Shown here one piece after another: positions 1-64,000 of a stretch of DNA of 64,000 bases. Where the stretch lies: assembly GCF_006475605.1 (NCBI RefSeq), contig NZ_SSBC01000010.1:1178001-1242000 (forward strand), written 5' to 3'. This stretch comes from Asticcacaulis tiandongensis. Lineage in GTDB: Bacteria; Pseudomonadota; Alphaproteobacteria; Caulobacterales; Caulobacteraceae. Each line of letters begins with the position of its first letter. Position 1 is the first letter of the stretch. The translations under genes were made by a program, and so were the position numbers. A model generated the notes under the pieces. It saw nothing but the letters and a program-made list of their open reading frames with translations. It ran no database searches and was not told where the DNA came from.

Positions 1-1
1 C

Positions 2-778
2 GTGGGCGACCGCCTGCTGAAACGCTTTTCCGCCGCCAAGGCTCAAAAGGCGGCCGCCGAAGACCGCGAGGACACAAAAGCCGCCCAAGATGCCAAGGAC
101 GAAATGGACGGCCTAGTCCTATTTAAGGGCGACATGCAGACCTTTGTGCGGTTGTACGCCTTCCTGTCGCAGATATTTGACTATGGAAACACGGACATCG
201 AAAAGCGTTTCCTGTTTTATAAACGCTTAATCCCGCTACTGGAGTTCGGGCGCGAGCGCGATACTGTCGATCTGTCCAAGGTAATCCTCACCCATCACAA
301 TCTGCGCAATACAGGTAAGCAGCCGCTGAACCTCCACCCTGGTCAGTCAGAGAAGCTGAAACCCATGGACGCGGCCGGCACGGGTTCGGTGCAGGAAAAA
401 AACAAGGCGCTGCTCAACGAAATTATCGAGAAGGTCAATGGCCTGTTCGAGGGCGAACTGACGGACAATGATCAGTTGGTTTATGTCAACGGTCTGGTCA
501 TGAAAATGGTCGAAAACGAAACGCTGATTCAACAGGCTGCCAACAATTCCAAGGAACAGTTCGCCAATTCGCCGGACCTGAAGACCGCCCTGGTCAATGC
601 CATCATGGATGCACTCGACGCGCATAGCACCATGAGTTCACAAGCGCTGAATTCCGAACGCATACGCGACGGGCTCAAAGATACGCTGCTTGGCCCGGCA
701 GGACTGTACGAAACATTGAGAGCCAAGTCATCGGGCGATCCCGCAATTAGGCCCCATGCTGCCCTCTCATCACAGTGA
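2..778 (+). CDS. hsdR: Type I restriction enzyme subunit R (HsdR), C-terminal part, cut by window edge
   Basis: The frame is open from the first bases of the window, so only the last ~258 residues are seen. The stretch LFKGDMQTFVRLYAFLSQ followed by a charged helix and DLSKVILTHHNLR matches the helical C-terminal region of HsdR, which contacts the methylase (HsdM/HsdS) core of type I restriction-modification complexes. The motor and nuclease domains would lie left of the window, as would hsdM and hsdS in the usual order. The tail after residue ~235 is low in conservation. The apparent GTG at position 2 is not a real start. Assignment rests on recalled family similarity, not a search. Confidence 0.8.
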   Translation: MGDRLLKRFSAAKAQKAAAEDREDTKAAQDAKDEMDGLVLFKGDMQTFVRLYAFLSQIFDYGNTDIEKRFLFYKRLIPLLEFGRERDTVDLSKVILTHHNLRNTGKQPLNLHPGQSEKLKPMDAAGTGSVQEKNKALLNEIIEKVNGLFEGELTDNDQLVYVNGLVMKMVENETLIQQAANNSKEQFANSPDLKTALVNAIMDALDAHSTMSSQALNSERIRDGLKDTLLGPAGLYETLRAKSSGDPAIRPHAALSSQ

Positions 779-981
779 AGGTCTAGTAGGGTTGAGCACT
801 TAGCGCCCATTCCGGACATGCGACACGAACGGCAAAATCTCGAAACCAGACATTGGTTACCGCCCTAGGCGGGCGCGGAACACCGCGCCTTTATCCTTGC
901 CTGCACGAGGGTGAAGCCCTTAGCATTCTTTTCGAATCACGATGCCTTACCTGTGAGGGCATCCAACAAAAGGGGGCGGCT

Positions 982-2715
982 TTGGCGTTCAAACTTCCAG
1001 AAGGTGTCGAACATTCGCTGATGCGGCTAGTGCTGCGGATCGAAGACGATCTGAAGGCGCAACGCACACGCTATCCCTTGTTCGCCGACGCTAGCGTAAT
1101 GGAAGACATGATGGACATCCGCACGGCCATTGAGCGGTTGAGTGTCGATGGAAAGCGTGGCGGGCACAGCACCTATGATTATGTGCGGCGACTGATCATT
1201 ATTGCTGACGCGGCCCAGCGGCTTTCAAAGTTCTTTGATGAGACGGAACGGGGGCAGGTGTTTCTGCTCTCGACGGACCTACCCATCGATCAGGCCAGCT
1301 ACGCGGGCATACCCAGAGGGACGCCACTGGCCGATGTACTGAACGCCCTGTCAATTGTCGCCGAGAACGAGGCCTATCAGGCTGAGAATGGCTATAAGGA
1401 GTCGGTTTTCTCACATCTGGCTTCAGCTGAAGAGGATTTCGATATCATCCGCGGGGACCCTAATCCGGCCATTCTCCATCGGGATGGTGACCGTTACAGG
1501 CGTACCTTCCCCTCCCCCCATCGCGAGTTCATCCTGTTAGTCGACGCCATTCAAACCGCTTTACAAAGGCGCGGACAGGACGCTGTCGAGCGCGCGTCTA
1601 TTCAAAACATTACGCGTTTTGTACGGGATGCTTTCGATGTGCGTCACGACTCGTCCTACCCACAGCGCTTGTTTGCGATAGCCAATGAGGCACCCCACAT
1701 ACTGCGTAAGCGGGGCACACCAGCACAGCGTCAGGTTTTTAACGCCCGACTGCACCCGAATTTCGCAGGTCTGGAGACAGTTTCCGACGCGTTGACCGCG
1801 ATGTCGCAAATCGCGGTACAGGCCGGCGCCCGCGGTGGGCCCGCCGAGCAAGCCCCCCTGCCGACTGCTCTGTCACCTCAGGTGATCGCCGAGATCGAGA
1901 AATTGGTTCCTGATCAGCAGATCGCGCCCGTCCAGTTCCAGTTTACGGGTACCAAACTCTCCGTCCTGCACACCCCTGCCACCCCCACCGCCGGGGATAA
2001 GGCACTGGTCGCATCAGTACGGAGAGCTGTCGTGCAAGCCGGCGACGATCTGCTGGCTGACCTTGCCACATCGCAATGCGATCCACGCTTCCTCAAAAGG
2101 ATGCAAACCCTGCACGGGGAGGTCTGCGACAATAATGACATCGTCTATATCGGCATTCAAAGCCAACAGTGTCAAATTGCCGCCAGGGCTTATGAAGACG
2201 AGTTTGCGCCTCACTACATCGCGCTTTTGGCCAGCTACTTTGCCACTTTAACCGACTATGTGGCTCAGTTTCCCGATTGGCACCGCTTCTTGGAAAAGTC
2301 TGTGTCTGCGAAAATCCTCGAAGCTGAACTTCTGGAAGACCTCAGAGCCGTACTGACGGATATGACGTCCGCTATAGCTGTGCCGGACGCAGTCGAACAC
2401 GAGGTCACCGAAAAGCTCGAATGGCTGAGCAGCTTAATTAGCGAGGATCAACCAGTCTCCAAAAAGCGCGTGCTCGCAGTTGCGCTCTCGCTGCAAAACC
2501 TAGCGACAGTCGTGGTAAAATGGGGCACTGGGTTGGCGGCAAAGACAGCGGAGAAGACACAAGACTATCTCTCCACAGCCGCCGCGCTCGGCATTGTGAC
2601 GCTGATCGGTAATGTGCTTTGGCGGTTCATTCCGATCTCCAATCTAATCGCCAAGCAACCTTGGCTTCAGCAATCCCTACAATGGTTGAAAGAGCTCGCT
2701 GACGTGTTGAAATGA
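982..2715 (+). CDS. Unrecognised 577-residue protein downstream of hsdR
   Basis: I do not recognise a family. The reading frame is open back to a TTG at 853, but the best start is the TTG at 982, which has AGGGGG at 971-976 at good spacing. The body is mostly predicted helical and acidic, with a Pro/Ala-rich linker near residues 300-315. A weakly hydrophobic stretch near the C-terminus (YLSTAAALGIVTLIGNVLW) is followed by an amphipathic Trp-rich tail, suggesting membrane association at the C-terminus. No nucleotide-binding, nuclease or protease motif is visible. It follows the restriction gene on the same strand by ~200 bp, so it may be part of the same defence or mobile module. That role is inference only. 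Confidence 0.65.
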   Translation: MAFKLPEGVEHSLMRLVLRIEDDLKAQRTRYPLFADASVMEDMMDIRTAIERLSVDGKRGGHSTYDYVRRLIIIADAAQRLSKFFDETERGQVFLLSTDLPIDQASYAGIPRGTPLADVLNALSIVAENEAYQAENGYKESVFSHLASAEEDFDIIRGDPNPAILHRDGDRYRRTFPSPHREFILLVDAIQTALQRRGQDAVERASIQNITRFVRDAFDVRHDSSYPQRLFAIANEAPHILRKRGTPAQRQVFNARLHPNFAGLETVSDALTAMSQIAVQAGARGGPAEQAPLPTALSPQVIAEIEKLVPDQQIAPVQFQFTGTKLSVLHTPATPTAGDKALVASVRRAVVQAGDDLLADLATSQCDPRFLKRMQTLHGEVCDNNDIVYIGIQSQQCQIAARAYEDEFAPHYIALLASYFATLTDYVAQFPDWHRFLEKSVSAKILEAELLEDLRAVLTDMTSAIAVPDAVEHEVTEKLEWLSSLISEDQPVSKKRVLAVALSLQNLATVVVKWGTGLAAKTAEKTQDYLSTAAALGIVTLIGNVLWRFIPISNLIAKQPWLQQSLQWLKELADVLK

Positions 2716-2744
2716 GCAGCATTGCCTAAGTCGTGTCTGCCCGT

Positions 2745-2933
2745 CTACACCGTAACTGAAACGGGGATAAGCCCGCCTGGTGGCTCTAGTTGCTCTGGCA
2801 CCAGTCGTGTCGGCGCCCAATGTAGACATTCTTGGTGCGAAGGATAATTTTGCCGGAAAGCGGACGACCGAACGCTGCCTAGAGCATTGATGACTTCATC
2901 GCCTTGAGCTAGTTTCGCCATGTTGACAGACAT
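2745..2933 (-). CDS. Doubtful small ORF, 62 residues
   Basis: This is a minus-strand frame in the gap between the 577-residue protein and the Cys-rich gene. From the ATG at 2933 it encodes a 62-residue product with balanced composition and a Pro-rich end (EPPGGLIPVSV). No strong ribosome binding site is visible and I recognise no family. The protein-like composition is the only argument for it, so it may be chance. Confidence 0.22.
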   Translation of the reverse strand: MSVNMAKLAQGDEVINALGSVRSSAFRQNYPSHQECLHWAPTRLVPEQLEPPGGLIPVSVTV

Positions 2934-2980
2934 CACGAACCCGAACAAATTCACCACTCACAATTGCATCGAGTAGTAAA

Positions 2981-3451
2981 ATGAGTGTTACGGACGGCAA
3001 GCTGGCGGAGATTTGGAATCAGACCAAAATTCCAGTGATCCTCCGGAGGGATGGTAACGGCGAGAGATTGCGAGCCAGGCTGCCTTTCAGCGAAAGCAAT
3101 CGCACTTGGTTGCAGACATGCGGCAAATCAGCCCCGGTTTGGATGTCAAACCCTAAGCTTTTATGCTGGGAACTTCCCAAAAGTTGGTTCAACAAATTCG
3201 TCGATAGCGCTCTTGTAAAATATGGCCAGTTGTATGTGATCCAACCCTACCGCGAACAAGAAATCTGCGCGCGTGCTTGCATGGAAGCAACTGGTCACGA
3301 ATGCCAATGCTCATGCATGGGAGCGCATCATGGAAGCGGCAGTAGCGGGGGGTGGTTTGAAGTCTCTGAGACGTTTGCCGTTCGCCACTCCAAGCCGGAA
3401 CTAGCATGTCGACTGATGGTTGCTCGATCTTCGCCGCCTACAAGAGGCTAG
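2981..3451 (+). CDS. Conserved hypothetical protein with Cys cluster, 156 residues
   Basis: The centre carries a Tyr/Gln/Glu-rich block (YGQLYVIQPYREQEIC) followed by a dense Cys cluster, CARACMEATGHECQCSCMG, then a WFEVSETFA block. I recall this order from unannotated proteins found sporadically across proteobacteria, often in variable regions. The six cysteines within ~20 residues suggest metal binding or a structural zinc site. No function is known to me. The start ATG at 2981 lacks a strong ribosome binding site (GAG about 10 nt upstream). It stands alone between accessory genes. Family recognition is from memory; the metal-binding role is inferred. Confidence 0.6.
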   Translation: MSVTDGKLAEIWNQTKIPVILRRDGNGERLRARLPFSESNRTWLQTCGKSAPVWMSNPKLLCWELPKSWFNKFVDSALVKYGQLYVIQPYREQEICARACMEATGHECQCSCMGAHHGSGSSGGWFEVSETFAVRHSKPELACRLMVARSSPPTRG

Positions 3452-3698
3452 GTGCTGCCGGTCGCCTCACTACTCTACAGTACCCCCATGCCCTTCAGGA
3501 GGCACGATAGTTTCAGTTGGCTGGCTTTGCATCGGAAGAACCTTAGTCCGCACTAAGGGATAAAATTCCAGGGGGCAAAGTCGCTATCACCGCGGCAAGC
3601 ACTGGGGGGAACAGGTCCGTATGGCGCAATGGTGGGCAGCGGCGACGTCACTTGGTGACACTATCATCACAGGAACGACAGTCGCGTTGTAGGCCATT

Positions 3699-4310
3699 CT
3701 AAGCTGCCTTTTTTGCTTTGTGAGCTATAATAATTTCTTCCTGCGTCTTCAGGGATGCCATGACGGCTTCGGCGGTATGCTTATGAGTCTTGGTGAAGAT
3801 TTTGCCAGCAACCGTATCAATCATCGCAAACCGCCAGTCTGAGTAGGCGTTTTGTTGCAAAATGAGCTCCATCAGATGAATGCCCATTCCTGCTACTGCC
3901 GATGTCAGTCGCTCATCTTTGTACATCCAGGGTACATAGGTCGTAATCACGCCCTTCTTTTCCAAGGCGAAGGTCGGCCTCAACGTGACGATTAGCTCAT
4001 TTTGGGGCCCCGCGAACTCCCCGACCGGAGGCTGGTGCGCTTTTCCGGGATTGGCCAATTTCCAGTTATACATACCCTTGAGTGCATCATGATTATCCTG
4101 CCTTTGATGGGCTTTGGACATATTCATCATCACGTCACCGACGGCCTGATCGAACGATTTATCGTCTAAGAAAATTTGACCCGCCGCTCGCTTCGCCGCC
4201 CAAAAGTAATCCCTGCCCCCAGGCTCAGCGTATTGAGCCAATTTTCTTGTCCGTGCAACCGAATCGAGGCAATCATGGAATAGAAACGTAGTTAAGCTCA
4301 TCCGAGTCAT
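3699..4310 (-). CDS. Unknown 203-residue protein, last gene of the microprotein block
   Basis: The start ATG at 4310 has AGGAG seven bases upstream (4319-4323 region), which is good evidence for translation. The product is soluble-looking, with a Lys/Ala-rich helical C-terminus (HKAKKAA) and a central Pro-containing loop (GKAHQPPVGEFAGPQNE). I recognise no domain. It lies 69 bp downstream of the 32-residue CxxC gene and continues the same-strand series that starts at 6308, so it is probably co-transcribed. The conserved-looking His, Asp and Cys near the N-terminus (FHDCLDS) could be functional but this is guesswork. Confidence 0.6.
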   Translation of the reverse strand: MTRMSLTTFLFHDCLDSVARTRKLAQYAEPGGRDYFWAAKRAAGQIFLDDKSFDQAVGDVMMNMSKAHQRQDNHDALKGMYNWKLANPGKAHQPPVGEFAGPQNELIVTLRPTFALEKKGVITTYVPWMYKDERLTSAVAGMGIHLMELILQQNAYSDWRFAMIDTVAGKIFTKTHKHTAEAVMASLKTQEEIIIAHKAKKAA

Positions 4311-4379
4311 ATTCGGTCTCCTTGGGGTTCAGCACCAAGGACGTGCTGATTCGAAAAGGTTAACAACGAACAATTTTCA

Positions 4380-4478
4380 CTAAAACTGGAACTTGTGATT
4401 AGGTGTGGCCCAACCGCATCGAAAGCAAACCACTGTCAGATGCTGGCTGACATGCCGATGACCTGATGGCGCGGTCAT
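4380..4478 (-). CDS. 32-residue microprotein with CxxC
   Basis: The ATG at 4478 overlaps the stop of the preceding proline-rich gene (ATGA) and is preceded by AGGAAGAA, a good ribosome binding site. The product ends with VVCFRCGWATPNHKFQF, a single CxxC knuckle followed by His, which resembles half of a zinc ribbon. The overlap and ribosome site argue that it is translated. No known family is recognised. It could bind zinc as a dimer or together with a partner from the same operon; that is inference. Confidence 0.5.
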   Translation of the reverse strand: MTAPSGHRHVSQHLTVVCFRCGWATPNHKFQF

Positions 4479-4576
4479 TTCTTCCTAGAGTTCGGCGGTG
4501 GCGGTGGCGGTGGCGGTACAGCGGTCATTTTCGGCGGGAACGCACCGTTTCCAATGAATGTAGGCTTTTTACTCAA
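4475..4576 (-). CDS. Proline-rich microprotein 4 (33 residues, TTG start)
   Basis: Reading from a TTG at 4576 gives a 33-residue product whose second half is KMTAVPPPPPPPPNSRKK. The start lies one base after the stop of the upstream gene and has GAAGGGG nine bases before it. The N-terminal part (GNGAFPPKMT) aligns with the two upstream microproteins around a shared Gly-x-Pro...Met-Thr-(Pro) core, so these look like tandem duplicates that have diverged. The Pro run encoded by repeating CCG/CCA codons could be a ligand for SH3/EVH1-like or other poly-Pro binding domains, or a flexible spacer. Function unknown. Confidence 0.55.
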   Translation of the reverse strand: MSKKPTFIGNGAFPPKMTAVPPPPPPPPNSRKK

Positions 4577-4577
4577 T

Positions 4578-4703
4578 CTACTTCCCCTTCTGAGGAAGTG
4601 ACTTGGCAGCAGGCGGACTGGGCGGGGGCGGAGGCGGAAGTGCCGGCGCGGGCGTCATTAAACGGGCCGGCATACCGTCTTGCGCAATTTTCCGTTCAGT
4701 CAC
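4578..4703 (-). CDS. Proline-rich microprotein 3 (41 residues, GTG start)
   Basis: A GTG at 4703 overlaps the upstream gene by eight bases (GTGACTGA), the same overlap geometry as seen between the membrane protein and the first microprotein. AGAGGA precedes it at normal spacing. The product contains DGMPARLMTPAPALPPPPPP and ends with Lys residues. The core G-M-P-x-R-x-MTP matches the neighbours. An internal ATG at 4673 is a weaker alternative start without a comparable ribosome site. No known family; the paralogy to its neighbours is visible by eye. Confidence 0.55.
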   Translation of the reverse strand: MTERKIAQDGMPARLMTPAPALPPPPPPSPPAAKSLPQKGK

Positions 4704-4797
4704 GTGTCTTTCCTCTCTTTGCTGGTGGTGCCGGCGGCGGCGGGGGTGTCATCGGTCGGGATGGTACGCCGCCTTTTTCCTGGTAACCGGAACTCAT
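4696..4797 (-). CDS. Proline-rich microprotein 2 (33 residues)
   Basis: The ATG at 4797 is one base after the stop of microprotein 1 and has AGAGGA at good spacing inside the end of that gene. The product carries GGVPSRPMTPPPPPAPPAKR and ends in a basic tail. It shares the Gly-Val/Met-Pro-x-Arg-x-Met-Thr-Pro-Pro core with microproteins 3 and 4. The tight spacing implies translational coupling. Function is unknown; basic ends plus poly-Pro suggest protein-protein binding. Confidence 0.55.
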   Translation of the reverse strand: MSSGYQEKGGVPSRPMTPPPPPAPPAKRGKTRD

Positions 4798-4798
4798 G

Positions 4799-4945
4799 CT
4801 ATTCCTCTTCGTTAATAATAGTTGGCGGTGGATCTTGAGGCGTGGTCGGCTGGGGCGGAGACGCTTCTTCTGGAATTGGCGTCATATTCCTCGCATCAAT
4901 TGCCTTTTGCAAAGGATCAACCGGCAGAAAATTTTCATCACTCAT
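4799..4945 (-). CDS. Proline-rich microprotein 1 (48 residues)
   Basis: The ATG at 4945 overlaps the 3' end of the membrane protein gene by eight bases (ATGAGTGA) and is preceded by AGGAGGGG, a strong ribosome binding site. The product is acidic at both ends, with a central ARNMTPIPEEASPPQPTTPQ segment. The Met-Thr-Pro motif links it to the three basic microproteins downstream, although its proline stretch is broken by Glu, Gln and Thr. The overlap argues for translational coupling to the membrane protein. No known family. Confidence 0.6.
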   Translation of the reverse strand: MSDENFLPVDPLQKAIDARNMTPIPEEASPPQPTTPQDPPPTIINEEE

Positions 4946-5597
4946 GGGATTCGACCCCTCCTATGCTGGACTGGGAGTCAGACTGTATTTGACTCGCCTC
5001 GATGATTAAATCTACTTTCGAATTCGCAACGACACTCGGCATTTCGAACACCACCTGAGGCCTTTGGACACTTGGCGTTTCGGCTACCTTCTTCTGAGTA
5101 TAACCTGCATTTCCAATGCAGAAGATAATTGTCAGCACAATGCCTAAGAAAAACGCGATCGCTGATGACCAGTTCACAACAGCCAAGGTTTTGTTCCACC
5201 GGCTCCGTTTGTTTTCAAACTTTTTGTCCTGCTTAAGATACCACTGTTCGCAGAAGTAGATATGCCTTTTCACTGCCTGATTACTGATCAAGAACGAAAA
5301 CATTGTTGCCGTCACAGCCACGCCAAAGGCGATCCAAGATCCGTACAGTAACCACAATTGAGCGGTAGATGGAGCTTTGATGATGTCTTTCAAAAACGTC
5401 ACGGAGAGAGCGAGAAATGCCGTTGATAGCGTAAGCACCTGCTTGTCAAAGGCATCGTGGTTCGCAGCAATTATCTTCCAGCCGTCGGCCTCGTGTCGAT
5501 CATACAGTTCTTGAAGCCTGAGCTTGTGTTTATCGTCCGCTTCTTTCCTTACGACATCCTGCTGCACAGGTCGCTTCCACTTGAACTTAGCCAACAC
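4938..5597 (-). CDS. Three-pass membrane protein of the microprotein block
   Basis: A 219-residue product. The N-terminal ~50 residues are charged and helical (a likely coiled coil, KHKLRLQELYDRHEADGW). Three hydrophobic segments follow at about residues 55-75, 82-107 and 139-163, with a basic loop between the second and third. The last ~50 residues are a polar, Ser/Gln-rich tail. The layout recalls small membrane effectors of the SLATT type (two-TM effectors linked to nucleotide-signalled defence), but I cannot show homology. The start is GTG at 5597 or TTG at 5594; GGAG lies just upstream and fits the TTG spacing better. It overlaps microprotein 1 by eight bases. Confidence 0.65.
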   Translation of the reverse strand: MLAKFKWKRPVQQDVVRKEADDKHKLRLQELYDRHEADGWKIIAANHDAFDKQVLTLSTAFLALSVTFLKDIIKAPSTAQLWLLYGSWIAFGVAVTATMFSFLISNQAVKRHIYFCEQWYLKQDKKFENKRSRWNKTLAVVNWSSAIAFFLGIVLTIIFCIGNAGYTQKKVAETPSVQRPQVVFEMPSVVANSKVDLIIEASQIQSDSQSSIGGVESHE

Positions 5598-5695
5598 TTT
5601 ACTCCGGCTTTGTCATCACTAAGCTTCATGATAGGCCGTAAGCATGTCAAGCTAGAAGCGCCGCCGTGACACCATAGATTGAATCATGGTTGAGG

Positions 5696-5977
5696 CTACA
5701 AACCCCAATTCTTTCTGATGTATTCCGCGACTTCATCTGAGACGTTCTGCCATGAGGCATTATTGTTCGTAGCATCCACTACATAAACAGAATCATTCCT
5801 GTCCATAACCGCCCACAAGCGCGTCACAGCCTGCGAGGCCGTCAGGGTCGAATTGACATACCAATACGATTTGTGGATTTTGGCCCAGCCCCCTAGCGTC
5901 TTAATTTCGGCGATAACTTTCTCATAGTTTTGTCCGGGTGCGTACAAATCATATGAAATGTGAAGATTGTTAGCCAT
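5696..5977 (-). CDS. SinR-family protein (Cas2/VapD-like fold)
   Basis: A 93-residue product beginning MANNLHISYDLYAPGQNY and containing a HKSYWYVNS block and VYVVDATNNNASW. I recall this pattern from the family databases call SinR family, small proteins with a Cas2/VapD-like ferredoxin fold (beta-strand N-terminus ending in Tyr-Asp, here ISYDL). Some relatives are ribonucleases or toxins; activity here is not shown. The ATG at 5977 is chosen because AAGGA sits eight bases upstream; a GTG six bases earlier is too close to it. No CRISPR array or other cas gene is present, so this is not a CRISPR adaptation gene. Confidence 0.7.
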   Translation of the reverse strand: MANNLHISYDLYAPGQNYEKVIAEIKTLGGWAKIHKSYWYVNSTLTASQAVTRLWAVMDRNDSVYVVDATNNNASWQNVSDEVAEYIRKNWGL

Positions 5978-6068
5978 GTGCACTATCCTTCTGATGTCTT
6001 CTTTTGCCAGCGCTTAATTGCGTCTGTTTGTCGTTGAGAAATGGGGCCGCGAATGCGACCCCGCTCTG

Positions 6069-6308
6069 TTAGCCCTTCGGCGGGTTCGGATCGCGCCCGT
6101 GGCTATCGCTTTGAGCGATGCGGCCGTCCAGATTATGGATGCGAAGCTCCGTCCTCTGGTTTTGGCTTACCTGCCGGCCGTAATCGATAGCCTCACGCTT
6201 TGTGTCGAAATGGCCAGAAGAACGTTCACCGCCTCCGCGCTTCACGTCCCAGCCGCCACCAGCATTGGGTACGACATGATGGCTGTCGGGACCTTTTTTG
6301 CCTGCCAT
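6069..6308 (-). CDS. DUF2188 domain protein
   Basis: A 79-residue product with the DUF2188 pattern: HHVVPNAGGGWDVKRGGGER, a Thr-Lys-x-Glu-Ala helix, and the ending GRDPNPPKG. The family is widespread, small, basic and of unknown function, often on plasmids and islands. AGGAGAG lies five bases before the ATG at 6308. It is the first gene of the minus-strand block and its promoter must lie in the 6309-6442 gap, which carries the two operator-like repeats. Confidence 0.8.
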   Translation of the reverse strand: MAGKKGPDSHHVVPNAGGGWDVKRGGGERSSGHFDTKREAIDYGRQVSQNQRTELRIHNLDGRIAQSDSHGRDPNPPKG

Positions 6309-6342
6309 GAGAACTCTCCTTTATGGCTGCTAAAAACAAAAA

Positions 6343-6415
6343 GTATCGCTACTCCGAACAAATATGGTGAACGCCTTTCGCCTTGTCAAGGACGTAATGT
6401 ATCGCTACTCTGAAC
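6343..6415. promoter_or_regulatory. Two direct repeats, probable XRE operators
   Basis: GTATCGCTACTCYGAAC occurs at 6343-6359 and again at 6399-6415 with one difference (C/T). Each copy contains the short dyad GTA-TCGC-TAC. One copy is ~35 bp before the DUF2188 start (minus strand), the other ~28 bp before the XRE start (plus strand), the expected positions for a repressor acting on two divergent promoters. Binding by the adjacent XRE protein is inferred from location. Confidence 0.6.
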
Positions 6416-6442
6416 TTAATTTCATTTTAAATGGAGACATCT

Positions 6443-6766
6443 GTGGCCACGCCATTAGGCGAAAAAATCCGCGACCTTCGAAAAGCGAAGGGTTATACCC
6501 TTGATAGGCTCGCCGAGTTGTCAGATTCGAGTAAGAGCTATATCTGGGAACTGGAAAATAAAAACCCGCCCCGACCTTCGGCGGAGAAAATCGGCAAGAT
6601 CGCTGCGGTATTGGGCGTCACCGCCGATTATCTTATTGACCCTACAGACGCTATTAAGGTCGAAGACGCAACTGACAACGCTTTTTTTCGTAAGTATCGG
6701 GAGATGGATCCCACCACCAAAGAAAAAATCCGGCGTATGCTCGATGTCTTAGGTGATGATGAATGA
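6443..6766 (+). CDS. XRE-family transcriptional regulator
   Basis: A 107-residue DNA-binding protein with a Cro/C1-type helix-turn-helix over residues ~5-60 (GEKIRDLRKAKGYTLDRLAE, then SKSYIWELENK). The C-terminal ~45 residues form a charged helical dimerisation-like tail. The GTG at 6443 is preferred over the ATG at 6431 because GGAGA lies six bases before it and no ribosome site precedes the ATG. The gene overlaps the ImmA gene by four bases (ATGA). This arrangement is that of ImmR/ImmA and DdrO/PprI pairs, in which the protease cleaves the repressor to induce a mobile element or stress genes. Confidence 0.9.
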   Translation: MATPLGEKIRDLRKAKGYTLDRLAELSDSSKSYIWELENKNPPRPSAEKIGKIAAVLGVTADYLIDPTDAIKVEDATDNAFFRKYREMDPTTKEKIRRMLDVLGDDE

Positions 6767-7650
6767 CCGCTTCAAATGGACCGGAGCGCTGGGCGTTTGA
6801 ACTAACACACGTTTTGAATGCCGCTTATGGGACGGATCGTTTCCCTGTAGACATCATTACTTTCGCGCAGGATTATTCACGTCAACGCTTTGGCGATGAG
6901 CCGATTGTCAGGATCGTGGGAGAAGATTTGCCTGGCTTTGAGGGCGCTCTTTACAGGCTGTCCTCTGACCGAAAAGGCTGGGCAGTTATCTATAACAGCA
7001 GCATCCGTTCGAAAGGGCGCATTAATTTTACTCTAGCACATGAGTTTGGTCATTACTTGCTCCACCGTACCGCTTTCCCTGATGGGTTGCGATGTGGACA
7101 ACAAGACATTGTGCGTTGGGATTCGGATTATGGCCAAATCGAACACCAAGCAAACGTTTTCGCGTCGAATATTCTCATGCCGCTTGACGATTACCGTCGC
7201 CAAATTCCTGACAACGACAGGATTGACCTTGATGAAATAAAAGCGTGCGCAGCACGGTACGGGGTCTCTCTTGTGGCTGCTACGCTCCGCTGGTTAGGTT
7301 ACACACAGAAGCGTGCGGTTCTGGTCGTAGCCCGCGACGGTTATATTCTGTGGTCGCGGTCGAGTGAGGCCGCACTGAAATCAGGCGCATTCTTTCGAAC
7401 AGCCGGTGCACCAGTAGAAATACCGATATCCTCCCTGGCGGCGTCCCCAGCAGCGCTGTTGGATGGCGAAGGACGTATGCAGCACGGGCCTGGCGTTTGG
7501 CTTGCGGAACCCGTTGAAGAATTCACTATCTTTGCTGAACTGTACGATTTTTCGCTATCCCTCTTAATGTTGGACGATAGGCCTACAAGATTCTACCGTG
7601 TTGAAGAGGAAGGCGAGATGGACTTGCTCGACAAGATGAGGTTTCGATGA
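6763..7650 (+). CDS. ImmA/IrrE-family metallopeptidase
   Basis: A 295-residue protein with the zinc protease signature HEFGHYLLH at about residues 93-101, followed by a downstream EHQANVFASNILMP block that supplies the third metal ligand region. The N-terminal third resembles the ImmA fold; the C-terminal ~130 residues (a possible GAF-like sensor part) are less conserved. It starts inside the stop codon region of the XRE gene, so the two are co-translated. By family knowledge it should cleave the XRE repressor upon a signal. It is longer than the short ICE-type ImmA proteins, closer to IrrE-like ones. Confidence 0.9.
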   Translation: MTASNGPERWAFELTHVLNAAYGTDRFPVDIITFAQDYSRQRFGDEPIVRIVGEDLPGFEGALYRLSSDRKGWAVIYNSSIRSKGRINFTLAHEFGHYLLHRTAFPDGLRCGQQDIVRWDSDYGQIEHQANVFASNILMPLDDYRRQIPDNDRIDLDEIKACAARYGVSLVAATLRWLGYTQKRAVLVVARDGYILWSRSSEAALKSGAFFRTAGAPVEIPISSLAASPAALLDGEGRMQHGPGVWLAEPVEEFTIFAELYDFSLSLLMLDDRPTRFYRVEEEGEMDLLDKMRFR

Positions 7651-7890
7651 GGCTACTTTTGTATATCGGCCTGCCAAAACTTTAAGAACTTCACAGTCCT
7701 ATGGGTAGCATCAAAGAGGGAAGGATAACGTAGCGTTCCAGCAGTTGGAATATTATCTGTCCGCTTTTTGCCGCCCATTCCCGTGGGATACTTCCGCATT
7801 GGGCCAACAGCAGCCGATTAATCTGAGCCGCCATCCCGTTAAGCCAATATGCAGCTTTGAAAGATTTTCAGGATTGTCCGGGAATCGACA

Positions 7891-7926
7891 CGTCTTATCC
7901 GGAAAAACGACCTGTCTTATCCGGAA
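7891..7926 (+). repeat. Tandem GTCTTATCCGGAA repeats next to tRNA
   Basis: GTCTTATCCGGAA is present at 7892-7904 and 7914-7926, with a shorter related piece (TTGTCCGGGAA) at 7874-7884. They end 11 bases before the tRNA 3' end. Such short spaced repeats occur at ends of some insertion elements and at recombinase arm sites. No transposase or integrase gene is adjacent, so the role is open. Confidence 0.4.
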
Positions 7927-7937
7927 TGGACAATGAC

Positions 7938-8014
7938 TGGCGACCCCTGAGGGACTCGAACCCCCGACCTCTGCTTTAGGAAAGCCTTGCTCTATCCGGC
8001 TGAGCTAAGGGGCC
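7938..8014 (-). tRNA. tRNA-Arg (anticodon CCT)
   Basis: The minus strand folds as a 77-base tRNA including an encoded CCA. The acceptor GGCCCCT pairs with AGGGGTC (one G-T), the D arm is GCTC...GAGC, and the T arm is GGGGG-TTCGAGT-CCCTC. The anticodon loop TTCCTAA puts CCT at 34-36. The anticodon stem is odd: AGGCT faces AGCAG, so only three of five pairs form and the two outer positions are A-G and G-A. The island lies on the 3' side, the usual geometry for elements that integrate into tRNA genes. Confidence 0.88.
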
Positions 8015-8255
8015 GTCGCTCTATGGCTCTAGCATAATCCCGCCACGCCTGAGAAGGCCTGAACCGGCTTTTGCACCGAGAAATCAGCCTGTATGGTTAA
8101 CGTGGACTTTTACCCCTACATATGGTATAGAACAGAATCAGAATTTAGCGATGTCACTGATTCGGTCATGATTCGTTTCCATGTCGTTCCGCACATATGA
8201 CCTGAGCCGTTAATCTTTCAATCCGCCCCGCCGATCTGCCCTTCCCAAAGCCCCT

Positions 8256-10706
8256 TTGCGTGGCTACATATCAGCTGTGCCTGACCTGATTTCCCCTTCT
8301 GCGGCCCTACCGCGTCCCGCCAAAGACACTGGCCGCCTTGTGGCCGTTCTGGGGCCAACCAATACCGGCAAAACCCATTATGCCCTTGAGCGGATGCTGG
8401 GGCATGGCACCGGCATGATCGGCCTGCCGCTGCGGCTTCTGGCGCGCGAAGTCTATGACCGTGTGGTTAAACAAAAAGGCCCCAATGCCGTCGCCCTGAT
8501 TACCGGCGAAGAAAAGATCATACCGCGCCTGCCATCCTATTTTGTCTGTACGGTTGAGGCCATGCCGCTTGAGCGGCAGGTCGATTTTCTCGCGGTCGAT
8601 GAAATCCAGCTCTGTGCCGATACTGAACGCGGCCACGTGTTCACTGACCGCCTCCTGCACGCCCGCGGTCGGCAAGAAACGCTGTTTATGGGCGCGGGCA
8701 CCTTTGCGCCCTTGTTCCGCAATCTGTTTCCCGATGCGGAGATCATTTTCCGTGAGCGCCTGTCGCAACTCCGGTACGCGGGGCCGCGCAAGCTGACGCG
8801 GCTGCCGAAACGCTCCGCCATTGTCGCTTTTTCAACCGCGCAGGTCTATGCCATTGCCGAACTGATCCGCCGCCAACGCGGTGGCGCGGCGGTGGTTATG
8901 GGCTCCTTAAGCCCCAAGACCCGTAACGCTCAGGTTGACCTGTTTCAGCGTGGCGAGGTCGATTTCCTTGTGGCGACCGATGCTATCGGCATGGGGCTGA
9001 ACATGGATATCGAGCATGTAGCCTTTGCCGGTTTGTCGAAGTTTGACGGCAAACGCGTGCGGCCGCTCACGCCTCAGGAAGCCGCCCAGATTGCCGGTCG
9101 CGCCGGACGCTTCACCAATGAAGGCACATTCGGGGTCACCGGCGATTGTCCTGAAATGGACGAAGACCTTGTGGAGGCCATTGAAAACCACCGCTTCCTG
9201 AGTATCGATGCCGCCCAGTGGCGCAACCGTGAGCTTGATTTTTCAAGCCTTGAACAGCTGCTCAAAAGCCTGACCCGCCCCTCACCGCACCCGTCCTTGC
9301 GACTGGCCAAGGAAGCGCTGGACGAAAAGGCCCTGCGCCACCTCAGCCAGGACGAGGATATCGCTTTTAAGGCCCGCAATCCGGTCACGCTTAAAACCCT
9401 GTGGGAAGTTTGTCAGTTGCCGGACTTCCGCAAGGTGTCGCTCGATGAATTCCTGAAAACCGTCAGCTTTCTGTTCTGGTCGCGCCTCAGTTCCGAAGGC
9501 GTTGTGCCGCATGACTGGTTCGACGAACAGCTGATGCACCTCAACCATATGGATGGTGATATCGATACGCTTTCGGGGCGCTTAAGCGGCGTGCGCACCC
9601 TGTCCTATATCGCCAACCGCCCGAATTGGCTGAAGACGCCGGAACACTGGCGCGCCGCCACACGTGACCTTGAGGAGCGCCTGTCGGACGCCCTGCACGA
9701 AGCCCTAATGAAGCGCTTTGTCGATCAGCGCACCAGCGCACTGCTTAAGGCGCTGAATGCCTTTGAGGAACCCAAGCCGGAAATCAGTGAAACCGGCGAG
9801 GTCTTCCTTGAGGGCCAGAGCGTCGGTCAGTTAAACGGTCTGATGTTCACCCAAAGCAGCGGTGAAAGCCTGATTGAGGACAAGGCCATCCGTCAGGCCG
9901 CCCATCGCGCGGTCATGCCGATCCTTAAGGAACGTCTGAACGAACTGGCGCATGCGCCCTCAAAGGCCTTCAGGCTGCGCGGCGCAGAGATCCATTGGCA
10001 AGGCGCGGCTGTGGGCCGCATAGAGCCGTCGGACTACTTCAACCCTAAGGTCAGGCTGTTGTGCGACATTGACCACACGGCCTTGCAGCAGACGGCACAG
10101 AAACGACTGACCGACTTTGTGCGTCAGCAGATGATCCACACCCTGAAGCCCCTGCATCGCCTGTTTAGCGCGGCGCACGACGAAAAAACACCGGCCAATG
10201 TTCGCGCCATCGCCTATCAGTTGTATGAAAACGGCGGCATCACGCGACGCAACGAGGCGCTGAAACTCAGCCCCGAAGAGCGGAAACTGATTAAGGGTCT
10301 GGGGGTTCATGCCAACCGGTTTGTCTGGATATTACCTAAACTACCGCATGCTCAGATGAAGCCCTTTGCCCGTGCGGCCGATCACCCTCAGCGTGCCCAA
10401 AGTCTTAAGGGGCGCGTGATCATCGACGGCTATGGGGCGGTGTCGCTTAAAGCCCTGACGGAACTGGATAAGGCCTTTTCCGAAGGCCGCTTCCATAAGG
10501 GCGCGACCTATTTTAAATCCGGCGTAGTCGCTCAGGATCGGCTTATGAACGCTTTGGGCTTTGTCAAAACCCCGCCACTTAAGATCGGTGAGGGCGATGA
10601 GCGCACCGGCTGGCGACCGCGCCATGCGCCAAAGCCAAAGGCGGCACAGGCCGCTCCCGCCTATATAAACCCCTACTCCCCCTTTGCGGTATTGCGGGAC
10701 GGTTAA
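8256..10706 (+). CDS. Suv3-like DExH/D helicase-related protein
   Basis: An 816-residue superfamily 2 helicase. Motif I is GPTNTGKT (residues 33-40), the Walker B is VDEIQ (~115), and motif VI is QIAGRAGRF (~277). This set and the short GLP...LLA segment after motif I match the mitochondrial RNA helicase Suv3 and its alphaproteobacterial relatives. The C-terminal half is a long helical region with a Lys/Pro/Ala-rich tail. It would unwind RNA or act in RNA turnover. The longest frame begins at TTG 8256; GTG 8277 gives a more conventional N-terminus, and neither has a clear ribosome site. It is core, upstream of S4, fdxA and carD genes. Confidence 0.88.
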   Translation: MRGYISAVPDLISPSAALPRPAKDTGRLVAVLGPTNTGKTHYALERMLGHGTGMIGLPLRLLAREVYDRVVKQKGPNAVALITGEEKIIPRLPSYFVCTVEAMPLERQVDFLAVDEIQLCADTERGHVFTDRLLHARGRQETLFMGAGTFAPLFRNLFPDAEIIFRERLSQLRYAGPRKLTRLPKRSAIVAFSTAQVYAIAELIRRQRGGAAVVMGSLSPKTRNAQVDLFQRGEVDFLVATDAIGMGLNMDIEHVAFAGLSKFDGKRVRPLTPQEAAQIAGRAGRFTNEGTFGVTGDCPEMDEDLVEAIENHRFLSIDAAQWRNRELDFSSLEQLLKSLTRPSPHPSLRLAKEALDEKALRHLSQDEDIAFKARNPVTLKTLWEVCQLPDFRKVSLDEFLKTVSFLFWSRLSSEGVVPHDWFDEQLMHLNHMDGDIDTLSGRLSGVRTLSYIANRPNWLKTPEHWRAATRDLEERLSDALHEALMKRFVDQRTSALLKALNAFEEPKPEISETGEVFLEGQSVGQLNGLMFTQSSGESLIEDKAIRQAAHRAVMPILKERLNELAHAPSKAFRLRGAEIHWQGAAVGRIEPSDYFNPKVRLLCDIDHTALQQTAQKRLTDFVRQQMIHTLKPLHRLFSAAHDEKTPANVRAIAYQLYENGGITRRNEALKLSPEERKLIKGLGVHANRFVWILPKLPHAQMKPFARAADHPQRAQSLKGRVIIDGYGAVSLKALTELDKAFSEGRFHKGATYFKSGVVAQDRLMNALGFVKTPPLKIGEGDERTGWRPRHAPKPKAAQAAPAYINPYSPFAVLRDG

Positions 10707-10868
10707 ACCGCACCGTATTGCAAACTTTTAACAGCCGAAATGACATGCGTCGTTCGGAAACGGTCGCCTTTTCGCTTTTCAAAAGCGCAAACCCGTGCAT
10801 AAATGTCTGACAATAAAGCGGAGAATTAATCCTGATCCGCATAAAAAGTCACCGCAGGGACGCTTAAA

Positions 10869-11990
10869 ATGTCAAACATTACCTCAAAAAGCCTGTTACT
10901 CACTGGCATGGCCAGTCTGTTCTGTCTGACTATTATAGCCTGCGGGGGTGGGGGCGGGGGCGGGGGCGGAAGTTCCGGAGGCGGCGGCGGTGGCAGTTCA
11001 AGTAGCTCAAGCAGCAGCGCTTCATCCTCCTCGTCGTCATCCTCGTCCCTGAGCGGGCCACTGGCCAGCTACAGCCTGACCGGCGCTACGGATTTCGTTC
11101 ATGATCCGGCCATTATCAAACAGGGCAGTACCTATTACGTCTTCCATACCGACAAGAGCGCCACCGAAGGCGGCTTTGTCGAGATTCGCTGCTCAACCGA
11201 TAAGGTAGCCTGGACACGCTGCGGATTTGTCTTTGCCACCATGCCGTCCTGGGTCAGCGGTATAGTGCCTAACGCCACCCTGACCTGGGCGCCGGACATC
11301 AGCTATTTCAACGGAAAATATCACCTCTATTATTCCGTCTCGAGCTTTGGCTCGAATATCTCCGCGATGGGGCTGGCGACCAATAAGACGCTTGATCGCA
11401 CAAGTCCGGATTACGCGTGGGAAGATCAGGGCATGGTTCTGCGCTCAAGCACCAGTGACAATTTCAACGCCATCGACCCCAACATCTTCGTTGATACAGA
11501 TGGCAAGATTTACTTTAGCTACGGCAGCTTCTGGAACGGCATCTATCAGCGCGAGGTCGAACCAACGACAGGGATGCTTAAGGCTGGCACCGCCACGCAT
11601 CTGGCGCGACGCGCCCCTTCGGTGACCCACAACCCCATCGAAGGGCCTTCACTCGTCAAACGCGGCAGCTACTATTACCTGTTCACCGCATGGGATTTCT
11701 GCTGTGAGGCCAATGCCGCTAACAGCACCTATAAGATCACTGTCGGGCGCGGCACCTCAGCCACAGGCCCCTTCGTTGACAAGAACGGCACGGCGCTGAC
11801 GGCGGGCGGCGGGACCTTACTGCTTGAGGGCAACAGCCTGTACAGCGGCCCCGGTGGCCAGCATGTCTATCTGAGCGGCAGCGAAGACTTGATTGTTTTC
11901 CATGCCCGCCGCCTGTCGCAGAACGGCCTGCCCTATCTGTTCATCAAGAACCTGAACTGGGTTGATGACTGGCCAGTTATCGCAGACTGA
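10869..11990 (+). CDS. GH43 arabinan endo-1,5-alpha-L-arabinosidase, lipoprotein
   Basis: A 373-residue surface or periplasmic glycoside hydrolase. The signal peptide ends in a lipobox (TIIAC, Cys25), followed by a poly-Gly run and a Ser-rich linker to about residue 62. The five-bladed propeller domain shows the GH43 catalytic triad: Asp79 in FVHDPAII (base), Asp203 in AIDPNIFVD (pKa modulator) and Glu258 in IEGPSLVKRG (acid), plus the WAPDI motif. It cleaves arabinan from plant pectin. The Gly/Ser tract is made of near-repetitive codons. It sits between the helicase and S4 genes, which are usually neighbours, suggesting insertion. Confidence 0.88.
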   Translation: MSNITSKSLLLTGMASLFCLTIIACGGGGGGGGGSSGGGGGGSSSSSSSSASSSSSSSSSLSGPLASYSLTGATDFVHDPAIIKQGSTYYVFHTDKSATEGGFVEIRCSTDKVAWTRCGFVFATMPSWVSGIVPNATLTWAPDISYFNGKYHLYYSVSSFGSNISAMGLATNKTLDRTSPDYAWEDQGMVLRSSTSDNFNAIDPNIFVDTDGKIYFSYGSFWNGIYQREVEPTTGMLKAGTATHLARRAPSVTHNPIEGPSLVKRGSYYYLFTAWDFCCEANAANSTYKITVGRGTSATGPFVDKNGTALTAGGGTLLLEGNSLYSGPGGQHVYLSGSEDLIVFHARRLSQNGLPYLFIKNLNWVDDWPVIAD

Positions 11991-12005
11991 TGTATCATTC
12001 TATCC

Positions 12006-12293
12006 ATGAGCGATGAGACCTGTCGGGCAGATATCTGGTTGTGGCGGGCGCGGTTTTTCAAAACCCGCGCCCTGTCGGCCAAATTCATCGACACAGGCAC
12101 CATACGTCTGGAACGCTTTGGCCAGATAACGCGCCTAACCAAGGCAGGATTTACCCTAAGGGCTGATGACCGGCTGATTTTTGCGCTGGGGGCCCGACTG
12201 ATTGACCTGACGATTGTCGATATGGGGGAACGTCGCGGCCCCGCCCCCGAAGCGCGAATGCTTTACAATCTCAATAATCAGCCCGCCTCGTAA
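12006..12293 (+). CDS. S4-domain RNA-binding protein (HslR-like)
   Basis: A 95-residue protein of the HslR/Hsp15 type. The N-terminal RADIWLWRARFFKTR block and the following Ala-x-x-(Phe/Leu)-Ile-Asp-x-Gly helix are the S4 RNA-binding fold. E. coli Hsp15 binds stalled 50S subunits with peptidyl-tRNA; a ribosome-rescue or rRNA-binding role is inferred from that. It starts 15 bases after the GH43 gene and precedes fdxA, the usual alphaproteobacterial order. Confidence 0.85.
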   Translation: MSDETCRADIWLWRARFFKTRALSAKFIDTGTIRLERFGQITRLTKAGFTLRADDRLIFALGARLIDLTIVDMGERRGPAPEARMLYNLNNQPAS

Positions 12294-12508
12294 TTATTCA
12301 ACCCGCACCCATTAGTAAAAATGACCATTTGCCACAGGCTTTATGCCTTGACAGGACAGTGATCAAAAGTCATGACGCCCACTGAAACCATGCGATAATT
12401 CACCGTGCGTTGCCTGAACGGTTTCCACGATGGTTTACTCCGCGTCTGTTTTTTATTGTCCTAAGTCCGTCCGCTTTGGTCGGCCCATTCAGGCTAACAA
12501 GAGTTCCG

Positions 12509-12850
12509 ATGACCTATATCGTCACTGACCCCTGCGTAAAATGCAAGTTCATGGATTGCGTCGAAGTATGCCCCGTGGACTGCTTCTATGAAGGCGAGAA
12601 TTTTCTGGTCATTAATCCGGACGAATGCATCGACTGCGGCGTGTGTGAGCCTGAATGTCCGGTTGACGCCATTAAGCCCGATACTGAGGACGAGCCGGAC
12701 GGCAAATGGCTTGATGTCAACGCCAAATACTCACGCGTGTGGCCAAACATCTCCGTCAAGGGCACGCCACCGGCTGACCGCGAAGAGTTTGAGCGCGAAG
12801 AAGGCAAGTTCGAGAAATACTTCTCTGAAAATCCCGGAGATGGTAAATAA
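12509..12850 (+). CDS. fdxA: 7Fe ferredoxin FdxA
   Basis: A 113-residue ferredoxin. The start is the ATG at 12509 ([12 protein letters not shown]), preceded by AAGAG; the open frame extends upstream without meaning. Cys 9, 17 and 50 fit a 3Fe-4S cluster and Cys 21, 40, 43 and 46 a 4Fe-4S cluster ([12 protein letters not shown]), the seven-iron pattern of Azotobacter ferredoxin I-type proteins. The C-terminal ~50 residues are the usual extension of this family. It carries electrons in the cytoplasm; the partner is not evident. Confidence 0.96.
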
Positions 12851-12879
12851 CCCTCCCCCGCTTTTAGGAGAGGTAAGCC

Positions 12880-13554
12880 GTGCTGCCTGTTACCGACAAT
12901 CCGGTCGAAGCCCTGAACACCGCCCTTCTGTGGCTTGACTATGCCGGCGTAGCCGTTTTTGCGGCTTCCGGCGCGCTTGTCGCTGCGCGCCACAAACAGG
13001 ATATTATCACCTTCGGATTTTTTGCCGCCATCACGGGTGTCGGCGGCGGCACCTTGCGCGACCTGCTGATCGACGCGCCGGTATTCTGGGTGCAGCGGCC
13101 GGGCTATATCATGGTCTGCCTTGGCATTGCCCTGCTGGCATGGTTTCTCGCGGGCTTCAACTGGCGCTTTCGCGCTCTGGCCTGGCTTGATGCGCTGGGC
13201 ATCTCCGCTTTTTCCGTAGTCGGGGCCGCTAAGGCCTTAAGCCTTGGGGTGCATCCCTTTTCGGCCATGCTGATGGGGATATTTACCGCCATATTCGGCG
13301 GCGTGATTCGTGACGTGCTGGCCGGACAACCCAATTTCATCGTACGCCGTGAAATCTATATCAGCGCTACCATACTGGGCGCAGGCCTGTTCGTCGGGTT
13401 ACGGCTGGTCGGACTATCCTTTTGGCCTGCCGGCCTGGCCGGTTTCGGCGCTGCCTTCGCCCTTCGGGCAGTGGCCATTGTCTATGGCCTGCACCTGCCA
13501 AGCTTCGGGCAAAAGTCACCGCACGAAAGCCCACACGAGGATAAGCTCAGTTAA
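12880..13554 (+). CDS. TRIC cation channel family protein (UPF0126)
   Basis: A 224-residue inner-membrane protein with about seven hydrophobic segments. It has two copies of a Gly-rich motif, GVGGGTLRDLL near residue 47 and IFGGVIRDVLAG near residue 137, the internal duplication typical of bacterial TRIC channels. Structural work on homologues shows trimeric K+ selective channels. The start is GTG at 12880 with AGGAGAGG upstream. It begins 29 bases after fdxA and is probably co-transcribed. The tail is polar and His-rich. Confidence 0.9.
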   Translation: MLPVTDNPVEALNTALLWLDYAGVAVFAASGALVAARHKQDIITFGFFAAITGVGGGTLRDLLIDAPVFWVQRPGYIMVCLGIALLAWFLAGFNWRFRALAWLDALGISAFSVVGAAKALSLGVHPFSAMLMGIFTAIFGGVIRDVLAGQPNFIVRREIYISATILGAGLFVGLRLVGLSFWPAGLAGFGAAFALRAVAIVYGLHLPSFGQKSPHESPHEDKLS

Positions 13555-13890
13555 AAATCCGATGTGGACGCTTTGTTTTTTCGCAAAAGTGTGATATTAA
13601 GGTGTCGTTAGATGGGAACGCCCCTGAGTCATCCACACGCTTTTAGCGCGACTCACTGACTGGCCCATGCTTCTATATTCATCTTTTAAGTGTCTGCCCG
13701 ACCTTCTTGACCGGACAGCACCTTCGACAAAGGTCGGATGACAGGATTGTCTTAGCTTCGCTTCAATTGCGCACACGATGACCCGCCTCAATATCGGGAC
13801 ATCGTTTTTTTGTGCGTCTGCCGGGTTACCGCCAGACATTGATACGAAACAGACACCTGCTCTGGCCCTGCCTTTAGCGAAAGGATCGCA
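13555..13890. other. Intergenic region before carD, 336 bp
   Basis: No protein-coding frame here looks real. The stretch should hold the carD promoter. GCGAAAGGATCGCA just before the carD ATG supplies the ribosome site (AAAGGA). I see no clear terminator for the TRIC gene and no sizeable dyad. Confidence 0.5.
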
Positions 13891-14394
13891 ATGTCGACAT
13901 CTGCTTTGGAATTTACCATTGGTGATAAGGTCGTTTATCCGGCGCATGGCGTCGGCACAGTGGCCGCCGTCGAAAGTCAGGAAGTGGCGGGTTATACGCT
14001 TGAAGTGTACGTCGTGACCTTCGATCATGAAAAAATGACCCTGCGTGTACCGACCAAAAAGGCCAAGACTGCAGGTCTGCGCCATCTGGCGGCCGAAGCC
14101 GTCATGTCTCAGGCGCTCGTGACCCTTAAGGGTCGCGCCCGCATCAAGCGCACCATGTGGTCGCGTCGCGCTCAGGAATATGAAGCCAAGATCAATTCCG
14201 GCGATCTCGTCTCCATCGCCGAGGTTGTTCGCGACCTTCACCGTGCCGAAAATCAGCCGGAACAGTCCTATTCCGAGCGTCAGCTTTACGAATCGGCCCT
14301 CGATCGTATGGCCCGCGAAGTCGCCGCGATCGAAAAGATCGATCGTGACGCCGCCGTCGCCATTCTCAACAAGTCGCTCATCAAGGCGGCCTAA
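13891..14394 (+). CDS. carD: CarD/CdnL-family RNA polymerase-binding regulator
   Basis: A 167-residue protein with the N-terminal Tudor-like RNAP interaction domain (IGDKVVYPAHGVGTVAAVES, residues ~10-65) and the basic helical C-terminal domain (WSRRAQEYEAKINSGD). CarD/CdnL binds the RNAP beta subunit and stabilises open promoter complexes; in Caulobacter CdnL supports rRNA and biosynthetic gene expression and is removed upon starvation. AAAGGA precedes the ATG. A strong terminator follows. Single-gene unit. Confidence 0.95.
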   Translation: MSTSALEFTIGDKVVYPAHGVGTVAAVESQEVAGYTLEVYVVTFDHEKMTLRVPTKKAKTAGLRHLAAEAVMSQALVTLKGRARIKRTMWSRRAQEYEAKINSGDLVSIAEVVRDLHRAENQPEQSYSERQLYESALDRMAREVAAIEKIDRDAAVAILNKSLIKAA

Positions 14395-14419
14395 GAGAAA
14401 AGCCGGTTAAAAACGACCT

Positions 14420-14456
14420 AAGGCCCCTTGAGTCACCTCAGGGGGCCTTTGCTTTT
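14420..14456 (+). terminator. Terminator after carD
   Basis: AAGGCCCCTTGAG and CTCAGGGGGCCTT form a GC-rich stem with a 4-base loop, followed by TGCTTTTT. It ends the carD transcript 26 bases after the stop. Confidence 0.85.
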
Positions 14457-14640
14457 TCGCCTTCTCGCGCCTTCAGCGCAGACAGGCGTAAATCATCCGC
14501 TCAGTTCAGAGTCTTTCCAAGGCCTTACGGTGTTTTTGTCCTTGACGGCTTGGCTGGCTTTGCCTATAGAACGCCCCTCCTGAGCGCTGTACCTGTTACA
14601 GGCGTTCGTTTGTCATTTATCTTATCCGAAGGTGGATCCC

Positions 14641-14937
14641 ATGTCGCGTCGTTGCGAACTCACCGGTGTTGGCCCGCTCGTCGGCCACAGCGTGAGCCAC
14701 TCAAATATCAAAACGAAGCGTCGCTTCCTGCCCTCGCTCCGTGAAACCGCTCTGCAATCCGAAGCGCTGAACCAGTCGTTCCGCCTGAAGATCACCAACG
14801 CTGCCCTGCGCACGCTGGACTTCAAAGGTGGCCTGGATGCGTTTCTGGTCAAGGCTTCTGATGAAAAGCTGTCTCTGCGCGCCCGTCGCCTGAAGAAGCA
14901 GATCAAAGCTAAGATTGCTGAACAAAACGCAGCCTAA
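14641..14937 (+). CDS. rpmB: 50S ribosomal protein L28
   Basis: A 98-residue ribosomal protein starting MSRRCELTGVGPLVGH, the L28 signature with the alphaproteobacterial C-terminal extension (LRARRLKKQIKAKIAEQ). The ATG at 14641 is chosen over an in-frame ATG nine bases upstream because it has AAGGTGG at 14630-14636 and matches the family N-terminus. Monocistronic: own upstream region and a terminator 28 bases after the stop. Confidence 0.97.
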   Translation: MSRRCELTGVGPLVGHSVSHSNIKTKRRFLPSLRETALQSEALNQSFRLKITNAALRTLDFKGGLDAFLVKASDEKLSLRARRLKKQIKAKIAEQNAA

Positions 14938-14964
14938 GCTTAGTCGCTTTTGCCGAACACATAG

Positions 14965-14998
14965 AAAACCCCGAAACCTCTGGTCTCGGGGTTTTTTG
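14965..14998 (+). terminator. Terminator after rpmB
   Basis: AAAACCCCGA and TCGGGGTTTTTT form a strong stem ending in a T run at 14992-14997. The next gene begins three bases later, at 15001. Confidence 0.9.
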
Positions 14999-15000
14999 TC

Positions 15001-15468
15001 ATGCACATTCGTCCCTATCAATCCAGTGACGCCGAAGGCTTAAGCGCAATCTATGACCGTGCGGTCAGGGTTACCGGCCCGCGCAGCTATAGTCCGGCAC
15101 AGGTCACCGCATGGACAGCCTTGGCACCGGATGCGGCGCGTCTTGAGGCGCTGATGACAAACCGCTGGCGTTTTGTGGCCGTAACAACGGAACCCATTGC
15201 CTTCATTGATCTTGAGATGGACGGCCACATTGACCTGTTCTATGCCGCCCCCGAAGTGACCGGCACAGGCATAGGCAAACAGCTTTATCAGCGCACCGAA
15301 GCCTTTGCCTTAACTCAGGGCCTGACGCGTCTCTATGCCGAGGCCAGCGAAGTTGCCCTACCCTTTTTCACGCGTCAGGGCTTCACCTGCCTGCACCGCC
15401 GTGACTTTGAGGTGGGTGGCGTCGCCATCCATAATTATGCCGTCGAAAAGCAATTACAGCCTGACTGA
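15001..15468 (+). CDS. GNAT-family N-acetyltransferase
   Basis: A 155-residue GNAT enzyme. The N-terminal MHIRPYQSSDAEGLSAIY is strand 1 and helix 1, and the acetyl-CoA binding motif A is VTGTGIGKQLYQ (~95-106), a variant of Q/R-x-x-G-x-G/A. The C-terminal FFTRQGF block is typical. Substrate cannot be told. The start sits directly after the rpmB terminator, so its transcript is leaderless or depends on read-through; GGGG of the terminator stem is the only upstream purine run. Confidence 0.85.
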   Translation: MHIRPYQSSDAEGLSAIYDRAVRVTGPRSYSPAQVTAWTALAPDAARLEALMTNRWRFVAVTTEPIAFIDLEMDGHIDLFYAAPEVTGTGIGKQLYQRTEAFALTQGLTRLYAEASEVALPFFTRQGFTCLHRRDFEVGGVAIHNYAVEKQLQPD

Positions 15469-15539
15469 TTTCTGAAACCGGCAAGCCGCTCGCACTATTT
15501 GGCCCGACACAGGCCCTGTCATTCACGCAGGAACCTGTC

Positions 15540-16223
15540 ATGCCCGACCTCCACAGCCTCAACATCGCCACCCATATTCTTTCCGGCAGCCTCACCCTGT
15601 TAGTCGGTCTGTTTATCCTCAGTCGCCCGAAAGGCACGCAGAGCCACAGGCGTACAGGCTGGGTGGCCTATGGGCTGATTGGTCTCTGCACGCTGTGCGC
15701 CCTGATCGGGGCCTTTCTGTTTCGCAGCAAGCTTGACCTGATGGGCGTCAGCGTTCTGGTGGCCTATCAGATGTGGGCCTCCTTTCGGGCGCTGAAGCTG
15801 AAAAATCGCGGACGCAACCTGCCTGACCTTGGGCCAGCGGTCGGTCTGCTGGCCTTAAGCGGCGTGACCTTCTGGCTGATCCAACAGGGCGGTGACGTTA
15901 ACTGGGCGCAGCCACTGGTCTATGCCACCTTGGGATCAATGACGCTTTATGGCGGCTGGGATGTGGGCCGCACTCTTTTGCCCCAAAGCTTCAGGCGCTG
16001 GCTTAATCCGGCCGAACATGCCTTTCGTATGACCGGCCTTATCGGGGTGCTGGCTTCGGTGGCCGCCGGTACTTTCTGGCCCGTCAGCTATGTGCCTTTG
16101 GGTATTGTCGGGGTGGCGACCTGTGTATCGCTCGTCTTCGCTGTACGCGCGGCACGAAAGGCGCTGGGGGTCACGCCTTCGGTTGCCTTGAATGTGCGGT
16201 TAAAGGCCGACAGCGAATTATAA
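15540..16223 (+). CDS. Membrane protein, DUF2306-like
   Basis: A 227-residue protein with about seven hydrophobic segments. The start of segment 1 (HILSGSLTLLVGLFIL) and SHRRTGWVAYGLIGLCTL resemble the His-containing helices of DUF2306 proteins. The function of the family is unknown. The last 136 bases overlap, on the opposite strand, the end of the AraC-type gene, so its polar C-terminal tail is encoded antisense to that helix-turn-helix. Confidence 0.7.
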   Translation: MPDLHSLNIATHILSGSLTLLVGLFILSRPKGTQSHRRTGWVAYGLIGLCTLCALIGAFLFRSKLDLMGVSVLVAYQMWASFRALKLKNRGRNLPDLGPAVGLLALSGVTFWLIQQGGDVNWAQPLVYATLGSMTLYGGWDVGRTLLPQSFRRWLNPAEHAFRMTGLIGVLASVAAGTFWPVSYVPLGIVGVATCVSLVFAVRAARKALGVTPSVALNVRLKADSEL

Positions 16224-17071
16224 CCGACACTCAGCGCCAGTTCGAGGATGGTCGCCGTCTCATCCGCCCGCCTTTTAAAGGCTTCGATGCGATAGTGATT
16301 GAGATAGGCGCTGAAATGGCCATAGCCTTCGCCGACATGTATGACCCGCCGCAGATGATGCTCAGGCACCTCAAGCCGCTGCGCCAGCCGCGACAGGCTT
16401 AGTTGCGGGTCACAATAGGCTTCGGTCATTTCCCGCCTGAGTCGCCCGAGGATCACCTGCCCGCGCTGATCCAGAGGCGCATCCTCCGCCGCCAGCTTAC
16501 GCCGCCATTCATGATCGAAGGCGACCGCCGAAAAACACATCAGCAGCGTAAGGATTGCCCCTGCCGGTAGCATCCATTGCCATTTCAGGGACGCACCAAT
16601 GGCCATGAGGCTGCATAACACGGCCCCAAACCCCAGAACGATAAACCGCGCCAGACGCCGCCCGCGCAACAGATCATCCGGCAAGCCCCGCCACACCAGT
16701 ACCGGCAATTCCAGAAACAGATAAAAACTGAGCAGATGCGACACCCATTGCGCTGCCTTGAGGTTCAACGGCCAGAAGCCGAGACTTCCGGCACCGATCA
16801 GCCCCACCAGCAGCAAGGCATCGACCCATTGCGGGCGCTGACGAATATCGAAACCGGCCCGTGCCGCATAGTTGCAGACCCAAGGCCCCGACAACAGCAG
16901 CGGAAACAGGAACCTCAGGTTTTCCGGATAGGCTGAATAAAGGAAATAGAGCGCCCCGACGCTCATGGACAACACAAAAGCCCGTTTGCCGAATAGCGCC
17001 TTGCCCTGCCAGATCAACAGCGACAACATCACCATAGCGGCAGCCGTAGCGGGGGCCAGAACCTGTATCAC
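16088..17071 (-). CDS. AraC-family regulator with membrane domain
   Basis: The N-terminal ~200 residues hold about six hydrophobic segments; the C-terminal ~100 residues are an AraC-type double helix-turn-helix (LSLSRLAQRLEVPEHHLRRV, then ILELALSVGYNSLSAFNRTF and GVTPSAFR). Such proteins sense a membrane or extracellular cue. GTG at 17071 overlaps the upstream stop (GTGA); a TTG at 17086 is the alternative. It is co-directional with the phytase-like gene. Targets unknown. Confidence 0.85.
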   Translation of the reverse strand: MIQVLAPATAAAMVMLSLLIWQGKALFGKRAFVLSMSVGALYFLYSAYPENLRFLFPLLLSGPWVCNYAARAGFDIRQRPQWVDALLLVGLIGAGSLGFWPLNLKAAQWVSHLLSFYLFLELPVLVWRGLPDDLLRGRRLARFIVLGFGAVLCSLMAIGASLKWQWMLPAGAILTLLMCFSAVAFDHEWRRKLAAEDAPLDQRGQVILGRLRREMTEAYCDPQLSLSRLAQRLEVPEHHLRRVIHVGEGYGHFSAYLNHYRIEAFKRRADETATILELALSVGYNSLSAFNRTFKATEGVTPSAFRAARTAKTSDTQVATPTIPKGT

Positions 17072-18003
17072 CCGCCTGACGCCCAATCAAATATCAGCAG
17101 CCGCGTCGGCCCATCGCCAATCGGATCACTGAGCAGATAAAGATCATAGCCCGTATCGGTTTTCACCGCCGCCACGCCTTCGTAATTATCGTGCGGCAAA
17201 GGCGGCTTGATCGTCAGGATGGTCTTTTTGAGACGCAAGCTATCACCGTCCACCTCAAGGCGACGCAACACACTGCGTGCGCCCGTCCACGGCGTATAGT
17301 AACGATAAAGCGCCAGCAGGTCGTCGGTTTCGCCCAAAGGGGCCAATGACACCAGCGCATAGCCCATACCCGGCGTGGTCAAGCCTTTGAGTTGACGGCA
17401 CACATAATCCGTCAGACCACAGCGCCAGAATCCGCCTGTCTCCGCGCCGATGATCAGATTACGCCCATGAACCGTCAGGGCCTCAAGTCCCTGATTGTCA
17501 GGGAACTTCGGCAAGCCCGACAAAGGCAGCACCTCCCCCGGCCCTGCCAATCCGTCGGCATAGCGCATGACGCGGTGATTGCCCTCAAACGACACATAAT
17601 AATCGCCGGTTTCAGGATCGACCGCCATGTCTTCGGCGTCACTCAGGGTCTTATTACCAAAAGGTTTCAGCGCGGCATCTTTTAGCACCCCGATCTCAAG
17701 GGCCACAGGCCCTTCAGGCCTGAAATCAAACGCCACATGATCACCAAAGTCGCTGATCGCCTCGATGCGCAAACCATCTGCCTTAGGGTGCACCAAAAGG
17801 TCGGACAGGCCGGCAAAATGCGATGTCCCCTCAGGCTTCAGCATATAGGCCGACCGCAAACGGGCCCGTTCACCGGCCTCAGGGTCAGAAACCTCTATCG
17901 CCTCAAAGCGCAAGGTTGCGGAGGCATCATAGGCCCGCGGTTCCGCACCGGCACAGCCGCCCAGAAACAATCCCAGTGCGATAAGCCCCCCTGCAACACG
18001 CAT
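17068..18003 (-). CDS. Esterase-like/phytase-like lipoprotein
   Basis: A ~311-residue lipoprotein: the ATG at 18003 gives a short signal ending in FLGGC. The rest reads as a beta-propeller of the phytase-like family (PF13449): DAEDMAVDPETGDYYVSFEG, FPDNQGLEALTVHGRN, and DNYEGVAAVKTDTGYDLYLL are the repeated acidic blades. Substrate unknown. A longer frame from 18051 would overlap cobT by 44 bases and bury the signal peptide, so the shorter start, four bases after cobT, is preferred. Position suggests read-through from cobT. Confidence 0.82.
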   Translation of the reverse strand: MRVAGGLIALGLFLGGCAGAEPRAYDASATLRFEAIEVSDPEAGERARLRSAYMLKPEGTSHFAGLSDLLVHPKADGLRIEAISDFGDHVAFDFRPEGPVALEIGVLKDAALKPFGNKTLSDAEDMAVDPETGDYYVSFEGNHRVMRYADGLAGPGEVLPLSGLPKFPDNQGLEALTVHGRNLIIGAETGGFWRCGLTDYVCRQLKGLTTPGMGYALVSLAPLGETDDLLALYRYYTPWTGARSVLRRLEVDGDSLRLKKTILTIKPPLPHDNYEGVAAVKTDTGYDLYLLSDPIGDGPTRLLIFDWASGG

Positions 18004-18007
18004 GAGC

Positions 18008-19888
18008 CTAACGCCTGTGCCCACGCGGAGCCTGTGCAGTTTTCTCATCAAACAGTTCCGCCAGCTTCTCTATCAACGCCCCCCCCAGATGCTCAACATC
18101 AATCAAGGTCAGGGCGCGACGATAATAGCGCGTTACATCATGGCCGATGCCGATAGCCGCCAGTTCGACCCGTCCCGCACCTTCGATCTCGGCGATCACC
18201 TTACGCAGGTGGTTTTCCAGATAATGACCGCTATTGACGCTCAAGGTGCTGTCATCGACCGGCGCACCGTCGGAAATCACCATCAGGATACGACGCGACT
18301 CAGGCCGAGCCAACAGACGCCCATAGGCCCACTGCAAGGCCTCGCCGTCGATGTTTTCCTTCAAAAGCCCTTCGCGCATCATCAGCCCAAGGTTTTTGTT
18401 GGCCCGACGCCAGGGATTATCCGCCGCCTTATAGATGATGTGCCTCAGGTCATTGAGCCGCCCCGGAGCGGCAGGCTTGCCTTCGCGCACCCACTTTTCA
18501 CGCCCCAGACCACCCTTCCACGCCTTGGTGGTAAAGCCCAGAATCTCGACCTTAACGCCGCAACGCTCCAGCGTCCGCGCCAGCACATCAGCACAGATGG
18601 CCGCGACCATGATCGGACGCCCGCGCATGGAGCCGGAATTATCCAGCAGCAGTGTCACCACTGTGTCGCGGAACTCGGTGTCTTTTTCCTGCTTGAACGA
18701 CAAAGGCGCTGACGGATCAATCACTACCCGTGCCAGACGCGCCGCATCGAGCACGCCTTCTTCAAGGTCAAACGACCACGACCGGCTCTGCTGCGCCATC
18801 AAACGGCGTTGCAGGCGGTTGGCAAGTCTGGCCACCACATTCGACAGGCTGGCCAGTTGCTGATTAAGAAAACCGCGCAGACGTTGCAGTTCTTCGGGGT
18901 CACACAGCTCTTCGGCGGTGATGATTTCATCAAATTCGGTCGTATAGACCTCATAGTCGCGGCGCACCCGCTCGGCTTCTGCGCCCTCACCGGTTTGCGA
19001 TGGTGTGGCCTCACCGTCAATCGCCTCATCGGCACTGGCGTCGGACACCGATTGCGGATCGCCCGACATCTGGGTGAAATCTTCCTCAGCTTCCTGAGGC
19101 TGATCCTCACCACCGGTCGGCTGGTCTTCCTGATCAGGCGTGGAGTCGCCGTTTTCATCTTCGGTATTGTCTTCGGAATCAACGGAGGGATCATCGCCGT
19201 GCGACGAGTCTTCCTCCTCGCCCTGATCTTTCTTTTCGTCTTCCGCGTCCTGAGAATCATCCGTCAGATCAAGTGCCCGCAAGACCTCACGCGCCTTTTG
19301 CGTAAAGGCCTTCTGATCGGCAATCAACGCCGCCAGATCGGTCAGGCGCGTACCGGTCTTCTCTTCGATCTCGTCACGTAGCAGATTGACCACGCGTTGC
19401 GCTTCATTGGGCACCGGATCGCCGGTCATGACTTCACGCGCAATCAGGCCCAGAATATCGCCCAGATTAAGCTCAGTCTTTTCTTCCTTGCGCGTCAGGC
19501 CGCTGCGTTCCAGATCACCCTGAAGCGCGGCCCGCAGATTCTGGCGCACGCCCCCGAAAGCCCGCCCGCCTAACGCCTCAAGGCGCGTCTGCTCAAGGAT
19601 GTCAAAGGCTTCGGCACTGGTGGCATCTGCCGGACGGGCGCGGCTGTGGATAGCCGCATCATGGTGCGCCACCTTTAGCGCCAGACGATCCGCCTGACCG
19701 CGCACCTGCGCCGACAGCTTGGCATTCAGATCACGTGGCGGATTGGGTAGGATCAGCTTACCACCCTCCAGACGCGGACCATCGGGGCCGAACACCACCT
19801 CAAGTTCGGCGTCTTCGGCCAGAGCGCGGGTCGAATGGATCAGCGCCTTACGGAACGGTTCGGATAAGACTGTGACGGGCTTGGCCAT
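18008..19888 (-). CDS. cobT: Cobaltochelatase subunit CobT
   Basis: A 626-residue subunit of the aerobic cobaltochelatase (CobN-CobS-CobT), which inserts Co2+ into hydrogenobyrinic acid a,c-diamide. The N-terminal ~200 residues match CobT; a very acidic linker (Asp/Glu/Ser-rich, ~residues 220-300) follows; the C-terminal von Willebrand A domain has the MIDAS sequence [11 protein letters not shown] (DxSxS). The start is the ATG at 19888 ([16 protein letters not shown]) with GGAAG upstream; an upstream in-frame extension only translates a repeat element. cobS is 110 bases upstream on the same strand. cobN is not in the window. Confidence 0.95.
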
Positions 19889-19904
19889 GTTTTTCTTCCT
19901 GCTT

Positions 19905-19996
19905 CCCTCTCCCCCTCGGGGAGAGGGGTAGGGTGAGGGGTCGCGTGACAGCCCCTCATCCGGCCTGTCGGCCACCTTCTCCCCGAGGGGAGAAGG
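19905..19996. repeat. REP-like palindromic repeat between cobS and cobT
   Basis: Three hairpins in 92 bases: CCCTCTCC/GGGGAGAGGG at the left, GAGGGG/CCCCTC in the middle, and CCTTCTCCCC-GA-GGGGAGAAGG (perfect, 2-base loop) at 19975-19996. The CCCTCATCCGGCC text is a common dispersed repeat in alphaproteobacteria. It lies inside an operon, so it may stabilise or attenuate the mRNA. Confidence 0.75.
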
Positions 19997-19998
19997 CA

Positions 19999-21006
19999 TT
20001 AGATGACTTTAACTTTCAGCGCCGATTCCTTAACGTCCGTACCGAAACTACGCTGATAGAACTCAGCCAGTGTCGGCCGCTCAAGTTCATCACACTTGTT
20101 AAGGAAGGTCAGGCGGAAGGCGACTTCGGGGTCATTGCCAAAGATCAGCGTGTTCTGCGCCCAGGTAATTACCGTACGTGGCGACATGACGGTGGAAATA
20201 TCGCCATTGGCAAAGGCCGAGCGCGTCAGGTCAGCCACCCGCACCATGGCCTCAATGAGCGGCTTGCGCTCAGAGGTATCGAATTCCGGCAGTTTGGCCA
20301 AAACGATCTCAACCTCAGCCTCGTGGCTTAAGTAATTAAGCGTGGTGACAATCGACCAGCGGTCCATCTGGCCCTGATTGATCTGCTGCGTACCGTGATA
20401 AAGGCCGGTCGTATCCCCCAGGCCAATGGTGTTGGTCGTGGAAAACAGCCTGAAGAATTTGTTCGGACGGATGACCTTGTTCTGATCGAGCAGGGTCAGA
20501 CGACCTTGTGCCTCAAGGACACGCTGAATGACGAACATCACATCGGGACGACCCGCATCATATTCATCGAACACCAGCGCCACAGGCCGTTGCAACGCCC
20601 AGGGCAGGATGCCTTCCTTGAATTCGGTTATCTGCTGACCGTCTTTCAGGACAATGGCATCCTTACCGATCAGATCGATCCGCGATACATGGCTATCGAG
20701 GTTGACGCGCACCAGTGGCCAGTTCAGGCGGGCGGCGATCTGTTCGATATGGGTTGATTTCCCCGTCCCGTGAAAACCCTGCACCATGACGCGGCGGTCA
20801 TAGGCAAAGCCCGCACAGATCGCCAAGGTCGTTTGTGGATCAAAACGGTAGCTGTCGTCGATTTCCGGCACATGATCATCGCGCACCGAAAAGGCAGGCA
20901 CCAGCATGTCTGAATCGACGCCAAAGGCTTCGCGCACAGTCACTTTCTTATCGGGCAACAGGCCCAGTAAGGGATCGGTCAGGGTATCAGAGGTAATAAC
21001 GGACAT
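19999..21006 (-). CDS. cobS: Cobaltochelatase subunit CobS
   Basis: A 335-residue AAA+ ATPase of the MoxR/CobS group. Walker A is [10 protein letters not shown] (~residues 78-87), Walker B is [13 protein letters not shown] (~145), and sensor 1 is [13 protein letters not shown] (~198). CobS forms a hexameric ring with CobT that drives cobalt insertion by CobN. It is the first gene of the cobS-cobT unit. Full length for the family. Confidence 0.96.
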
Positions 21007-21208
21007 AGGGCAAACTTCTGCGAACGGAAAACATTCCGGCTAAAAAAACTCAGGCATCAGCTAAAACCTGCGGGCCGATTACACAAGCCCCAAGGCATAA
21101 AAAAGCCCTGCCTTTTGGTTGGCTATTGTCTTTCGCGCCCTTATGCCGCAGCCTTACCCGTCACAATCCCTGACTGACGCAATTGCCCCCTTAAGCACCG
21201 GAGTTCCC

Positions 21209-21652
21209 ATGCAAGGACGTTGCCTTTGCGGTTCGGTTACCCTGACCGCGCCCGACCACACAGAAATCGAAGTCTGCCATTGCGATATGTGCCGCCGCTG
21301 GGCCGGCGGTCCGGCCTTTGTTATCGGCTTTAAAGCCTCAGACCTTATTATCGAAGGCCGTGAGCATATTACCGACTACAGTTCCTCGGACTGGGCCGAT
21401 CGCGGCTTTTGCAAACACTGCGGGACACATCTTTATTACCGCATGAAAACGGATGGCTTCCACACGATTGGTGCTGGCCTGTTCACCAAAGCCTCAGGTA
21501 TGTTGGTCACGAAGCAGATTTTCATCGACGAGAAACCCGCCTATTACGATCTCGCCAATGAGACACCCGTCATGACTGGCCAAGAAGTCTTTGAGGCTTA
21601 TCCCCTTACGGATATTCCCGATCCGGATGCTGGAAGCTTATCACCTCACTGA
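21209..21652 (+). CDS. GFA-family protein (CENP-V/GFA domain)
   Basis: A 147-residue zinc-binding protein of the glutathione-dependent formaldehyde-activating enzyme family. Zinc ligands are visible as CLCGSV (~4-8), CHCDMCRRW (~25-33) and CKHCGTHL (~70-77). Most family members have unknown substrates. The ATG at 21209 follows CCGGAG; the longer frame from 21119 lacks family similarity. A second, broken GFA gene lies convergent, its end overlapping this one by 47 bases. Confidence 0.88.
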   Translation: MQGRCLCGSVTLTAPDHTEIEVCHCDMCRRWAGGPAFVIGFKASDLIIEGREHITDYSSSDWADRGFCKHCGTHLYYRMKTDGFHTIGAGLFTKASGMLVTKQIFIDEKPAYYDLANETPVMTGQEVFEAYPLTDIPDPDAGSLSPH

Positions 21653-22062
21653 GAAAAGGCGCGGCCGCAAGGTCGTCAAGCGTGGTGCGCGATGGTAAAT
21701 CCCGCAAATCATCGACATAAGGCAGCTTCCCCTCGGTGCCAAACTGAATGACCGGTGCAATATCTGCGGGTTCATCAAACGCCGCAATCGCCAGCTAGGC
21801 CATCAGGCGCTTCATAGGTAAGGGGCGTGCCGCAGTCACCACAGAACCCTCGCCGGACGTGATTGGAACTCTGAAACCGCTTCGGTTCTGTCTTTATCCA
21901 GAACAGCGTCCCCTCATGCACACTGACCAGAGGTGCGAAAAAATTGCCAAAGGCTTTCTGGCACATCCGGCAATGGCAGATAGACGCCTTTCCCAAATCT
22001 CCCTCTACACGAAACCGTATCGCCCCGCACTGACACCCGCCGCTTCTGATATCGCTCATCAA
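21606..22062 (-). pseudogene. GFA-family gene broken by a frameshift
   Basis: The frame from ATG 22062 is a good GFA protein (GGCQCGAIRF, CHCRMCQKAFG, CGDCGTPLTYEAPDG) but stops after 95 residues. One base later in register the expected ending appears: LAIAAFDEPADIAPVIQF, then GKLPYVDDLRDLPSR and SFQHPDREYP with a stop at 21606. One extra base near 21795-21800 (within CTAGCTGGCG) explains it; the full span is 457 bases, i.e. 152 codons plus one. It may be a true pseudogene or a sequencing error. Confidence 0.85.
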
Positions 22063-22294
22063 CTTATCTCCGCCTCACAGAACAGGCATATTAGTCACAC
22101 CTGACATAAATACAGGCAAATATACGTCAGCAGCATTTCCCGTCATTTTTCCGCCCCATTATTTTACGCAATTGTTTCGCACTGCGTACAAGGTGTGAAG
22201 CGACAAAAATACCGACACCTGCTATTGCACTCCCAACATTCAGGGCCATATACCCCTTTAGCCCAGATATCTGAATTTATTAAGGTAAACAGCG

Positions 22295-22870
22295 TTGTTC
22301 CGCCCATTTTACGACTGGACTTTAAGACAGGCCGCCAAGCCACACGCTGATTATGTACTGGGCAGTATCTCCTTCGCCGAAAGTTCATTTTCCCCCGTCC
22401 CGCCTGACGTAATGATGGTGCCTATGGCGCTGGCCCGGCCTGACCGTGTCTATACGCTGGCCTTTATCTGTACGCTGGGATCAGTGCTCGGGGGCCTGTT
22501 CGGGTATGCGCTGGGTTATTTTCTGGCCCCGTTCGCGCTGGATATGCTGAAATGGATGGGGCAGCCCGATGCGCTCAACAACTTCCAGCACCTGTTTAAC
22601 CAATGGGGCACGTGGGTTATCCTGCTCAAAGGCGCTACCCCGATCCCGTACAAACTGGTGACCATTCCGGCCGGTCTGGCGCAGTTTTCGCTGGGGGCAT
22701 TCATTGCTACCTCGGTCATTACCCGTGGCGTGCGCTTTTACCTGACCGCTTATCTGCTCAAGCGCTTTGGCCCACAGGCACGCGACCTGATGGACAAACG
22801 CCTGAACAGCGTGATGATCGGCGTTGCCCTGCTGATCGTCTTTGGCATTGTCATCATGAAGTTTATCTGA
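22295..22870 (+). CDS. YqaA-family membrane protein (DedA/VTT-like)
   Basis: A 191-residue inner-membrane protein. It starts at TTG 22295 with AAGG upstream, giving the family N-terminus FRPFYDWTLRQAAKPHADY. The reentrant-loop motif region SFAESSFSPVPPDVMMVPM and the second half LLKGATPIPYKLVTIPAGLA match the SNARE-associated/VTT domain. Homologues act in membrane homeostasis or as lipid scramblase-like transporters; the role here is unknown. It is ~90 bp upstream of dsbB on the same strand. Confidence 0.88.
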   Translation: MFRPFYDWTLRQAAKPHADYVLGSISFAESSFSPVPPDVMMVPMALARPDRVYTLAFICTLGSVLGGLFGYALGYFLAPFALDMLKWMGQPDALNNFQHLFNQWGTWVILLKGATPIPYKLVTIPAGLAQFSLGAFIATSVITRGVRFYLTAYLLKRFGPQARDLMDKRLNSVMIGVALLIVFGIVIMKFI

Positions 22871-22959
22871 GCGTAACCGGCCCTGAGACATTGCCATTTG
22901 CGCCGTCCGGTATAAAGTGACGCCGGTTTCGCAAACTGATTTCGGGTGATGATCGTCCT

Positions 22960-23529
22960 ATGAAAGCCGTGCTTTTTTTCAGCCGCTGGTGGTCGGTCGT
23001 CGCCCTCATTGCCTCATTGCTGCTTCTGGGCATTGCCCATGCCTTTCAGACCTTTGACGATCTCAACCCCTGTTATCTGTGTCTTAAACAGCGTGACCTT
23101 TACTGGATTGCCACCGGTGTGTCCCTGACGGCCACGGTCTGGGCGATTTTTACCGGTGCCAAGGGCCCGCCAAGGGTGTTTTCCTTTGTCCTGTTTGCGG
23201 TCTTTGCCACCGGCGCGGCCATTGCCCTGTTCCATGCCGGTGGCGAACAGCACTGGTGGGCCTTACCCGCGACCTGTTCGGGCGCCAGCACCGATGTCAG
23301 CATCGACTCCATTGCCGCCATGCTCTCCGGGGCCGAAATCAAGGCCCCGCAATGCGATGTGGTGGCGTGGACCTTCCTTGGCCTAAGTATGGCCGCCTGG
23401 AACGCTATTATTTCTGGTACACTGGCGATCCTCAGCCTGATCGCGTCCCTTCGCCTGCAACTGTTTTTCCGCCTGTCGCAACGCCAAGCTTATCTTAAGA
23501 ATCAGGCTTATCTGAAAGGCAAATCATGA
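22960..23529 (+). CDS. dsbB: Disulfide bond formation protein B
   Basis: A 189-residue quinone-linked oxidoreductase that re-oxidises DsbA. Four hydrophobic segments are visible. The first periplasmic loop has CYLC (residues ~26-29) and the second has the pair Cys ~107 (ATCSGAS) and Cys ~130 (PQCDVV), the two redox pairs of DsbB. Its stop overlaps the next gene by four bases (ATGA). Confidence 0.9.
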   Translation: MKAVLFFSRWWSVVALIASLLLLGIAHAFQTFDDLNPCYLCLKQRDLYWIATGVSLTATVWAIFTGAKGPPRVFSFVLFAVFATGAAIALFHAGGEQHWWALPATCSGASTDVSIDSIAAMLSGAEIKAPQCDVVAWTFLGLSMAAWNAIISGTLAILSLIASLRLQLFFRLSQRQAYLKNQAYLKGKS

Positions 23530-24080
23530 GTGCGAACCCGTCACGCCCCGGTCAGGGGGAAACCGAGCGCCGCCTGCATGAAATCCTGCGCGTTGATCAT
23601 GCCGGTGAACTGGCGGCGGTGCATATCTATCGCGCACAGGCAGCCGTGTTCGCCGCCACACCCAACCGCGCCTTAAGCGAAGACCTCAAGCGCATGGAGG
23701 GCGAGGAAGACATCCACCTGCAACGCTTTGAAACCTTGTTGCGCGAAAAACATATCCGCCCGACGGCCTTTGCGCCGGTATGGCGTCTGGCGGCATTGGG
23801 CCTTGGAGCTGGTACGGCGTTGCTCGGTGAAAAGGCCGCCCATGCCTGCACCGAAGCGGTCGAAAGTGTTATTGCCGATCACTATGCCGAACAGATTACA
23901 GAAACGCAGAACCGCGATCCCGAACTGTCGGCCCAGCTGACGCAGTTTCGTGATGACGAACTGCGCCACCACGATCATGCCGTCAACGAAGGCGCGCACG
24001 ACGCCCCGCTCTATCCGCTGCTGACCGCCGTCATCAAAACCGGCTGCCGCGTGGCGATCAAGCTCAGTGAAAAAATCTGA
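23526..24080 (+). CDS. coq7: Demethoxyubiquinone hydroxylase (COQ7/CoqF family)
   Basis: A 184-residue di-iron hydroxylase for the last ring hydroxylation in ubiquinone synthesis. Iron ligands are visible in RVDHAGELAAVHIYRAQ (Glu), GEEDIHLQRFE (Glu, Glu-x-x-His), AVESVIADHY and DDELRHHDHA. It is translationally coupled to dsbB, whose electrons go to ubiquinone, so the pairing makes functional sense. Full length for the short bacterial form. Confidence 0.93.
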   Translation: MSANPSRPGQGETERRLHEILRVDHAGELAAVHIYRAQAAVFAATPNRALSEDLKRMEGEEDIHLQRFETLLREKHIRPTAFAPVWRLAALGLGAGTALLGEKAAHACTEAVESVIADHYAEQITETQNRDPELSAQLTQFRDDELRHHDHAVNEGAHDAPLYPLLTAVIKTGCRVAIKLSEKI

Positions 24081-24094
24081 CCCGTAACAGTGCA

Positions 24095-24400
24095 TTAAAT
24101 CCGGTCGAAATCTTCGGCCTGATGCAGCATCTCATGCAGGGTCTCGCGGGTTTCATCATCCATCGACGATATATCAAGCTCGGCGTCACCGGCTTTCGAG
24201 GTTGTGAGCCCCGCGTCCTGCTGATGAAAATGCAGCACGTGCGACTTCGGCCCGAACCAGCCCTTGCGCCGATGCGTCACCCGCGCGTTCAGGGCGGTTT
24301 CCAGTGCCTGACTTAAGCGCTCAAGCTGTGCGCCCATGTTCTGAAAAACGACCACACCAAAGCGATGCCGATCCGGCTCAAATCCTATACGCTGGCCCAT
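24095..24400 (-). CDS. Conserved hypothetical protein, 101 residues
   Basis: The ATG at 24400 gives MGQRIGFEPDRHRFGVVVFQ, preferred to an upstream start at 24433 that overlaps the HNH gene. The product has an Arg-rich middle (RVTHRRKGWFGPKSH) and an acidic helical C-terminus. No domain is recognised. It begins nine bases after the HNH endonuclease stop, so it is probably in that operon. Confidence 0.65.
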   Translation of the reverse strand: MGQRIGFEPDRHRFGVVVFQNMGAQLERLSQALETALNARVTHRRKGWFGPKSHVLHFHQQDAGLTTSKAGDAELDISSMDDETRETLHEMLHQAEDFDRI

Positions 24401-24408
24401 GTCGCCCC

Positions 24409-24969
24409 TTACGCCTCTAATGGCGTATCCCAATACAGATAATCGACCCAGCTTTCATGCAAATAATGCGGCGGGAAACGCCGCCCCAGTTCCTGAAGCT
24501 GATACATGCTGGGTCTGTGGGGTTGGCGGTTCAGGGCCATGCGTGCCTGCTGGGGTGTTTTTCCCCCTTTACGCAAATTACAGGGCGAACAGGCGGTGAT
24601 AATATTGGCCCATGTCGAGCGTCCGCCCTGAGATACCGGTAGCACATGATCAAAGGTCAGATCATTATGGGCCCCACAGTACTGACAGGTGAACTGATCC
24701 CGCAAAAACACATTATAGCGTGTAAAGGCCGGTGGCCGGTTCTGATCGATATAGGTTTTAAGCGAAATAACACTGGGGAGCTTAAGGCTCATCGACGGCG
24801 ATCGGATTTCGATGTCATAGGTTGACACCACATCGACACGTTCTTCGCAAACCGCCTTGATGACCTCCTGCCACGGTCGCGTGGACAGGGGATAATAGGA
24901 CAAGGGACGAAAATCGGCGTTCAGAACCAGTGCCCGCCGGTCAGAAGGGGGATTTTTCAATATCCTCAT
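24409..24969 (-). CDS. HNH endonuclease
   Basis: A 186-residue protein. The C-terminal half has the HNH/zinc pattern: QFTCQYCGAHNDLTFDHVLP, then GGRSTWANIITACSPCNLRK, with two CxxC zinc pairs and the catalytic Asp-His. The N-terminal half (ALVLNADFRPLSYYPLSTRP) is typical of the widespread chromosomal HNH family of unknown role, not of homing enzymes. Confidence 0.92.
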   Translation of the reverse strand: MRILKNPPSDRRALVLNADFRPLSYYPLSTRPWQEVIKAVCEERVDVVSTYDIEIRSPSMSLKLPSVISLKTYIDQNRPPAFTRYNVFLRDQFTCQYCGAHNDLTFDHVLPVSQGGRSTWANIITACSPCNLRKGGKTPQQARMALNRQPHRPSMYQLQELGRRFPPHYLHESWVDYLYWDTPLEA

Positions 24970-25160
24970 AATGCGCTCCCCTTAAAGTCGCGTGCATCAT
25001 GAGGTGTGTCGGGACAAGCGTAGCTGAAGACGAAGCTCCTTCTGACCGGAATTTATCCACACCGTGATTAAGAACCCGATTCACGCAAAAAGAAACAGTG
25101 AATTTTTGGTGACGCCGTTTGATCTTGTCCGTCCGTCTCAGGCGTTTTACAGATCAGACC

Positions 25161-25967
25161 ATGTCTTACCGCACACGCTTTGCGCCCTCCCCTACGGGCT
25201 TCCTGCATCTGGGTCATGCTTTTTCGGCCCGAACCGCTTTTGAAGCAGCCAAAGCCAATGGGGGCAGCTTTATTCTGCGTATCGAAGACATCGACCACAC
25301 CCGTTGCCGCCCTGAATTTGAAGCGGCCATATACGAAGACCTGTCGTGGCTGGGCATTGAGTGGCCGCAGCCGGTATTGCGCCAAAGTGACCATTTAGCT
25401 GACTATCAGACAGCCCTTGAGCAGCTCAAGACCTCTGGTCTGGTCTATGCTGATTACCGCACCCGCAAGCAACAGGCCGAAGCCGCCTTAAGCGCGCCTC
25501 AGGCCGGTGACACAGCTTTCACACCTTCAGACAGCGCTGAACCGGCATGGCGTTTGTCACTTGAGGCCGCGCGTGAGTTTCTGGGTGCAGCTTACGACGC
25601 CCTGTCCTTTACTGATCTTCACAAAGGCCCGCAAAAAGCCGATCCCGCCGTTAATGGCGATGTCGTTCTGGGCCGCAAGGATGTCGGCGTCGCCTATCAT
25701 CTGGCGGTGGTGGTCGATGACGCCCGTCAGAACATAACCCACATCCACCGCGGCCTTGATCTTTATGACGCTACCCACACGCAGGTGCTGCTACAGGCCC
25801 TGCTTGGCTTTACGACGCCCACCTATGCACACCACGCGCTTTTACTGGACGATCAGGGCCGACGCCTTGCTAAACGCAAAGGCTCAAAATCCCTGCGCGA
25901 CTACCGGCATGAGGGTCTCAGCGTTACGGATATCAAAGCCCTGATTGCCCGAACCCCTGCCGAATAA
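25161..25967 (+). CDS. gluQ: Glutamyl-Q tRNA(Asp) synthetase
   Basis: A 268-residue paralogue of the GluRS catalytic domain without the anticodon-binding domain, which attaches Glu to queuosine in tRNA-Asp. The HIGH motif is FAPSPTGFLHLGH and the KMSKS-like motif RRLAKRKGSKSL. The start is ATG 25161 (MSYRTRFAPSP). The zinc-binding cysteines found in E. coli GluQ-RS are absent: the corresponding place reads YADYRTRKQQ. Some family members naturally lack the site. A terminator follows. Confidence 0.92.
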   Translation: MSYRTRFAPSPTGFLHLGHAFSARTAFEAAKANGGSFILRIEDIDHTRCRPEFEAAIYEDLSWLGIEWPQPVLRQSDHLADYQTALEQLKTSGLVYADYRTRKQQAEAALSAPQAGDTAFTPSDSAEPAWRLSLEAAREFLGAAYDALSFTDLHKGPQKADPAVNGDVVLGRKDVGVAYHLAVVVDDARQNITHIHRGLDLYDATHTQVLLQALLGFTTPTYAHHALLLDDQGRRLAKRKGSKSLRDYRHEGLSVTDIKALIARTPAE

Positions 25968-25974
25968 AGGCATT

Positions 25975-26011
25975 AAAAAAGCCGCCCGATCAAATGACCG
26001 GACGGCTTTTT
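25975..26011. terminator. Bidirectional terminator between gluQ and csp
   Basis: AAAAAAGCCG and CGGCTTTTT flank a partly paired centre (CCCGA...CCGGA). The A run on one side and T run on the other let it serve the converging gluQ and cold-shock genes. Confidence 0.8.
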
Positions 26012-26030
26012 AGATTTATCTCAGCAAATC

Positions 26031-26234
26031 CTAGAGGATCTGAAGATTGACCGCTGCGGTCTTACCGCGCTCGGATTGCAGTTCATAGGCAACCTTCTGG
26101 CCGTCAGCCAGACCCTGAAGGCCTGCGCGCTGTACAGCCGAGATGTGTACGAACACGTCATTGCCGCCATCAGCCGGTTGAATGAAACCAAAACCCTTGG
26201 TGGTGTTAAACCACTTAACTGTACCTTCAGCCAT
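26031..26234 (-). CDS. Cold-shock domain protein
   Basis: A 67-residue CspA-type protein: GTVKWFNTTKGFGFIQP with RNP1 (KGFGFI) and RNP2 (DVFVHIS) motifs. It binds single-stranded RNA and DNA. A 5' leader with a GAAACCG/CGGTTTC hairpin at 26323-26346 may be part of its transcript. Caulobacter relatives have several csp genes, so I give no specific symbol. Confidence 0.95.
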   Translation of the reverse strand: MAEGTVKWFNTTKGFGFIQPADGGNDVFVHISAVQRAGLQGLADGQKVAYELQSERGKTAAVNLQIL

Positions 26235-26575
26235 TTACGCTCTCCCTTTTTAAACGAGCCAGTATCGAGGTGTGCGGGGGTGTCCCCCTGAAACAATCGC
26301 CTATCTCGGTAGCAGCAGGTTTGAAACCGACCCTACAGCCGGTTTCGGGCAGCTCAGATTAACGAATTGTGCACAGGATTAAGCCCTTACTTTCCGCAAC
26401 CGTCAAACAAAAAAACACATGGTTTCTTATGAAATTACATAAAAAACCATGTTATTTTAGACGTATTCAGTGATCACGTTTCCGGATGCAGCCTCAGGGC
26501 GCACATGCTCACCCTCTTGTTGTTATCTGCAAAACTACCTAACAATGCCTGTCGCTCCTGATCGGATAGATTGCC
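26235..26575. promoter_or_regulatory. Csp leader and a long AT-rich hairpin, 341 bp
   Basis: The stretch carries no gene. On the csp side, GAAACCG (26323-26329) can pair with CGGTTTC (26340-26346) in the presumed csp leader. Further on, ACATGGTTT-c-TTATG (26417-26431) pairs with CATAA-a-AAACCATGT (26438-26452), a 14-bp stem with one mismatch and a 6-base loop. It could be an operator for the hydrolase gene, or a terminator-like structure, since TTATTTTA follows. Confidence 0.5.
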
Positions 26576-27628
26576 ATGCGTTTCAACCTGCCCCGTGCGT
26601 CACGACTGAGGCGTTTCGCCCTGAAACAGGCCCTGACCCTGCCCTTTGCCGTGCTGAAATTTCTGTCCGGCGGCAGTATCGTCCACATCAAGGGGCGTAC
26701 ACTCGATCCCCAGATACAGTTTCTCCGTCAGGTGGTTTTTACTCGTAACGACCGCATCCCCTTTTCGCTTACCGGCGGCAGTCTTGCGGGGGTACGCGAA
26801 GACTGGTCAAACCTTACCACGCTGACCGGTTACACAAGCCCGCACATCAGGATCGAAGCCGTCGGGTCTGATAATATTACCGGTCGTCTGGTGCGGCCGG
26901 TTACTATTGATCCCGATGCGCCGCTTCTGGTGCTGTTGCATGAAGGCGGCGGCGTACTTGGCGGGCCTGACCTCAGTCTGGCCTTCGCCAGCGTCTTTGC
27001 CGAAGAAGCCCGCTGCCCCGTCTTCCTGCCAGACTACCGCCTTGCTCCCGAACACCGGTTTCCGTCTGGCGCTGACGATGCGCGATCCGCCTTTGTCTGG
27101 GCTCAGGCCAATGTCGAAAGGCTGGGCGCTAAGTCTGGCACCGTCGCGCTTGGGGGCATATCCATGGGCGGCAATATGGCCGCGCGTCTGTGTCTTGATT
27201 TAAAACGTGATTTCCAGCCCCTGCCTGTGGCGCAACTGCTGATTTCGCCCCTGCTTGACCTCGCCGACAGCCAATTCCGCACAAGCCCCTATGCCCAAAG
27301 CTGGCCCATAGGCGCCACCGATCTGGATATCATGATCGGCCATTATGCCGGTGCCGGTCTGTCGCTCAGCGATCCTACCCTTTCGCCCCTAAGAGAAAAG
27401 CTGATCATCGGGCAACCGGACACGCTTATCGTGGCGGGAGGCCTTGATCCCTTGGCAGCGCAGGCCGAAGCCTATGTCCACCGCCTGCTTGAGGCCCGTA
27501 CCACGGTCATCTATCGCCGCTACGACACCCTGCCTTGCGGTTTCACCCTGTTCGCAGGGCTTGTGGATCACGCCGAAAAAGCCACCCGCGACATCGCGCG
27601 TAACTTCATGGCGCTCCTCAGGGCATAA
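26576..27628 (+). CDS. Alpha/beta hydrolase (HSL/GDXG-type)
   Basis: A 350-residue esterase. The oxyanion segment is LLHEGGGVLGGPDL (an HGGG variant, residues ~120-133), the lid block is YRLAPEHRFPSGADD, and the nucleophile elbow is GGISMGGNM (Ser in GISMG, ~200). The acidic residue is in GGLDPLAAQ (~285) and a C-terminal His completes the triad. These are esterases of the hormone-sensitive lipase group; substrate unknown. The 3' end overlaps the convergent transporter gene by 11 bases. Confidence 0.88.
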   Translation: MRFNLPRASRLRRFALKQALTLPFAVLKFLSGGSIVHIKGRTLDPQIQFLRQVVFTRNDRIPFSLTGGSLAGVREDWSNLTTLTGYTSPHIRIEAVGSDNITGRLVRPVTIDPDAPLLVLLHEGGGVLGGPDLSLAFASVFAEEARCPVFLPDYRLAPEHRFPSGADDARSAFVWAQANVERLGAKSGTVALGGISMGGNMAARLCLDLKRDFQPLPVAQLLISPLLDLADSQFRTSPYAQSWPIGATDLDIMIGHYAGAGLSLSDPTLSPLREKLIIGQPDTLIVAGGLDPLAAQAEAYVHRLLEARTTVIYRRYDTLPCGFTLFAGLVDHAEKATRDIARNFMALLRA

Positions 27629-29231
27629 GCCCGCCCGGCGGCGTGTAATGCACCGTTGCGCCCGGCCCGAGCGGGAAATCGAAATAGACCCAGGCCGCCG
27701 TCATGGCGATACCGAACACCATAAAGGCCAGCGCATAGGGCAGCATCAGGGCCAGCAAAGACCCCACCCCCATCGACTTGTCCCATCGTCGACAGAAGGC
27801 CAGTATCAACGGGAAATAGGACATCAGCGGCGTCATGATATTGGTATAGCTGTCGCCCATCCGATAGGCGGCGGTGGTCATTTCCGGTGAAATCCCGACC
27901 AGCATGAACATGGGGACCACCACAGGGGCCAGTGCCGACCATTTGGCTGTGGCCGAGCCGATAAACAGGTCGAGCACCGACGAGAACAACAACACGCTGA
28001 CCAGCAGGATAGGCGAGGGCAAATCCCATGTTTTCAGCATTTCCGCGCCATTAATCGCCGCAATCGGCCCCAGACGCGACCAGTTGAACATGGCCACGAA
28101 ATGCGCAGCGAAAAAGGCAAAGACAATATAGGGGGCCATCGACCGGATACCATCGGTCATCATCTGGACGACGTCATTATCTGACTTGACTGTCCCCGAC
28201 CCGATACCGAAAGCCACCCCTGTCCCCAGAAACAGGATCAGGAAAAAGGCAATCAGCGAGGCATAGAAGGGCTGTAACCGCGAAGGCCCCTCAGCCGCCT
28301 GATCAATAAGTGGCGAATAGCCGGGCCACAGGGCCAAAGCTGCAAAGGCCGCCACCAGCACCACCGCCGCAAGTCCCGCCCACTTCAGGCCCTTCTTTTC
28401 CTCTCTGGTCACTTCGGACTTGGCCAGTTCGGCCGTGATCTCATCATCCGGCTTGCTGCCCCACGCCCCGAGACGCGGCTCCACCACGCGGTCGGTGATG
28501 AACCAGGCGACCGGTGTGAACACAATGACAATCGCCAGAATAAACCACCAGTTGCCGATCGGGTTCATCGTCCACTCAGGGTCAATGATGCGGGCCGCTT
28601 CCTGCGTAAAACCAAACAAAAGCACATCGATCTGCCCCGGCGTGATATTGCCGGCATACCCCCCCGACACCGCGGCAAAGGCTGCGGCAATACCGACCAA
28701 CGGATGCCGCCCGACCGAGGCATAGATCAGCGCCGCCAAAGGAATAAACACCACATAGGCGGCATCGGAGGCATGGTGCGACACCATGCCTATAACGATA
28801 ACGCAGGGCGTCAGAATGGCCCGCGGGGCCTGACGCAAAGACGACCGGATCAGGGCGCTGAACAGGCCCGTGCGTTCCGCTACCGCCGCCCCGTACATGA
28901 TCACCAGAACCACACCCAGGGGCGCAAATCCGGTCAGGGTCTTGGGCATTTCGACAAACAGCCGCCCGATATTTTCCGCCGTAAACAGGCTGTCAGCGCG
29001 ATAGGTCAGGACCCCGTTTTCAAGCTCGGCCCAGGCAGGGGGCTTATCGCCGCTATAGGTAATCGAGGCCTGCCACCCCAGATGCGCGCCCACCAGCGAT
29101 AACAGCATCAGGGCGAGAATCAGCCAGACAAAGATCATGACCGGATCAGGCAACAGATTGCCTACGCGCTCGACAGCCCCGAGAAAGCCCTTGGAACGGC
29201 GCGTGGCGTCGTCAGATACCGGTATAGTCAC
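27618..29231 (-). CDS. AbgT-family transporter
   Basis: A 537-residue inner-membrane protein of the p-aminobenzoyl-glutamate transporter family, with about twelve hydrophobic segments. Characteristic stretches are GNLLPDPVMIFVWLILAL, MVSHHASDAAYVVFIPLAA, SGGYAGNITPGQIDVLL and FIGSATAKWSALAPVVVPMF. The family imports p-aminobenzoyl-glutamate (AbgT) or exports sulfonamides (MtrF type). Which applies here cannot be told. Confidence 0.92.
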   Translation of the reverse strand: MTIPVSDDATRRSKGFLGAVERVGNLLPDPVMIFVWLILALMLLSLVGAHLGWQASITYSGDKPPAWAELENGVLTYRADSLFTAENIGRLFVEMPKTLTGFAPLGVVLVIMYGAAVAERTGLFSALIRSSLRQAPRAILTPCVIVIGMVSHHASDAAYVVFIPLAALIYASVGRHPLVGIAAAFAAVSGGYAGNITPGQIDVLLFGFTQEAARIIDPEWTMNPIGNWWFILAIVIVFTPVAWFITDRVVEPRLGAWGSKPDDEITAELAKSEVTREEKKGLKWAGLAAVVLVAAFAALALWPGYSPLIDQAAEGPSRLQPFYASLIAFFLILFLGTGVAFGIGSGTVKSDNDVVQMMTDGIRSMAPYIVFAFFAAHFVAMFNWSRLGPIAAINGAEMLKTWDLPSPILLVSVLLFSSVLDLFIGSATAKWSALAPVVVPMFMLVGISPEMTTAAYRMGDSYTNIMTPLMSYFPLILAFCRRWDKSMGVGSLLALMLPYALAFMVFGIAMTAAWVYFDFPLGPGATVHYTPPGGLMP

Positions 29232-29422
29232 CCTGCCCTCATCTCTGATGATTGAAATCCCAAGCTAGCTTACAGGAATTCATACTGTCAAACCCTGAGT
29301 TACCTTACCGCCCCGTTTGGCTTGCCTGCAATGCTCTCCGGCGAACGCTGCGTATGAAATCTCGCTTGTCGCTGTCACCCGCGCCGGATATGCTGCGCAC
29401 AGGATCCGGAGGGGGACAGATC

Positions 29423-29785
29423 ATGCACACGACATTTAAATGCTTATCCATGATCTTAGCAATGGCCGTGCTGCCCCCGTCGGTCAGCGCCGAAGAAACC
29501 CCACATACCCCCGAGGCTATCAAGGCGGTGAGCCAAAGCCTTCAGACCAATCTGAAGGCGGGTCTTGAAGCCTATCAGAAGTCTGATTACCTGACGGCCT
29601 GTACCTCTCTGGCACTGGCGGTCGGCGATGGGCGAACCCTGCGCTGGCATAATGAAGGCCTGATCAAACTTTTCAAAGCCAAGGGTGAAGACACCCGCGA
29701 ATATGAAACCGAAATTATCGCACTCGATGGGGCTATTGGGCGTCTTGAGGCGCGTACCAAAGACGTCTGCGCCTTAGCGCAATAG
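29423..29785 (+). CDS. Small periplasmic protein, unknown
   Basis: A 120-residue exported protein. The ATG at 29423 has GGAGGGGG upstream and gives a signal peptide ending VSA-EETP. The mature part is helical, with Cys residues near 66 and 117 that could form a disulfide. No family recognised. It converges with the Y-family polymerase gene, one base apart. Confidence 0.7.
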   Translation: MHTTFKCLSMILAMAVLPPSVSAEETPHTPEAIKAVSQSLQTNLKAGLEAYQKSDYLTACTSLALAVGDGRTLRWHNEGLIKLFKAKGEDTREYETEIIALDGAIGRLEARTKDVCALAQ

Positions 29786-29786
29786 A

Positions 29787-31067
29787 CTATTCCCAAAATT
29801 CCGGCTGTTCCGGCACACGATTGAAAGCGATCTTCGCCCCGACAAAGGCATGGAGCTTCGGTCGTGGCCCGATGGTAATCGCATCCTTGCCAAAGCGCTG
29901 ATTGAGACCATCCATCGCCGCCAGAAGCTGCATATGCCGCCCGTCTTCCTGTGCCTGAGGCGTCCAGCCAAACAGGTCAGGCGAACCTTGCGCCGGTATC
30001 ATATGCAGGCAGGTAACGGACACTTTCTTAATGCGGTCATTATTGACCTGCGCCACACAGGTCTCCCATAACTGATCCGTGGCCTCCAGCAACCGGAAGG
30101 TGTCAGAGGTCGGCGTGAAGGTCAGGCTCGCCTTACCCTGCCCGACCGGCGCCCCGCGCAGCGACAGATAAAGTCCACCGCATCTATAGCCCATCCGGCG
30201 TAACCGCGATCCGCACTTCGCCGTCAGACGCCGTGCCACCATCCGCGCCTGAGGTAGGGGACGCAACTCTCGCGCCAGAACATGCGAATGGCTGATCGTG
30301 CTGCGTTCGGTTTCCACCTCCGGCGGATCGATACCGTGCAGACTGTACCAGAAATTGTCCCCCATGATCCCGCCCCAGATCTGGCGCAAACGGGTCGGCG
30401 ACATAGCCCACAACTGGGCCATATCAAAAACACCGGCCCGCGCCAGCCTGAGCGTCATCGCCGCCCCGACACCGGGCAGATCATCGACCGGCAGATGCAG
30501 CAAGGGCTTTGGCAACTCATCCAGACGCAGCACCGTCAGGCCAAGCGGCTTTTGCATATCCGCCGCCGTCTTGGCCAGCATGCGTGAGGGGGCAATCCCG
30601 ATCGAAGCCGTCAGACATTCGCCGACATTTTCCAGAATCCGGCGTTGAATACGATGCCCCAGCGCGCGGGCCACCGCTTCTTGCGTCTCAGGCCCTATCA
30701 ACCGGCAGGCCACTTCATCAATCGAACAGACCTTTTCAACCGGTATGACCTGATCGACCTCGGCCAGTATACGGTTATGCACATCGACATAAATATCCGG
30801 TCTGGCCTCAACGACTTTCAGATCACGGCACATCAGTTTCGCGTCACTGACCCGCGTACCGGTCTTGATACCCAGGGCCTTGGCCTCGGCACTGGCGGCA
30901 ATGGCCGAGGTGTGCTCGCTCATCACCGGCACGACAATCACCGGCTTACGCCTCAGGGCCGGATTGCGCTGCTGCTCGACACTGGCGAAAAAGCTGTTCA
31001 TGTCGAGATAGAGCCATTTTAGCCCTCCGCCATCATCGACCCAAAATCTGTGCGTTTTGCTGTTCAT
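29787..31067 (-). CDS. Y-family DNA polymerase (DinB-like), SOS controlled
   Basis: A 426-residue translesion polymerase. Catalytic carboxylates are in YLDMNSFFASVEQQ and CSIDEVA; the helix-hairpin-helix block is LPGVGAAMTLRLARAG; the little finger domain follows. Compared with E. coli DinB it is longer and the first motif has DMNSF in place of DMDAF. The ATG at 31067 is preferred; a GAAC-N7-GAAC SOS box starts 6 bases upstream of it, so LexA would block transcription close to the start codon. A longer frame to 31163 would run through that box. Confidence 0.9.
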   Translation of the reverse strand: MNSKTHRFWVDDGGGLKWLYLDMNSFFASVEQQRNPALRRKPVIVVPVMSEHTSAIAASAEAKALGIKTGTRVSDAKLMCRDLKVVEARPDIYVDVHNRILAEVDQVIPVEKVCSIDEVACRLIGPETQEAVARALGHRIQRRILENVGECLTASIGIAPSRMLAKTAADMQKPLGLTVLRLDELPKPLLHLPVDDLPGVGAAMTLRLARAGVFDMAQLWAMSPTRLRQIWGGIMGDNFWYSLHGIDPPEVETERSTISHSHVLARELRPLPQARMVARRLTAKCGSRLRRMGYRCGGLYLSLRGAPVGQGKASLTFTPTSDTFRLLEATDQLWETCVAQVNNDRIKKVSVTCLHMIPAQGSPDLFGWTPQAQEDGRHMQLLAAMDGLNQRFGKDAITIGPRPKLHAFVGAKIAFNRVPEQPEFWE

Positions 31068-31072
31068 TATTA

Positions 31073-31087
31073 GAACATAACATGAAC
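31073..31087. promoter_or_regulatory. LexA (SOS) box
   Basis: GAAC-ATAACAT-GAAC is an exact match to the alphaproteobacterial LexA consensus (GTTC-N7-GTTC on the other strand). It lies between the polymerase gene and the divergent MFS gene. The right half of an overlapping dyad GTTC-N7-GAAC (31062-31076) shares its first GAAC. Confidence 0.88.
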
Positions 31088-31182
31088 AAATAACCTCAAT
31101 CAAGCCATCCACCCTGCAAATGCCGCATTGCTCTGCAAAATCAGCGGTTCGCATTTGCGTCACGATGCTCTATAGGGGCCAA

Positions 31183-32451
31183 ATGTCTGGGACACCCACA
31201 TCGCCGGTTGAGCCGTCACAAGCCCCCGAACCCGCACCGGCCAAAAAGCCCTCACTGAAAAGCATCATTCAGGAGAACGGTGCCCTGAGCGTTATGCTGG
31301 CGGTAGTGTTCGTCAATCTGGTCGGCTTCGGCCTTGTCGTGCCGCTCCTGCCCTTCTTCGCCAAGAGCCTTGAGGCCCAGATATGGCAGGTGACCCTGAT
31401 GTTCGCCGCCTATTCCTTCGGGCAGTTCTTTGCTGAACCCTTCTGGGGCAGCCTGTCCGATAAAATTGGCCGCAAGCCGGTTCTGGTGGTCACCACGGCG
31501 ATGAACGCCCTGTTCTATTTGGCGCTGGCCTTTGCCCCGACCATCTGGTGGGCGATCTTTATCCGTTTCTTTAACGGTATCGGCTCAGGCAACGTCTCGA
31601 CCATTCAGTCCTATGTCTCGGACATGTCCGAACCGCACCAGAAGGCAGGCCGCATGAGCCTGATCGGCGCGGCTTTCTCACTGGGCTTTATTATAGGGCC
31701 GGTGATTGGCGGCTTTCTGGCGCATGAAGAAGACGGCGTCGCCGGTTTCCGCCTGCCGCTGTTTGTCGCCGCAGGCATGGCGGCTACCGCTGCCATCGGC
31801 GTGCTTTTGTACGTAAAAGAAAGCCGAAAGCGCACGACCTCGGCCCCTCCGGTCAATCTGCGTCAGACCTTTATGATGGTGCGCAAAGACCCGATTCTGG
31901 TGCGCATCATCCTGACGACACTCTGTTACATGGCCGCCTTTGCCGGTCTGGAGTCCACCTTCGGTCTATGGGCAGACGCCCGTTATGGCTGGCAGGCCCG
32001 CGAAGTCGGCCTTGTGTTTCTGGGGATCGGCGTTGCTGCCGCCGTCATGCAGGTCTATCTGACCCGCCGCCTTGTCCGCCGCTTTGGCGAAACCCGTGTT
32101 CTCGCGGGCGGGCTTGTGGTCTTTGGCCTGGGCTTCATCCTCCAGAGTTTTAATAATCTCGCCCCGCTGGTCACGCCCATTGTCATGCTGGCCGCCACCG
32201 GTCAGGCAGTGGTCTTTGCCACCATCTCGGCCCTCATCAGCCTCAATGCCCCGCCCGAACGTCAGGGCGCGGTCTTAGGGCTTAATATGGCCGCCGGGGC
32301 CACGGCCCGCATTATCGGCCCGATTGCCGCCGGTTTCCTGTTCAGCATCACCACCGATGCCCCTCTGTGGTTCGGGGCCGTCATGTGCCTTGTGGCGGCC
32401 TTTCTGGCGCTTAAGGTAGAAAAGGCCGGACAAAACCGCCTATCGGCCTGA
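31183..32451 (+). CDS. MFS transporter, TetA-like
   Basis: A 422-residue twelve-segment permease. Motif A is [13 protein letters not shown] after segment 2, and the first segment has [14 protein letters not shown], as in TetA/MdtG drug exporters. The N-terminal ~35 residues are Pro/Ala-rich and cytoplasmic. The ATG at 31183 follows AGGGG. The substrate is unknown; a drug or metabolite export role is inferred. It is divergent from the polymerase and may share SOS control. Confidence 0.88.
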
Positions 32452-32499
32452 CAGCACTTGCGTTTCATATCCCTTTCGGATATTAGCGCCTCTTTCCAA

Positions 32500-32533
32500 A
32501 ACCCGTCGGGCCAATGACATGCCTTGGCGGGTT
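32500..32533 (+). promoter_or_regulatory. Hairpin in the rpmI-rplT leader
   Basis: AACCCG (32500-32505) pairs with CGGGTT (32528-32533), with an inner CCAA/TTGG pair. It lies ~45 bases before the rpmI start. In other bacteria L20 represses this operon through a leader structure; a similar role here is only a suggestion. Confidence 0.35.
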
Positions 32534-32575
32534 ATCCATCCTAAAGAGGGCGGCGTTAACCGCGCCGTACACAAA

Positions 32576-32773
32576 ATGTCAAAACTGAAGACCAAGTCCG
32601 GTGCCAAGAAGCGTTTTCGCTTCACCGCAACCGGCAAGGTGAAAGCCGGCGTCGCCGGTAAGCGCCACCGCCTGATCTCGCACAACGGCAAGTACATCCG
32701 TCAAAACCGCGGCACCGTGGTTCTGGCTGACGCCGATGCGAAGAAGATCAAATCCTACATGCCTTACGCCTAA
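32576..32773 (+). CDS. rpmI: 50S ribosomal protein L35
   Basis: A 65-residue basic protein with the L35 pattern [20 protein letters not shown] and ending KIKSYMPYA. The ATG at 32576 matches the family start; the longer frame upstream is leader sequence. It is 14 bases before rplT and co-transcribed with it. Confidence 0.97.
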
Positions 32774-32787
32774 GGAGACGCAGAACT

Positions 32788-33147
32788 ATGGCACGCGTTA
32801 AAAGAGGCGTAGTATCTCACGCCAGACACAAAAAAGTTCTGAAGCAGGCCAAGGGTTTCTACGGCCGCCGCAAGAATACCATCCGTACCGCCAAGGCAGC
32901 TGTCGATAAGGCCGGTCAATACGCTTACCGCGACCGTCGCGTTAACAAGCGTAACTTCCGCGCCCTGTGGATTCAGCGTATCAACGCCGCAGCCCGGATC
33001 GAAGGCTTCACCTATTCGCAGTTCATCCACGGCCTGAACGTTGCGGGCATCACGCTCGACCGTAAGGCTCTGGCAAACATCGCCGCAAATGACGCCGGTG
33101 CCTTTAAGGCCATCGCCGACAAGGTGCGTGGCGCTCTGGCTGCTTAA
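32788..33147 (+). CDS. rplT: 50S ribosomal protein L20
   Basis: A 119-residue ribosomal protein ([28 protein letters not shown]), essential for early 50S assembly and 23S rRNA binding. AAGGAG precedes the ATG. Full length. A terminator follows, separating it from pheS. Confidence 0.98.
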
Positions 33148-33170
33148 GTCTTTCTGACTTAGACACATAT

Positions 33171-33210
33171 AAAGACCCCGCACCTTAACCGGTCGCGGGG
33201 TTTTTTATTT
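33171..33210 (+). terminator. Terminator after rplT
   Basis: ACCCCGC and GCGGGGT pair around a 12-base loop, followed by TTTTTTATTTT. It ends the rpmI-rplT transcript. Confidence 0.88.
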
Positions 33211-33273
33211 TCCCCTTTATCCGCCCAACCGTTTGCCCTAAACACAGCCATCATTTCAAACAACGATCCGATC

Positions 33274-34347
33274 ATGAGCGAATACGCAGCCTTACAATCC
33301 GAAATCGAAGCCGAAATCTCGGCGGCATCCGATCTCCCTGCCCTTGAGGCCGTGCGCCTCTCGGCACTGGGTAAGACGGGACGCGTCTCGGGCCTCCTGA
33401 AAACACTCGGCACCCTGCCACCCGAAGAACGTAAGGCCACCGGTGCGGCGATCAACGTCGTGCGCGATGCCGTGCAATCGGCCCTTGAGGCGCGTAAAAT
33501 CGTGCTTGAGGAAGCGCATCTGGCGCAGCGTCTGGCCTCTGAGCGGATTGACCTGTCCCTGCCTGCCGCACCGCGCGCCAAGGGCGGTGTCCACCCGACC
33601 CTTCAGGTGCTCGACGAAATCATCGCCATCTTTGCGGAAATGGGCTTCTCGGTCGCCGAAGGGCCGGATATCGAAGACGACTTCCATAACTTCACAGCGC
33701 TGAACTTCCCCGAAAAGCATCCGGCGCGGGAAATGCACGACACCTTCTTCTTTAATCCGGACGAAAATGGCGTACGCAAGCTTTTGCGCACCCACACCTC
33801 TCCGGTGCAGATCCGTTCGATGATTGCGGACAAACCACCGTTCCGCCTGATCGTGCCGGGCCGTGTGTTCCGCAATGACTCCGACCAGACCCACACGCCG
33901 ATGTTCCATCAGGTCGAAGGTCTGGTGATCGACAAGACCGCGCATATGGGCCACCTGAAATGGGTACTGGAAACCTTCATTTCGCGCTTCTTTGAAACCG
34001 GCGATGTGACCACCCAGTTCCGCCCGCACCACTTCCCCTTTACTGAGCCATCCGCCGAAATGGATGTACGTTGCTCGTGGGAAAAGGGTGAGCTTAAGGT
34101 CGGTTCAGGCGATTCATGGCTCGAAATTCTGGGCTGCGGCATGGTGCATCCGAACGTGCTGAAAGCCTGCGGTATTGATCCTGAGGAGTATCAGGGCTTT
34201 GCCTGGGGTATGGGCGTCGATCGTCTGGCCATGCTGAAATACGGCGTGCCTGACTTACGCGACATGTTCGCCGCCGATGCCCGCTGGCTGTCACACTACG
34301 GCTTTAGTGGCTTTGCGGCCCCTAACCCCGCCAGCGGCCTTTCGTAA
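33274..34347 (+). CDS. pheS: Phenylalanine-tRNA ligase alpha subunit
   Basis: A 357-residue class II synthetase subunit. The N-terminal ~90 residues form the coiled-coil tRNA-binding part; the catalytic domain has motif 1 ([20 protein letters not shown]), motif 2 ([20 protein letters not shown]) and motif 3 ([17 protein letters not shown]). Full length for a bacterial PheS. It forms an alpha2-beta2 enzyme with the pheT product 58 bases downstream. Confidence 0.98.
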
Positions 34348-34405
34348 GCAAGATTAAAAAGACAAGGAGGCGCGGCCTCCTTGACCTCTATACAAAGTCA
34401 AGACC

Positions 34406-36787
34406 ATGAAATTCTCCCTGAACTGGCTTAAAGATCACCTCAATACCGACGCGGATATCAACGCCGTCGCCGCTGCCATGACCGCGGCAGGCCTTGAGGT
34501 CGAGGACGTCACCGATCCGGCAAAGCTGCTGGCCCCTTTCAGCGTCGCCAGGATCGTCGAAGCCGCCAAACACCCCAATGCCGACAAGCTTCAGGTCTGT
34601 CAGGTCGACACCATCGATGGCCGCAAGGAAATCGTCTGCGGTGCGCCCAATGCACGAGCGGGCCTGACAACCATCTATGCCCCCATCGGCGCCTATGTGC
34701 CGGGGCTTGATGTCACTCTGGTCGAAAAGCCGGTACGCGGCGTGGTGTCAAACGGCATGCTGTGTTCGGGTGCAGAACTGCTGGTCGAAGGCGATGCCGC
34801 CGGTATCCTTGAGTTGTCGGACGATCTGGCGGTCGGCACGCCTGCCGCTGAGGTGTTCGGTGCCGTACCGGTCATTGATTTTGAAGTGACTCCTAACCGC
34901 CCCGACTGGCTGGGCGTACATGGCATTGCCCGTGATCTGGCCGCGACCGGCCTTGGGACATTCACCGAGAAAACCATTCCGGCCGTAGCGGGTAAGTTTC
35001 CCTCCCCCATCAACATCACCGTCGATGGCGAAGCCTGTCCGGTCTTTGCTGGTCGCGTTGTACGTGGCGTGAGAAACGGCCCGTCGCCCAAATGGCTTCA
35101 GGACAAGCTGACCTCGATTGGCCTTAAGCCTATTTCGGTTCTGGTCGATATCACAAACTATCTGTCGTTTGACCGCGCACGTCCGCTGCATGTCTATGAC
35201 GTCGCCAAACTCAGCGGCACGACCATCGAAGCGGGTCTGCGCACAGACACCTCCGAACTGCTGGCCCTTGATGGCAAAACCTACGCCGTCTCCCCTGAGA
35301 TGATCGCCATTTCCGATGCCTCAGGCGTAATCGGTCTGGGTGGCGTCATGGGTGGCGAAAGCACCGGCGTGTCCGACACCACCACCGACGTGTTTGTTGA
35401 ATCGGCGTGGTTCGATCCGATCCGCATCGCCCAAACCGGTCGCGACACCAAGATTTCATCCGATGCCCAATATCGCTTTGCCCGTGGCATTGATCCGGCG
35501 TCGGTCGTCGATGGTCTGGAACTGGCCACGCAGCTGATCCTTGACCTCTGTGGCGGCGAACCATCCGAAGTGGTCATCGCCGGTCAAATCCCTGCGGGCC
35601 GTCCTGATGTGACCTTTGACCCCGCCTATGTCGGGCAACTGACCGGCCTTACGATTACCGAAGACGACACCGCGCGCATCCTGACCGCGCTCGGTTTTGG
35701 CGTCACCAAGGGCAATCCGTGGACCGTCACCGTGCCCTCATGGCGTCGCGACGTCGAAGGCAAGGCCGATCTGGTCGAAGAGGTCGCCCGTATCTACGGC
35801 TTCAACCATATCCCCGCCACGCCCCTGCCACCCGTAGCCCCTCAGGCCGGTGGCGTTCTGACACCGGTTCAGTCGCGCGCCCGCACGGCGCGTCGGGCAC
35901 TGGCCGCCTACGGTTATAGTGAGGCCGCGACCTGGTCGTTCATGCGCCAGAACTGGGCCAAACTATTTGGCGGTGGCGACGACAGGCTTGTGCTGGCCAA
36001 TCCGATTGCCTCGGAACTGAACTGCATGCGCCCGTCCATCCTGCCGAACCTGCTTGAGGCCGCCGGTCGCAACGGCGCGCGCGGTTTCGACGGTGTGAAA
36101 CTGTTTGAAATCGGGCCGGTCTATCAGGGCCTTGAGCCGCAGGATCAAAAAACGACCATTACCGCCATTGCCGCCCCATCCCGAACCCGCCACTGGGAAC
36201 AGGCGGGGCAATCGACTCTGTTCGCCCTCAAAAGCGACCTGTTCGCCCTGCTTGACGATCTGAATGTGCCGGTCGCCTCGCTGCAACTGGTGCAGGGGCA
36301 AAACGCGGCCCATTGGCATCCGGGACGCTCGGCGCGCCTGCAACTGGGGCCCAAGAACATTGTCGCTGAATTTGGTGAACTGCACCCGTCGGTCCTGAAG
36401 GCGCTTGATCTTGATGGTGCCTATATCGGCTTTGAAATCAGCCTCAGCAACCTGCCGCAACCCAAGGCCAAATCCGGCAAATCGAAGGGCGCGCTTAGCC
36501 TGTCGAACCTGATGCCCCTGTCGCGGGACTTCGCCTTTGTCGTCGAAGACACCGTCAGCGCTGATGCCGTCGTCAAAGCCATCCGCAGCGCCGATAAGCT
36601 GCTGATTGCCGATGCCGCCGTCTTTGATATCTATCAGGGCAAGGGCGTCGCCGAAGGTCAGAAGTCCGTGGCGGTCGAGGTCAAGCTGCAACCGACCGAC
36701 AAGACCCTTACCGACCCGGAAATCGAGGCCGTTTCAGCCAAAATCGTTGCCGCCGCTCAGAAAATCGGGGCGACGCTGCGGGCCTGA
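34406..36787 (+). CDS. pheT: Phenylalanine-tRNA ligase beta subunit
   Basis: A 793-residue protein. The N-terminal tRNA-binding/EMAP-like domain (residues ~40-150, with [13 protein letters not shown]), the B3/B4 editing region (~210-390), B5 (~400-475), the catalytic-like core ([18 protein letters not shown]) and the C-terminal FDX-ACB domain ([13 protein letters not shown]) are in the normal order. Operon with pheS. Confidence 0.98.
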
Positions 36788-36874
36788 TCTGGCGTCTGAT
36801 TTCACGTCTGGTAATTTCCTTTATCCGTGTTAGCCTCCGACTAAATAAAGACAAAATATTTAGTCGGGGACAGG

Positions 36875-38635
36875 ATGCAGGAAACAGGGCCGGAAACGGC
36901 AGCAGAGCCGTGCGCGGGCACACCAAGCCTTTCTACGCAATTTAAGCACGCCACCACATTCACCACCGCCTCGGTTATGGCCCTTTCCGCGACAGCCTTG
37001 AGTGCCTGCGGTGGGGGCGGAGGCGGTGGCGGAAGTGGCGGCGGCATCAGCCCCCCGCCCCCGCCGCCTGTCCCTGTACTGACGGAACTTGAGGCCACGC
37101 GTTTCCTGCTTCAGGCGCAGTTTTCCGCGACCGATGCCGAAGTCAGCGCCCTGCGCACCGCCGGTTACTCAAACTGGCTGAACACCCAGTTTAATACCCC
37201 GCCGTCTCGCACCGGCGTCGCCTTTCTTGACAGCATCGGCCACAACCAGATCACCGCCGAAGGCCGCTATTTCTGGCCGCAATACGGCGACTTCATGATC
37301 TGGAACCAGTTGCTGACCGGTTCGGATCAGATGCGCAAACGTATGGCGCTGGCCCTGTCTGAATTTTTTGTGGTCTCCCTGACGCCTCTGGATGGCTTCT
37401 GGCCGGGCTATGCCATTGCCGCCTACTGGGATCACCTGACGAACCATGCCTTTGGTAATTTCCGCGCCCTGCTTGAAGAGATCACGCTTAATCCGGCGAT
37501 GGGGTTCTTTCTCAATACGCGTGGTAATCTCAGGGCTGATCCGACCACGGGCCGCGTGCCGGATGAAAACTATGCCCGCGAAGTCATGCAGTTGTTCACC
37601 ATAGGCCTGCATGAACTCAATCCCGACGGCACCGAGAAAAAAGACAGCAACGGCAACCCCATAGACAGCTACACCCAGTCCGACATCACCAATCTGGCGC
37701 GCGTTTTTACTGGCTATGATCTCAGCTATGCCCGCGTCACCCTTACCTATGCGCCCTGGCTGGGCTATCATGCGCCCTCAACCGAACTGGTACGCGACCG
37801 GATGGGCTTTTCCGCCCTCAACCATTCGCCCGAAGCCGTCGATTTCCTGGGCACCCATATTCCAGCCAATACCAGCGGGGCGGCAGCCCTGAAAACCGCA
37901 CTTGATACCCTGTTTAATCATCCCAATACCGGCCCGTTTTTCGCCAGACAGATGATCCAGAGGCTGATCACCTCCAACCCCTCTCCGGCCTATGTCGGAC
38001 GCGTGGCTGCGGCCTTTGCCAATAATGGCTCAGGCGTGCGCGGTGACCTTAAGGCCGTGTGGCGTGCCATCCTGACTGATACCGAGGCCCGCGCCCTCAA
38101 CACTGCCCCCAACGGCGGCAAGGTGCGCGAGCCTATGGTGCGCTTCGTGCAACTGGTGCGCACCTTTGGCCACACCTCGACCAATGGCCAGTATGAGATC
38201 TATGACACCTCCTCCAGCGACAATGGCTTAGGCCAAAGCCCTGTCCGCTCGCCGTCCGTTTTCAACTTTTTCAGACCGGGCTATGTGCCGCCCAATACGG
38301 CGCTGGCGACCCATGGCCAGGTGGCCCCTGAGTTTCAGATACATAACGAAACCACCACCGCCGGATATATCAACTTCCTGAACTGGTTTATTCCGTGGGG
38401 CTATAATGATGTACGCATGACCTATACGGACCTCAGCCGTACCACTGATGCCACAGCGCTGGTTGACTGGCTGAATATGAAATTCACCGCCAATCAGTTA
38501 TCCGCCGATACGCGCACCACCATCCGCGAGGCCATAAACACTATGCCTTCGGGTTCGGATGATGAAAAACGCCGACGTCTGCACGCGGCAACGCTTCTGG
38601 TGATGGCCTCACCGGAATATCTGGTGCAAAAGTAA
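36875..38635 (+). CDS. DUF1800 domain protein, probable lipoprotein
   Basis: A 586-residue exported protein. A hydrophobic segment ends in LSACG (Cys45), a possible lipobox, followed by a Gly run and a Pro run. The main part matches DUF1800 (PF08811): ARFLLQAQFSAT-like start (ATRFLLQAQFSATDAEV), MRKRMALALSEFFVVS, DENYAREVMQLFTIGLHELN and RSPSVFNFFRPGY. Function of the family is unknown. It is 13 bases upstream of the DUF1501 gene, a frequent pairing in bacteria. Confidence 0.9.
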   Translation: MQETGPETAAEPCAGTPSLSTQFKHATTFTTASVMALSATALSACGGGGGGGGSGGGISPPPPPPVPVLTELEATRFLLQAQFSATDAEVSALRTAGYSNWLNTQFNTPPSRTGVAFLDSIGHNQITAEGRYFWPQYGDFMIWNQLLTGSDQMRKRMALALSEFFVVSLTPLDGFWPGYAIAAYWDHLTNHAFGNFRALLEEITLNPAMGFFLNTRGNLRADPTTGRVPDENYAREVMQLFTIGLHELNPDGTEKKDSNGNPIDSYTQSDITNLARVFTGYDLSYARVTLTYAPWLGYHAPSTELVRDRMGFSALNHSPEAVDFLGTHIPANTSGAAALKTALDTLFNHPNTGPFFARQMIQRLITSNPSPAYVGRVAAAFANNGSGVRGDLKAVWRAILTDTEARALNTAPNGGKVREPMVRFVQLVRTFGHTSTNGQYEIYDTSSSDNGLGQSPVRSPSVFNFFRPGYVPPNTALATHGQVAPEFQIHNETTTAGYINFLNWFIPWGYNDVRMTYTDLSRTTDATALVDWLNMKFTANQLSADTRTTIREAINTMPSGSDDEKRRRLHAATLLVMASPEYLVQK

Positions 38636-38648
38636 GGGGGACGCGGAC

Positions 38649-40070
38649 ATGCATATCGACAAAACCAACGACATTACCCGCCGCGTCATGATGCGCAGAG
38701 CCTTAGGATTGGCCATGACCGGCACGGCCCTGCCTCTGGCGATGAATCTGGCCGCTTTCGGCGAAGCCGCCGCCTTCGATAACAGCGACTACAAGGCGCT
38801 GGTCTGCGTCTTCCTTTATGGCGGCTCGGACCATAACAATACGCTGATCCCCTATGACCTTGATAATTACGATCGCTATCATGCTATTCGCGGCGGCGGC
38901 CCCGGTCGTACCGCCGGTCATATTGCCGTCGCGCGCGCCGACCTGAGCGCCACCGCCCTGACGCCTCTGGCGTCACAAACCCTGACCGATGATCTGCGCT
39001 ATGCACTCAATCCGCAGATGACCGGCCTGAAATCCCTGTTCGATGCCGGAAAAGCCGCCATTCAGCTTAATGTCGGGCCATTAATGACGCCCCTGACACT
39101 GGCGCAATTCAACAGCCCCAACCGGGTGCTCTATCCCCTGCCGCCCAAGCTGTTTTCCCACAATGACCAGCAATCGGTCTGGCAGTCTCTGGCGTCCGAA
39201 GGGTCAACCATTGGATGGGGCGGGCGCATCGGTGATCTGGCTATGTCGAGCAATAACCGCTCGATCCTGACCTGTATTTCCGCGGCCGGTAATGCGGTCT
39301 TCGTCTCCGGCGATCAGGCCCTGCAATACCAGATCAGCCCTAATGGGGCCGTGGCCATCAACCCGCTTCAGACCGGTCTTTATGGTTCTCAGGCCGCCGG
39401 AGACGCCCTTCGCACCCTGATCACCCGCACAAGCTCCCATGTGCTTGAGGACGAATTTACCAGGGTCACGCGGCGATCCATCGAAATGGAGGGCATCGTC
39501 AATGCCGCCCTGTCGCCGGTCAGTCTGAACACAGCCTTCCCTGCCAATAATTCGCTGGCGGCGCAGATGCGTATCGTCGCCCGACTGATCGGGGCGCGTA
39601 ACACATTGGGTGCTAAACGTCAGGTATTCTTTGTCTCGCTGGGCGGATTCGACAACCACGACCTTCTGATGGAAAACCATCCGGCCCTGATGCGTCAGGT
39701 GTCCGATGCCATGACCGCCTTTTATAATGCTACCGTTGAACTGGGTGTCGCCAACAAGGTAACCGCCTTTACAGCCTCTGATTTCGGACGCACCCTGTCA
39801 TCAAACGGTAACGGGTCGGATCACGGCTGGGGCAGTCACCACTTTGTCGTTGGCGGTGCGGTCAATGGCGGGCGCTACTTCGGCACGGCACCGCACATAT
39901 CCATCATAAGCGATGATCAGGTCGGTCAGGGACGCCTCCTGCCCTCCACCTCGGTTGATCAGATGGGCGCGACACTGGCGCGCTGGTTCGGGGTATCAAA
40001 TTCGGAACTGCCGACGGTTCTGCCCAATATTGGCCGCTTCGGATCGTCAAACCTCGGCTATTTCAGTTAA
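38649..40070 (+). CDS. DUF1501 domain protein
   Basis: A 473-residue protein of the DUF1501 family (PF07394), in the alkaline phosphatase/sulfatase superfamily. The N-terminus has RR pairs before a hydrophobic run (TRRVMMRRALGLAMTGTALP), consistent with Tat export. VCVFLYGGSDHNNTLIPYD, VSLGGFDNHDLLMENHP and TASDFGRTLSSNGNGSDHGW are the conserved blocks, the last holding putative metal ligands. It is co-transcribed with the DUF1800 gene. Confidence 0.92.
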   Translation: MHIDKTNDITRRVMMRRALGLAMTGTALPLAMNLAAFGEAAAFDNSDYKALVCVFLYGGSDHNNTLIPYDLDNYDRYHAIRGGGPGRTAGHIAVARADLSATALTPLASQTLTDDLRYALNPQMTGLKSLFDAGKAAIQLNVGPLMTPLTLAQFNSPNRVLYPLPPKLFSHNDQQSVWQSLASEGSTIGWGGRIGDLAMSSNNRSILTCISAAGNAVFVSGDQALQYQISPNGAVAINPLQTGLYGSQAAGDALRTLITRTSSHVLEDEFTRVTRRSIEMEGIVNAALSPVSLNTAFPANNSLAAQMRIVARLIGARNTLGAKRQVFFVSLGGFDNHDLLMENHPALMRQVSDAMTAFYNATVELGVANKVTAFTASDFGRTLSSNGNGSDHGWGSHHFVVGGAVNGGRYFGTAPHISIISDDQVGQGRLLPSTSVDQMGATLARWFGVSNSELPTVLPNIGRFGSSNLGYFS

Positions 40071-40162
40071 CCGGGCTTAACCCTTTCTCTCAGCACGCCC
40101 TTAAACATTCCGGCCTATTCTAAAGTGGACGGATAGGGCGCCGTTGAATGGGATAAGTGGTC

Positions 40163-40375
40163 ATGTCTGCGTTTAATATAGCTGCTGCCGGCGCACTAAA
40201 TGCGTCGCAGGCCTTTGCCTCATCGGCAGGCCGAATTGCCGCCAATGCCGGCAAGAATGATGTCTTGAGCGATTTCGTCGATCAGATCGAAGCGCGCCAC
40301 GCCTTTGAAGCCAATGTACAGGTGTTGAAATCTGCCGACGACATGGTCGGACAGTTGCTGAATATTAAGGCCTGA
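40163..40375 (+). CDS. Small flagellar basal-body rod-like protein
   Basis: A 70-residue protein. It begins MSAFNIAAAGALNASQAFAS, like the N-terminal helix of flagellar rod/hook proteins, and ends EANVQVLKSADDMVGQLLNI, their C-terminal helix. The beta domain between these helices is missing, so it is essentially the two coiled-coil ends joined. It stands alone with no flagellar genes nearby. It may be a degenerate FlgC-like remnant or a working small protein. Confidence 0.65.
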   Translation: MSAFNIAAAGALNASQAFASSAGRIAANAGKNDVLSDFVDQIEARHAFEANVQVLKSADDMVGQLLNIKA

Positions 40376-40377
40376 TC

Positions 40378-40842
40378 TCAGGCAACCTTTACGGTGCGGA
40401 TAGAAAACAGCGACACCAGCTTGGACACACCGGGCATGGTCGACAACACATCACGGTGCACATCCTCATAGGACAGGCTTTCGCGCAGGACGATTTTCAG
40501 CAGGTAATCCGCCTCACCCGACATCAGATGGCATTCCTCAATGGCGGCAATCTGAACCACGGCCTTTTCAAATTTTTCAAAGGTTTCGCGGCGCTGATCC
40601 TGCAAGGTGACGTGGACAAAAACCACGCCCTGTTTGCCCTGAACGCTTTCGGCAATGACCGCACGATAACCGGCAATCACGCCGCGCTGCTCAAGCAGCT
40701 TGACCCGCCGGTGCGCCGCAGACGGCGACAAACCAACCTTTTCACCCAGTTCCGCCGCCGTCGCACGGGCGTCAGCGCGCAACACCTTGATGAGTTCACG
40801 GTCAAACGAATCGAGATCGGAAAATTTATCGCTCCCAGCCAT
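40378..40842 (-). CDS. Lrp/AsnC-family regulator
   Basis: A 154-residue regulator with an N-terminal helix-turn-helix (LDSFDRELIKVLRADARATA, then GLSPSAAHRRVKLLEQRGVI) and a C-terminal RAM (ligand-binding) domain. The start is probably ATG 40842; ATG 40866 is possible. Its stop is two bases from the convergent small rod-like gene. The ligand and targets are unknown. Confidence 0.9.
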   Translation of the reverse strand: MAGSDKFSDLDSFDRELIKVLRADARATAAELGEKVGLSPSAAHRRVKLLEQRGVIAGYRAVIAESVQGKQGVVFVHVTLQDQRRETFEKFEKAVVQIAAIEECHLMSGEADYLLKIVLRESLSYEDVHRDVLSTMPGVSKLVSLFSIRTVKVA

Positions 40843-40926
40843 GAAATTGAGATTATATGCGGCCATGGCGCGCCACAAGAGACATTTTCAACCCAAAAGC
40901 CCTCTTCGGGTCATTTTGTTGCGTTT

Positions 40927-41478
40927 TCAGTCCGCATAACGCCGGACATGGGCAATAAAGGCATCCAGCCACCCCTGAAGGAAATCACGGCTCTTGTCAC
41001 CGACCTGCCCGTCTGCGGTCAGAAGACTATCGGTCGCCTGTAAAAAGGCCTCAGGTTGCCCAAGGGTCGGCGCATCGAGATAGGCCAGAATATTACGCAG
41101 ATGCTGCTGGGCCAGAGACGTGCCAATGGCCCCGACCGACACCCCTAAAACCCCGGCTGGTTTACCCGCAAAGGCGCTCTGGCCATAGGGGCGCGACGCA
41201 TGATCTATGGCATTTTTCAATACCCCTGGCACAGAGCGGTTATATTCCGGCGTGACGAACAAAAGCCCGTCCGCCGATTTGATCTCACGCTTGAGGCGCA
41301 AAACCGCCTCAGCCTGATTGCCGTCATCGTCCTGATTATAAAGCGGCAGGTCATCAATGCGCAGGAATTCGAAGCTCACAGTATCCGGCCCCAGCTTAAC
41401 CAGCGCCTCAGCCAGCTTGCGGTTAAATGAGTCCTTGCGAAGGCTGCCGACAATGACAGCAACAGACAGATTAGCCAT
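40927..41478 (-). CDS. NADPH-dependent FMN reductase
   Basis: A 183-residue flavoprotein. The N-terminal VAVIVGSLRKDSFNRKLA is the FMN phosphate-binding loop (GSLRxxSxN), TPEYNRSVPGVLKNAIDH is the PEYNxxxPxxLKNxxDW motif of ChrR/ArsH/YieF-type quinone or chromate reductases. The physiological substrate is probably quinones, from family knowledge. Full length. Confidence 0.92.
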   Translation of the reverse strand: MANLSVAVIVGSLRKDSFNRKLAEALVKLGPDTVSFEFLRIDDLPLYNQDDDGNQAEAVLRLKREIKSADGLLFVTPEYNRSVPGVLKNAIDHASRPYGQSAFAGKPAGVLGVSVGAIGTSLAQQHLRNILAYLDAPTLGQPEAFLQATDSLLTADGQVGDKSRDFLQGWLDAFIAHVRRYAD

Positions 41479-41700
41479 CGGATTTTCCTGAAGGGTTAAG
41501 GGTAACGCCAGGCCCCAGCCTAGCCGTCACATAATAAAAATTCAGTGTGGCAAACCGCCTGTCGCCCGTCGTCAAAATCCGCAAAAATTCCATGCGTTTT
41601 TCAAATAAACTTTGCCTATTCCCTGACTTGGCATTAGCCTTTCGCCTCCTGGGAGAACCCCTTACCTACGATCCGGCCCGCGACAGGAACAGACAGGCAG

Positions 41701-44295
41701 ATGAAATCACGCATACGCCCCCCTCTTACCCCTCTTAACCTGTCCTCCTCTGAGGTGCGTTCCGAAACGGACACGCCTTTGGATAACGAAGTCGAAAGTG
41801 CAGCGGACGATGATCTGGACATACCGGGACGTCAGCCTGAGCCTGTGACCTTTGCCGAACAACCAGACGTGACACTGACCCCGCCACCGGAACCCTCTCC
41901 GCCGGAAACCCTGCCACCGGCACCTCAGGACACAACAACCGAACCGGCAACCGCAAACGAAACGCCGCCTGCCCATACCCCTCCCCTGAAGGCGCGGCCC
42001 AATGGCATCCTTAAGGTTTCCGGCGGCTCGGGCGGCCTCTTCTGGGGCGGCACGATTTTCGTCAGCCTGCTGTGGGCCCTAAGCCTGACCGCCTTTGTGC
42101 TCGGGGCGGAAACCGACCTCAATGCCTTTACGACTGAACCGTTCCGGCTGGTCATACTGGGGGCGCTCGCTCTGTTTCCCATCGGCCTGATTGTCGCCAC
42201 GGCAGTCGCCCTGCGCCATGCCGCCGCCCTGTCTCAGGAAGCGCGCCGCACAGCCGCTCTGGCCGATGCCATGATTGCGCCTGCCACGGTCGCGGCCGCT
42301 GAAACCTCGCAACTGGTGGACAGCCTGCGCCAGCAGGTCGAACAGGCGGTGCGCGCCGTACGTGTGGCCCATAGCGACCTGAGCGACCTGAGCCAGCGCC
42401 TGAAATCGGAAACCGAAGCCCTGAACGAGGCCGCAAACCTCGCCCGTTCGACCACCTCAACCATCACCGATGCCTTGGGCCATGAGCGCACGGCCATTAC
42501 TGCCATGGGCGAAATTCTCGACAAACAGGCACAGGGCGTTATCGAAGCCGTTGACCGTCAGGCACGTATGGTCGCCGATGCCTCTGATCTGGCGCAAACC
42601 CAGCTTCAGGAAGCCGAAGCCGCCCTTGCCGCCCGTGCGGCTGACCTGACCACCTCCGCCAATGACGCTCAGGAAAGCGTGCGTGTCATTGCCGAAGATC
42701 TTGGCCGTCAGACCCTGCGTCTGGAAACCGCCGGCACCGGCGTCGCCGATCAGATCCGCACCGTTGAGGAAGGCCTTAGTCAGCAACGCGCCGGTCTGGT
42801 GTCCGCCGCCCTGTCGCTCAGAGCGGATCAGGAAGACTTTGCCGTGCATCTGGAAAACCAGCGCGCGCAACTGGCCGAGGCACTCAATGTCACGCGCACC
42901 GCAACCGTCGAACTGGGGGAAACCTCGTCACGCGGCGTAGATGTGCTGCGTGATCTGGTGCTGCACGCCCAATCCCAGTTCCGTCAGGTGCTGACCGGTG
43001 CTGAAAACGAGCGCACGGCGTTTGAAACCCGCATCCATTCCACCCTGTCCAATATTTCGCTGATGGCCGCTGATGCCCGCGATGAGATGGTCAGCGAGAC
43101 CCAGCGCGCCCTTGAACAACTGCATCAGGCGGCAACTGAGGCCCGCACCGCCGCCGATCAGGCCGCCACCTCGGCCCAGACGCGGGTCGATCGCCTGAAT
43201 GAATCCCTGTTCGAGGCAGGCAAAAAAGCCGAAGATGTATTTGATTCCCGCATGGCCTCAGCCCGTCGCCTGATCGAAGATTCTGTCGAACTGATTGACG
43301 ATGCCGGTGACAAGGCTGCCCAAAGGCTGGACGACAGCTTCGCCCATGCCCGTGACGCCATTGCGCAGGTCGATGAGGCTTTGAACGAGATCAATGCCCG
43401 CGTTGACGAACTGCCGCAACAATCAAAGGCGCGCCTTGAGGAAATTCGCCGCTCGGTTGAGGAAGGCCTTATGGCCATGACCGACGCCGCCCGTAAGGCT
43501 ACCGAAGAAACCGAAGCTGTCGATCAGGTGTTTCAGGAACGTGTCCGGCGCAACTATGAAATGCTGACCGAAGCCGTGCGCCTGATGGGTGTGGTCGGTG
43601 GCCAGCCGCAACCTTCGGCGGCTTCTGCTCCCAACCCCTATGTCGAACGCTTCGACCGCAGCCGCGACACCGCCAAACCTGCCCGCGTGAGGACCGAGCC
43701 TCTGCGTCCTGAACCGGCCCCTATCCTGCCGACGCGCAAACCGCGCCCGGACCGTCAGAATGAACGCTCCGCTGAACCCACGACCGAACGCCCCCCTGAG
43801 CGTTCTAATGAGCGACAATCAGTTCAGGACGGCTGGTCGTGGCGCGATCTCCTGAATGGCATGGAGGGCCGCGAAAAGGCACCTGAGGCCCGAAAACCTG
43901 AAAAATCGTCCGCACCGGAACCGCAGGCTGAGTCTTACGAAAGCCTTGATGATCTTCTGGTCGCCGAAGTTACGGCCATGGGGGTCGATACCCACTCCCT
44001 GCTTAACCGTACCCGCCTGAATGAGATCATCGCCGCCATTATCGCCGATGATAACGAAGGCGCACGTCTGGTTATCCGTCGCGTCGCGCCTGCCGCCATC
44101 CGCCGCCTGAGCCGCCGCCTGACCACCGATGCCACCTTGCGCGAACAGGTCAATGAATTTGTCGGCGCTCTGGATCGCCAGATCAATATCGCGCTTCTGA
44201 CGCCGGATGCACAAACGGCCCTGACCGAGCTTCTGAGCAATCCGGCAGGCCGCACCTATCTGATGTTCGATGCGGCCATCAGCGATCTGATCTGA
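41701..44295 (+). CDS. tipN: Polar localisation protein TipN-like
   Basis: An 864-residue protein. A Pro/Glu-rich N-terminal ~100 residues is followed by two hydrophobic segments (~113-135 and ~148-172), a very long Ala/Gln/Glu-rich coiled coil (~180-640), a Pro/Arg/Glu linker (~645-735) and a conserved C-terminal ~120 residues. This is the size and architecture of Caulobacter TipN, which marks the new pole and orients the flagellum and chromosome partition. The name is based on architecture and on the family context, not a search. The dipeptide epimerase start overlaps its stop (TGATG). Confidence 0.82.
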   Translation: MKSRIRPPLTPLNLSSSEVRSETDTPLDNEVESAADDDLDIPGRQPEPVTFAEQPDVTLTPPPEPSPPETLPPAPQDTTTEPATANETPPAHTPPLKARPNGILKVSGGSGGLFWGGTIFVSLLWALSLTAFVLGAETDLNAFTTEPFRLVILGALALFPIGLIVATAVALRHAAALSQEARRTAALADAMIAPATVAAAETSQLVDSLRQQVEQAVRAVRVAHSDLSDLSQRLKSETEALNEAANLARSTTSTITDALGHERTAITAMGEILDKQAQGVIEAVDRQARMVADASDLAQTQLQEAEAALAARAADLTTSANDAQESVRVIAEDLGRQTLRLETAGTGVADQIRTVEEGLSQQRAGLVSAALSLRADQEDFAVHLENQRAQLAEALNVTRTATVELGETSSRGVDVLRDLVLHAQSQFRQVLTGAENERTAFETRIHSTLSNISLMAADARDEMVSETQRALEQLHQAATEARTAADQAATSAQTRVDRLNESLFEAGKKAEDVFDSRMASARRLIEDSVELIDDAGDKAAQRLDDSFAHARDAIAQVDEALNEINARVDELPQQSKARLEEIRRSVEEGLMAMTDAARKATEETEAVDQVFQERVRRNYEMLTEAVRLMGVVGGQPQPSAASAPNPYVERFDRSRDTAKPARVRTEPLRPEPAPILPTRKPRPDRQNERSAEPTTERPPERSNERQSVQDGWSWRDLLNGMEGREKAPEARKPEKSSAPEPQAESYESLDDLLVAEVTAMGVDTHSLLNRTRLNEIIAAIIADDNEGARLVIRRVAPAAIRRLSRRLTTDATLREQVNEFVGALDRQINIALLTPDAQTALTELLSNPAGRTYLMFDAAISDLI

Positions 44296-45275
44296 TGCTG
44301 TCGCTGGATGTCCGCACCGAGGTCTGGCCCATCGCCGGGCGTTTCACCATTGCCCGCGGTTCAAAAACCGAAGCCCATCTGCTCTATGTGCGCCTGAGCG
44401 ACGGCCATCACTCAGGTCATGGCGAAGCCGTGCCCTATGCCCGCTATGGCGAGACTATGGAGGCTTCTGTCGCCGCCATCGAAGCCGTGCGCCCTGAGAT
44501 CGCAGCAGGCGTGACACCTGAGGCGCTTATGTCGCTGATGCCTGCCGGTGCCGCCCGCAATGCGGTGGATTGTGCCCTATGGGATTTACGTGCCAAGCAG
44601 ACGGGCGTCCGCGCCTTTGCCGCCGCCGGCCTTGAGATTTTCAAGCCCCTGAAAACCGCATACACCTTAAGCCTGGACACCCCCGAAGCCATGGGCGAAC
44701 AGGCCGCACTTAATGCCCGCCGCCCGACCCTTAAGCTCAAGATCGGCGGGCCGGATGACCTCAGGCGCGTTGAGGCTGTGCGTGCCCATGCACCCAATCC
44801 ACACCTGATCGTCGATGCCAATGAGGGCTTAGGGCTGGACGACCTTAAGGCACTCGCCCCCGAACTGCACAGGCTGGGCGTGGTGCTCATTGAGCAACCG
44901 CTTAAGGCCGGTGAGGATCACGCCTTGGCGGGTTATCGCTGTCCGGTGCCGCTCTGTGCCGACGAAAGCCTGCACACCCGTGATACCCTTGATCACTGTG
45001 CGGCCCTTTATGATGCCGTGAATATCAAACTCGATAAGACCGGCGGCCTGACCGAGGCCCTGCTTCTGAAAAAAGCCGCTCAGGACAAGGGCCTTAAGAT
45101 CATGGTCGGCTGCATGGTCGCCACCTCCCTGTCGATGGCCCCCGCCATGTTACTGGCGCAGGGGGCTGATTTCATCGACCTCGACGGGGCGCTTCTGCTG
45201 GCGAAGGATCGCGAACCGGGTCTTGGGACCATCGGGTCCATACTGGAACCGCCCGAACCGGCGCTTTGGGGCTAA
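44295..45275 (+). CDS. Dipeptide epimerase (L-Ala-D/L-Glu type)
   Basis: A 326-residue enolase-superfamily enzyme. Catalytic Lys pair is in TLKLKIGG (KxK), metal ligands are in IVDANEG, LIEQP and CADES, and the second catalytic Lys is in NIKLDKTGG. The muconate cycloisomerase-like layout and the substrate-binding AGVTPEAL/GCMVATS blocks fit L-Ala-D/L-Glu epimerases, used in murein peptide recycling. An N-acyl amino acid racemase-like role is less likely. Translationally coupled to tipN. Confidence 0.88.
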   Translation: MLSLDVRTEVWPIAGRFTIARGSKTEAHLLYVRLSDGHHSGHGEAVPYARYGETMEASVAAIEAVRPEIAAGVTPEALMSLMPAGAARNAVDCALWDLRAKQTGVRAFAAAGLEIFKPLKTAYTLSLDTPEAMGEQAALNARRPTLKLKIGGPDDLRRVEAVRAHAPNPHLIVDANEGLGLDDLKALAPELHRLGVVLIEQPLKAGEDHALAGYRCPVPLCADESLHTRDTLDHCAALYDAVNIKLDKTGGLTEALLLKKAAQDKGLKIMVGCMVATSLSMAPAMLLAQGADFIDLDGALLLAKDREPGLGTIGSILEPPEPALWG

Positions 45276-46489
45276 GCAGGCTCCGCTTGCCCCATATGCT
45301 TGCGATAAAGCCAAAGCGCCACGGCAAAACCGACCGCTGCCATAAGCGCCATCACCCCATAGCCGCGCGCACCCAGCACATCATAGATCGGCCCCGCCGC
45401 CAGTGTCGCCAGCCCCATCATCACCCCCATAACATAGGCCGCGCTTATGGTCTGGGCGAGGTTCTGATACCCTTCGGGTGCAAATTTCCGCGTCAGCTCA
45501 AGCCCCGCCAGATAACAGGCCGCGAAACTCAGGGCATGCAACATCTGCAACGGCCACAGCATCCACATGGGCGGTGAAAAGGCCATGGCCGCCCAGCGCA
45601 GGACACTGAAACCACCGGCCACCAGCAACAGGTTCCACGCCCCGAACCGCCGCCGCATCCTCAGACCAAAGGCCAGCATCAGCACCTCGGTAGACACGCC
45701 CGTGGCCCAGAGATAGCCGATGCTCAAGCCGTCATAGCCCTCGCCCTTCCAGATCAGACTGGAAAAGCCGTAATAGAAGGCATGGGCCGCCTGAATGCAC
45801 CCGAGCGCAATCATCAGCCAGATGAAATTTGAATTCCGCGCCAGCACCTTTACGCGCGCCCAGCCACTGGTTGTCGGCGCGCTTACTTCTGGGGCCGCTT
45901 CCAATCTGGGGGCCGCAGGCAGGATAAACCGCGCCACCAAAGCCGTCAGGGCAGCGGCCATGATAATCCATATCAGGATGAGATCGACGCCAAACACCTT
46001 AAGGAGAAAGCCCACCGCAATATTGGTGACAATGAAACAGACTGACCCCACGGCGCGCGCACGGCTATAGTCAAACCCTTGCCGCCGCGACAGCTCCATG
46101 GTCATGGCGTCCGCCTGAGGCGTCATGGAAGTCGTGCAGGTAAAGCCCAGCAACCAGACAATGACAAACAACAAAAACCGATTGTCGTTAAACAGGGGCC
46201 ACAGGGCCAGAAGCGCATAGAGACTGCCCCCTGCCGCGGCCATAAAGATCATCGGTGTACGATAAAGCCTGAACGTATCGGCCCATATCCCGATCACCGG
46301 CCCCGACACCGCCCTGAGCAACAGGGGAATAGCCAGAATAAGCCCGATCTGCGCCCCTGACATGCCCTTGGCGGCAAACCACAAAGGCATGTAGGGCAGG
46401 CTGGCTCCCGTACCGATCAGCAGTAAGCCGTAGAAGATGGCCTGTCGCCATTGGGTGGAAAAATTAAAAAGGGTTGGCGGGAGCGGCAT
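45272..46489 (-). CDS. MFS transporter (phenylpropionate/LacY-like)
   Basis: A ~405-residue permease with twelve hydrophobic segments. LLLIGTGASLPYMPLWFAAKG at the N-terminus and TSMTPQADAMTMELSRRQGF with DYSRARAVGSVCFI are the pattern of the HcaT/MFS_1-like group. The substrate is unknown. ATG 46489 is chosen; a GTG at 46516 is possible. Its end overlaps the epimerase gene by four bases. Confidence 0.85.
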   Translation of the reverse strand: MPLPPTLFNFSTQWRQAIFYGLLLIGTGASLPYMPLWFAAKGMSGAQIGLILAIPLLLRAVSGPVIGIWADTFRLYRTPMIFMAAAGGSLYALLALWPLFNDNRFLLFVIVWLLGFTCTTSMTPQADAMTMELSRRQGFDYSRARAVGSVCFIVTNIAVGFLLKVFGVDLILIWIIMAAALTALVARFILPAAPRLEAAPEVSAPTTSGWARVKVLARNSNFIWLMIALGCIQAAHAFYYGFSSLIWKGEGYDGLSIGYLWATGVSTEVLMLAFGLRMRRRFGAWNLLLVAGGFSVLRWAAMAFSPPMWMLWPLQMLHALSFAACYLAGLELTRKFAPEGYQNLAQTISAAYVMGVMMGLATLAAGPIYDVLGARGYGVMALMAAVGFAVALWLYRKHMGQAEPA

Positions 46490-46544
46490 TTTCAGTGTTT
46501 GATCAAAAAACGGCACATTGGCCGACTACGCGTAATCCAAAGAC

Positions 46545-47555
46545 ATGATGACCGATCAACACAGCGCTTCGCATAGCCGCAGACCCGTACATAGCCCCTA
46601 CCCCGACATAGAGCCATATGACTACGGCTATATGCCGACCGACGGCAAACATCAAATCTATTATGAGCAAAGCGGCAATCCGGAGGGCATACCGGTGGTC
46701 GTCGTCCATGGCGGCCCCGGCGGCGGCACCAGCCCGAACCTGCGCTGCTATTTCAACCCCGAACTTTACCGGATCATCCTGTTCGATCAGCGCGGCTGCG
46801 GCAGATCGCGCCCCCATGCCTCACAGGATATCTCGCTTGAGGACAACACCACCTGGCACCTGATTGCCGATATGGAAGCATTGCGGGAAAAACTTGAGGT
46901 CGACAAATGGGTGGTGTTCGGCGGCTCATGGGGGTCAACCCTGTCACTGGCCTATGCTATCAAACATACGGATCGTGTGTCGGCGCTGATCTTGCGTGGC
47001 ATTTTTCTGGTGCGCCGCTCTGAGCTTGAATGGTTCTATCAGGAGGGCTGTTCGCAGATCTATCCCGACCTTTGGGAAAACTATCTGGCTCCCATTCCGG
47101 AAAACGAACGTCACGACCTGATGAGCGCCTATTTCAAGCGTCTGCACGGTGACGACTATGCAGCGAAACTGAACTGCGCCCTCGCATGGGCCGGTTGGGA
47201 GGGCAACACCCTGTCAATCGAAGGCCCTCCGGAAACGGCCACAAAGTTTGCCGAACCGGAATTTGCCATCGCCTTTGCCCGCATCGAGTCATGGTATTTC
47301 CACAATAAGGGCTTTTTCGACAGCGATAACTGGATCCTTGAGAACGTCCATGCCCTGAAAGACGTGCCGGGCTGGATCGTGCAGGGCCGTTACGATGTCG
47401 TCACCCCGATGCAGACGGCGTGGGAACTGCACAAAGCCTGGCCCGAAGCCCGTTTCAATGTGGTCAACAAGGCCGGTCATTCGTCTTCCGACATCGGCAT
47501 CCTGAGAGCACTGGTCGCCGCCGCCGACGACGCGGCGGCGCTTTTAACCGTTTAG
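46545..47555 (+). CDS. pip: Prolyl aminopeptidase
   Basis: A 336-residue alpha/beta hydrolase that removes N-terminal Pro. VVVVHGGPGGGTSPNLRCYF is the oxyanion/HGGPG motif, FGGSWGSTLSLAYA holds the nucleophile Ser, WIVQGRYDVVTP the Asp and NKAGHSSSD the His. The FDQRGCGRSRPHAS block is diagnostic of this S33 family. Full length. Divergent from the MFS gene. Confidence 0.94.
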   Translation: MMTDQHSASHSRRPVHSPYPDIEPYDYGYMPTDGKHQIYYEQSGNPEGIPVVVVHGGPGGGTSPNLRCYFNPELYRIILFDQRGCGRSRPHASQDISLEDNTTWHLIADMEALREKLEVDKWVVFGGSWGSTLSLAYAIKHTDRVSALILRGIFLVRRSELEWFYQEGCSQIYPDLWENYLAPIPENERHDLMSAYFKRLHGDDYAAKLNCALAWAGWEGNTLSIEGPPETATKFAEPEFAIAFARIESWYFHNKGFFDSDNWILENVHALKDVPGWIVQGRYDVVTPMQTAWELHKAWPEARFNVVNKAGHSSSDIGILRALVAAADDAAALLTV

Positions 47556-47556
47556 G

Positions 47557-47862
47557 TTAATGAGCGGTTGCTGAGGCAGGAGCCGTCTGCGTCCTTGCCG
47601 CCGGTTTTGATACGCGGGCGGCATCTTCGGACGGCCATATAATCTTCTGAGGCTCACCTTCTGTGCGGCCCGTCAGGGTCGGCAGATAGATAGGGGCGGA
47701 ACAGCTCCGGTACTTGTTTGACCACCACATGCCTTCGGCTTCGCACTTGCGGCGCGGCATTTCATAATAGTTGCCATAAAGCAGGACACCGGCACTGGCA
47801 AAAATAAAGACACCCAGCGCGATCAGCTTTACCCGCAGTATCCATTTATTGGCGTTTTTCAT
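47557..47862 (-). CDS. Small membrane-anchored protein, unknown
   Basis: A 101-residue protein with a single N-terminal hydrophobic segment (~10-30) and a periplasmic part with CEAEGMWWSNKYRSC, two cysteines that could form a disulfide. The tail is Ala/Thr-rich. No family recognised. It converges with pip, one base apart. Confidence 0.68.
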   Translation of the reverse strand: MKNANKWILRVKLIALGVFIFASAGVLLYGNYYEMPRRKCEAEGMWWSNKYRSCSAPIYLPTLTGRTEGEPQKIIWPSEDAARVSKPAARTQTAPASATAH

Positions 47863-48037
47863 TCGATGTCCTTAAATTTCCGCCTTCATACACTGCCCTA
47901 AGGTCATGTGCAATTTACTGTCGCGACGGGCTTAAACCTTGTTTTTGTCACTTCTGTGATTGACTTTGGCCGCGCCTCTCGTCACTTATCCCGCATTGGC
48001 GAAACCGTCTGTTTCCGCTTCGTGAAGGACAAACAGC

Positions 48038-48784
48038 ATGAAGATATTGGTGCCTGTAAAAAGGGTGTTAGATTACAATGTCAAGGTCAGAGTTAAGAGT
48101 GACCAGTCCGGCGTTGATCTGGCCAATGTGAAAATGGCCATGAATCCGTTCGACGAGATCGCTGTCGAAGAGGCCGTGCGCCTGAAGGAAAAAGGCACAG
48201 TCACCGAGATTGTCGCCGTTTCAATCGGCGTGGCACAGGCCGAAGCCGTTCTGCGCACAGCTCTGGCTATGGGTGCGGATCGCGCTCTTCTGATACAGAC
48301 CGACGAAGACCTTGAGCCTCTGGCCGTCGCCAAACTGCTTAAGGCCGTTGCCGAAGAGGAAAAGCCTGATCTGATCATCATGGGCAAGCAGGCAATTGAC
48401 GGCGACAACAATGCCACCGGTCAGATTCTGTCGACCCTGCTCGACTGGCCGCAGGCGACCTTTGCCTCAAAGGTTGAGGTATCGGGCTCTGAGCTTCTGG
48501 TGACCCGCGAAGTCGATGGCGGTCTGCAAACCCTTGGCGTGGCCCTGCCTGCCGTGGTGACCACCGACCTGCGCCTCAATGAGCCGCGCTATGCGTCCCT
48601 GCCCAATATCATGAAGGCCAAGAAAAAGCCGCTCGATACCAAGGCGGTCGCTGATTACGGCGTCGATATCGCCCCGCGCCTGAGCGTCCTTAAGGTCACT
48701 GAACCGGCCAAACGCTCGGCGGGCATCAAGGTCGACAGCGCCGAAGCGCTGGTGGCCAATCTCAAAACTGCGGGAGTTCTCTGA
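48038..48784 (+). CDS. etfB: Electron transfer flavoprotein subunit beta
   Basis: A 248-residue protein with the ETF-beta pattern [36 protein letters not shown] and [20 protein letters not shown] (AMP-binding signature). With EtfA it carries electrons from acyl-CoA dehydrogenases to ETF-ubiquinone oxidoreductase. First gene of etfB-etfA; one base separates them. Confidence 0.97.
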
Positions 48785-48785
48785 T

Positions 48786-49721
48786 ATGGCTGTTCTGGTT
48801 ATTGCCGATCATGACGGCGCGCATCTGCGTGACACGACCCTGAAAACCCTGAGCGCGGCGCAAGGCTTATCGGGTGACATTGATGTGCTTGTCTATGGCG
48901 AAGGCGTCTCAGCCGTTGCCCCTCAGGCCGCCTCCTTCGCCGGTGTGCGCAAGGTGCTGACCGCCGAAAGCCCTGAGCTTAAGGCCGATATCGCCGAAGC
49001 CGTGTCCGCCCTGATCCTGTCTCTGGCCGACAACTATGAAGCCATCGCCATTCCGGCCACGGCTTCGGGCAAAAACTTCGCACCACGCATTGCCGCAAAG
49101 CTTGATGTGTCGCTGATTTCGGATGTCATCGACGTCGTATCTGCCGACACCTTCACGCGCCCGATCTATGCCGGCAACGCGCTGGAGACCATTAAAACCT
49201 CGGACGCCAAAAAGGTTCTGACGGTACGCCCGACCGCCTTTAAGGCCGTCACCGCTACCGGCGGGTCCGCCAGCGTCGAAGCCGTTTCCGCGCCCGCCGT
49301 GGCCCTGAAAACCCGCTTTGTCTCCGACGAAAAAGTCACCTCCGACCGTCCCGAACTGGGCGCGGCCAAGGTCATCGTCTCCGGTGGACGGGCGCTGGGT
49401 TCAGCCGAAGAATTCACCTCGGTGCTTGAGCCTCTGGCTGACAAGCTTGGGGCCGCCATTGGTGCCTCGCGCGCCGCCGTCGATGCGGGATACGCCCCCA
49501 ATGACTATCAGGTTGGTCAGACCGGCAAGGTCGTCGCCCCTGATCTTTATATCGCCGTCGGTATCTCCGGTGCCATTCAGCATCTGGCAGGCATGAAGGA
49601 TTCCAAGGTCATTGTGGCGATCAACAAAGACCCCGAAGCCCCAATCTTTCAGGTCGCCGACTTCGGTCTGGTGGCCGACTACAAGACGGCCTTGCCTGAT
49701 CTTCTGAAGGCGCTGGGTTAG
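48786..49721 (+). CDS. etfA: Electron transfer flavoprotein subunit alpha
   Basis: A 311-residue FAD-binding subunit. The C-terminal FAD domain has GAAIGASRAAVDAGYAPND, QVGQTGKVVAPDLYIAVGIS and SKVIVAINKDPEAPIFQVAD, the ETF-alpha signature. Translationally close to etfB. A terminator follows 44 bases after the stop. Confidence 0.97.
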   Translation: MAVLVIADHDGAHLRDTTLKTLSAAQGLSGDIDVLVYGEGVSAVAPQAASFAGVRKVLTAESPELKADIAEAVSALILSLADNYEAIAIPATASGKNFAPRIAAKLDVSLISDVIDVVSADTFTRPIYAGNALETIKTSDAKKVLTVRPTAFKAVTATGGSASVEAVSAPAVALKTRFVSDEKVTSDRPELGAAKVIVSGGRALGSAEEFTSVLEPLADKLGAAIGASRAAVDAGYAPNDYQVGQTGKVVAPDLYIAVGISGAIQHLAGMKDSKVIVAINKDPEAPIFQVADFGLVADYKTALPDLLKALG

Positions 49722-49764
49722 GCCTTGAGGTTGCCATAAGGTCACCCTCGGCGTTTATTGTTTT

Positions 49765-49800
49765 CAAGGCCCTGTCAAACCGGTGACAGGGCCTTGATTA
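49765..49800 (+). terminator. Terminator-like perfect hairpin after etfA
   Basis: CAAGGCCCTGTCA (49765-49777) and TGACAGGGCCTTG (49784-49796) form a perfect 13-bp stem with a 6-base loop. The trailing sequence ATTATATT is only weakly T-rich. Confidence 0.7.
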
Positions 49801-49852
49801 TATTCGGGGGCACTATAGTCTCTGTCTCTCAGTTGCATCAGGTTCGGATTAC

Positions 49853-50731
49853 ATGATTGATATCAAAAAAGTAGGCATTATCGGTGCCGGTCAGATGGGA
49901 TCAGGCATTGCACAGGTCTGTGCGCAGGCCGGATACACGGTCATTGTATTTGACCAATCGGCTCAGGCCGTTGCCGACTCTTTTGAGCGTATCAATAAGG
50001 GCATTACCCGCTCGGTCGAAAAAGACATCATCACCGCCGATGCCGGTGAAAAGGCGCGCACGCTTCTGGTACCTGCGGCCTCCGCCAGCGATCTGGCTGA
50101 TTGCGATCTGGTGATCGAAGCGGCAACTGAAAACGAAGACATCAAAAAAGCAATCTTCAAGGCCGTCAGTGAGCACCTGAAACCCGAAGCCATTCTGGCG
50201 TCCAATACCTCGTCCATTTCCATCACCCGTCTGGCCACCGCTTCAGACCGGCCGGGCAAATTTATCGGCCTGCACTTCATGAATCCTGTGCCGGTCATGA
50301 AGCTGGTTGAGATCATTCGCGGTATCGCCACCGACGCCGAAACCTACGAAGCCGCTGTTCGCTTTGCCGAATCTCTGGGAAAGATCACCGCCAATTCGCA
50401 GGACTATCCGGCCTTTATCGTCAACCGCGTTCTGATCCCGATGATCAACGAAGCCATCTACACGCTATACGAAGGCGTCGGCACGGTTGAGGCCATCGAC
50501 ACCGCCATGAAGCTGGGGGCCAACCACCCGATGGGGCCGCTTGAGCTTGGCGACTTTATCGGTCTCGATACGGTTCTGGCGATCATGAATGTGCTCTATG
50601 ACGGCCTGTCGGATTCGAAATACCGTCCCTGCCCGCTTCTGGTGAAATATGTCGAGGCGGGCTGGCTTGGGCGTAAGACCGGACGCGGCTTCTATGACTA
50701 TCGCGGCGACAAGCCGGTGCCCACACGGTAA
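49853..50731 (+). CDS. 3-hydroxybutyryl-CoA dehydrogenase
   Basis: A 292-residue NAD(P)-dependent enzyme. The Rossmann fold is VGIIGAGQMGSGIAQVCAQA; the signature LHFMNPVPVMKLVEIIRG holds the active-site His, and FIVNRVLIPMINEAIY begins the C-terminal dimer domain. It acts in fatty acid oxidation or polyhydroxybutyrate-related metabolism. It follows etfA, matching the electron transfer from beta-oxidation. Confidence 0.95.
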   Translation: MIDIKKVGIIGAGQMGSGIAQVCAQAGYTVIVFDQSAQAVADSFERINKGITRSVEKDIITADAGEKARTLLVPAASASDLADCDLVIEAATENEDIKKAIFKAVSEHLKPEAILASNTSSISITRLATASDRPGKFIGLHFMNPVPVMKLVEIIRGIATDAETYEAAVRFAESLGKITANSQDYPAFIVNRVLIPMINEAIYTLYEGVGTVEAIDTAMKLGANHPMGPLELGDFIGLDTVLAIMNVLYDGLSDSKYRPCPLLVKYVEAGWLGRKTGRGFYDYRGDKPVPTR

Positions 50732-50734
50732 TAG

Positions 50735-51175
50735 ATGCAATTTCGCCCACCTGCCTTCCCGTGGATCATTACCGGCCTGATCGGGGCACTGAGCCTGCAT
50801 GGTCTGGCGTGGTTCTTTTCCCGTGCCTTTGCCATGGACACCGCAGAAGCGTTTTATGAAACCCAGAGACAGGTGATACTGGCCCTGTTCTGGATGGTCA
50901 GCGCCATAGCGCTGTGGTCCATGCGCCCGCCTAAGAACCGGCTGACGGCCCTGTTTCACATCATGGCCTGTGCCTTTGTCGTCTGTCTGCTCGGGTCAGC
51001 GGTGGCCTTTTTCAACTGGATGGTGGCTCAGAATGTCGCCTTTGCGCCCGGTAACCTGCTGCTGTTTTCAGGATATGCCCTGCTGATGATGCTGGGGCAG
51101 TTGTTTCTGGCCTTGCCATCCGCCACCTTACTACAACAGATTATCCTGTCGCCCGAACGTCCAAAGGCAGGCTAG
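50735..51175 (+). CDS. Hypothetical four-pass membrane protein
   Basis: A 146-residue product with about four hydrophobic segments. No family recognised. It begins three bases after the dehydrogenase gene and ends two bases before the DUF418 gene, so these are likely co-transcribed. Confidence 0.68.
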   Translation: MQFRPPAFPWIITGLIGALSLHGLAWFFSRAFAMDTAEAFYETQRQVILALFWMVSAIALWSMRPPKNRLTALFHIMACAFVVCLLGSAVAFFNWMVAQNVAFAPGNLLLFSGYALLMMLGQLFLALPSATLLQQIILSPERPKAG

Positions 51176-51177
51176 GC

Positions 51178-52347
51178 ATGGGTTCTGCGCGTCTGGCCAG
51201 CCTTGACTATATTCGCGGGCTGGCCGTGCTGGGCATACTGGCGGTAAATGCCGCCTCCTTTGCCGCCCCCATGCAATCGGCCAATAATCCGACCCTGTGG
51301 CCCATAGCCCTGTCACCGGCGGATTTGTGGACATGGTGGGGCATACACACCTTCTTCGAGGCCAAATTCTACACCCTGTTTGCCATGCTGTTCGGCATCA
51401 GCCTCTTTCTGGTGGGGCAAAAGGCCGACAGCGCAACCCCGTTTGCCAAACACCCCCTGACCGGAAGACTGGGCTGGCTGTTGCTGTTTGGTCTGATCCA
51501 TGGGGCGCTGATCTGGTGGGGCGATATACTGGTGATGTATGCCGTCACCGGCTTTGTTTTCTGGCGCTGGCGCACGGTGAGCGGGCCGAAGTTACTTCTG
51601 TGGGGCACGGTTTTCTGGGTGGCCGGTTCTGCCCTCATGGCAAGCATGCTGTTCGGCCTGAAACCGCTTTATGCCTCCCATCCCGACTTCGCGTCTCAGG
51701 CGCAGGCAGGTGTCATGGCACAGACCGCCCTTATGCGCGGCAACTTCCTGCACTCCCTGAGCGGTAACCTTAATGAATGGACCAACGGACTAATCTTTAC
51801 GCTGATCCTCTATATGCCCAAGATTCTGGGCCTGATGATGATTGGTCTCGGCCTGTTCAAGACCGGCTTCTTTGAGGGCCGCTATCCGGCATGGCCCTTC
51901 ATAGCGGCGGGAGCCATTTCTCTGGGCCTGATCGGCTGGCAGAATCTTCTGGACATGCGGGCCGGATTCCCACCGGGCGACCACGAAGCCATCTATGGTC
52001 TGGCCAATGAATTTTTATCCCCCCTCGTCAGTCTGGCCTATGCGCTTGTTCTGATGTCACTGGCCCGCGCAGGCAGCGGTTTTACACGCCTTCTGGAACC
52101 GGTCGGGCGTATGGCCTTTACCAACTACCTGACGCAATCCCTGATTATGACCGCCCTTTTTTACGGTGGCAGAGGTCTGGGCCTGTTTGGCACTATGGGC
52201 TATGTGCAACTTATGGCTATTGTTGCGGTCATCTGGGTCGCTCAGATCATCTGGAGCCCTATATGGCTCAGACACTTCCGCTACGGGCCGTTTGAATGGC
52301 TGTGGCGCTCATTGTCCCAAAGACGTCTCGTCAGGCTCAGGCCTTAA
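51178..52347 (+). CDS. DUF418 domain membrane protein
   Basis: A 389-residue protein with about ten hydrophobic segments. LASLDYIRGLAVLGILAVNA at the N-terminus is the family start; GRMAFTNYLTQSLIMTALFYG near residue 310 is the DUF418 signature (PF04235). Relatives resemble acyltransferase-3 family proteins. Function unknown. Its end overlaps the convergent cyclotransferase-like gene by 11 bases. Confidence 0.9.
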   Translation: MGSARLASLDYIRGLAVLGILAVNAASFAAPMQSANNPTLWPIALSPADLWTWWGIHTFFEAKFYTLFAMLFGISLFLVGQKADSATPFAKHPLTGRLGWLLLFGLIHGALIWWGDILVMYAVTGFVFWRWRTVSGPKLLLWGTVFWVAGSALMASMLFGLKPLYASHPDFASQAQAGVMAQTALMRGNFLHSLSGNLNEWTNGLIFTLILYMPKILGLMMIGLGLFKTGFFEGRYPAWPFIAAGAISLGLIGWQNLLDMRAGFPPGDHEAIYGLANEFLSPLVSLAYALVLMSLARAGSGFTRLLEPVGRMAFTNYLTQSLIMTALFYGGRGLGLFGTMGYVQLMAIVAVIWVAQIIWSPIWLRHFRYGPFEWLWRSLSQRRLVRLRP

Positions 52348-52675
52348 CATAGACCCATGCGCGTTCACCGGACTTCAGCGTCACCTCGACCCGCTTATAG
52401 TCCGACACCTCATAGGCATCAGCATGCGCAAGTTCTTCAGGCGTAATGCGGAACACCTTCCCCGCGATCTCATCCTGTGCCTTTCCGGTTTCTTTCGCCA
52501 CCGGATGAAACCGTTCGCCACTGGTTTTCAGCACCTCAGGATCGGTGATCTCAAGCTGATCCATGAACCAGCCGGTCATCGCATCCGCCTGTCCCTCCAG
52601 CCGTCGGCCAAAAGTGGCCATCTGCACCGGTTCCAGTTGCAAGGTGCCATAGGAGAACAGGTTTACAGATGTCAT
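52337..52675 (-). CDS. Gamma-glutamylcyclotransferase-family (AIG2-like) protein
   Basis: A 112-residue protein starting at ATG 52675 (MTSVNLFSYGTLQLEPVQ), with the YGTL substrate loop and a later Asp-Ala-Tyr-Glu block (DAYEVSDYKRVEVTL) holding the catalytic Glu. The family makes 5-oxoproline from gamma-glutamyl compounds, but specificity is not shown. The start overlaps the end of the adenosyltransferase gene by one base (TGATG). Confidence 0.86.
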   Translation of the reverse strand: MTSVNLFSYGTLQLEPVQMATFGRRLEGQADAMTGWFMDQLEITDPEVLKTSGERFHPVAKETGKAQDEIAGKVFRITPEELAHADAYEVSDYKRVEVTLKSGERAWVYVKA

Positions 52676-53244
52676 CACAGCCTGCCTCCGGCAGGCACCC
52701 ACAAAACATCCGCCTTGCCGTCGTCATTGGCGCACCGCGCCAGTACAAACAAAAGGTCTGACAGGCGATTAAGATAGGTCAGGGCCGCGACATTAAGCGG
52801 CTCAACTTCATGCAGCGCAAAAGCGTCACGTTCCGCCCGCCGCGCCAGGGTACGCGCCACGTGCAAATGCGCGCTCAGGGCCGTGCCTGCGGGCAACACA
52901 AAAGACGTCAGGGGCGCCAGTTCCGCATTATGCGCATCAATATCCCCTTCAAGCGCCAGCACCTGTTCAGGTTTTACCCGTAAAACTACGCGGCTGTGAT
53001 CCTCGGTGGCCTGTGGCACCGCCAGATCCGCCCCAAGGTCAAACAGATCGTTCTGAACCCGCCCCAAAAGCGCGTCCACTTCGCCGCTGGCATACAACCG
53101 CGCCACCCCAAGAGAGGCATTGAGTTCATCCACACTGCCGATGACCCCAATGCGGGCGTCGGCCTTGGAACGGCGCGTCCCGTCGGCCAGCCCCGTCGTG
53201 CCTTCATCACCGGTTTTTGTGTAGATGCGATTGAGCCTGACCAT
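52675..53244 (-). CDS. pduO: Cob(I)alamin adenosyltransferase (PduO type)
   Basis: A 189-residue enzyme that transfers the adenosyl group of ATP to reduced cobalamin. The N-terminal IYTKTGDEGTTGLADGTRRS is the ATP loop; GSVDELNASLGVAR and HVARTLARRAERDAF are the conserved helices of the PduO family, though annotation pipelines often call it cobO. It links to the cobaltochelatase genes functionally but is 30 kb away. Confidence 0.94.
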   Translation of the reverse strand: MVRLNRIYTKTGDEGTTGLADGTRRSKADARIGVIGSVDELNASLGVARLYASGEVDALLGRVQNDLFDLGADLAVPQATEDHSRVVLRVKPEQVLALEGDIDAHNAELAPLTSFVLPAGTALSAHLHVARTLARRAERDAFALHEVEPLNVAALTYLNRLSDLLFVLARCANDDGKADVLWVPAGGRL

Positions 53245-53249
53245 CGGAC

Positions 53250-53450
53250 TTAGTGATTAGCCTGCCACCAGATAAAGGCGCCCAGACACAGTATGGCAAT
53301 TGCCTGAAGCAATACCCGCAACCGCATGAGTTTGTTGGACCAGCGATCACGGAATTCACCACCGCGTGCCATGCTGAACACACCGATCAGCAGCACCACC
53401 AAAACAGCAGCCATGGCCGCCAGCGTCAGATAGAATAAGAACGTGCTCAT
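53250..53450 (-). CDS. Twin-transmembrane small protein
   Basis: A 66-residue protein with two hydrophobic segments (STFLFYLTLAAMAAVLVVLL and RVLLQAIAILCLGAFIWW) joined by a short basic loop (GGEFRDRWSNKLMRLR), the HIG1/twin-transmembrane layout common in alphaproteobacteria, next to the adenosyltransferase gene by five bases. ATG 53450 is preferred over 53462. Respiratory-complex association is possible by analogy. Confidence 0.8.
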   Translation of the reverse strand: MSTFLFYLTLAAMAAVLVVLLIGVFSMARGGEFRDRWSNKLMRLRVLLQAIAILCLGAFIWWQANH

Positions 53451-53706
53451 AGGCCTGCTCATACGCTTTTTTGTGCCCTGAGACGAGGTTTTTTTATCCG
53501 GCTTTTTTCAAATTTGCGCGACGGAAATGAACGCTCATTCACGTTTTACCTGTAAATGCCCCAATACCGCCGTTTTGTGATGGCAAACCCACTTTATCCT
53601 TCCGCCACAATTGGCATAGGGATGTTTTTGCGTCTTGCCCTCCCCATATGCGAGACGCACCCCTTACGGGGGCACTATTGGCGTAACCTTTAATTTGTGT
53701 GCGATT

Positions 53707-54366
53707 ATGTATAAGGCGTATCTGTTGAAAGAGAAATTTGTTCAGGAAGAGCCCCGCTTGCCCCTCGGGGCCAGAGCGAGATCGAAGGAGCTAAACCGCC
53801 TGAAGATTCTGGCGTCTGCCCGAACCCTTTTCCGGGAACGTGGCTACGAAGCCGCTACCTTACGCGATATTGCGTCCGAAGCCGGGCTTTCTACCGGTGC
53901 CGTTTTTGCCAATTTTTCGGATAAGAACGAGATTTTCCTCAAGATTGTCGAAGAGGAAACGGCCCGCATTCTGACGGCCATGATCGACGCGCATGACACG
54001 TCTCTGCCGCTTGAAGATCGACTGATCAAACAGATGGTCGTGGCCTATGAGGCCGCCCAGCAGGATATCCAGCTGATCCTGTCGGCCTTTGTCATGGACT
54101 GGATGCGCCCCGAATCCGCTACCCCCGAAGACCTTAATCGCCAGGGTGATCTGGCACGTCAGGTAATTACCGATACCCTGAAACACGCCGTTGAGCTTAA
54201 GGAACTGCCTGAGACCGCCAATATTGCGGTGGCCGCTGAAATTCTCGAAGATGTTGGCTATGCCAATATTCGTCGTGCCTTCTACAGCGGCCTGGGGGCC
54301 GTTGAGGTAGCTGAGTGGCTTGATGTGCAGGTACGCCTGATTATTGCAGGTCTTAAGACGCGTTAA
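53707..54366 (+). CDS. TetR/AcrR-family regulator
   Basis: A 219-residue repressor with an N-terminal helix-turn-helix (ILASARTLFRERGYEAATLR, then SEAGLSTGAVFANFSDKNEI). The C-terminal domain is helical and would bind the ligand. The start at ATG 53707 is likely; there is no strong ribosome site. It precedes a FliL-like protein gene. Targets unknown; the ligand cannot be told. Confidence 0.88.
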   Translation: MYKAYLLKEKFVQEEPRLPLGARARSKELNRLKILASARTLFRERGYEAATLRDIASEAGLSTGAVFANFSDKNEIFLKIVEEETARILTAMIDAHDTSLPLEDRLIKQMVVAYEAAQQDIQLILSAFVMDWMRPESATPEDLNRQGDLARQVITDTLKHAVELKELPETANIAVAAEILEDVGYANIRRAFYSGLGAVEVAEWLDVQVRLIIAGLKTR

Positions 54367-54414
54367 GCATAGAGATAAATCGCTTATCAAAGTCTTTGGG
54401 CTACAGATAGGCCT

Positions 54415-54828
54415 ATGACCTCCAGAGCCTTATCGCGCAGAGCCTTTCTGTCTGTTTCCGCCGCCTGTACCCTTCTACCCCTGCCTGCCCTCGCGGCCGG
54501 GCCGGTGAAGAAGAAGGGCGGTGGTGCCTCCTATACTCAGTTGCCGATGATTACCGTCTTCACGCAATCATGGCATCAGCGGCATGGCACGCTCACTGTC
54601 GAAATGGGTCTGGACACCAAAGATGAGGCCCTGAGGCAGACCATCGCCATGAGCCTGCCGCGCCTGCGCGATGCCTTTGTGCGTCGCCTGCAAACCTATG
54701 CTCTGAGCCTGAACCGCAGCAGTCTGGTCGATCTCGATTACATGACTCAGGAACTTCAGGCCGCCACAGACGAGGTTCTGAAGAAAAAAGGTGCCAAGGT
54801 TCTCCTCAGCACCGTTCTTCTGAACTAA
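54415..54828 (+). CDS. FliL-like exported protein with Tat-type signal
   Basis: A 137-residue protein. The N-terminus SRRAFLSVSAACTLLPLP is a probable twin-arginine signal. The mature part, QLPMITVFTQSWHQRHGTL then LRDAFVRRLQTY and DEVLKKKGAKVLLSTVLLN, follows the FliL fold (beta strands, a long helix and a final strand). Unlike FliL it lacks a membrane anchor and stands outside flagellar clusters. The end overlaps the lactonase gene by four bases. Confidence 0.65.
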   Translation: MTSRALSRRAFLSVSAACTLLPLPALAAGPVKKKGGGASYTQLPMITVFTQSWHQRHGTLTVEMGLDTKDEALRQTIAMSLPRLRDAFVRRLQTYALSLNRSSLVDLDYMTQELQAATDEVLKKKGAKVLLSTVLLN

Positions 54829-55931
54829 CTTACCGGCTGCAACCACACCGGCAGGTTGGACGTAAAGCGCTTGTCCGTCGCCTCAAGCGTGCCATCGTCT
54901 TTCAGGTGAAATACCGTAATGACATGGTCATTCTGATGTGCCACCAAAAGCCGTTTTTCCGCCTCAAGCAGCAGGAAGAAACGCGGCCAGTCGCCGCCGG
55001 TAGCGATGGTTTGCAAAGACTTTAGGCGACCATCTGCCGCAATCTCATAGACACCGATCGAATTATGCCCGCGATTGGTAATATATACCCGATCACCCGC
55101 CGCATTGATGGATATATGCGCCGCAAAGGACTTACCGGTGAAATCCGCCGGAAGCGTAGAGATCGTCTGAATTTCCGTCAGCGTGCCGTCGGCTTCACGT
55201 TTGGTCGCCACCAGCGTATTGGCATATTCGGTCAGCACATAGGCGTAGCTGCCGTTCGGACTGAAGGCCATGTGGCGCGGCCCGGCCTTGGCCGGCAGCT
55301 TCAGCGCCGTCACGGGGGCGCCCGCCCGTCCCGTTTGCGCATCATAGTCGTAGGCCCGCACCTCGTCATGCCCCAGATCGACGACATAGAGGCGATCCCC
55401 TTCCGGCGACCACTGCACCCAGTGGGCATGGCCCTCGCCTTCGGTAGCCGCCTTGAGAATCTGCGGCTCACCGTCAATCGCGCCGGTGGCCGGATCGATG
55501 GCATAGACCGCCACAATATCCCCGTGATAGTTGGCGACCGCCAGACGGCGCTTGTCGGGGCTTAGCGCCAGATAGCAGGGTGCACCGGCACCGGATGACA
55601 CCGCATTGATGGACGTAAGGGCGATCTCACCGGTTGCCACATCATAGGCCGCCACCCGCCCGTCATCGCGCTCATCCGTGACATAGAGTCTGCGGTTTTC
55701 GGCATCATAGACCCCAAAAGACGCATTCTCGACCTCGGCAAAGTTGCTCACTGCCGTAAAGCTGTCCTTTTCAGCATCATAGCGCAGAAGCTGAATACCT
55801 TTGGCCGCCTCATTACTGTAGGTGCCCGTAAGCAGTAGCTGTTCCCCCGCCGGCTTGGCAGGCTCAGCCTGACACCCCGCAAAACACAGGCCAGCACTTA
55901 CCGCCAGAGCGGCCATCAAGGTCGTTTTCAT
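54825..55931 (-). CDS. Lactonase-family beta-propeller lipoprotein
   Basis: A 368-residue protein, lipobox LCFAGC (Cys20), then seven-bladed propeller blades of the lactonase family (PF10282): APCYLALSPDKRRLAVANYH, HAHWVQWSPEGDRLYVVDLG, GPRHMAFSPNGSYAYVLTEY and GDWPRFFLLLEAEKRLLVAH. Cytosolic homologues are 6-phosphogluconolactonases; this one is exported, so the substrate is probably an external sugar lactone. Confidence 0.9.
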   Translation of the reverse strand: MKTTLMAALAVSAGLCFAGCQAEPAKPAGEQLLLTGTYSNEAAKGIQLLRYDAEKDSFTAVSNFAEVENASFGVYDAENRRLYVTDERDDGRVAAYDVATGEIALTSINAVSSGAGAPCYLALSPDKRRLAVANYHGDIVAVYAIDPATGAIDGEPQILKAATEGEGHAHWVQWSPEGDRLYVVDLGHDEVRAYDYDAQTGRAGAPVTALKLPAKAGPRHMAFSPNGSYAYVLTEYANTLVATKREADGTLTEIQTISTLPADFTGKSFAAHISINAAGDRVYITNRGHNSIGVYEIAADGRLKSLQTIATGGDWPRFFLLLEAEKRLLVAHQNDHVITVFHLKDDGTLEATDKRFTSNLPVWLQPVS

Positions 55932-56275
55932 TGCATCCCCACAAATTTATATTTGTTTTTTGATGAAACGATCCTGTCCGTTTCATGTCTTTTTGTCTAC
56001 CCTCTTTGCAAAGTCTGCGGGCTTTTAACAGCGCCAATAGAGAACCAATAAGGGTGAGCGCTACCACTATATTGGGTTTATCCAGAACTTTCATATTTCC
56101 AAAACCCCTTACAGTTAAATGATAATCGCTCGATTTTCACACCGCCATCCCGCCCGTTTCCGTCTCAAGATTAGGTTTGACTAGCCAATACCAATATAAT
56201 AGACCTGACCCGTTGCAGAGGCGCGTCAACTAACGATTCAAAAAGCCATCTGACGATTAGCGGAGCCCTGAAATC
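55932..56275. promoter_or_regulatory. Divergent regulatory region, lactonase and GntR genes, 344 bp
   Basis: CCAATACCAATATAATAGACC at 56184-56204 is a possible binding site for the adjacent GntR regulator; CCAATACCAA repeats the CCAA word at 5-base spacing. The region also contains a minus-strand frame (76 residues) that I do not trust. No terminator is seen. Confidence 0.4.
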
Positions 56276-57013
56276 ATGTCGTTTATTGAAACTGTTGGCC
56301 GTCTTGAAAAAGACGATCCCGCACCGCTTTATCTGCAACTGCAAAAGGTTTTGCGCGATGCCATCCGCACCCGCGTTTTTGTCGCTGACGACGCCATTCC
56401 GCCTGAGCGCGATCTGGCCGAAGAATTTGATGTCTCCCGCATCACGGTGCGCAAGGCCATAGACGGACTGGTCAACGAAGGGCTTTTGACACGTCGTCGT
56501 GGCGCAGGCACCTTTGTCGCCGCGCGGGTGGAAAAAAGCTTCTCAAAACTGTCTTCTTTTTCCGAGGACATGATCTCACGCGGGCGCAAACCCCACAGCG
56601 TCTGGGTTAACCGCTCTGCCGGTGGCGTCACCCCCGAAGAGGCTCTGTCGCTCGGCCTGTCACCCGGTTCGCTGGTCTATCGCTTTCACCGCATCCGCTA
56701 TGCCGACGAAGCGACCATGGCCATCGAATATTCCACCGTGCCCGGCTATTGCCTGCCTGCCATAGAAGCGGTCGGCAGCTCACTTTATGAAGCACTGGAA
56801 AAATCGGGCCACCGCCCCGTCCGCGCCCTTCAGCGTTTGCGCGCCGTATCCTTTTCCGCTGAACAGGCCGACGCGCTTGGCGTCAAGGCCGGTGATCCGG
56901 GTCTGTTTATCGAACGGCGTGGTTTCCTTGCGGATGGCCGCGCCGCCGAATTTACCCAGTCCTATTATCGCGGCGATGCCTATGATGTCGTTGCGGAACT
57001 GAACGATATTTAG
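56276..57013 (+). CDS. GntR-family regulator, HutC/UTRA type
   Basis: A 245-residue regulator. The winged helix is at ~15-85 (APLYLQLQKVLRDAIRT, FDVSRITVRKAIDGLVNEGL) and the UTRA ligand domain at ~95-240 (FSEDMISRGRKPHS, YEALEKSGHRPVRALQRLRA). It resembles NagR/DasR regulators that sense amino-sugar phosphates. It faces the halogenase-TonB receptor operon and may control it. AGCGGAG precedes the ATG. Confidence 0.92.
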   Translation: MSFIETVGRLEKDDPAPLYLQLQKVLRDAIRTRVFVADDAIPPERDLAEEFDVSRITVRKAIDGLVNEGLLTRRRGAGTFVAARVEKSFSKLSSFSEDMISRGRKPHSVWVNRSAGGVTPEEALSLGLSPGSLVYRFHRIRYADEATMAIEYSTVPGYCLPAIEAVGSSLYEALEKSGHRPVRALQRLRAVSFSAEQADALGVKAGDPGLFIERRGFLADGRAAEFTQSYYRGDAYDVVAELNDI

Positions 57014-57038
57014 AGCGCTTTTCGCAAAACGCTCCGCC

Positions 57039-57183
57039 AGAGACTGTTTCAAAAGGGTTGGAGTCTGTGACGAAAAGGCGTGTCTTCGAGAACCTAAGCG
57101 CAGCGTACATTGGTACGTGAGTATCGGAAGCGCAGAAGACGCGACTTTGCAGGCCAGAAAACGACCCTTTTCAAACCGTCTCT
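57039..57183. repeat. 145-bp imperfect inverted repeat element
   Basis: AGAGACTGTTTCAAAAGGGT at 57039-57058 and the reverse complement of 57164-57183 (AGAGACGGTTTGAAAAGGGT) agree at 18 of 20 bases. The interior holds CGTGTCTTC...GAAGACGCG and GTAC-ATTG-GTAC dyads. The element fills the gap between the GntR and halogenase genes and includes the last base of the halogenase stop codon. I recall similar intergenic repeats in Caulobacterales. Confidence 0.75.
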
Positions 57184-58805
57184 TAGCCACGCCTCGCCCA
57201 CACCTCCGCCTGATCCGGCCTGAGCCAGCCATCACGACGTACTTCGCTGGGCGCCGATGTTGCCGCCGCACTGCTCAGCCAGTCGGTTGCATTGCGCCCT
57301 CTGTCCGCGCCACTTAATCCGGCAGCCCGTGCCAGCGCCTGCTCGTGCGACGGCAAGGTCATAACCTGCGCCTTTATACCGCCCAGCAGGCTCTGGAAGC
57401 GATGCACCGCCTCACGCTTATCGGAGAACATGTTTTCGGCCTTATAATCATAGGTCCGCGGTATAAGCCCCTGCCCCAGCAGCAGCATATGCCAGCTGTC
57501 TTCGGTAAAGCTTTCATGATCCATGTGCATCAAAAGCCCGCGATCTGCATACAGCTTCAGCTTATAGGCCAGTTCCGGCGGCACTTCGGTGTCGCGCGCC
57601 CTGTCCCAAAGCCCCTCACCCTGCCGCTGATTGAGTTTATAATGCACAACCGAGACATTGCGCAGCCGCTCATAATGCGAACGCACATCATCGTTAAACA
57701 GCTTTTGCTCCGGCATCACCTCACGCTCGATCGGAAAGAGTGACATCAGATGCGTCAGGCCAATCTGGGTGACATGCAACCGGCTGGCATCTAACGGATC
57801 AAGCACGCAGGCGCTTTCGCCAATCGCCACGCAATTGCCAATCCACGGCTTGCGTCTTTGTCCGGCGGTAAAGGCGTTGACCGTCGCCCCCGCCGTGGGC
57901 TGAACGCCGGTAAGCGCCACCAGCGCCTTAAGCGCCTCGTCATCACTCAAGGCCGCCCCGTCATAGGCCATGACCATACCGGTTTGCCCCTGATGCGGAT
58001 AAAGCCCAGCCCAGCCGTGCGCATGGGCGGTAATCTGCGCATAGAGCGGCAGGGGCGACAGGCCCTTACCCGCCGTCACCAGCAGGCGATTAAGCGGCAA
58101 CCACTCAGACCAGTCCTCGAAATCATCCCCCTCAAGCGCCGCGATAAGCTTCCCCTGCGCCCCCGTCGCATCGACAAACAGATCGGCCTCAATCCTTTGC
58201 CCATCAGGCAATATGATGGCTTCGATCCGCCCATTACCCACCTGCGGCGTTATATCCGGCACCGAACTGACCGTGACGCCCCGATGCAGGGCATGGGCCT
58301 TAAGCCATCCGGCATAGGACGCCGCATGGATATGGTAGGCATAGTCACACGTTTCGGCCTCAAGTGCATCACGCGGCGGCGCAAAGCGTCCGCTTTTGGC
58401 CAGACCTGCGCCTACAGCAAATTCCTCATAGGGGACCTCAAGCCCCTCCGTCCGCGCCTTAAGCCAGGCCTGAACGAAAGGTAGCCCCTTCATGCTGGCC
58501 CCTGCCGAAGAATAGACATGCAGGAACGGCTTCTCCGCAAATCCGACAAACCGCTGGCCCACGGTGAATGACGCCCCGCAGTGGCGGATAAGCTCCGCCT
58601 GATCCAGCCCCATAAGCCTGTGAAAATTGCGAATATTTGGCAGGGTTGCGCAGACATCCGACGACTGCAACAGGGTCGGCAGTTCAATGACCTCAATGGA
58701 CACCCCTGAGCGGGCAAACCCCCGATGCAGGGCCAAGGCACTGAGCCACACGGATTCATCCGAACCTACAATCACGACACGGCTGATACGATTTCCGGTC
58801 ATCAT
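57183..58805 (-). CDS. Tryptophan-halogenase-like protein, degenerate
   Basis: A 540-residue paralogue of the upstream halogenase gene. It keeps the overall fold, e.g. VDATGAQGKLIAALEGDDFE and CVAIGESACVLDPLDASRLH. Three hallmarks are changed: the FAD loop reads VVIVGSDESVW (not GGGTAGW), the catalytic Lys position reads ASFTVGQRF (Thr81), and the WxWxIP motif reads GWAGLYP. It is therefore unlikely to halogenate. The ATG at 58805 overlaps the upstream stop (ATGA). An FAD-free role or a subunit role is inference. Confidence 0.88.
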   Translation of the reverse strand: MMTGNRISRVVIVGSDESVWLSALALHRGFARSGVSIEVIELPTLLQSSDVCATLPNIRNFHRLMGLDQAELIRHCGASFTVGQRFVGFAEKPFLHVYSSAGASMKGLPFVQAWLKARTEGLEVPYEEFAVGAGLAKSGRFAPPRDALEAETCDYAYHIHAASYAGWLKAHALHRGVTVSSVPDITPQVGNGRIEAIILPDGQRIEADLFVDATGAQGKLIAALEGDDFEDWSEWLPLNRLLVTAGKGLSPLPLYAQITAHAHGWAGLYPHQGQTGMVMAYDGAALSDDEALKALVALTGVQPTAGATVNAFTAGQRRKPWIGNCVAIGESACVLDPLDASRLHVTQIGLTHLMSLFPIEREVMPEQKLFNDDVRSHYERLRNVSVVHYKLNQRQGEGLWDRARDTEVPPELAYKLKLYADRGLLMHMDHESFTEDSWHMLLLGQGLIPRTYDYKAENMFSDKREAVHRFQSLLGGIKAQVMTLPSHEQALARAAGLSGADRGRNATDWLSSAAATSAPSEVRRDGWLRPDQAEVWARRG

Positions 58806-60346
58806 CGTGCGCCTGCCTTTCGTGTGGCTCTCACTTCGGTATCCACCGCCGGACAATAGCCACGGATAAATTCATCATGGCTCGGCATGGCAGCGGTGTG
58901 GGTTCTGATCTTTTCGTGCATGTCACGCATACGCGCCAGAGCCGCCTCAAGTTCCATATTATCCGTCAACGGGTCATAGTTTTCAGGCGTAATCCCTTGT
59001 CCGTAAAACACCGAAACCCAACTCGGCATGGCAAACAAACCGTCCTTATAAAACGGTACATGGCCCCGATGCCGGAAAGCGGCGATCTTCTCTTTCAGGC
59101 TGTCGGGGATGTCCATGTTGCGCGTATAGCGCCATAGTTCGGCATCATCGCGCTCATTGGCGTGATAATGCAGGATCAGGAAATCGCGTATTCGCTGATA
59201 TTCCACGTCCATGGAACGCTTATATTCCTCTATGGCCACCGGCTCCATTTCCGGCCCGCGCGGCAACAGCCTGATGAGATGAATGACCCCCATCTGGATC
59301 AGATAGATCGAGGTGGACTCAAGCGGCTCAAGGAACCCGCTGGCCAGACCTATGGCCACGCAGTTCTTGACCCAGCAGTCCTTACGCCGCCCCGAGACGA
59401 ACTTAAGCTGCCAGGGATCATTCAGCGCCTTGCCATCAAGATTATCGAGCAGGGTCTGACGCGCTTCATCGTCACTGATGAAGGACGAACTATAGGCGTA
59501 ACCGTTACCTGTCCGGTGCTGCAAAGGGATACGCCATTGCCAGCCCGCTTCGCGCGCAGTCGAACGGGTGTAGGGGGTGAAATTCTCATCATTACGTTCA
59601 CAGATAACCGCAAAGGCGCGGTTATTCGGCAGCCACTTCGACCAGTCTTCAAATTCGGTCTTCATGGCCTTATCAATCAGCAGCGCCCGAAAGCCTGAGC
59701 AATCGATAAACAGATCGCCCTCGATCACCTGCCCCGAAGCCAGTGTCACCGAACGGATATAGCCGGTATCCGGATCAAGGTTTGTCTCGACAATCAGGCC
59801 TTCCTGACGCTTGACGCCGCGCGCCTGCGTGAAGCCCCTCAAGAACTGCACATAGAGAAACGCGTCAAAATGATAGGCATAGGCATAGGCCGCCGACACC
59901 GAGCTTTTATCTTCCGAAGGAAATTCAAACCGGTTGGTGCGTGTCGCCACGATCGGATAGGAATAGTCCTCAAGCGCGTGCTCAAGCCCCGCCTGTTTGG
60001 CCTTCATCCACAGATGGTGAAACGCGACCCCGCCCATAGGCTGACCAAAGACGCCGAAGGGATGCATATAGCGGTTCCCCTTCTTGCCCCAGTCAACAAA
60101 GTCGATCCCGAGCTTGAAGGTCGCATTCGAATTGCGCATGAATTCGACCTCGTCAATACCGACAAAGTCATTGAAATCCTTAAGCTGCGGTAAGGTTGCC
60201 TCACCTACGCCAACCGTGGCGATCTCATCGGATTCAATCAGGGTCACATCACAAAGCCCCGGCCTGACCGCCCCCGCCAACCCAGTGGCACACATCCAAC
60301 CGGCCGTGCCGCCGCCAACGATGACTACCTTCAAAGGTCTTGTCAT
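58802..60346 (-). CDS. Tryptophan-halogenase family flavoprotein
   Basis: A 514-residue enzyme with all halogenase hallmarks: the FAD loop VVIVGGGTAGW (residues 7-17), the catalytic Lys78 in NATFKLG, and GWQWRIP (WxWxIP) blocking monooxygenation. FAD contacts include VGVGEATLP and GLASGFLEPLESTS. Family enzymes use FADH2, O2 and halide to chlorinate or brominate indoles; the Caulobacteraceae-type members lie next to TonB receptors, and their substrates are mostly unknown. ATG 60346 follows GGGGAG. It is downstream of the TonB receptor, past a terminator-like hairpin. Confidence 0.92.
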   Translation of the reverse strand: MTRPLKVVIVGGGTAGWMCATGLAGAVRPGLCDVTLIESDEIATVGVGEATLPQLKDFNDFVGIDEVEFMRNSNATFKLGIDFVDWGKKGNRYMHPFGVFGQPMGGVAFHHLWMKAKQAGLEHALEDYSYPIVATRTNRFEFPSEDKSSVSAAYAYAYHFDAFLYVQFLRGFTQARGVKRQEGLIVETNLDPDTGYIRSVTLASGQVIEGDLFIDCSGFRALLIDKAMKTEFEDWSKWLPNNRAFAVICERNDENFTPYTRSTAREAGWQWRIPLQHRTGNGYAYSSSFISDDEARQTLLDNLDGKALNDPWQLKFVSGRRKDCWVKNCVAIGLASGFLEPLESTSIYLIQMGVIHLIRLLPRGPEMEPVAIEEYKRSMDVEYQRIRDFLILHYHANERDDAELWRYTRNMDIPDSLKEKIAAFRHRGHVPFYKDGLFAMPSWVSVFYGQGITPENYDPLTDNMELEAALARMRDMHEKIRTHTAAMPSHDEFIRGYCPAVDTEVRATRKAGAR

Positions 60347-60430
60347 GATACTCCCCGCTCCATTTTTGTTTTCCTCTAACCTCTTGCAGTTTCCGCCCTT
60401 AATCAAGCGCAATTCACCGCTCAGCTCACA

Positions 60431-60474
60431 AAACAAAAAACGCGTCACCTTTGGTCAAAAGGCAACGCGCTTTT
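60431..60474 (-). terminator. Terminator after the TonB receptor gene
   Basis: On the minus strand GCGCGT-TG-CCTTT pairs with AAAGG-TG-ACGCG, followed by TTTTTTGTTTT. It probably reduces but need not abolish read-through to the halogenase genes. Confidence 0.78.
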
Positions 60475-60500
60475 CAGTCATTTACACACAAACAGGCGCA

Positions 60501-63500
60501 TCAGTACTTCAGGCGGATACCCATCTGAATTCGACGATCGTTCTTGAACCAGGCATTAGGGGCCAAATGGCGCTGATTGTTCAGCTGTTGTTTCAAAACG
60601 GTTTCACTGTTCAGCAGGTTCGACCCCTGAATGGCGATTTCCAGATTGTTGCTCACGCTATAGCGCAATGAGGCATCCAGATAGCCCGTAGAGTCCTGCC
60701 ACACAGGCCCTGCGGTACAGCAATCAAAGGCCGTAACCAGGAAGCGCGACCGCCAGTTATAGGCGACACGTGCGGAAATCTTTTCCTTTTCATACATAAC
60801 CACGAAGTTGTAGGCCCGTGGCGATACGCCTTCCAGAGCATTGGGGTTAATCGAGTCCGTATCCTGATTAAGCCCGCCCCCTCCGGTGTTTGTGTTACCG
60901 TCCGCAGATGCAGACACCAGATTGGAGTTGGTGATCCCGTCATTAGATACGTAGGTGTAGTTTGCCTGTATCCCCAGACCATCAAACGGTGCGGGCAAGA
61001 AGTCGAAGAAACGCTGATAGGCCAGTTCAAAGCCCTTGATCTTCGCCCCATCACCATTGACCGGCATCCCCACCTCAACCTCACGGGTTACCCCATTATG
61101 GGTGTAATCCTGTGTGAAGCGCTGGAACTGCACATAGTCATTGAACTGCTTGAAGAAGACGGTTGCCGTGAACGACCCGACTTCCGCAAAATAGTGCTCA
61201 AGCGAAACGTCAAACTGATCTGCCGTCATAGGCTTCAGATACGGGTTGCCCTGCCGCACCGTGTACTGGAAATCATAGGCAATGGCTTCGCCCTGCGCAT
61301 TGCGTGTGACACGCTCGTTATTGGGATTGTCCAGATCAGGCGCAACACGCTGAATCTGAATGTAGTTTTTCAGGAAACCAATATCCGGGCGCGAGAGTGC
61401 GCGTGAGGCCGCAAAACGCAAAACCCATTGATCATTCAGGTCAAGCTTAAGGTTAAAGCTCGGCAAGGTGTTTTTATGCTTGGCATTGGATCGTGTGAGG
61501 AATTGCGCCCCATCATTGAACGCCAGTTCATCCGGCGTAATTACACAACCCACTGTCGCGGTAGGCTGATTATTGCCATCAACGCCCCGCGTACACACCT
61601 GCTGTTCGGTCGTCCAGGGTGACGCATAGGTCGTAGACCCATCCGTTCTGTCCTGTGTTTCGACATAACGAACACCGATATTACCCGAAACACGAATTCC
61701 GCCAATATAAGCATCAGGCCCGCCAAACTTGAGCATGACATAGGCCGCATTGGTCGTCTCATTCACTTTCAGGATTTCACCCGGCTTATAACAGCCATAT
61801 TCCCGTTCAACGACTTCGGTCGCCCGGTGCCCGATACCTGAGCAAGAGGGATAATAAGGCTCGCCACCGAACCCAAGGGTGGGATATCCCAGTCCCGCCG
61901 CCAGTTGCTGACGGTCGGCCAGCTTATCCATATTGAAGAACAGGAATTCGTTGCGATTCAAGGCACCCCCGCCGTAGAAATCACTCGAAATCGCCGCTCT
62001 TTCATACAGATCCTGATCATATACCGGCTTATCGGCGTTGAAGGTATCCGCATTATTCGACCACAGGTTCGAAATATTGGCCCAGTTATAGGCGCCCCAA
62101 TAGATATCCTGATCACGGTCGGCGTAGCGTATACCGGCCCGCAGTGAATTAAGCCATGTGTTATCAAAGGCATAGTCAAGATCAGCACGGGCTGAAATCT
62201 GCTTGCCTTCGCTGTCTTCCGTATGCTCGGTCACCGAATAATAGTGATAGTTGTTGGGGTTATCGAGACCGCCGGGAGACAGGTTGATATTATCGATATC
62301 CTGATCATTGAAGGTCAGTGTCGGATGATCACCGCGAGCGTCGATTACCAGTTCTGCCCACGACCTCATGGTTACAGAGGCATTATAGTTCTTCACTTCC
62401 GACGTCACATATTGCAGGTCGAAATTCAGTCCCAGACGCTCAGTCGGATTCCACTTGAAGTTAAGCGACGCATCCTGAGTATATTGCTTGTTCTTCAGGA
62501 AATTCGCCTGTGTCTGCAAAGCTGGCGCCCGTGTCGATGGCCCCGTACACCCCGCCCAGCCATAACAGGCTCTCAGGAAGGGGTCCCCCGCCGCATTAGC
62601 GGCGCGCAAGGCGGACTCAGCATCGTCATTACCTACCCAGCTTCCGCCAAAGGTGGCCGGGCTGCCGTAGATAAAGTTGCCCTTGCTATCGAACTCAAAG
62701 GGACTGGTGCCTTCAAGAACCATAAATTGCGTCGCGTCTCGTTCAATATAGGTCGTCGGCTTCTGGTGCGTATCATAAAGCCAGGCACCAACCGCACGTT
62801 CCTGCCAGGAATTATCATAATCCGAGCGATTGAACTGCCCGGTCAGCAACATTTTCCCATCGGTCGAACGCCACTGCGCGGCCAGCGCCACACCATTACG
62901 ACGACGGTCATAGGTATTATCCCGCGCCCAGACGGCACCGGGCAGATATTTCAGACCATCACCAAAGGCCGGTACATCAAAGGCAATATACCGCTCCAAC
63001 TGGAGGCCCTGACTGGCCGTTATTACCTTTGAATAGGCAAAGTTAGCCATAAGGCCAAACTCACCCAACTCTGTATCCCAACGATCAGACCAGATGCCCG
63101 ATACCTGTGGCGTCCATTTTTTAGCAATGTCGCCCATGGAATAATCCACGCTCAACGCCATCATTCTTCCGCGGGAATCGAACGGCACGCGTGTTCGCAG
63201 GTTAATCGAGCCTGCAATCCCCCCTTCAATCAGTTCAGCGGTCTGGTTCTTATAGGTATCTACCCCCGCCATCAGTTCCGGCGAGACGTCACCCCAGTTC
63301 AACCCACGATCAGAGTTTGCCGTAAAGGTGTCACGCCCGTTAAATTCCGAACGCACCTGCGTCAGGCCACGCACCAGCACGCCTGAGGGTTCCGCTGAAA
63401 AGTGCGAGGTATCATCCGTACCGGCAAAACGGGTTACCGTAATACCTGCCACACGCTGAAGCGCTTCGGCCACTGATTTATCAGGAAAAGACCCCATATC

Positions 63501-63725
63501 TTCGGCCGTGATGGAATCCACAACCGTGTCTGCACTGCGTTTAAGCTGCTGCGCGGATTTCAGGTTCTGCCGTGCGCCGACAATAACCACTTCGGTCACT
63601 TCAGAAGCTGGCGCTTCTTGTGCGGAAACCTGTGTACCAAACATCGCAAAGGCGGCAATCGTCGCCAGACCCGTACCGCGCATGAGGTTATATCGCCCCT
63701 CTGGTATTCGTCTTGTATTACTCAT
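60501..63725 (-). CDS. TonB-dependent receptor
   Basis: A 1074-residue outer-membrane receptor. A signal peptide ends near VSA-QEAP (~35); TEVVIVGARQNLKSAQQLKR carries the TonB box region; the plug follows (MGSFPDKSVAEALQRVAGIT, VRGLTQVRSEFNGR) and then a ~900-residue barrel ending in an aromatic residue (GIRLKY). It belongs to the long receptor type (TIGR01782-like) of Caulobacter and Xanthomonas that import plant oligosaccharides. AGGAGG precedes the ATG. The barrel has two Cys pairs (RACYGWAGC, FDCC). Confidence 0.95.
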   Translation of the reverse strand: MSNTRRIPEGRYNLMRGTGLATIAAFAMFGTQVSAQEAPASEVTEVVIVGARQNLKSAQQLKRSADTVVDSITAEDMGSFPDKSVAEALQRVAGITVTRFAGTDDTSHFSAEPSGVLVRGLTQVRSEFNGRDTFTANSDRGLNWGDVSPELMAGVDTYKNQTAELIEGGIAGSINLRTRVPFDSRGRMMALSVDYSMGDIAKKWTPQVSGIWSDRWDTELGEFGLMANFAYSKVITASQGLQLERYIAFDVPAFGDGLKYLPGAVWARDNTYDRRRNGVALAAQWRSTDGKMLLTGQFNRSDYDNSWQERAVGAWLYDTHQKPTTYIERDATQFMVLEGTSPFEFDSKGNFIYGSPATFGGSWVGNDDAESALRAANAAGDPFLRACYGWAGCTGPSTRAPALQTQANFLKNKQYTQDASLNFKWNPTERLGLNFDLQYVTSEVKNYNASVTMRSWAELVIDARGDHPTLTFNDQDIDNINLSPGGLDNPNNYHYYSVTEHTEDSEGKQISARADLDYAFDNTWLNSLRAGIRYADRDQDIYWGAYNWANISNLWSNNADTFNADKPVYDQDLYERAAISSDFYGGGALNRNEFLFFNMDKLADRQQLAAGLGYPTLGFGGEPYYPSCSGIGHRATEVVEREYGCYKPGEILKVNETTNAAYVMLKFGGPDAYIGGIRVSGNIGVRYVETQDRTDGSTTYASPWTTEQQVCTRGVDGNNQPTATVGCVITPDELAFNDGAQFLTRSNAKHKNTLPSFNLKLDLNDQWVLRFAASRALSRPDIGFLKNYIQIQRVAPDLDNPNNERVTRNAQGEAIAYDFQYTVRQGNPYLKPMTADQFDVSLEHYFAEVGSFTATVFFKQFNDYVQFQRFTQDYTHNGVTREVEVGMPVNGDGAKIKGFELAYQRFFDFLPAPFDGLGIQANYTYVSNDGITNSNLVSASADGNTNTGGGGLNQDTDSINPNALEGVSPRAYNFVVMYEKEKISARVAYNWRSRFLVTAFDCCTAGPVWQDSTGYLDASLRYSVSNNLEIAIQGSNLLNSETVLKQQLNNQRHLAPNAWFKNDRRIQMGIRLKY

Positions 63726-63768
63726 AACCCTAAACCTCCTATTATTATCCTCAGCACGGCCTCTTCAT

Positions 63769-63787
63769 GACCAGTCGCCTATTGGTC
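63769..63787. promoter_or_regulatory. Dyad GACCA-N9-TGGTC upstream of the TonB receptor
   Basis: GACCA (63769-63773) and TGGTC (63783-63787) are an inverted repeat 44 bp before the receptor start. The same GGTCT-ATTA wording occurs near the GntR gene (56190s), so this may be the operator of that regulator. No site data exist. Confidence 0.35.
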
Positions 63788-64000
63788 TTATTACTCCCCT
63801 TCTCTGGCAAATTTAGCCAAAGAAGACATAAGCTTTTATTTTTAATGCCTTTTCCCTGGAAATCTCAGAGCTTTGTCTCACATAGCGCCCCATCGATAGG
63901 ACGCATTTTGCAAGATTTACTTCACGCTGTTGCCATGCCGCTGAAAACGGTCTCGAAAATACACGCCCAAGCCCTTTGACAATGCCGAAAACTCGCCTTC

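Follow-up and report, generated by a model that had tools for sequence, protein, structure and literature searches.

Toxin-antitoxin modules may contain a small gene that overlaps the gene of its partner. A small membrane protein is central to a second kind of system, in that a SLATT protein is reported to be required for DRT10 defence and is predicted to form a pore (PMC12632851). Separate production of the C-terminal part of a protein is represented by type III secretion, where a short SpaO consisting of the C-terminal 101 residues accompanies full-length SpaO (PMC13059759). These three are the closest known counterparts of an operon in the window, which here means the whole 64,000-nucleotide stretch of Asticcacaulis tiandongensis DNA that was analysed. 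In this operon, the gene of a small membrane protein with a disordered tail heads a series of tiny genes, four of which encode proline-rich microproteins. Among the papers that searches of the open-licence PMC literature returned, none describes such an arrangement in its title or the start of its abstract.

Operon layout and the microprotein chain

The original prediction placed five tiny minus-strand genes (48, 33, 41, 33 and 32 aa) after the membrane protein gene, and both their coordinates and their junctions were confirmed. The features of the locus and its surroundings are as follows.

4938-5597, minus strand: membrane protein, 219 aa, starting with GTG; a charged helix at the N-terminus, three membrane-type segments and a 57-residue disordered C-terminal tail
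4799-4945, minus strand: uP1, 48 aa; 23% proline, acidic, MTP core; starts 8 nt within the membrane protein gene
4696-4797, minus strand: uP2, 33 aa; 27% proline, basic, MTP then PPPP
4578-4703, minus strand: uP3, 41 aa, GTG start; 29% proline, basic, MTP core
4475-4576, minus strand: uP4, 33 aa, TTG start; 33% proline, basic, run of eight prolines
4380-4478, minus strand: uP5, 32 aa; one CxxC, coupled by an ATGA overlap, unlike uP1-uP4
3699-4310, minus strand: 203-aa gene, 69 nt downstream of uP5; probably outside the system
6431-7650, plus strand: HTH regulator and CapP-like (Peptidase_M78) pair; a neighbour, giving defence-regulator context only

From the membrane protein gene through uP5, the junctions measure -8, +1, -8, +1 and -4 nt. 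A strong ribosome-binding site had been claimed for each tiny gene, and the duplex energies with the anti-Shine-Dalgarno (anti-SD) sequence are -10.7, -6.0, -7.8, -7.9 and -4.2 kcal/mol for uP1 to uP5, respectively. Since 8.9% of the 5825 start codons in the window attain -6 kcal/mol and 24% attain -4 kcal/mol, the sites of four of the five genes are good and that of uP5 is ordinary.

A chain was defined as linked frames of 30-70 aa with an SD sequence and junctions of -12 to +4 nt. By this definition, the minus strand of the operon holds five linked frames (a whole-window count of six comes from adding a shorter start within the membrane protein gene). Across 3000 dinucleotide-shuffled versions of the region, the longest chain with SD was three, found in one shuffle, and four linked frames were found in none; when the SD condition was lifted, four were linked in 7/3000 shuffles and five in 0/3000. 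Chains in the rest of the real window, on both strands, reach at most two frames with SD and three when SD is not required. Consequently, the microprotein chain is real and not a product of chance, which agrees with the claim that such a junction pattern would be very unlikely to arise by chance. Synonymous codon choice was uninformative, as neither the 219-aa nor the 203-aa gene outscores the microproteins. Taken as a whole, the locus is very probably a coding operon that yields free microproteins.

Four of the microproteins had also been described as tandem duplicates with a Met-Thr-Pro core. At the protein level the likeness holds, as four of the ten pairs among uP1-uP5 are alike beyond composition (uP2/uP3, p < 0.001; uP2/uP4, p = 0.004; uP1/uP3, p = 0.01; uP3/uP4, p = 0.027). 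At the nucleotide level, codon shuffles gave p < 0.05 in three of the ten pairs with a best value of only 0.013 (uP3/uP4), and recent tandem duplication of DNA is not supported. This weak nucleotide likeness suggests that the copies uP1-uP4 are old or convergent rather than recent. The wider Gly-x-Pro core ascribed to three of them is a good match to uP2 and uP3, and uP4 needs an inserted residue to fit it.

In the pairwise test uP5 resembles none of uP1-uP4. It had been taken for a zinc knuckle, a reading that was rejected, as its 32 residues hold a single CxxC and scattered His with no CCHC or paired CxxC. Coupled by the ATGA overlap yet unlike uP1-uP4, uP5 is an uncertain member of the system, and the family libraries are the sole place where its relatives were sought. 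Nothing above chance was found in Pfam or NCBIfam for uP1-uP5 or the membrane protein, and PADLOC gave no match for its three queries from the locus (the membrane protein, uP5 and the 203-aa protein). No Rfam RNA was found in the operon, a tRNA being the only match at gathering score within positions 1-12000, and promoter- and terminator-like sites at the operon show no excess over shuffles.

Hydropathy places the three membrane segments of the 219-aa protein at residues 55-73, 86-104 and 144-162. The AlphaFold2 model (15 sequences, mean pLDDT 77) contains helices at residues 20-71, 78-122 and 133-171, followed by a low-confidence tail with no secondary structure. A polar K-x5-S stretch in the first membrane segment (KQVLTLS in the window) is conserved. 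PHROGs gave no match for the protein, and Foldseek searches of PDB and BFVD with its model gave none at E <= 0.001, the best BFVD rows being uncharacterised proteins at E 0.033 and 0.056. The best match in a PDB sequence search was to a designed protein (E 0.011).

Relatives with separate microproteins and fused tails

Sixteen distinct distant relatives of the membrane protein were found, and all are included in the counts given here. Genome searches with the membrane protein or profiles gave matches in 2/100 near genomes and in 3/398, 3/385 and 4/359 genomes at the level of order, class and phylum. Further searches gave 3/81 in the family of G903, 1/25 in the window's genus (the match being in the window's own genome) and 1/1 in the order of G528; every count at any of these levels takes in either the window's own genome or the one that is named. 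Collections provided additional loci, of which six are on genome contigs, one on a plasmid and two on viral contigs. L020, whose contig is as long as that of the G063 match, is treated as the same locus, and the first viral contig (L035) repeats the frames of L019. When genome and viral contigs were scanned with the window protein as a single sequence, no relatives were found, and tblastn with this protein found nothing in plasmids or phages. Searches by tblastn also gave nothing for L019 in phages, for L029, L037 and L044 in plasmids, or for L046 in either, and L030 found only itself in plasmids. Viral scans with profiles returned nothing (A6, A11) or only known copies (A9, A10), and one with L046 alone returned only itself.

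The relatives form a long branch of nine (L019, L029, L030, L036, L037, L038, L043, L044, L046) and a compact group of seven (L017, L018, L021, L022, L023, L024, L028). In the compact relatives the gene just upstream ends in CPxxPxC (six) or CGIFPWC (one); when 1347 ORFs (60 aa or longer) were scanned with a slightly looser CPxxPxC-like pattern, just one other matched, and it lies in L030 on the opposite strand.

The RTasSLATT model of PADLOC, which gives no cut-off, matches L029 (3.7e-6) and L019 (0.022) across the first two membrane segments and in the same register, while SLATT_5 (PF18160) matches L029 at E 0.0066 with 16.3 bits, under its 29.5-bit cut-off. Based on these matches, the family is best named SLATT-like, not SLATT, a name given from profile resemblance. 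For the window protein itself, no SLATT profile in Pfam, NCBIfam or PADLOC gave a match. Weak matches to other membrane effector models are those of L046 with a 2TM effector (0.0059) and of L043 with a CARF-TM model (0.0039). Searched in genomes, RTasSLATT gave 0/100, which is no proof of absence as its controls gave 0/14, and SLATT_5 gave 3/140, none over the cut-off.

A rule was used to score separate microprotein genes: a frame of 30-65 aa with an anti-SD energy of -4 or better, a start between -60 and +25 nt from the stop of the membrane gene and at least 60% of residues from PSTKQNEDG (disorder-type), leaving out in-frame starts before that stop. Applied to 17 membrane genes (window included) and 187 mechanical control ORFs (220 aa or longer), the rule, whose limits were set after the loci had been seen, selects 5 of the 10 long-branch genes (the window, L019, L029, L030 and L038, with 71-85% disorder-type residues), 0/7 compact genes and 0/187 controls. 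Some such frame that falls below the disorder limit is present in 26/187 controls, and a 38-aa frame in the compact L022 is also under the limit (53% disorder-type). The remaining five long-branch relatives (L036, L037, L043, L044, L046) possess a 57-82-residue disordered tail and have no separate microprotein by the rule. A separate microprotein is found in 3/3 genes with tails of at most 29 aa (L029, L030, L038), and is missing from 5/7 with tails of at least 57 aa; the window (57) and L019 (98) have both. In L019 there is also a second microprotein frame, which has no SD. A candidate small partner, of the kind expected in a toxin-antitoxin module, is a separate gene in 5/10 long-branch cases and only a fused tail in 5/10, and by the rule it occurs in 0/7 compact genes. 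Alignment of the L038 microprotein with the tails of L037, L043, L044 and L046 is no better than with shuffles (p 0.08-0.38).

A looser sequence motif recurs in nine tails (that of L038, with 3 residues, was dropped) and ten microproteins taken together. A proline lies at most four residues after an internal Met in 19/27 cases versus 10.3 expected (p = 2e-4), and in 13/21 versus 6.5 expected when the window sequences are left out (p = 0.0012). The tails alone give 13/19 versus 5.3 expected (p = 2e-4), and the microproteins alone 6/8 versus 5.05 expected (p = 0.38). Strict conservation of the MTP core was rejected, as only the Met-then-Pro spacing is enriched. The tails of L043, L044 and L046 have S-[IL]-N-G-x3-[ML]-R-P in common within an otherwise poorly aligned region. 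Proline-rich frames with an MTP core had been expected near homologues of the membrane protein, an expectation that holds in part: four of the nine long-branch relatives keep a microprotein and five keep a tail, whereas by the rule the seven compact relatives have neither, and the exact MTP is not conserved. The window's set of four microproteins is found in none of the 16 relatives.

Each of the five genes with a fused tail has an ATG or GTG in frame 8-11 residues past the last membrane segment, with anti-SD energies of -4.1 to -9.1. Single p values for ATG/GTG are 0.008-0.11 by codon shuffle and 0.006-0.07 against 622 windows of 36 other ORFs. The combined Fisher p values, 1.3e-4 and 1.6e-5, respectively, overstate the case, because these loci fall into two related groups and the test was devised after the sequences had been seen. 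With TTG allowed, the single p values become 0.02-0.10 and 0.006-0.12 and were left uncombined. The GTG of L036 and the ATG of L037 share one alignment column. The tail of the window protein also contains in-frame internal starts (anti-SD -7.2), as does that of L019 (-4.2). From the position of these starts, it is plausible that the fused genes produce a free C-terminal microprotein by internal initiation.

Mobile and defence-rich surroundings

Upstream of the window, L052 contains genes for TnsA-like, TniB, transposase (rve and Mu-transpos_C) and TniQ-like proteins, followed by HsdM, GmrSD_N and HsdS; the rve, Mu-transpos_C and TniQ-like matches are under their cut-offs. Within the window, the HTH and CapP-like pair matches PADLOC capP (7.4e-66), HTH_3 (6.4e-12) and Peptidase_M78 (2.1e-17), and a tRNA-Arg lies beyond it. 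We read this context as a putative Tn7-like island with defence cargo (type I R-M, GmrSD-like, CapH/CapP-like). No nucleotide- or nucleic-acid-signal gene (SMODS, SLOG, RT, nucleotide cyclase) was found among the window-region and L052 frames put to Pfam and PADLOC, and no exporter among the neighbouring frames put to family libraries. The settings of the relatives include repeat arrays resembling integron cassettes (L036, L037, L044), a plasmid on which L030 adjoins virD4, and the viral contig of L019/L035, which is found in a genome as well. The L046 contig carries a Zot-like gene and is presumably a filamentous phage, and L029 neighbours what we take to be an integrase-like gene.

The 203-aa gene had been proposed as a partner of the membrane protein. 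Matches to its product occur in 6/397 other genomes of the order (in L015 only to the last 43 residues, and in L016 probably as a reverse-strand artefact), and the membrane protein was not detectable in the sequence retrieved around the six loci (flanks reaching at most 7 kb). On this ground the candidate was rejected, and the 203-aa gene is probably no partner; tblastn with its product found no match in plasmids. With the partner and the zinc knuckle set aside, what stands of the undescribed membrane-linked system in the original prediction is a coding-like chain on a membrane protein with no Pfam or NCBIfam family, located in a defence-rich island. The case for a defence role of the module is circumstantial.

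Proposed mechanism, alternatives and known systems

The best explanation of the locus is a two-part mobile module with gating, which as a whole we regard as possible rather than probable. The first part would be the small membrane protein, with a charged N-terminal helix and three segments, which probably oligomerises into a SLATT-like pore effector. The second part would be one or more free disordered microproteins of about 33-75 aa, made either from tiny genes whose starts lie close to the stop of the membrane gene or within its last part, or by putative in-frame initiation inside a fused gene, where the tail begins; in the window, this microprotein would have been multiplied to four. Acting in trans, the microproteins are proposed to serve as soluble 'tails' and to bind the membrane protein via short Met/Pro motifs, keeping it silent or setting its assembly state in the manner of an antitoxin or a channel inactivation peptide. 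Perturbation of the cell, such as phage or plasmid entry, would then free the membrane protein from restraint. The frames, their ribosome-binding sites, the architecture that recurs in relatives and the mobile setting are shown; we infer the translation of the frames, the internal initiation, the pore, the binding and the trigger, and the gating step itself is judged somewhat unlikely. That the locus exemplifies a new effector class, in which a disordered tail is freed as a microprotein and the ratio of free tail to membrane protein sets the pore state during mobile-element conflict, seems rather unlikely.

Observations that run against the gated module include the seven compact relatives that have no such microproteins, the enrichment of Met/Pro in tails but not in microproteins alone, the failure of SLATT models to match the window protein, the poor alignment of the L038 microprotein with fused tails and the missing SD of the second L019 frame. 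The hardest problem for the mechanism is topology, on which charge counts for six of the ten long-branch proteins give no verdict. If the N-terminus is cytosolic, three spans would place a fused tail outside and a free microprotein inside, and the two may act on different faces.

Several other explanations account for part of the evidence. The microproteins could be assembly or scaffold factors, that is multivalent proline-rich ligands of the membrane protein or of an SH3/WW-like host partner with no toxin-antitoxin logic, or the locus could be a holin/antiholin-like dual-start pair. The three-segment protein with its charged tail and possible dual products fits such a role, as does the precedent of the SpaO short form (PMC13059759); we nevertheless consider it distinctly unlikely. 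The second product here would be the C-terminal part and not a longer or shorter N-terminus, and L046 lies on the Zot-like contig taken as filamentous phage. The dual products of lambda S differ at the N-terminus, and filamentous phages are not known to lyse their host. A quite improbable alternative makes the microproteins the active agents, as intracellular or leaderless secreted proline-rich peptides for which the membrane protein provides immunity or export. Proline-rich antimicrobial peptides are short, basic and rich in proline, as are uP2-uP4 and the microproteins L019u1, L029u and L030u (net charge +4 to +10, 19-33% proline), and the window offers several peptides per membrane protein with a CapP-like peptidase nearby. 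However, uP1 is acidic (-8), L038u is S/T/N/Q-rich with 5% proline, five relatives have the peptide fused to the membrane protein and the searched neighbours include no exporter.

The remaining two explanations concern the frames rather than their products. PPP stalls ribosomes, and the tightly coupled poly-proline frames could be stalling sensors, their translation dependent on EF-P or cell stress, that set downstream expression while the peptides themselves are irrelevant. Runs of PPP or longer occur in uP1-uP4 (eight prolines in uP4) and L030u, but are absent from L019u1, L019u2, L029u and L038u, and the downstream 203-aa gene is not a conserved neighbour, leaving this explanation highly unlikely. 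Least probable of all, with only a very small chance, is that the tiny frames code for nothing and arose by accident in a repetitive, GC-rich sequence. Low-complexity CCN/GGN may keep frames open and codon choice lends the genes no support; on the other side, four linked frames with SD never arose in the 3000 shuffles and the arrangement is kept in four distant relatives versus none of the 187 controls.

If the gated two-part module is correct, genes with only 30-60 codons, a size that ordinary gene calling can miss, would represent overlooked cargo of mobile elements. The membrane protein would belong to a family that has no name in the searched libraries (Pfam, NCBIfam, PADLOC, PHROGs), with a possible free-tail mechanism that uses alternative translation starts. 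Furthermore, such partners could be found by a concrete rule, namely a search for disordered frames that begin close to the stop of a small membrane gene or within its last part.

Compared with the toxin-antitoxin modules, the locus likewise has a tiny coupled gene beside a membrane protein on mobile DNA; in contrast to them, the microprotein gene is downstream, its product is disordered, it is present in up to four copies and it matches no known family in Pfam or NCBIfam. Internal-start genes such as that of SpaO resemble the fused genes in that a C-terminal part is possibly made separately beside the full-length protein. Here, however, the product would be the disordered tail of a membrane protein, which elsewhere is a separate gene and in the window is multiplied. 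The SLATT/RTasSLATT protein of DRT10 is similar in being a small alpha-helical membrane protein with paired helices on mobile or defence DNA, a trait that is not specific, and the window protein differs from SLATT in its three membrane-type segments and its disordered tail and microproteins.

A recurring gene pair at the compact relatives

Directly upstream of the compact membrane-protein relatives lies a gene of 98-132 aa with a C-terminal cysteine motif, CP[LMF][WFY]P[IF]C, replaced once by CGIFPWC. The cysteine-motif gene and the compact membrane gene form a recurring gene pair, and its source records include Parvularculaceae, Nesterenkonia, Actinomycetes, Acidobacteria, and Saccharicrinis.

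Upstream motif genes at the seven compact loci
L017:7389-7763 (-)
L018:6570-6956
L021:3603-3989
L022:3633-3998
L023:3587-3985
L024:3641-3937
L028:3335-3649 (-)

The 203-aa protein and other neighbors

The 203-aa protein is without a match in Pfam, NCBIfam, or PADLOC and is sparse in the order (matches in 6 of 397 other genomes), where its relatives stand apart from the membrane protein.

203-aa protein and relatives in other genomes
window 3699-4310, 203-aa protein
L011:7001-7612, relative
L012:6950-7597, relative
L013:7001-7600, relative
L014:6980-7576, relative

Two further neighbors lie upstream of the operon, and neither gave a significant match in the family-library search; the smaller is presumably Cas2/SinR-like. 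At the Phyllobacterium locus (L019), the gene directly upstream of the membrane gene is one that we take to be DUF2971-like.

Other neighboring genes
window 853-2715, opposite strand to the operon, 620-aa protein
window 5696-5983 (-), same strand as the operon, 95-aa protein
L019:2865-3884, 339-aa gene

CapP-like and Tn7-like surroundings

No CBASS gene was recognized among the frames searched near a pair encoding an HTH protein and a CapP-like M78 peptidase (capP match, 7.4e-66). From L052, the 20 kb upstream of the window, to about window position 8000 run Tn7-like genes (TnsA-like, rve transposase, TniB, and TniQ-like, the rve and TniQ-like matches in L052 being below their cut-offs), with HsdM, HsdS, and GmrSD_N taken as cargo.

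Features of this region
window 6431-7650, HTH and CapP-like M78 peptidase pair
window 7938-8014, tRNA-Arg
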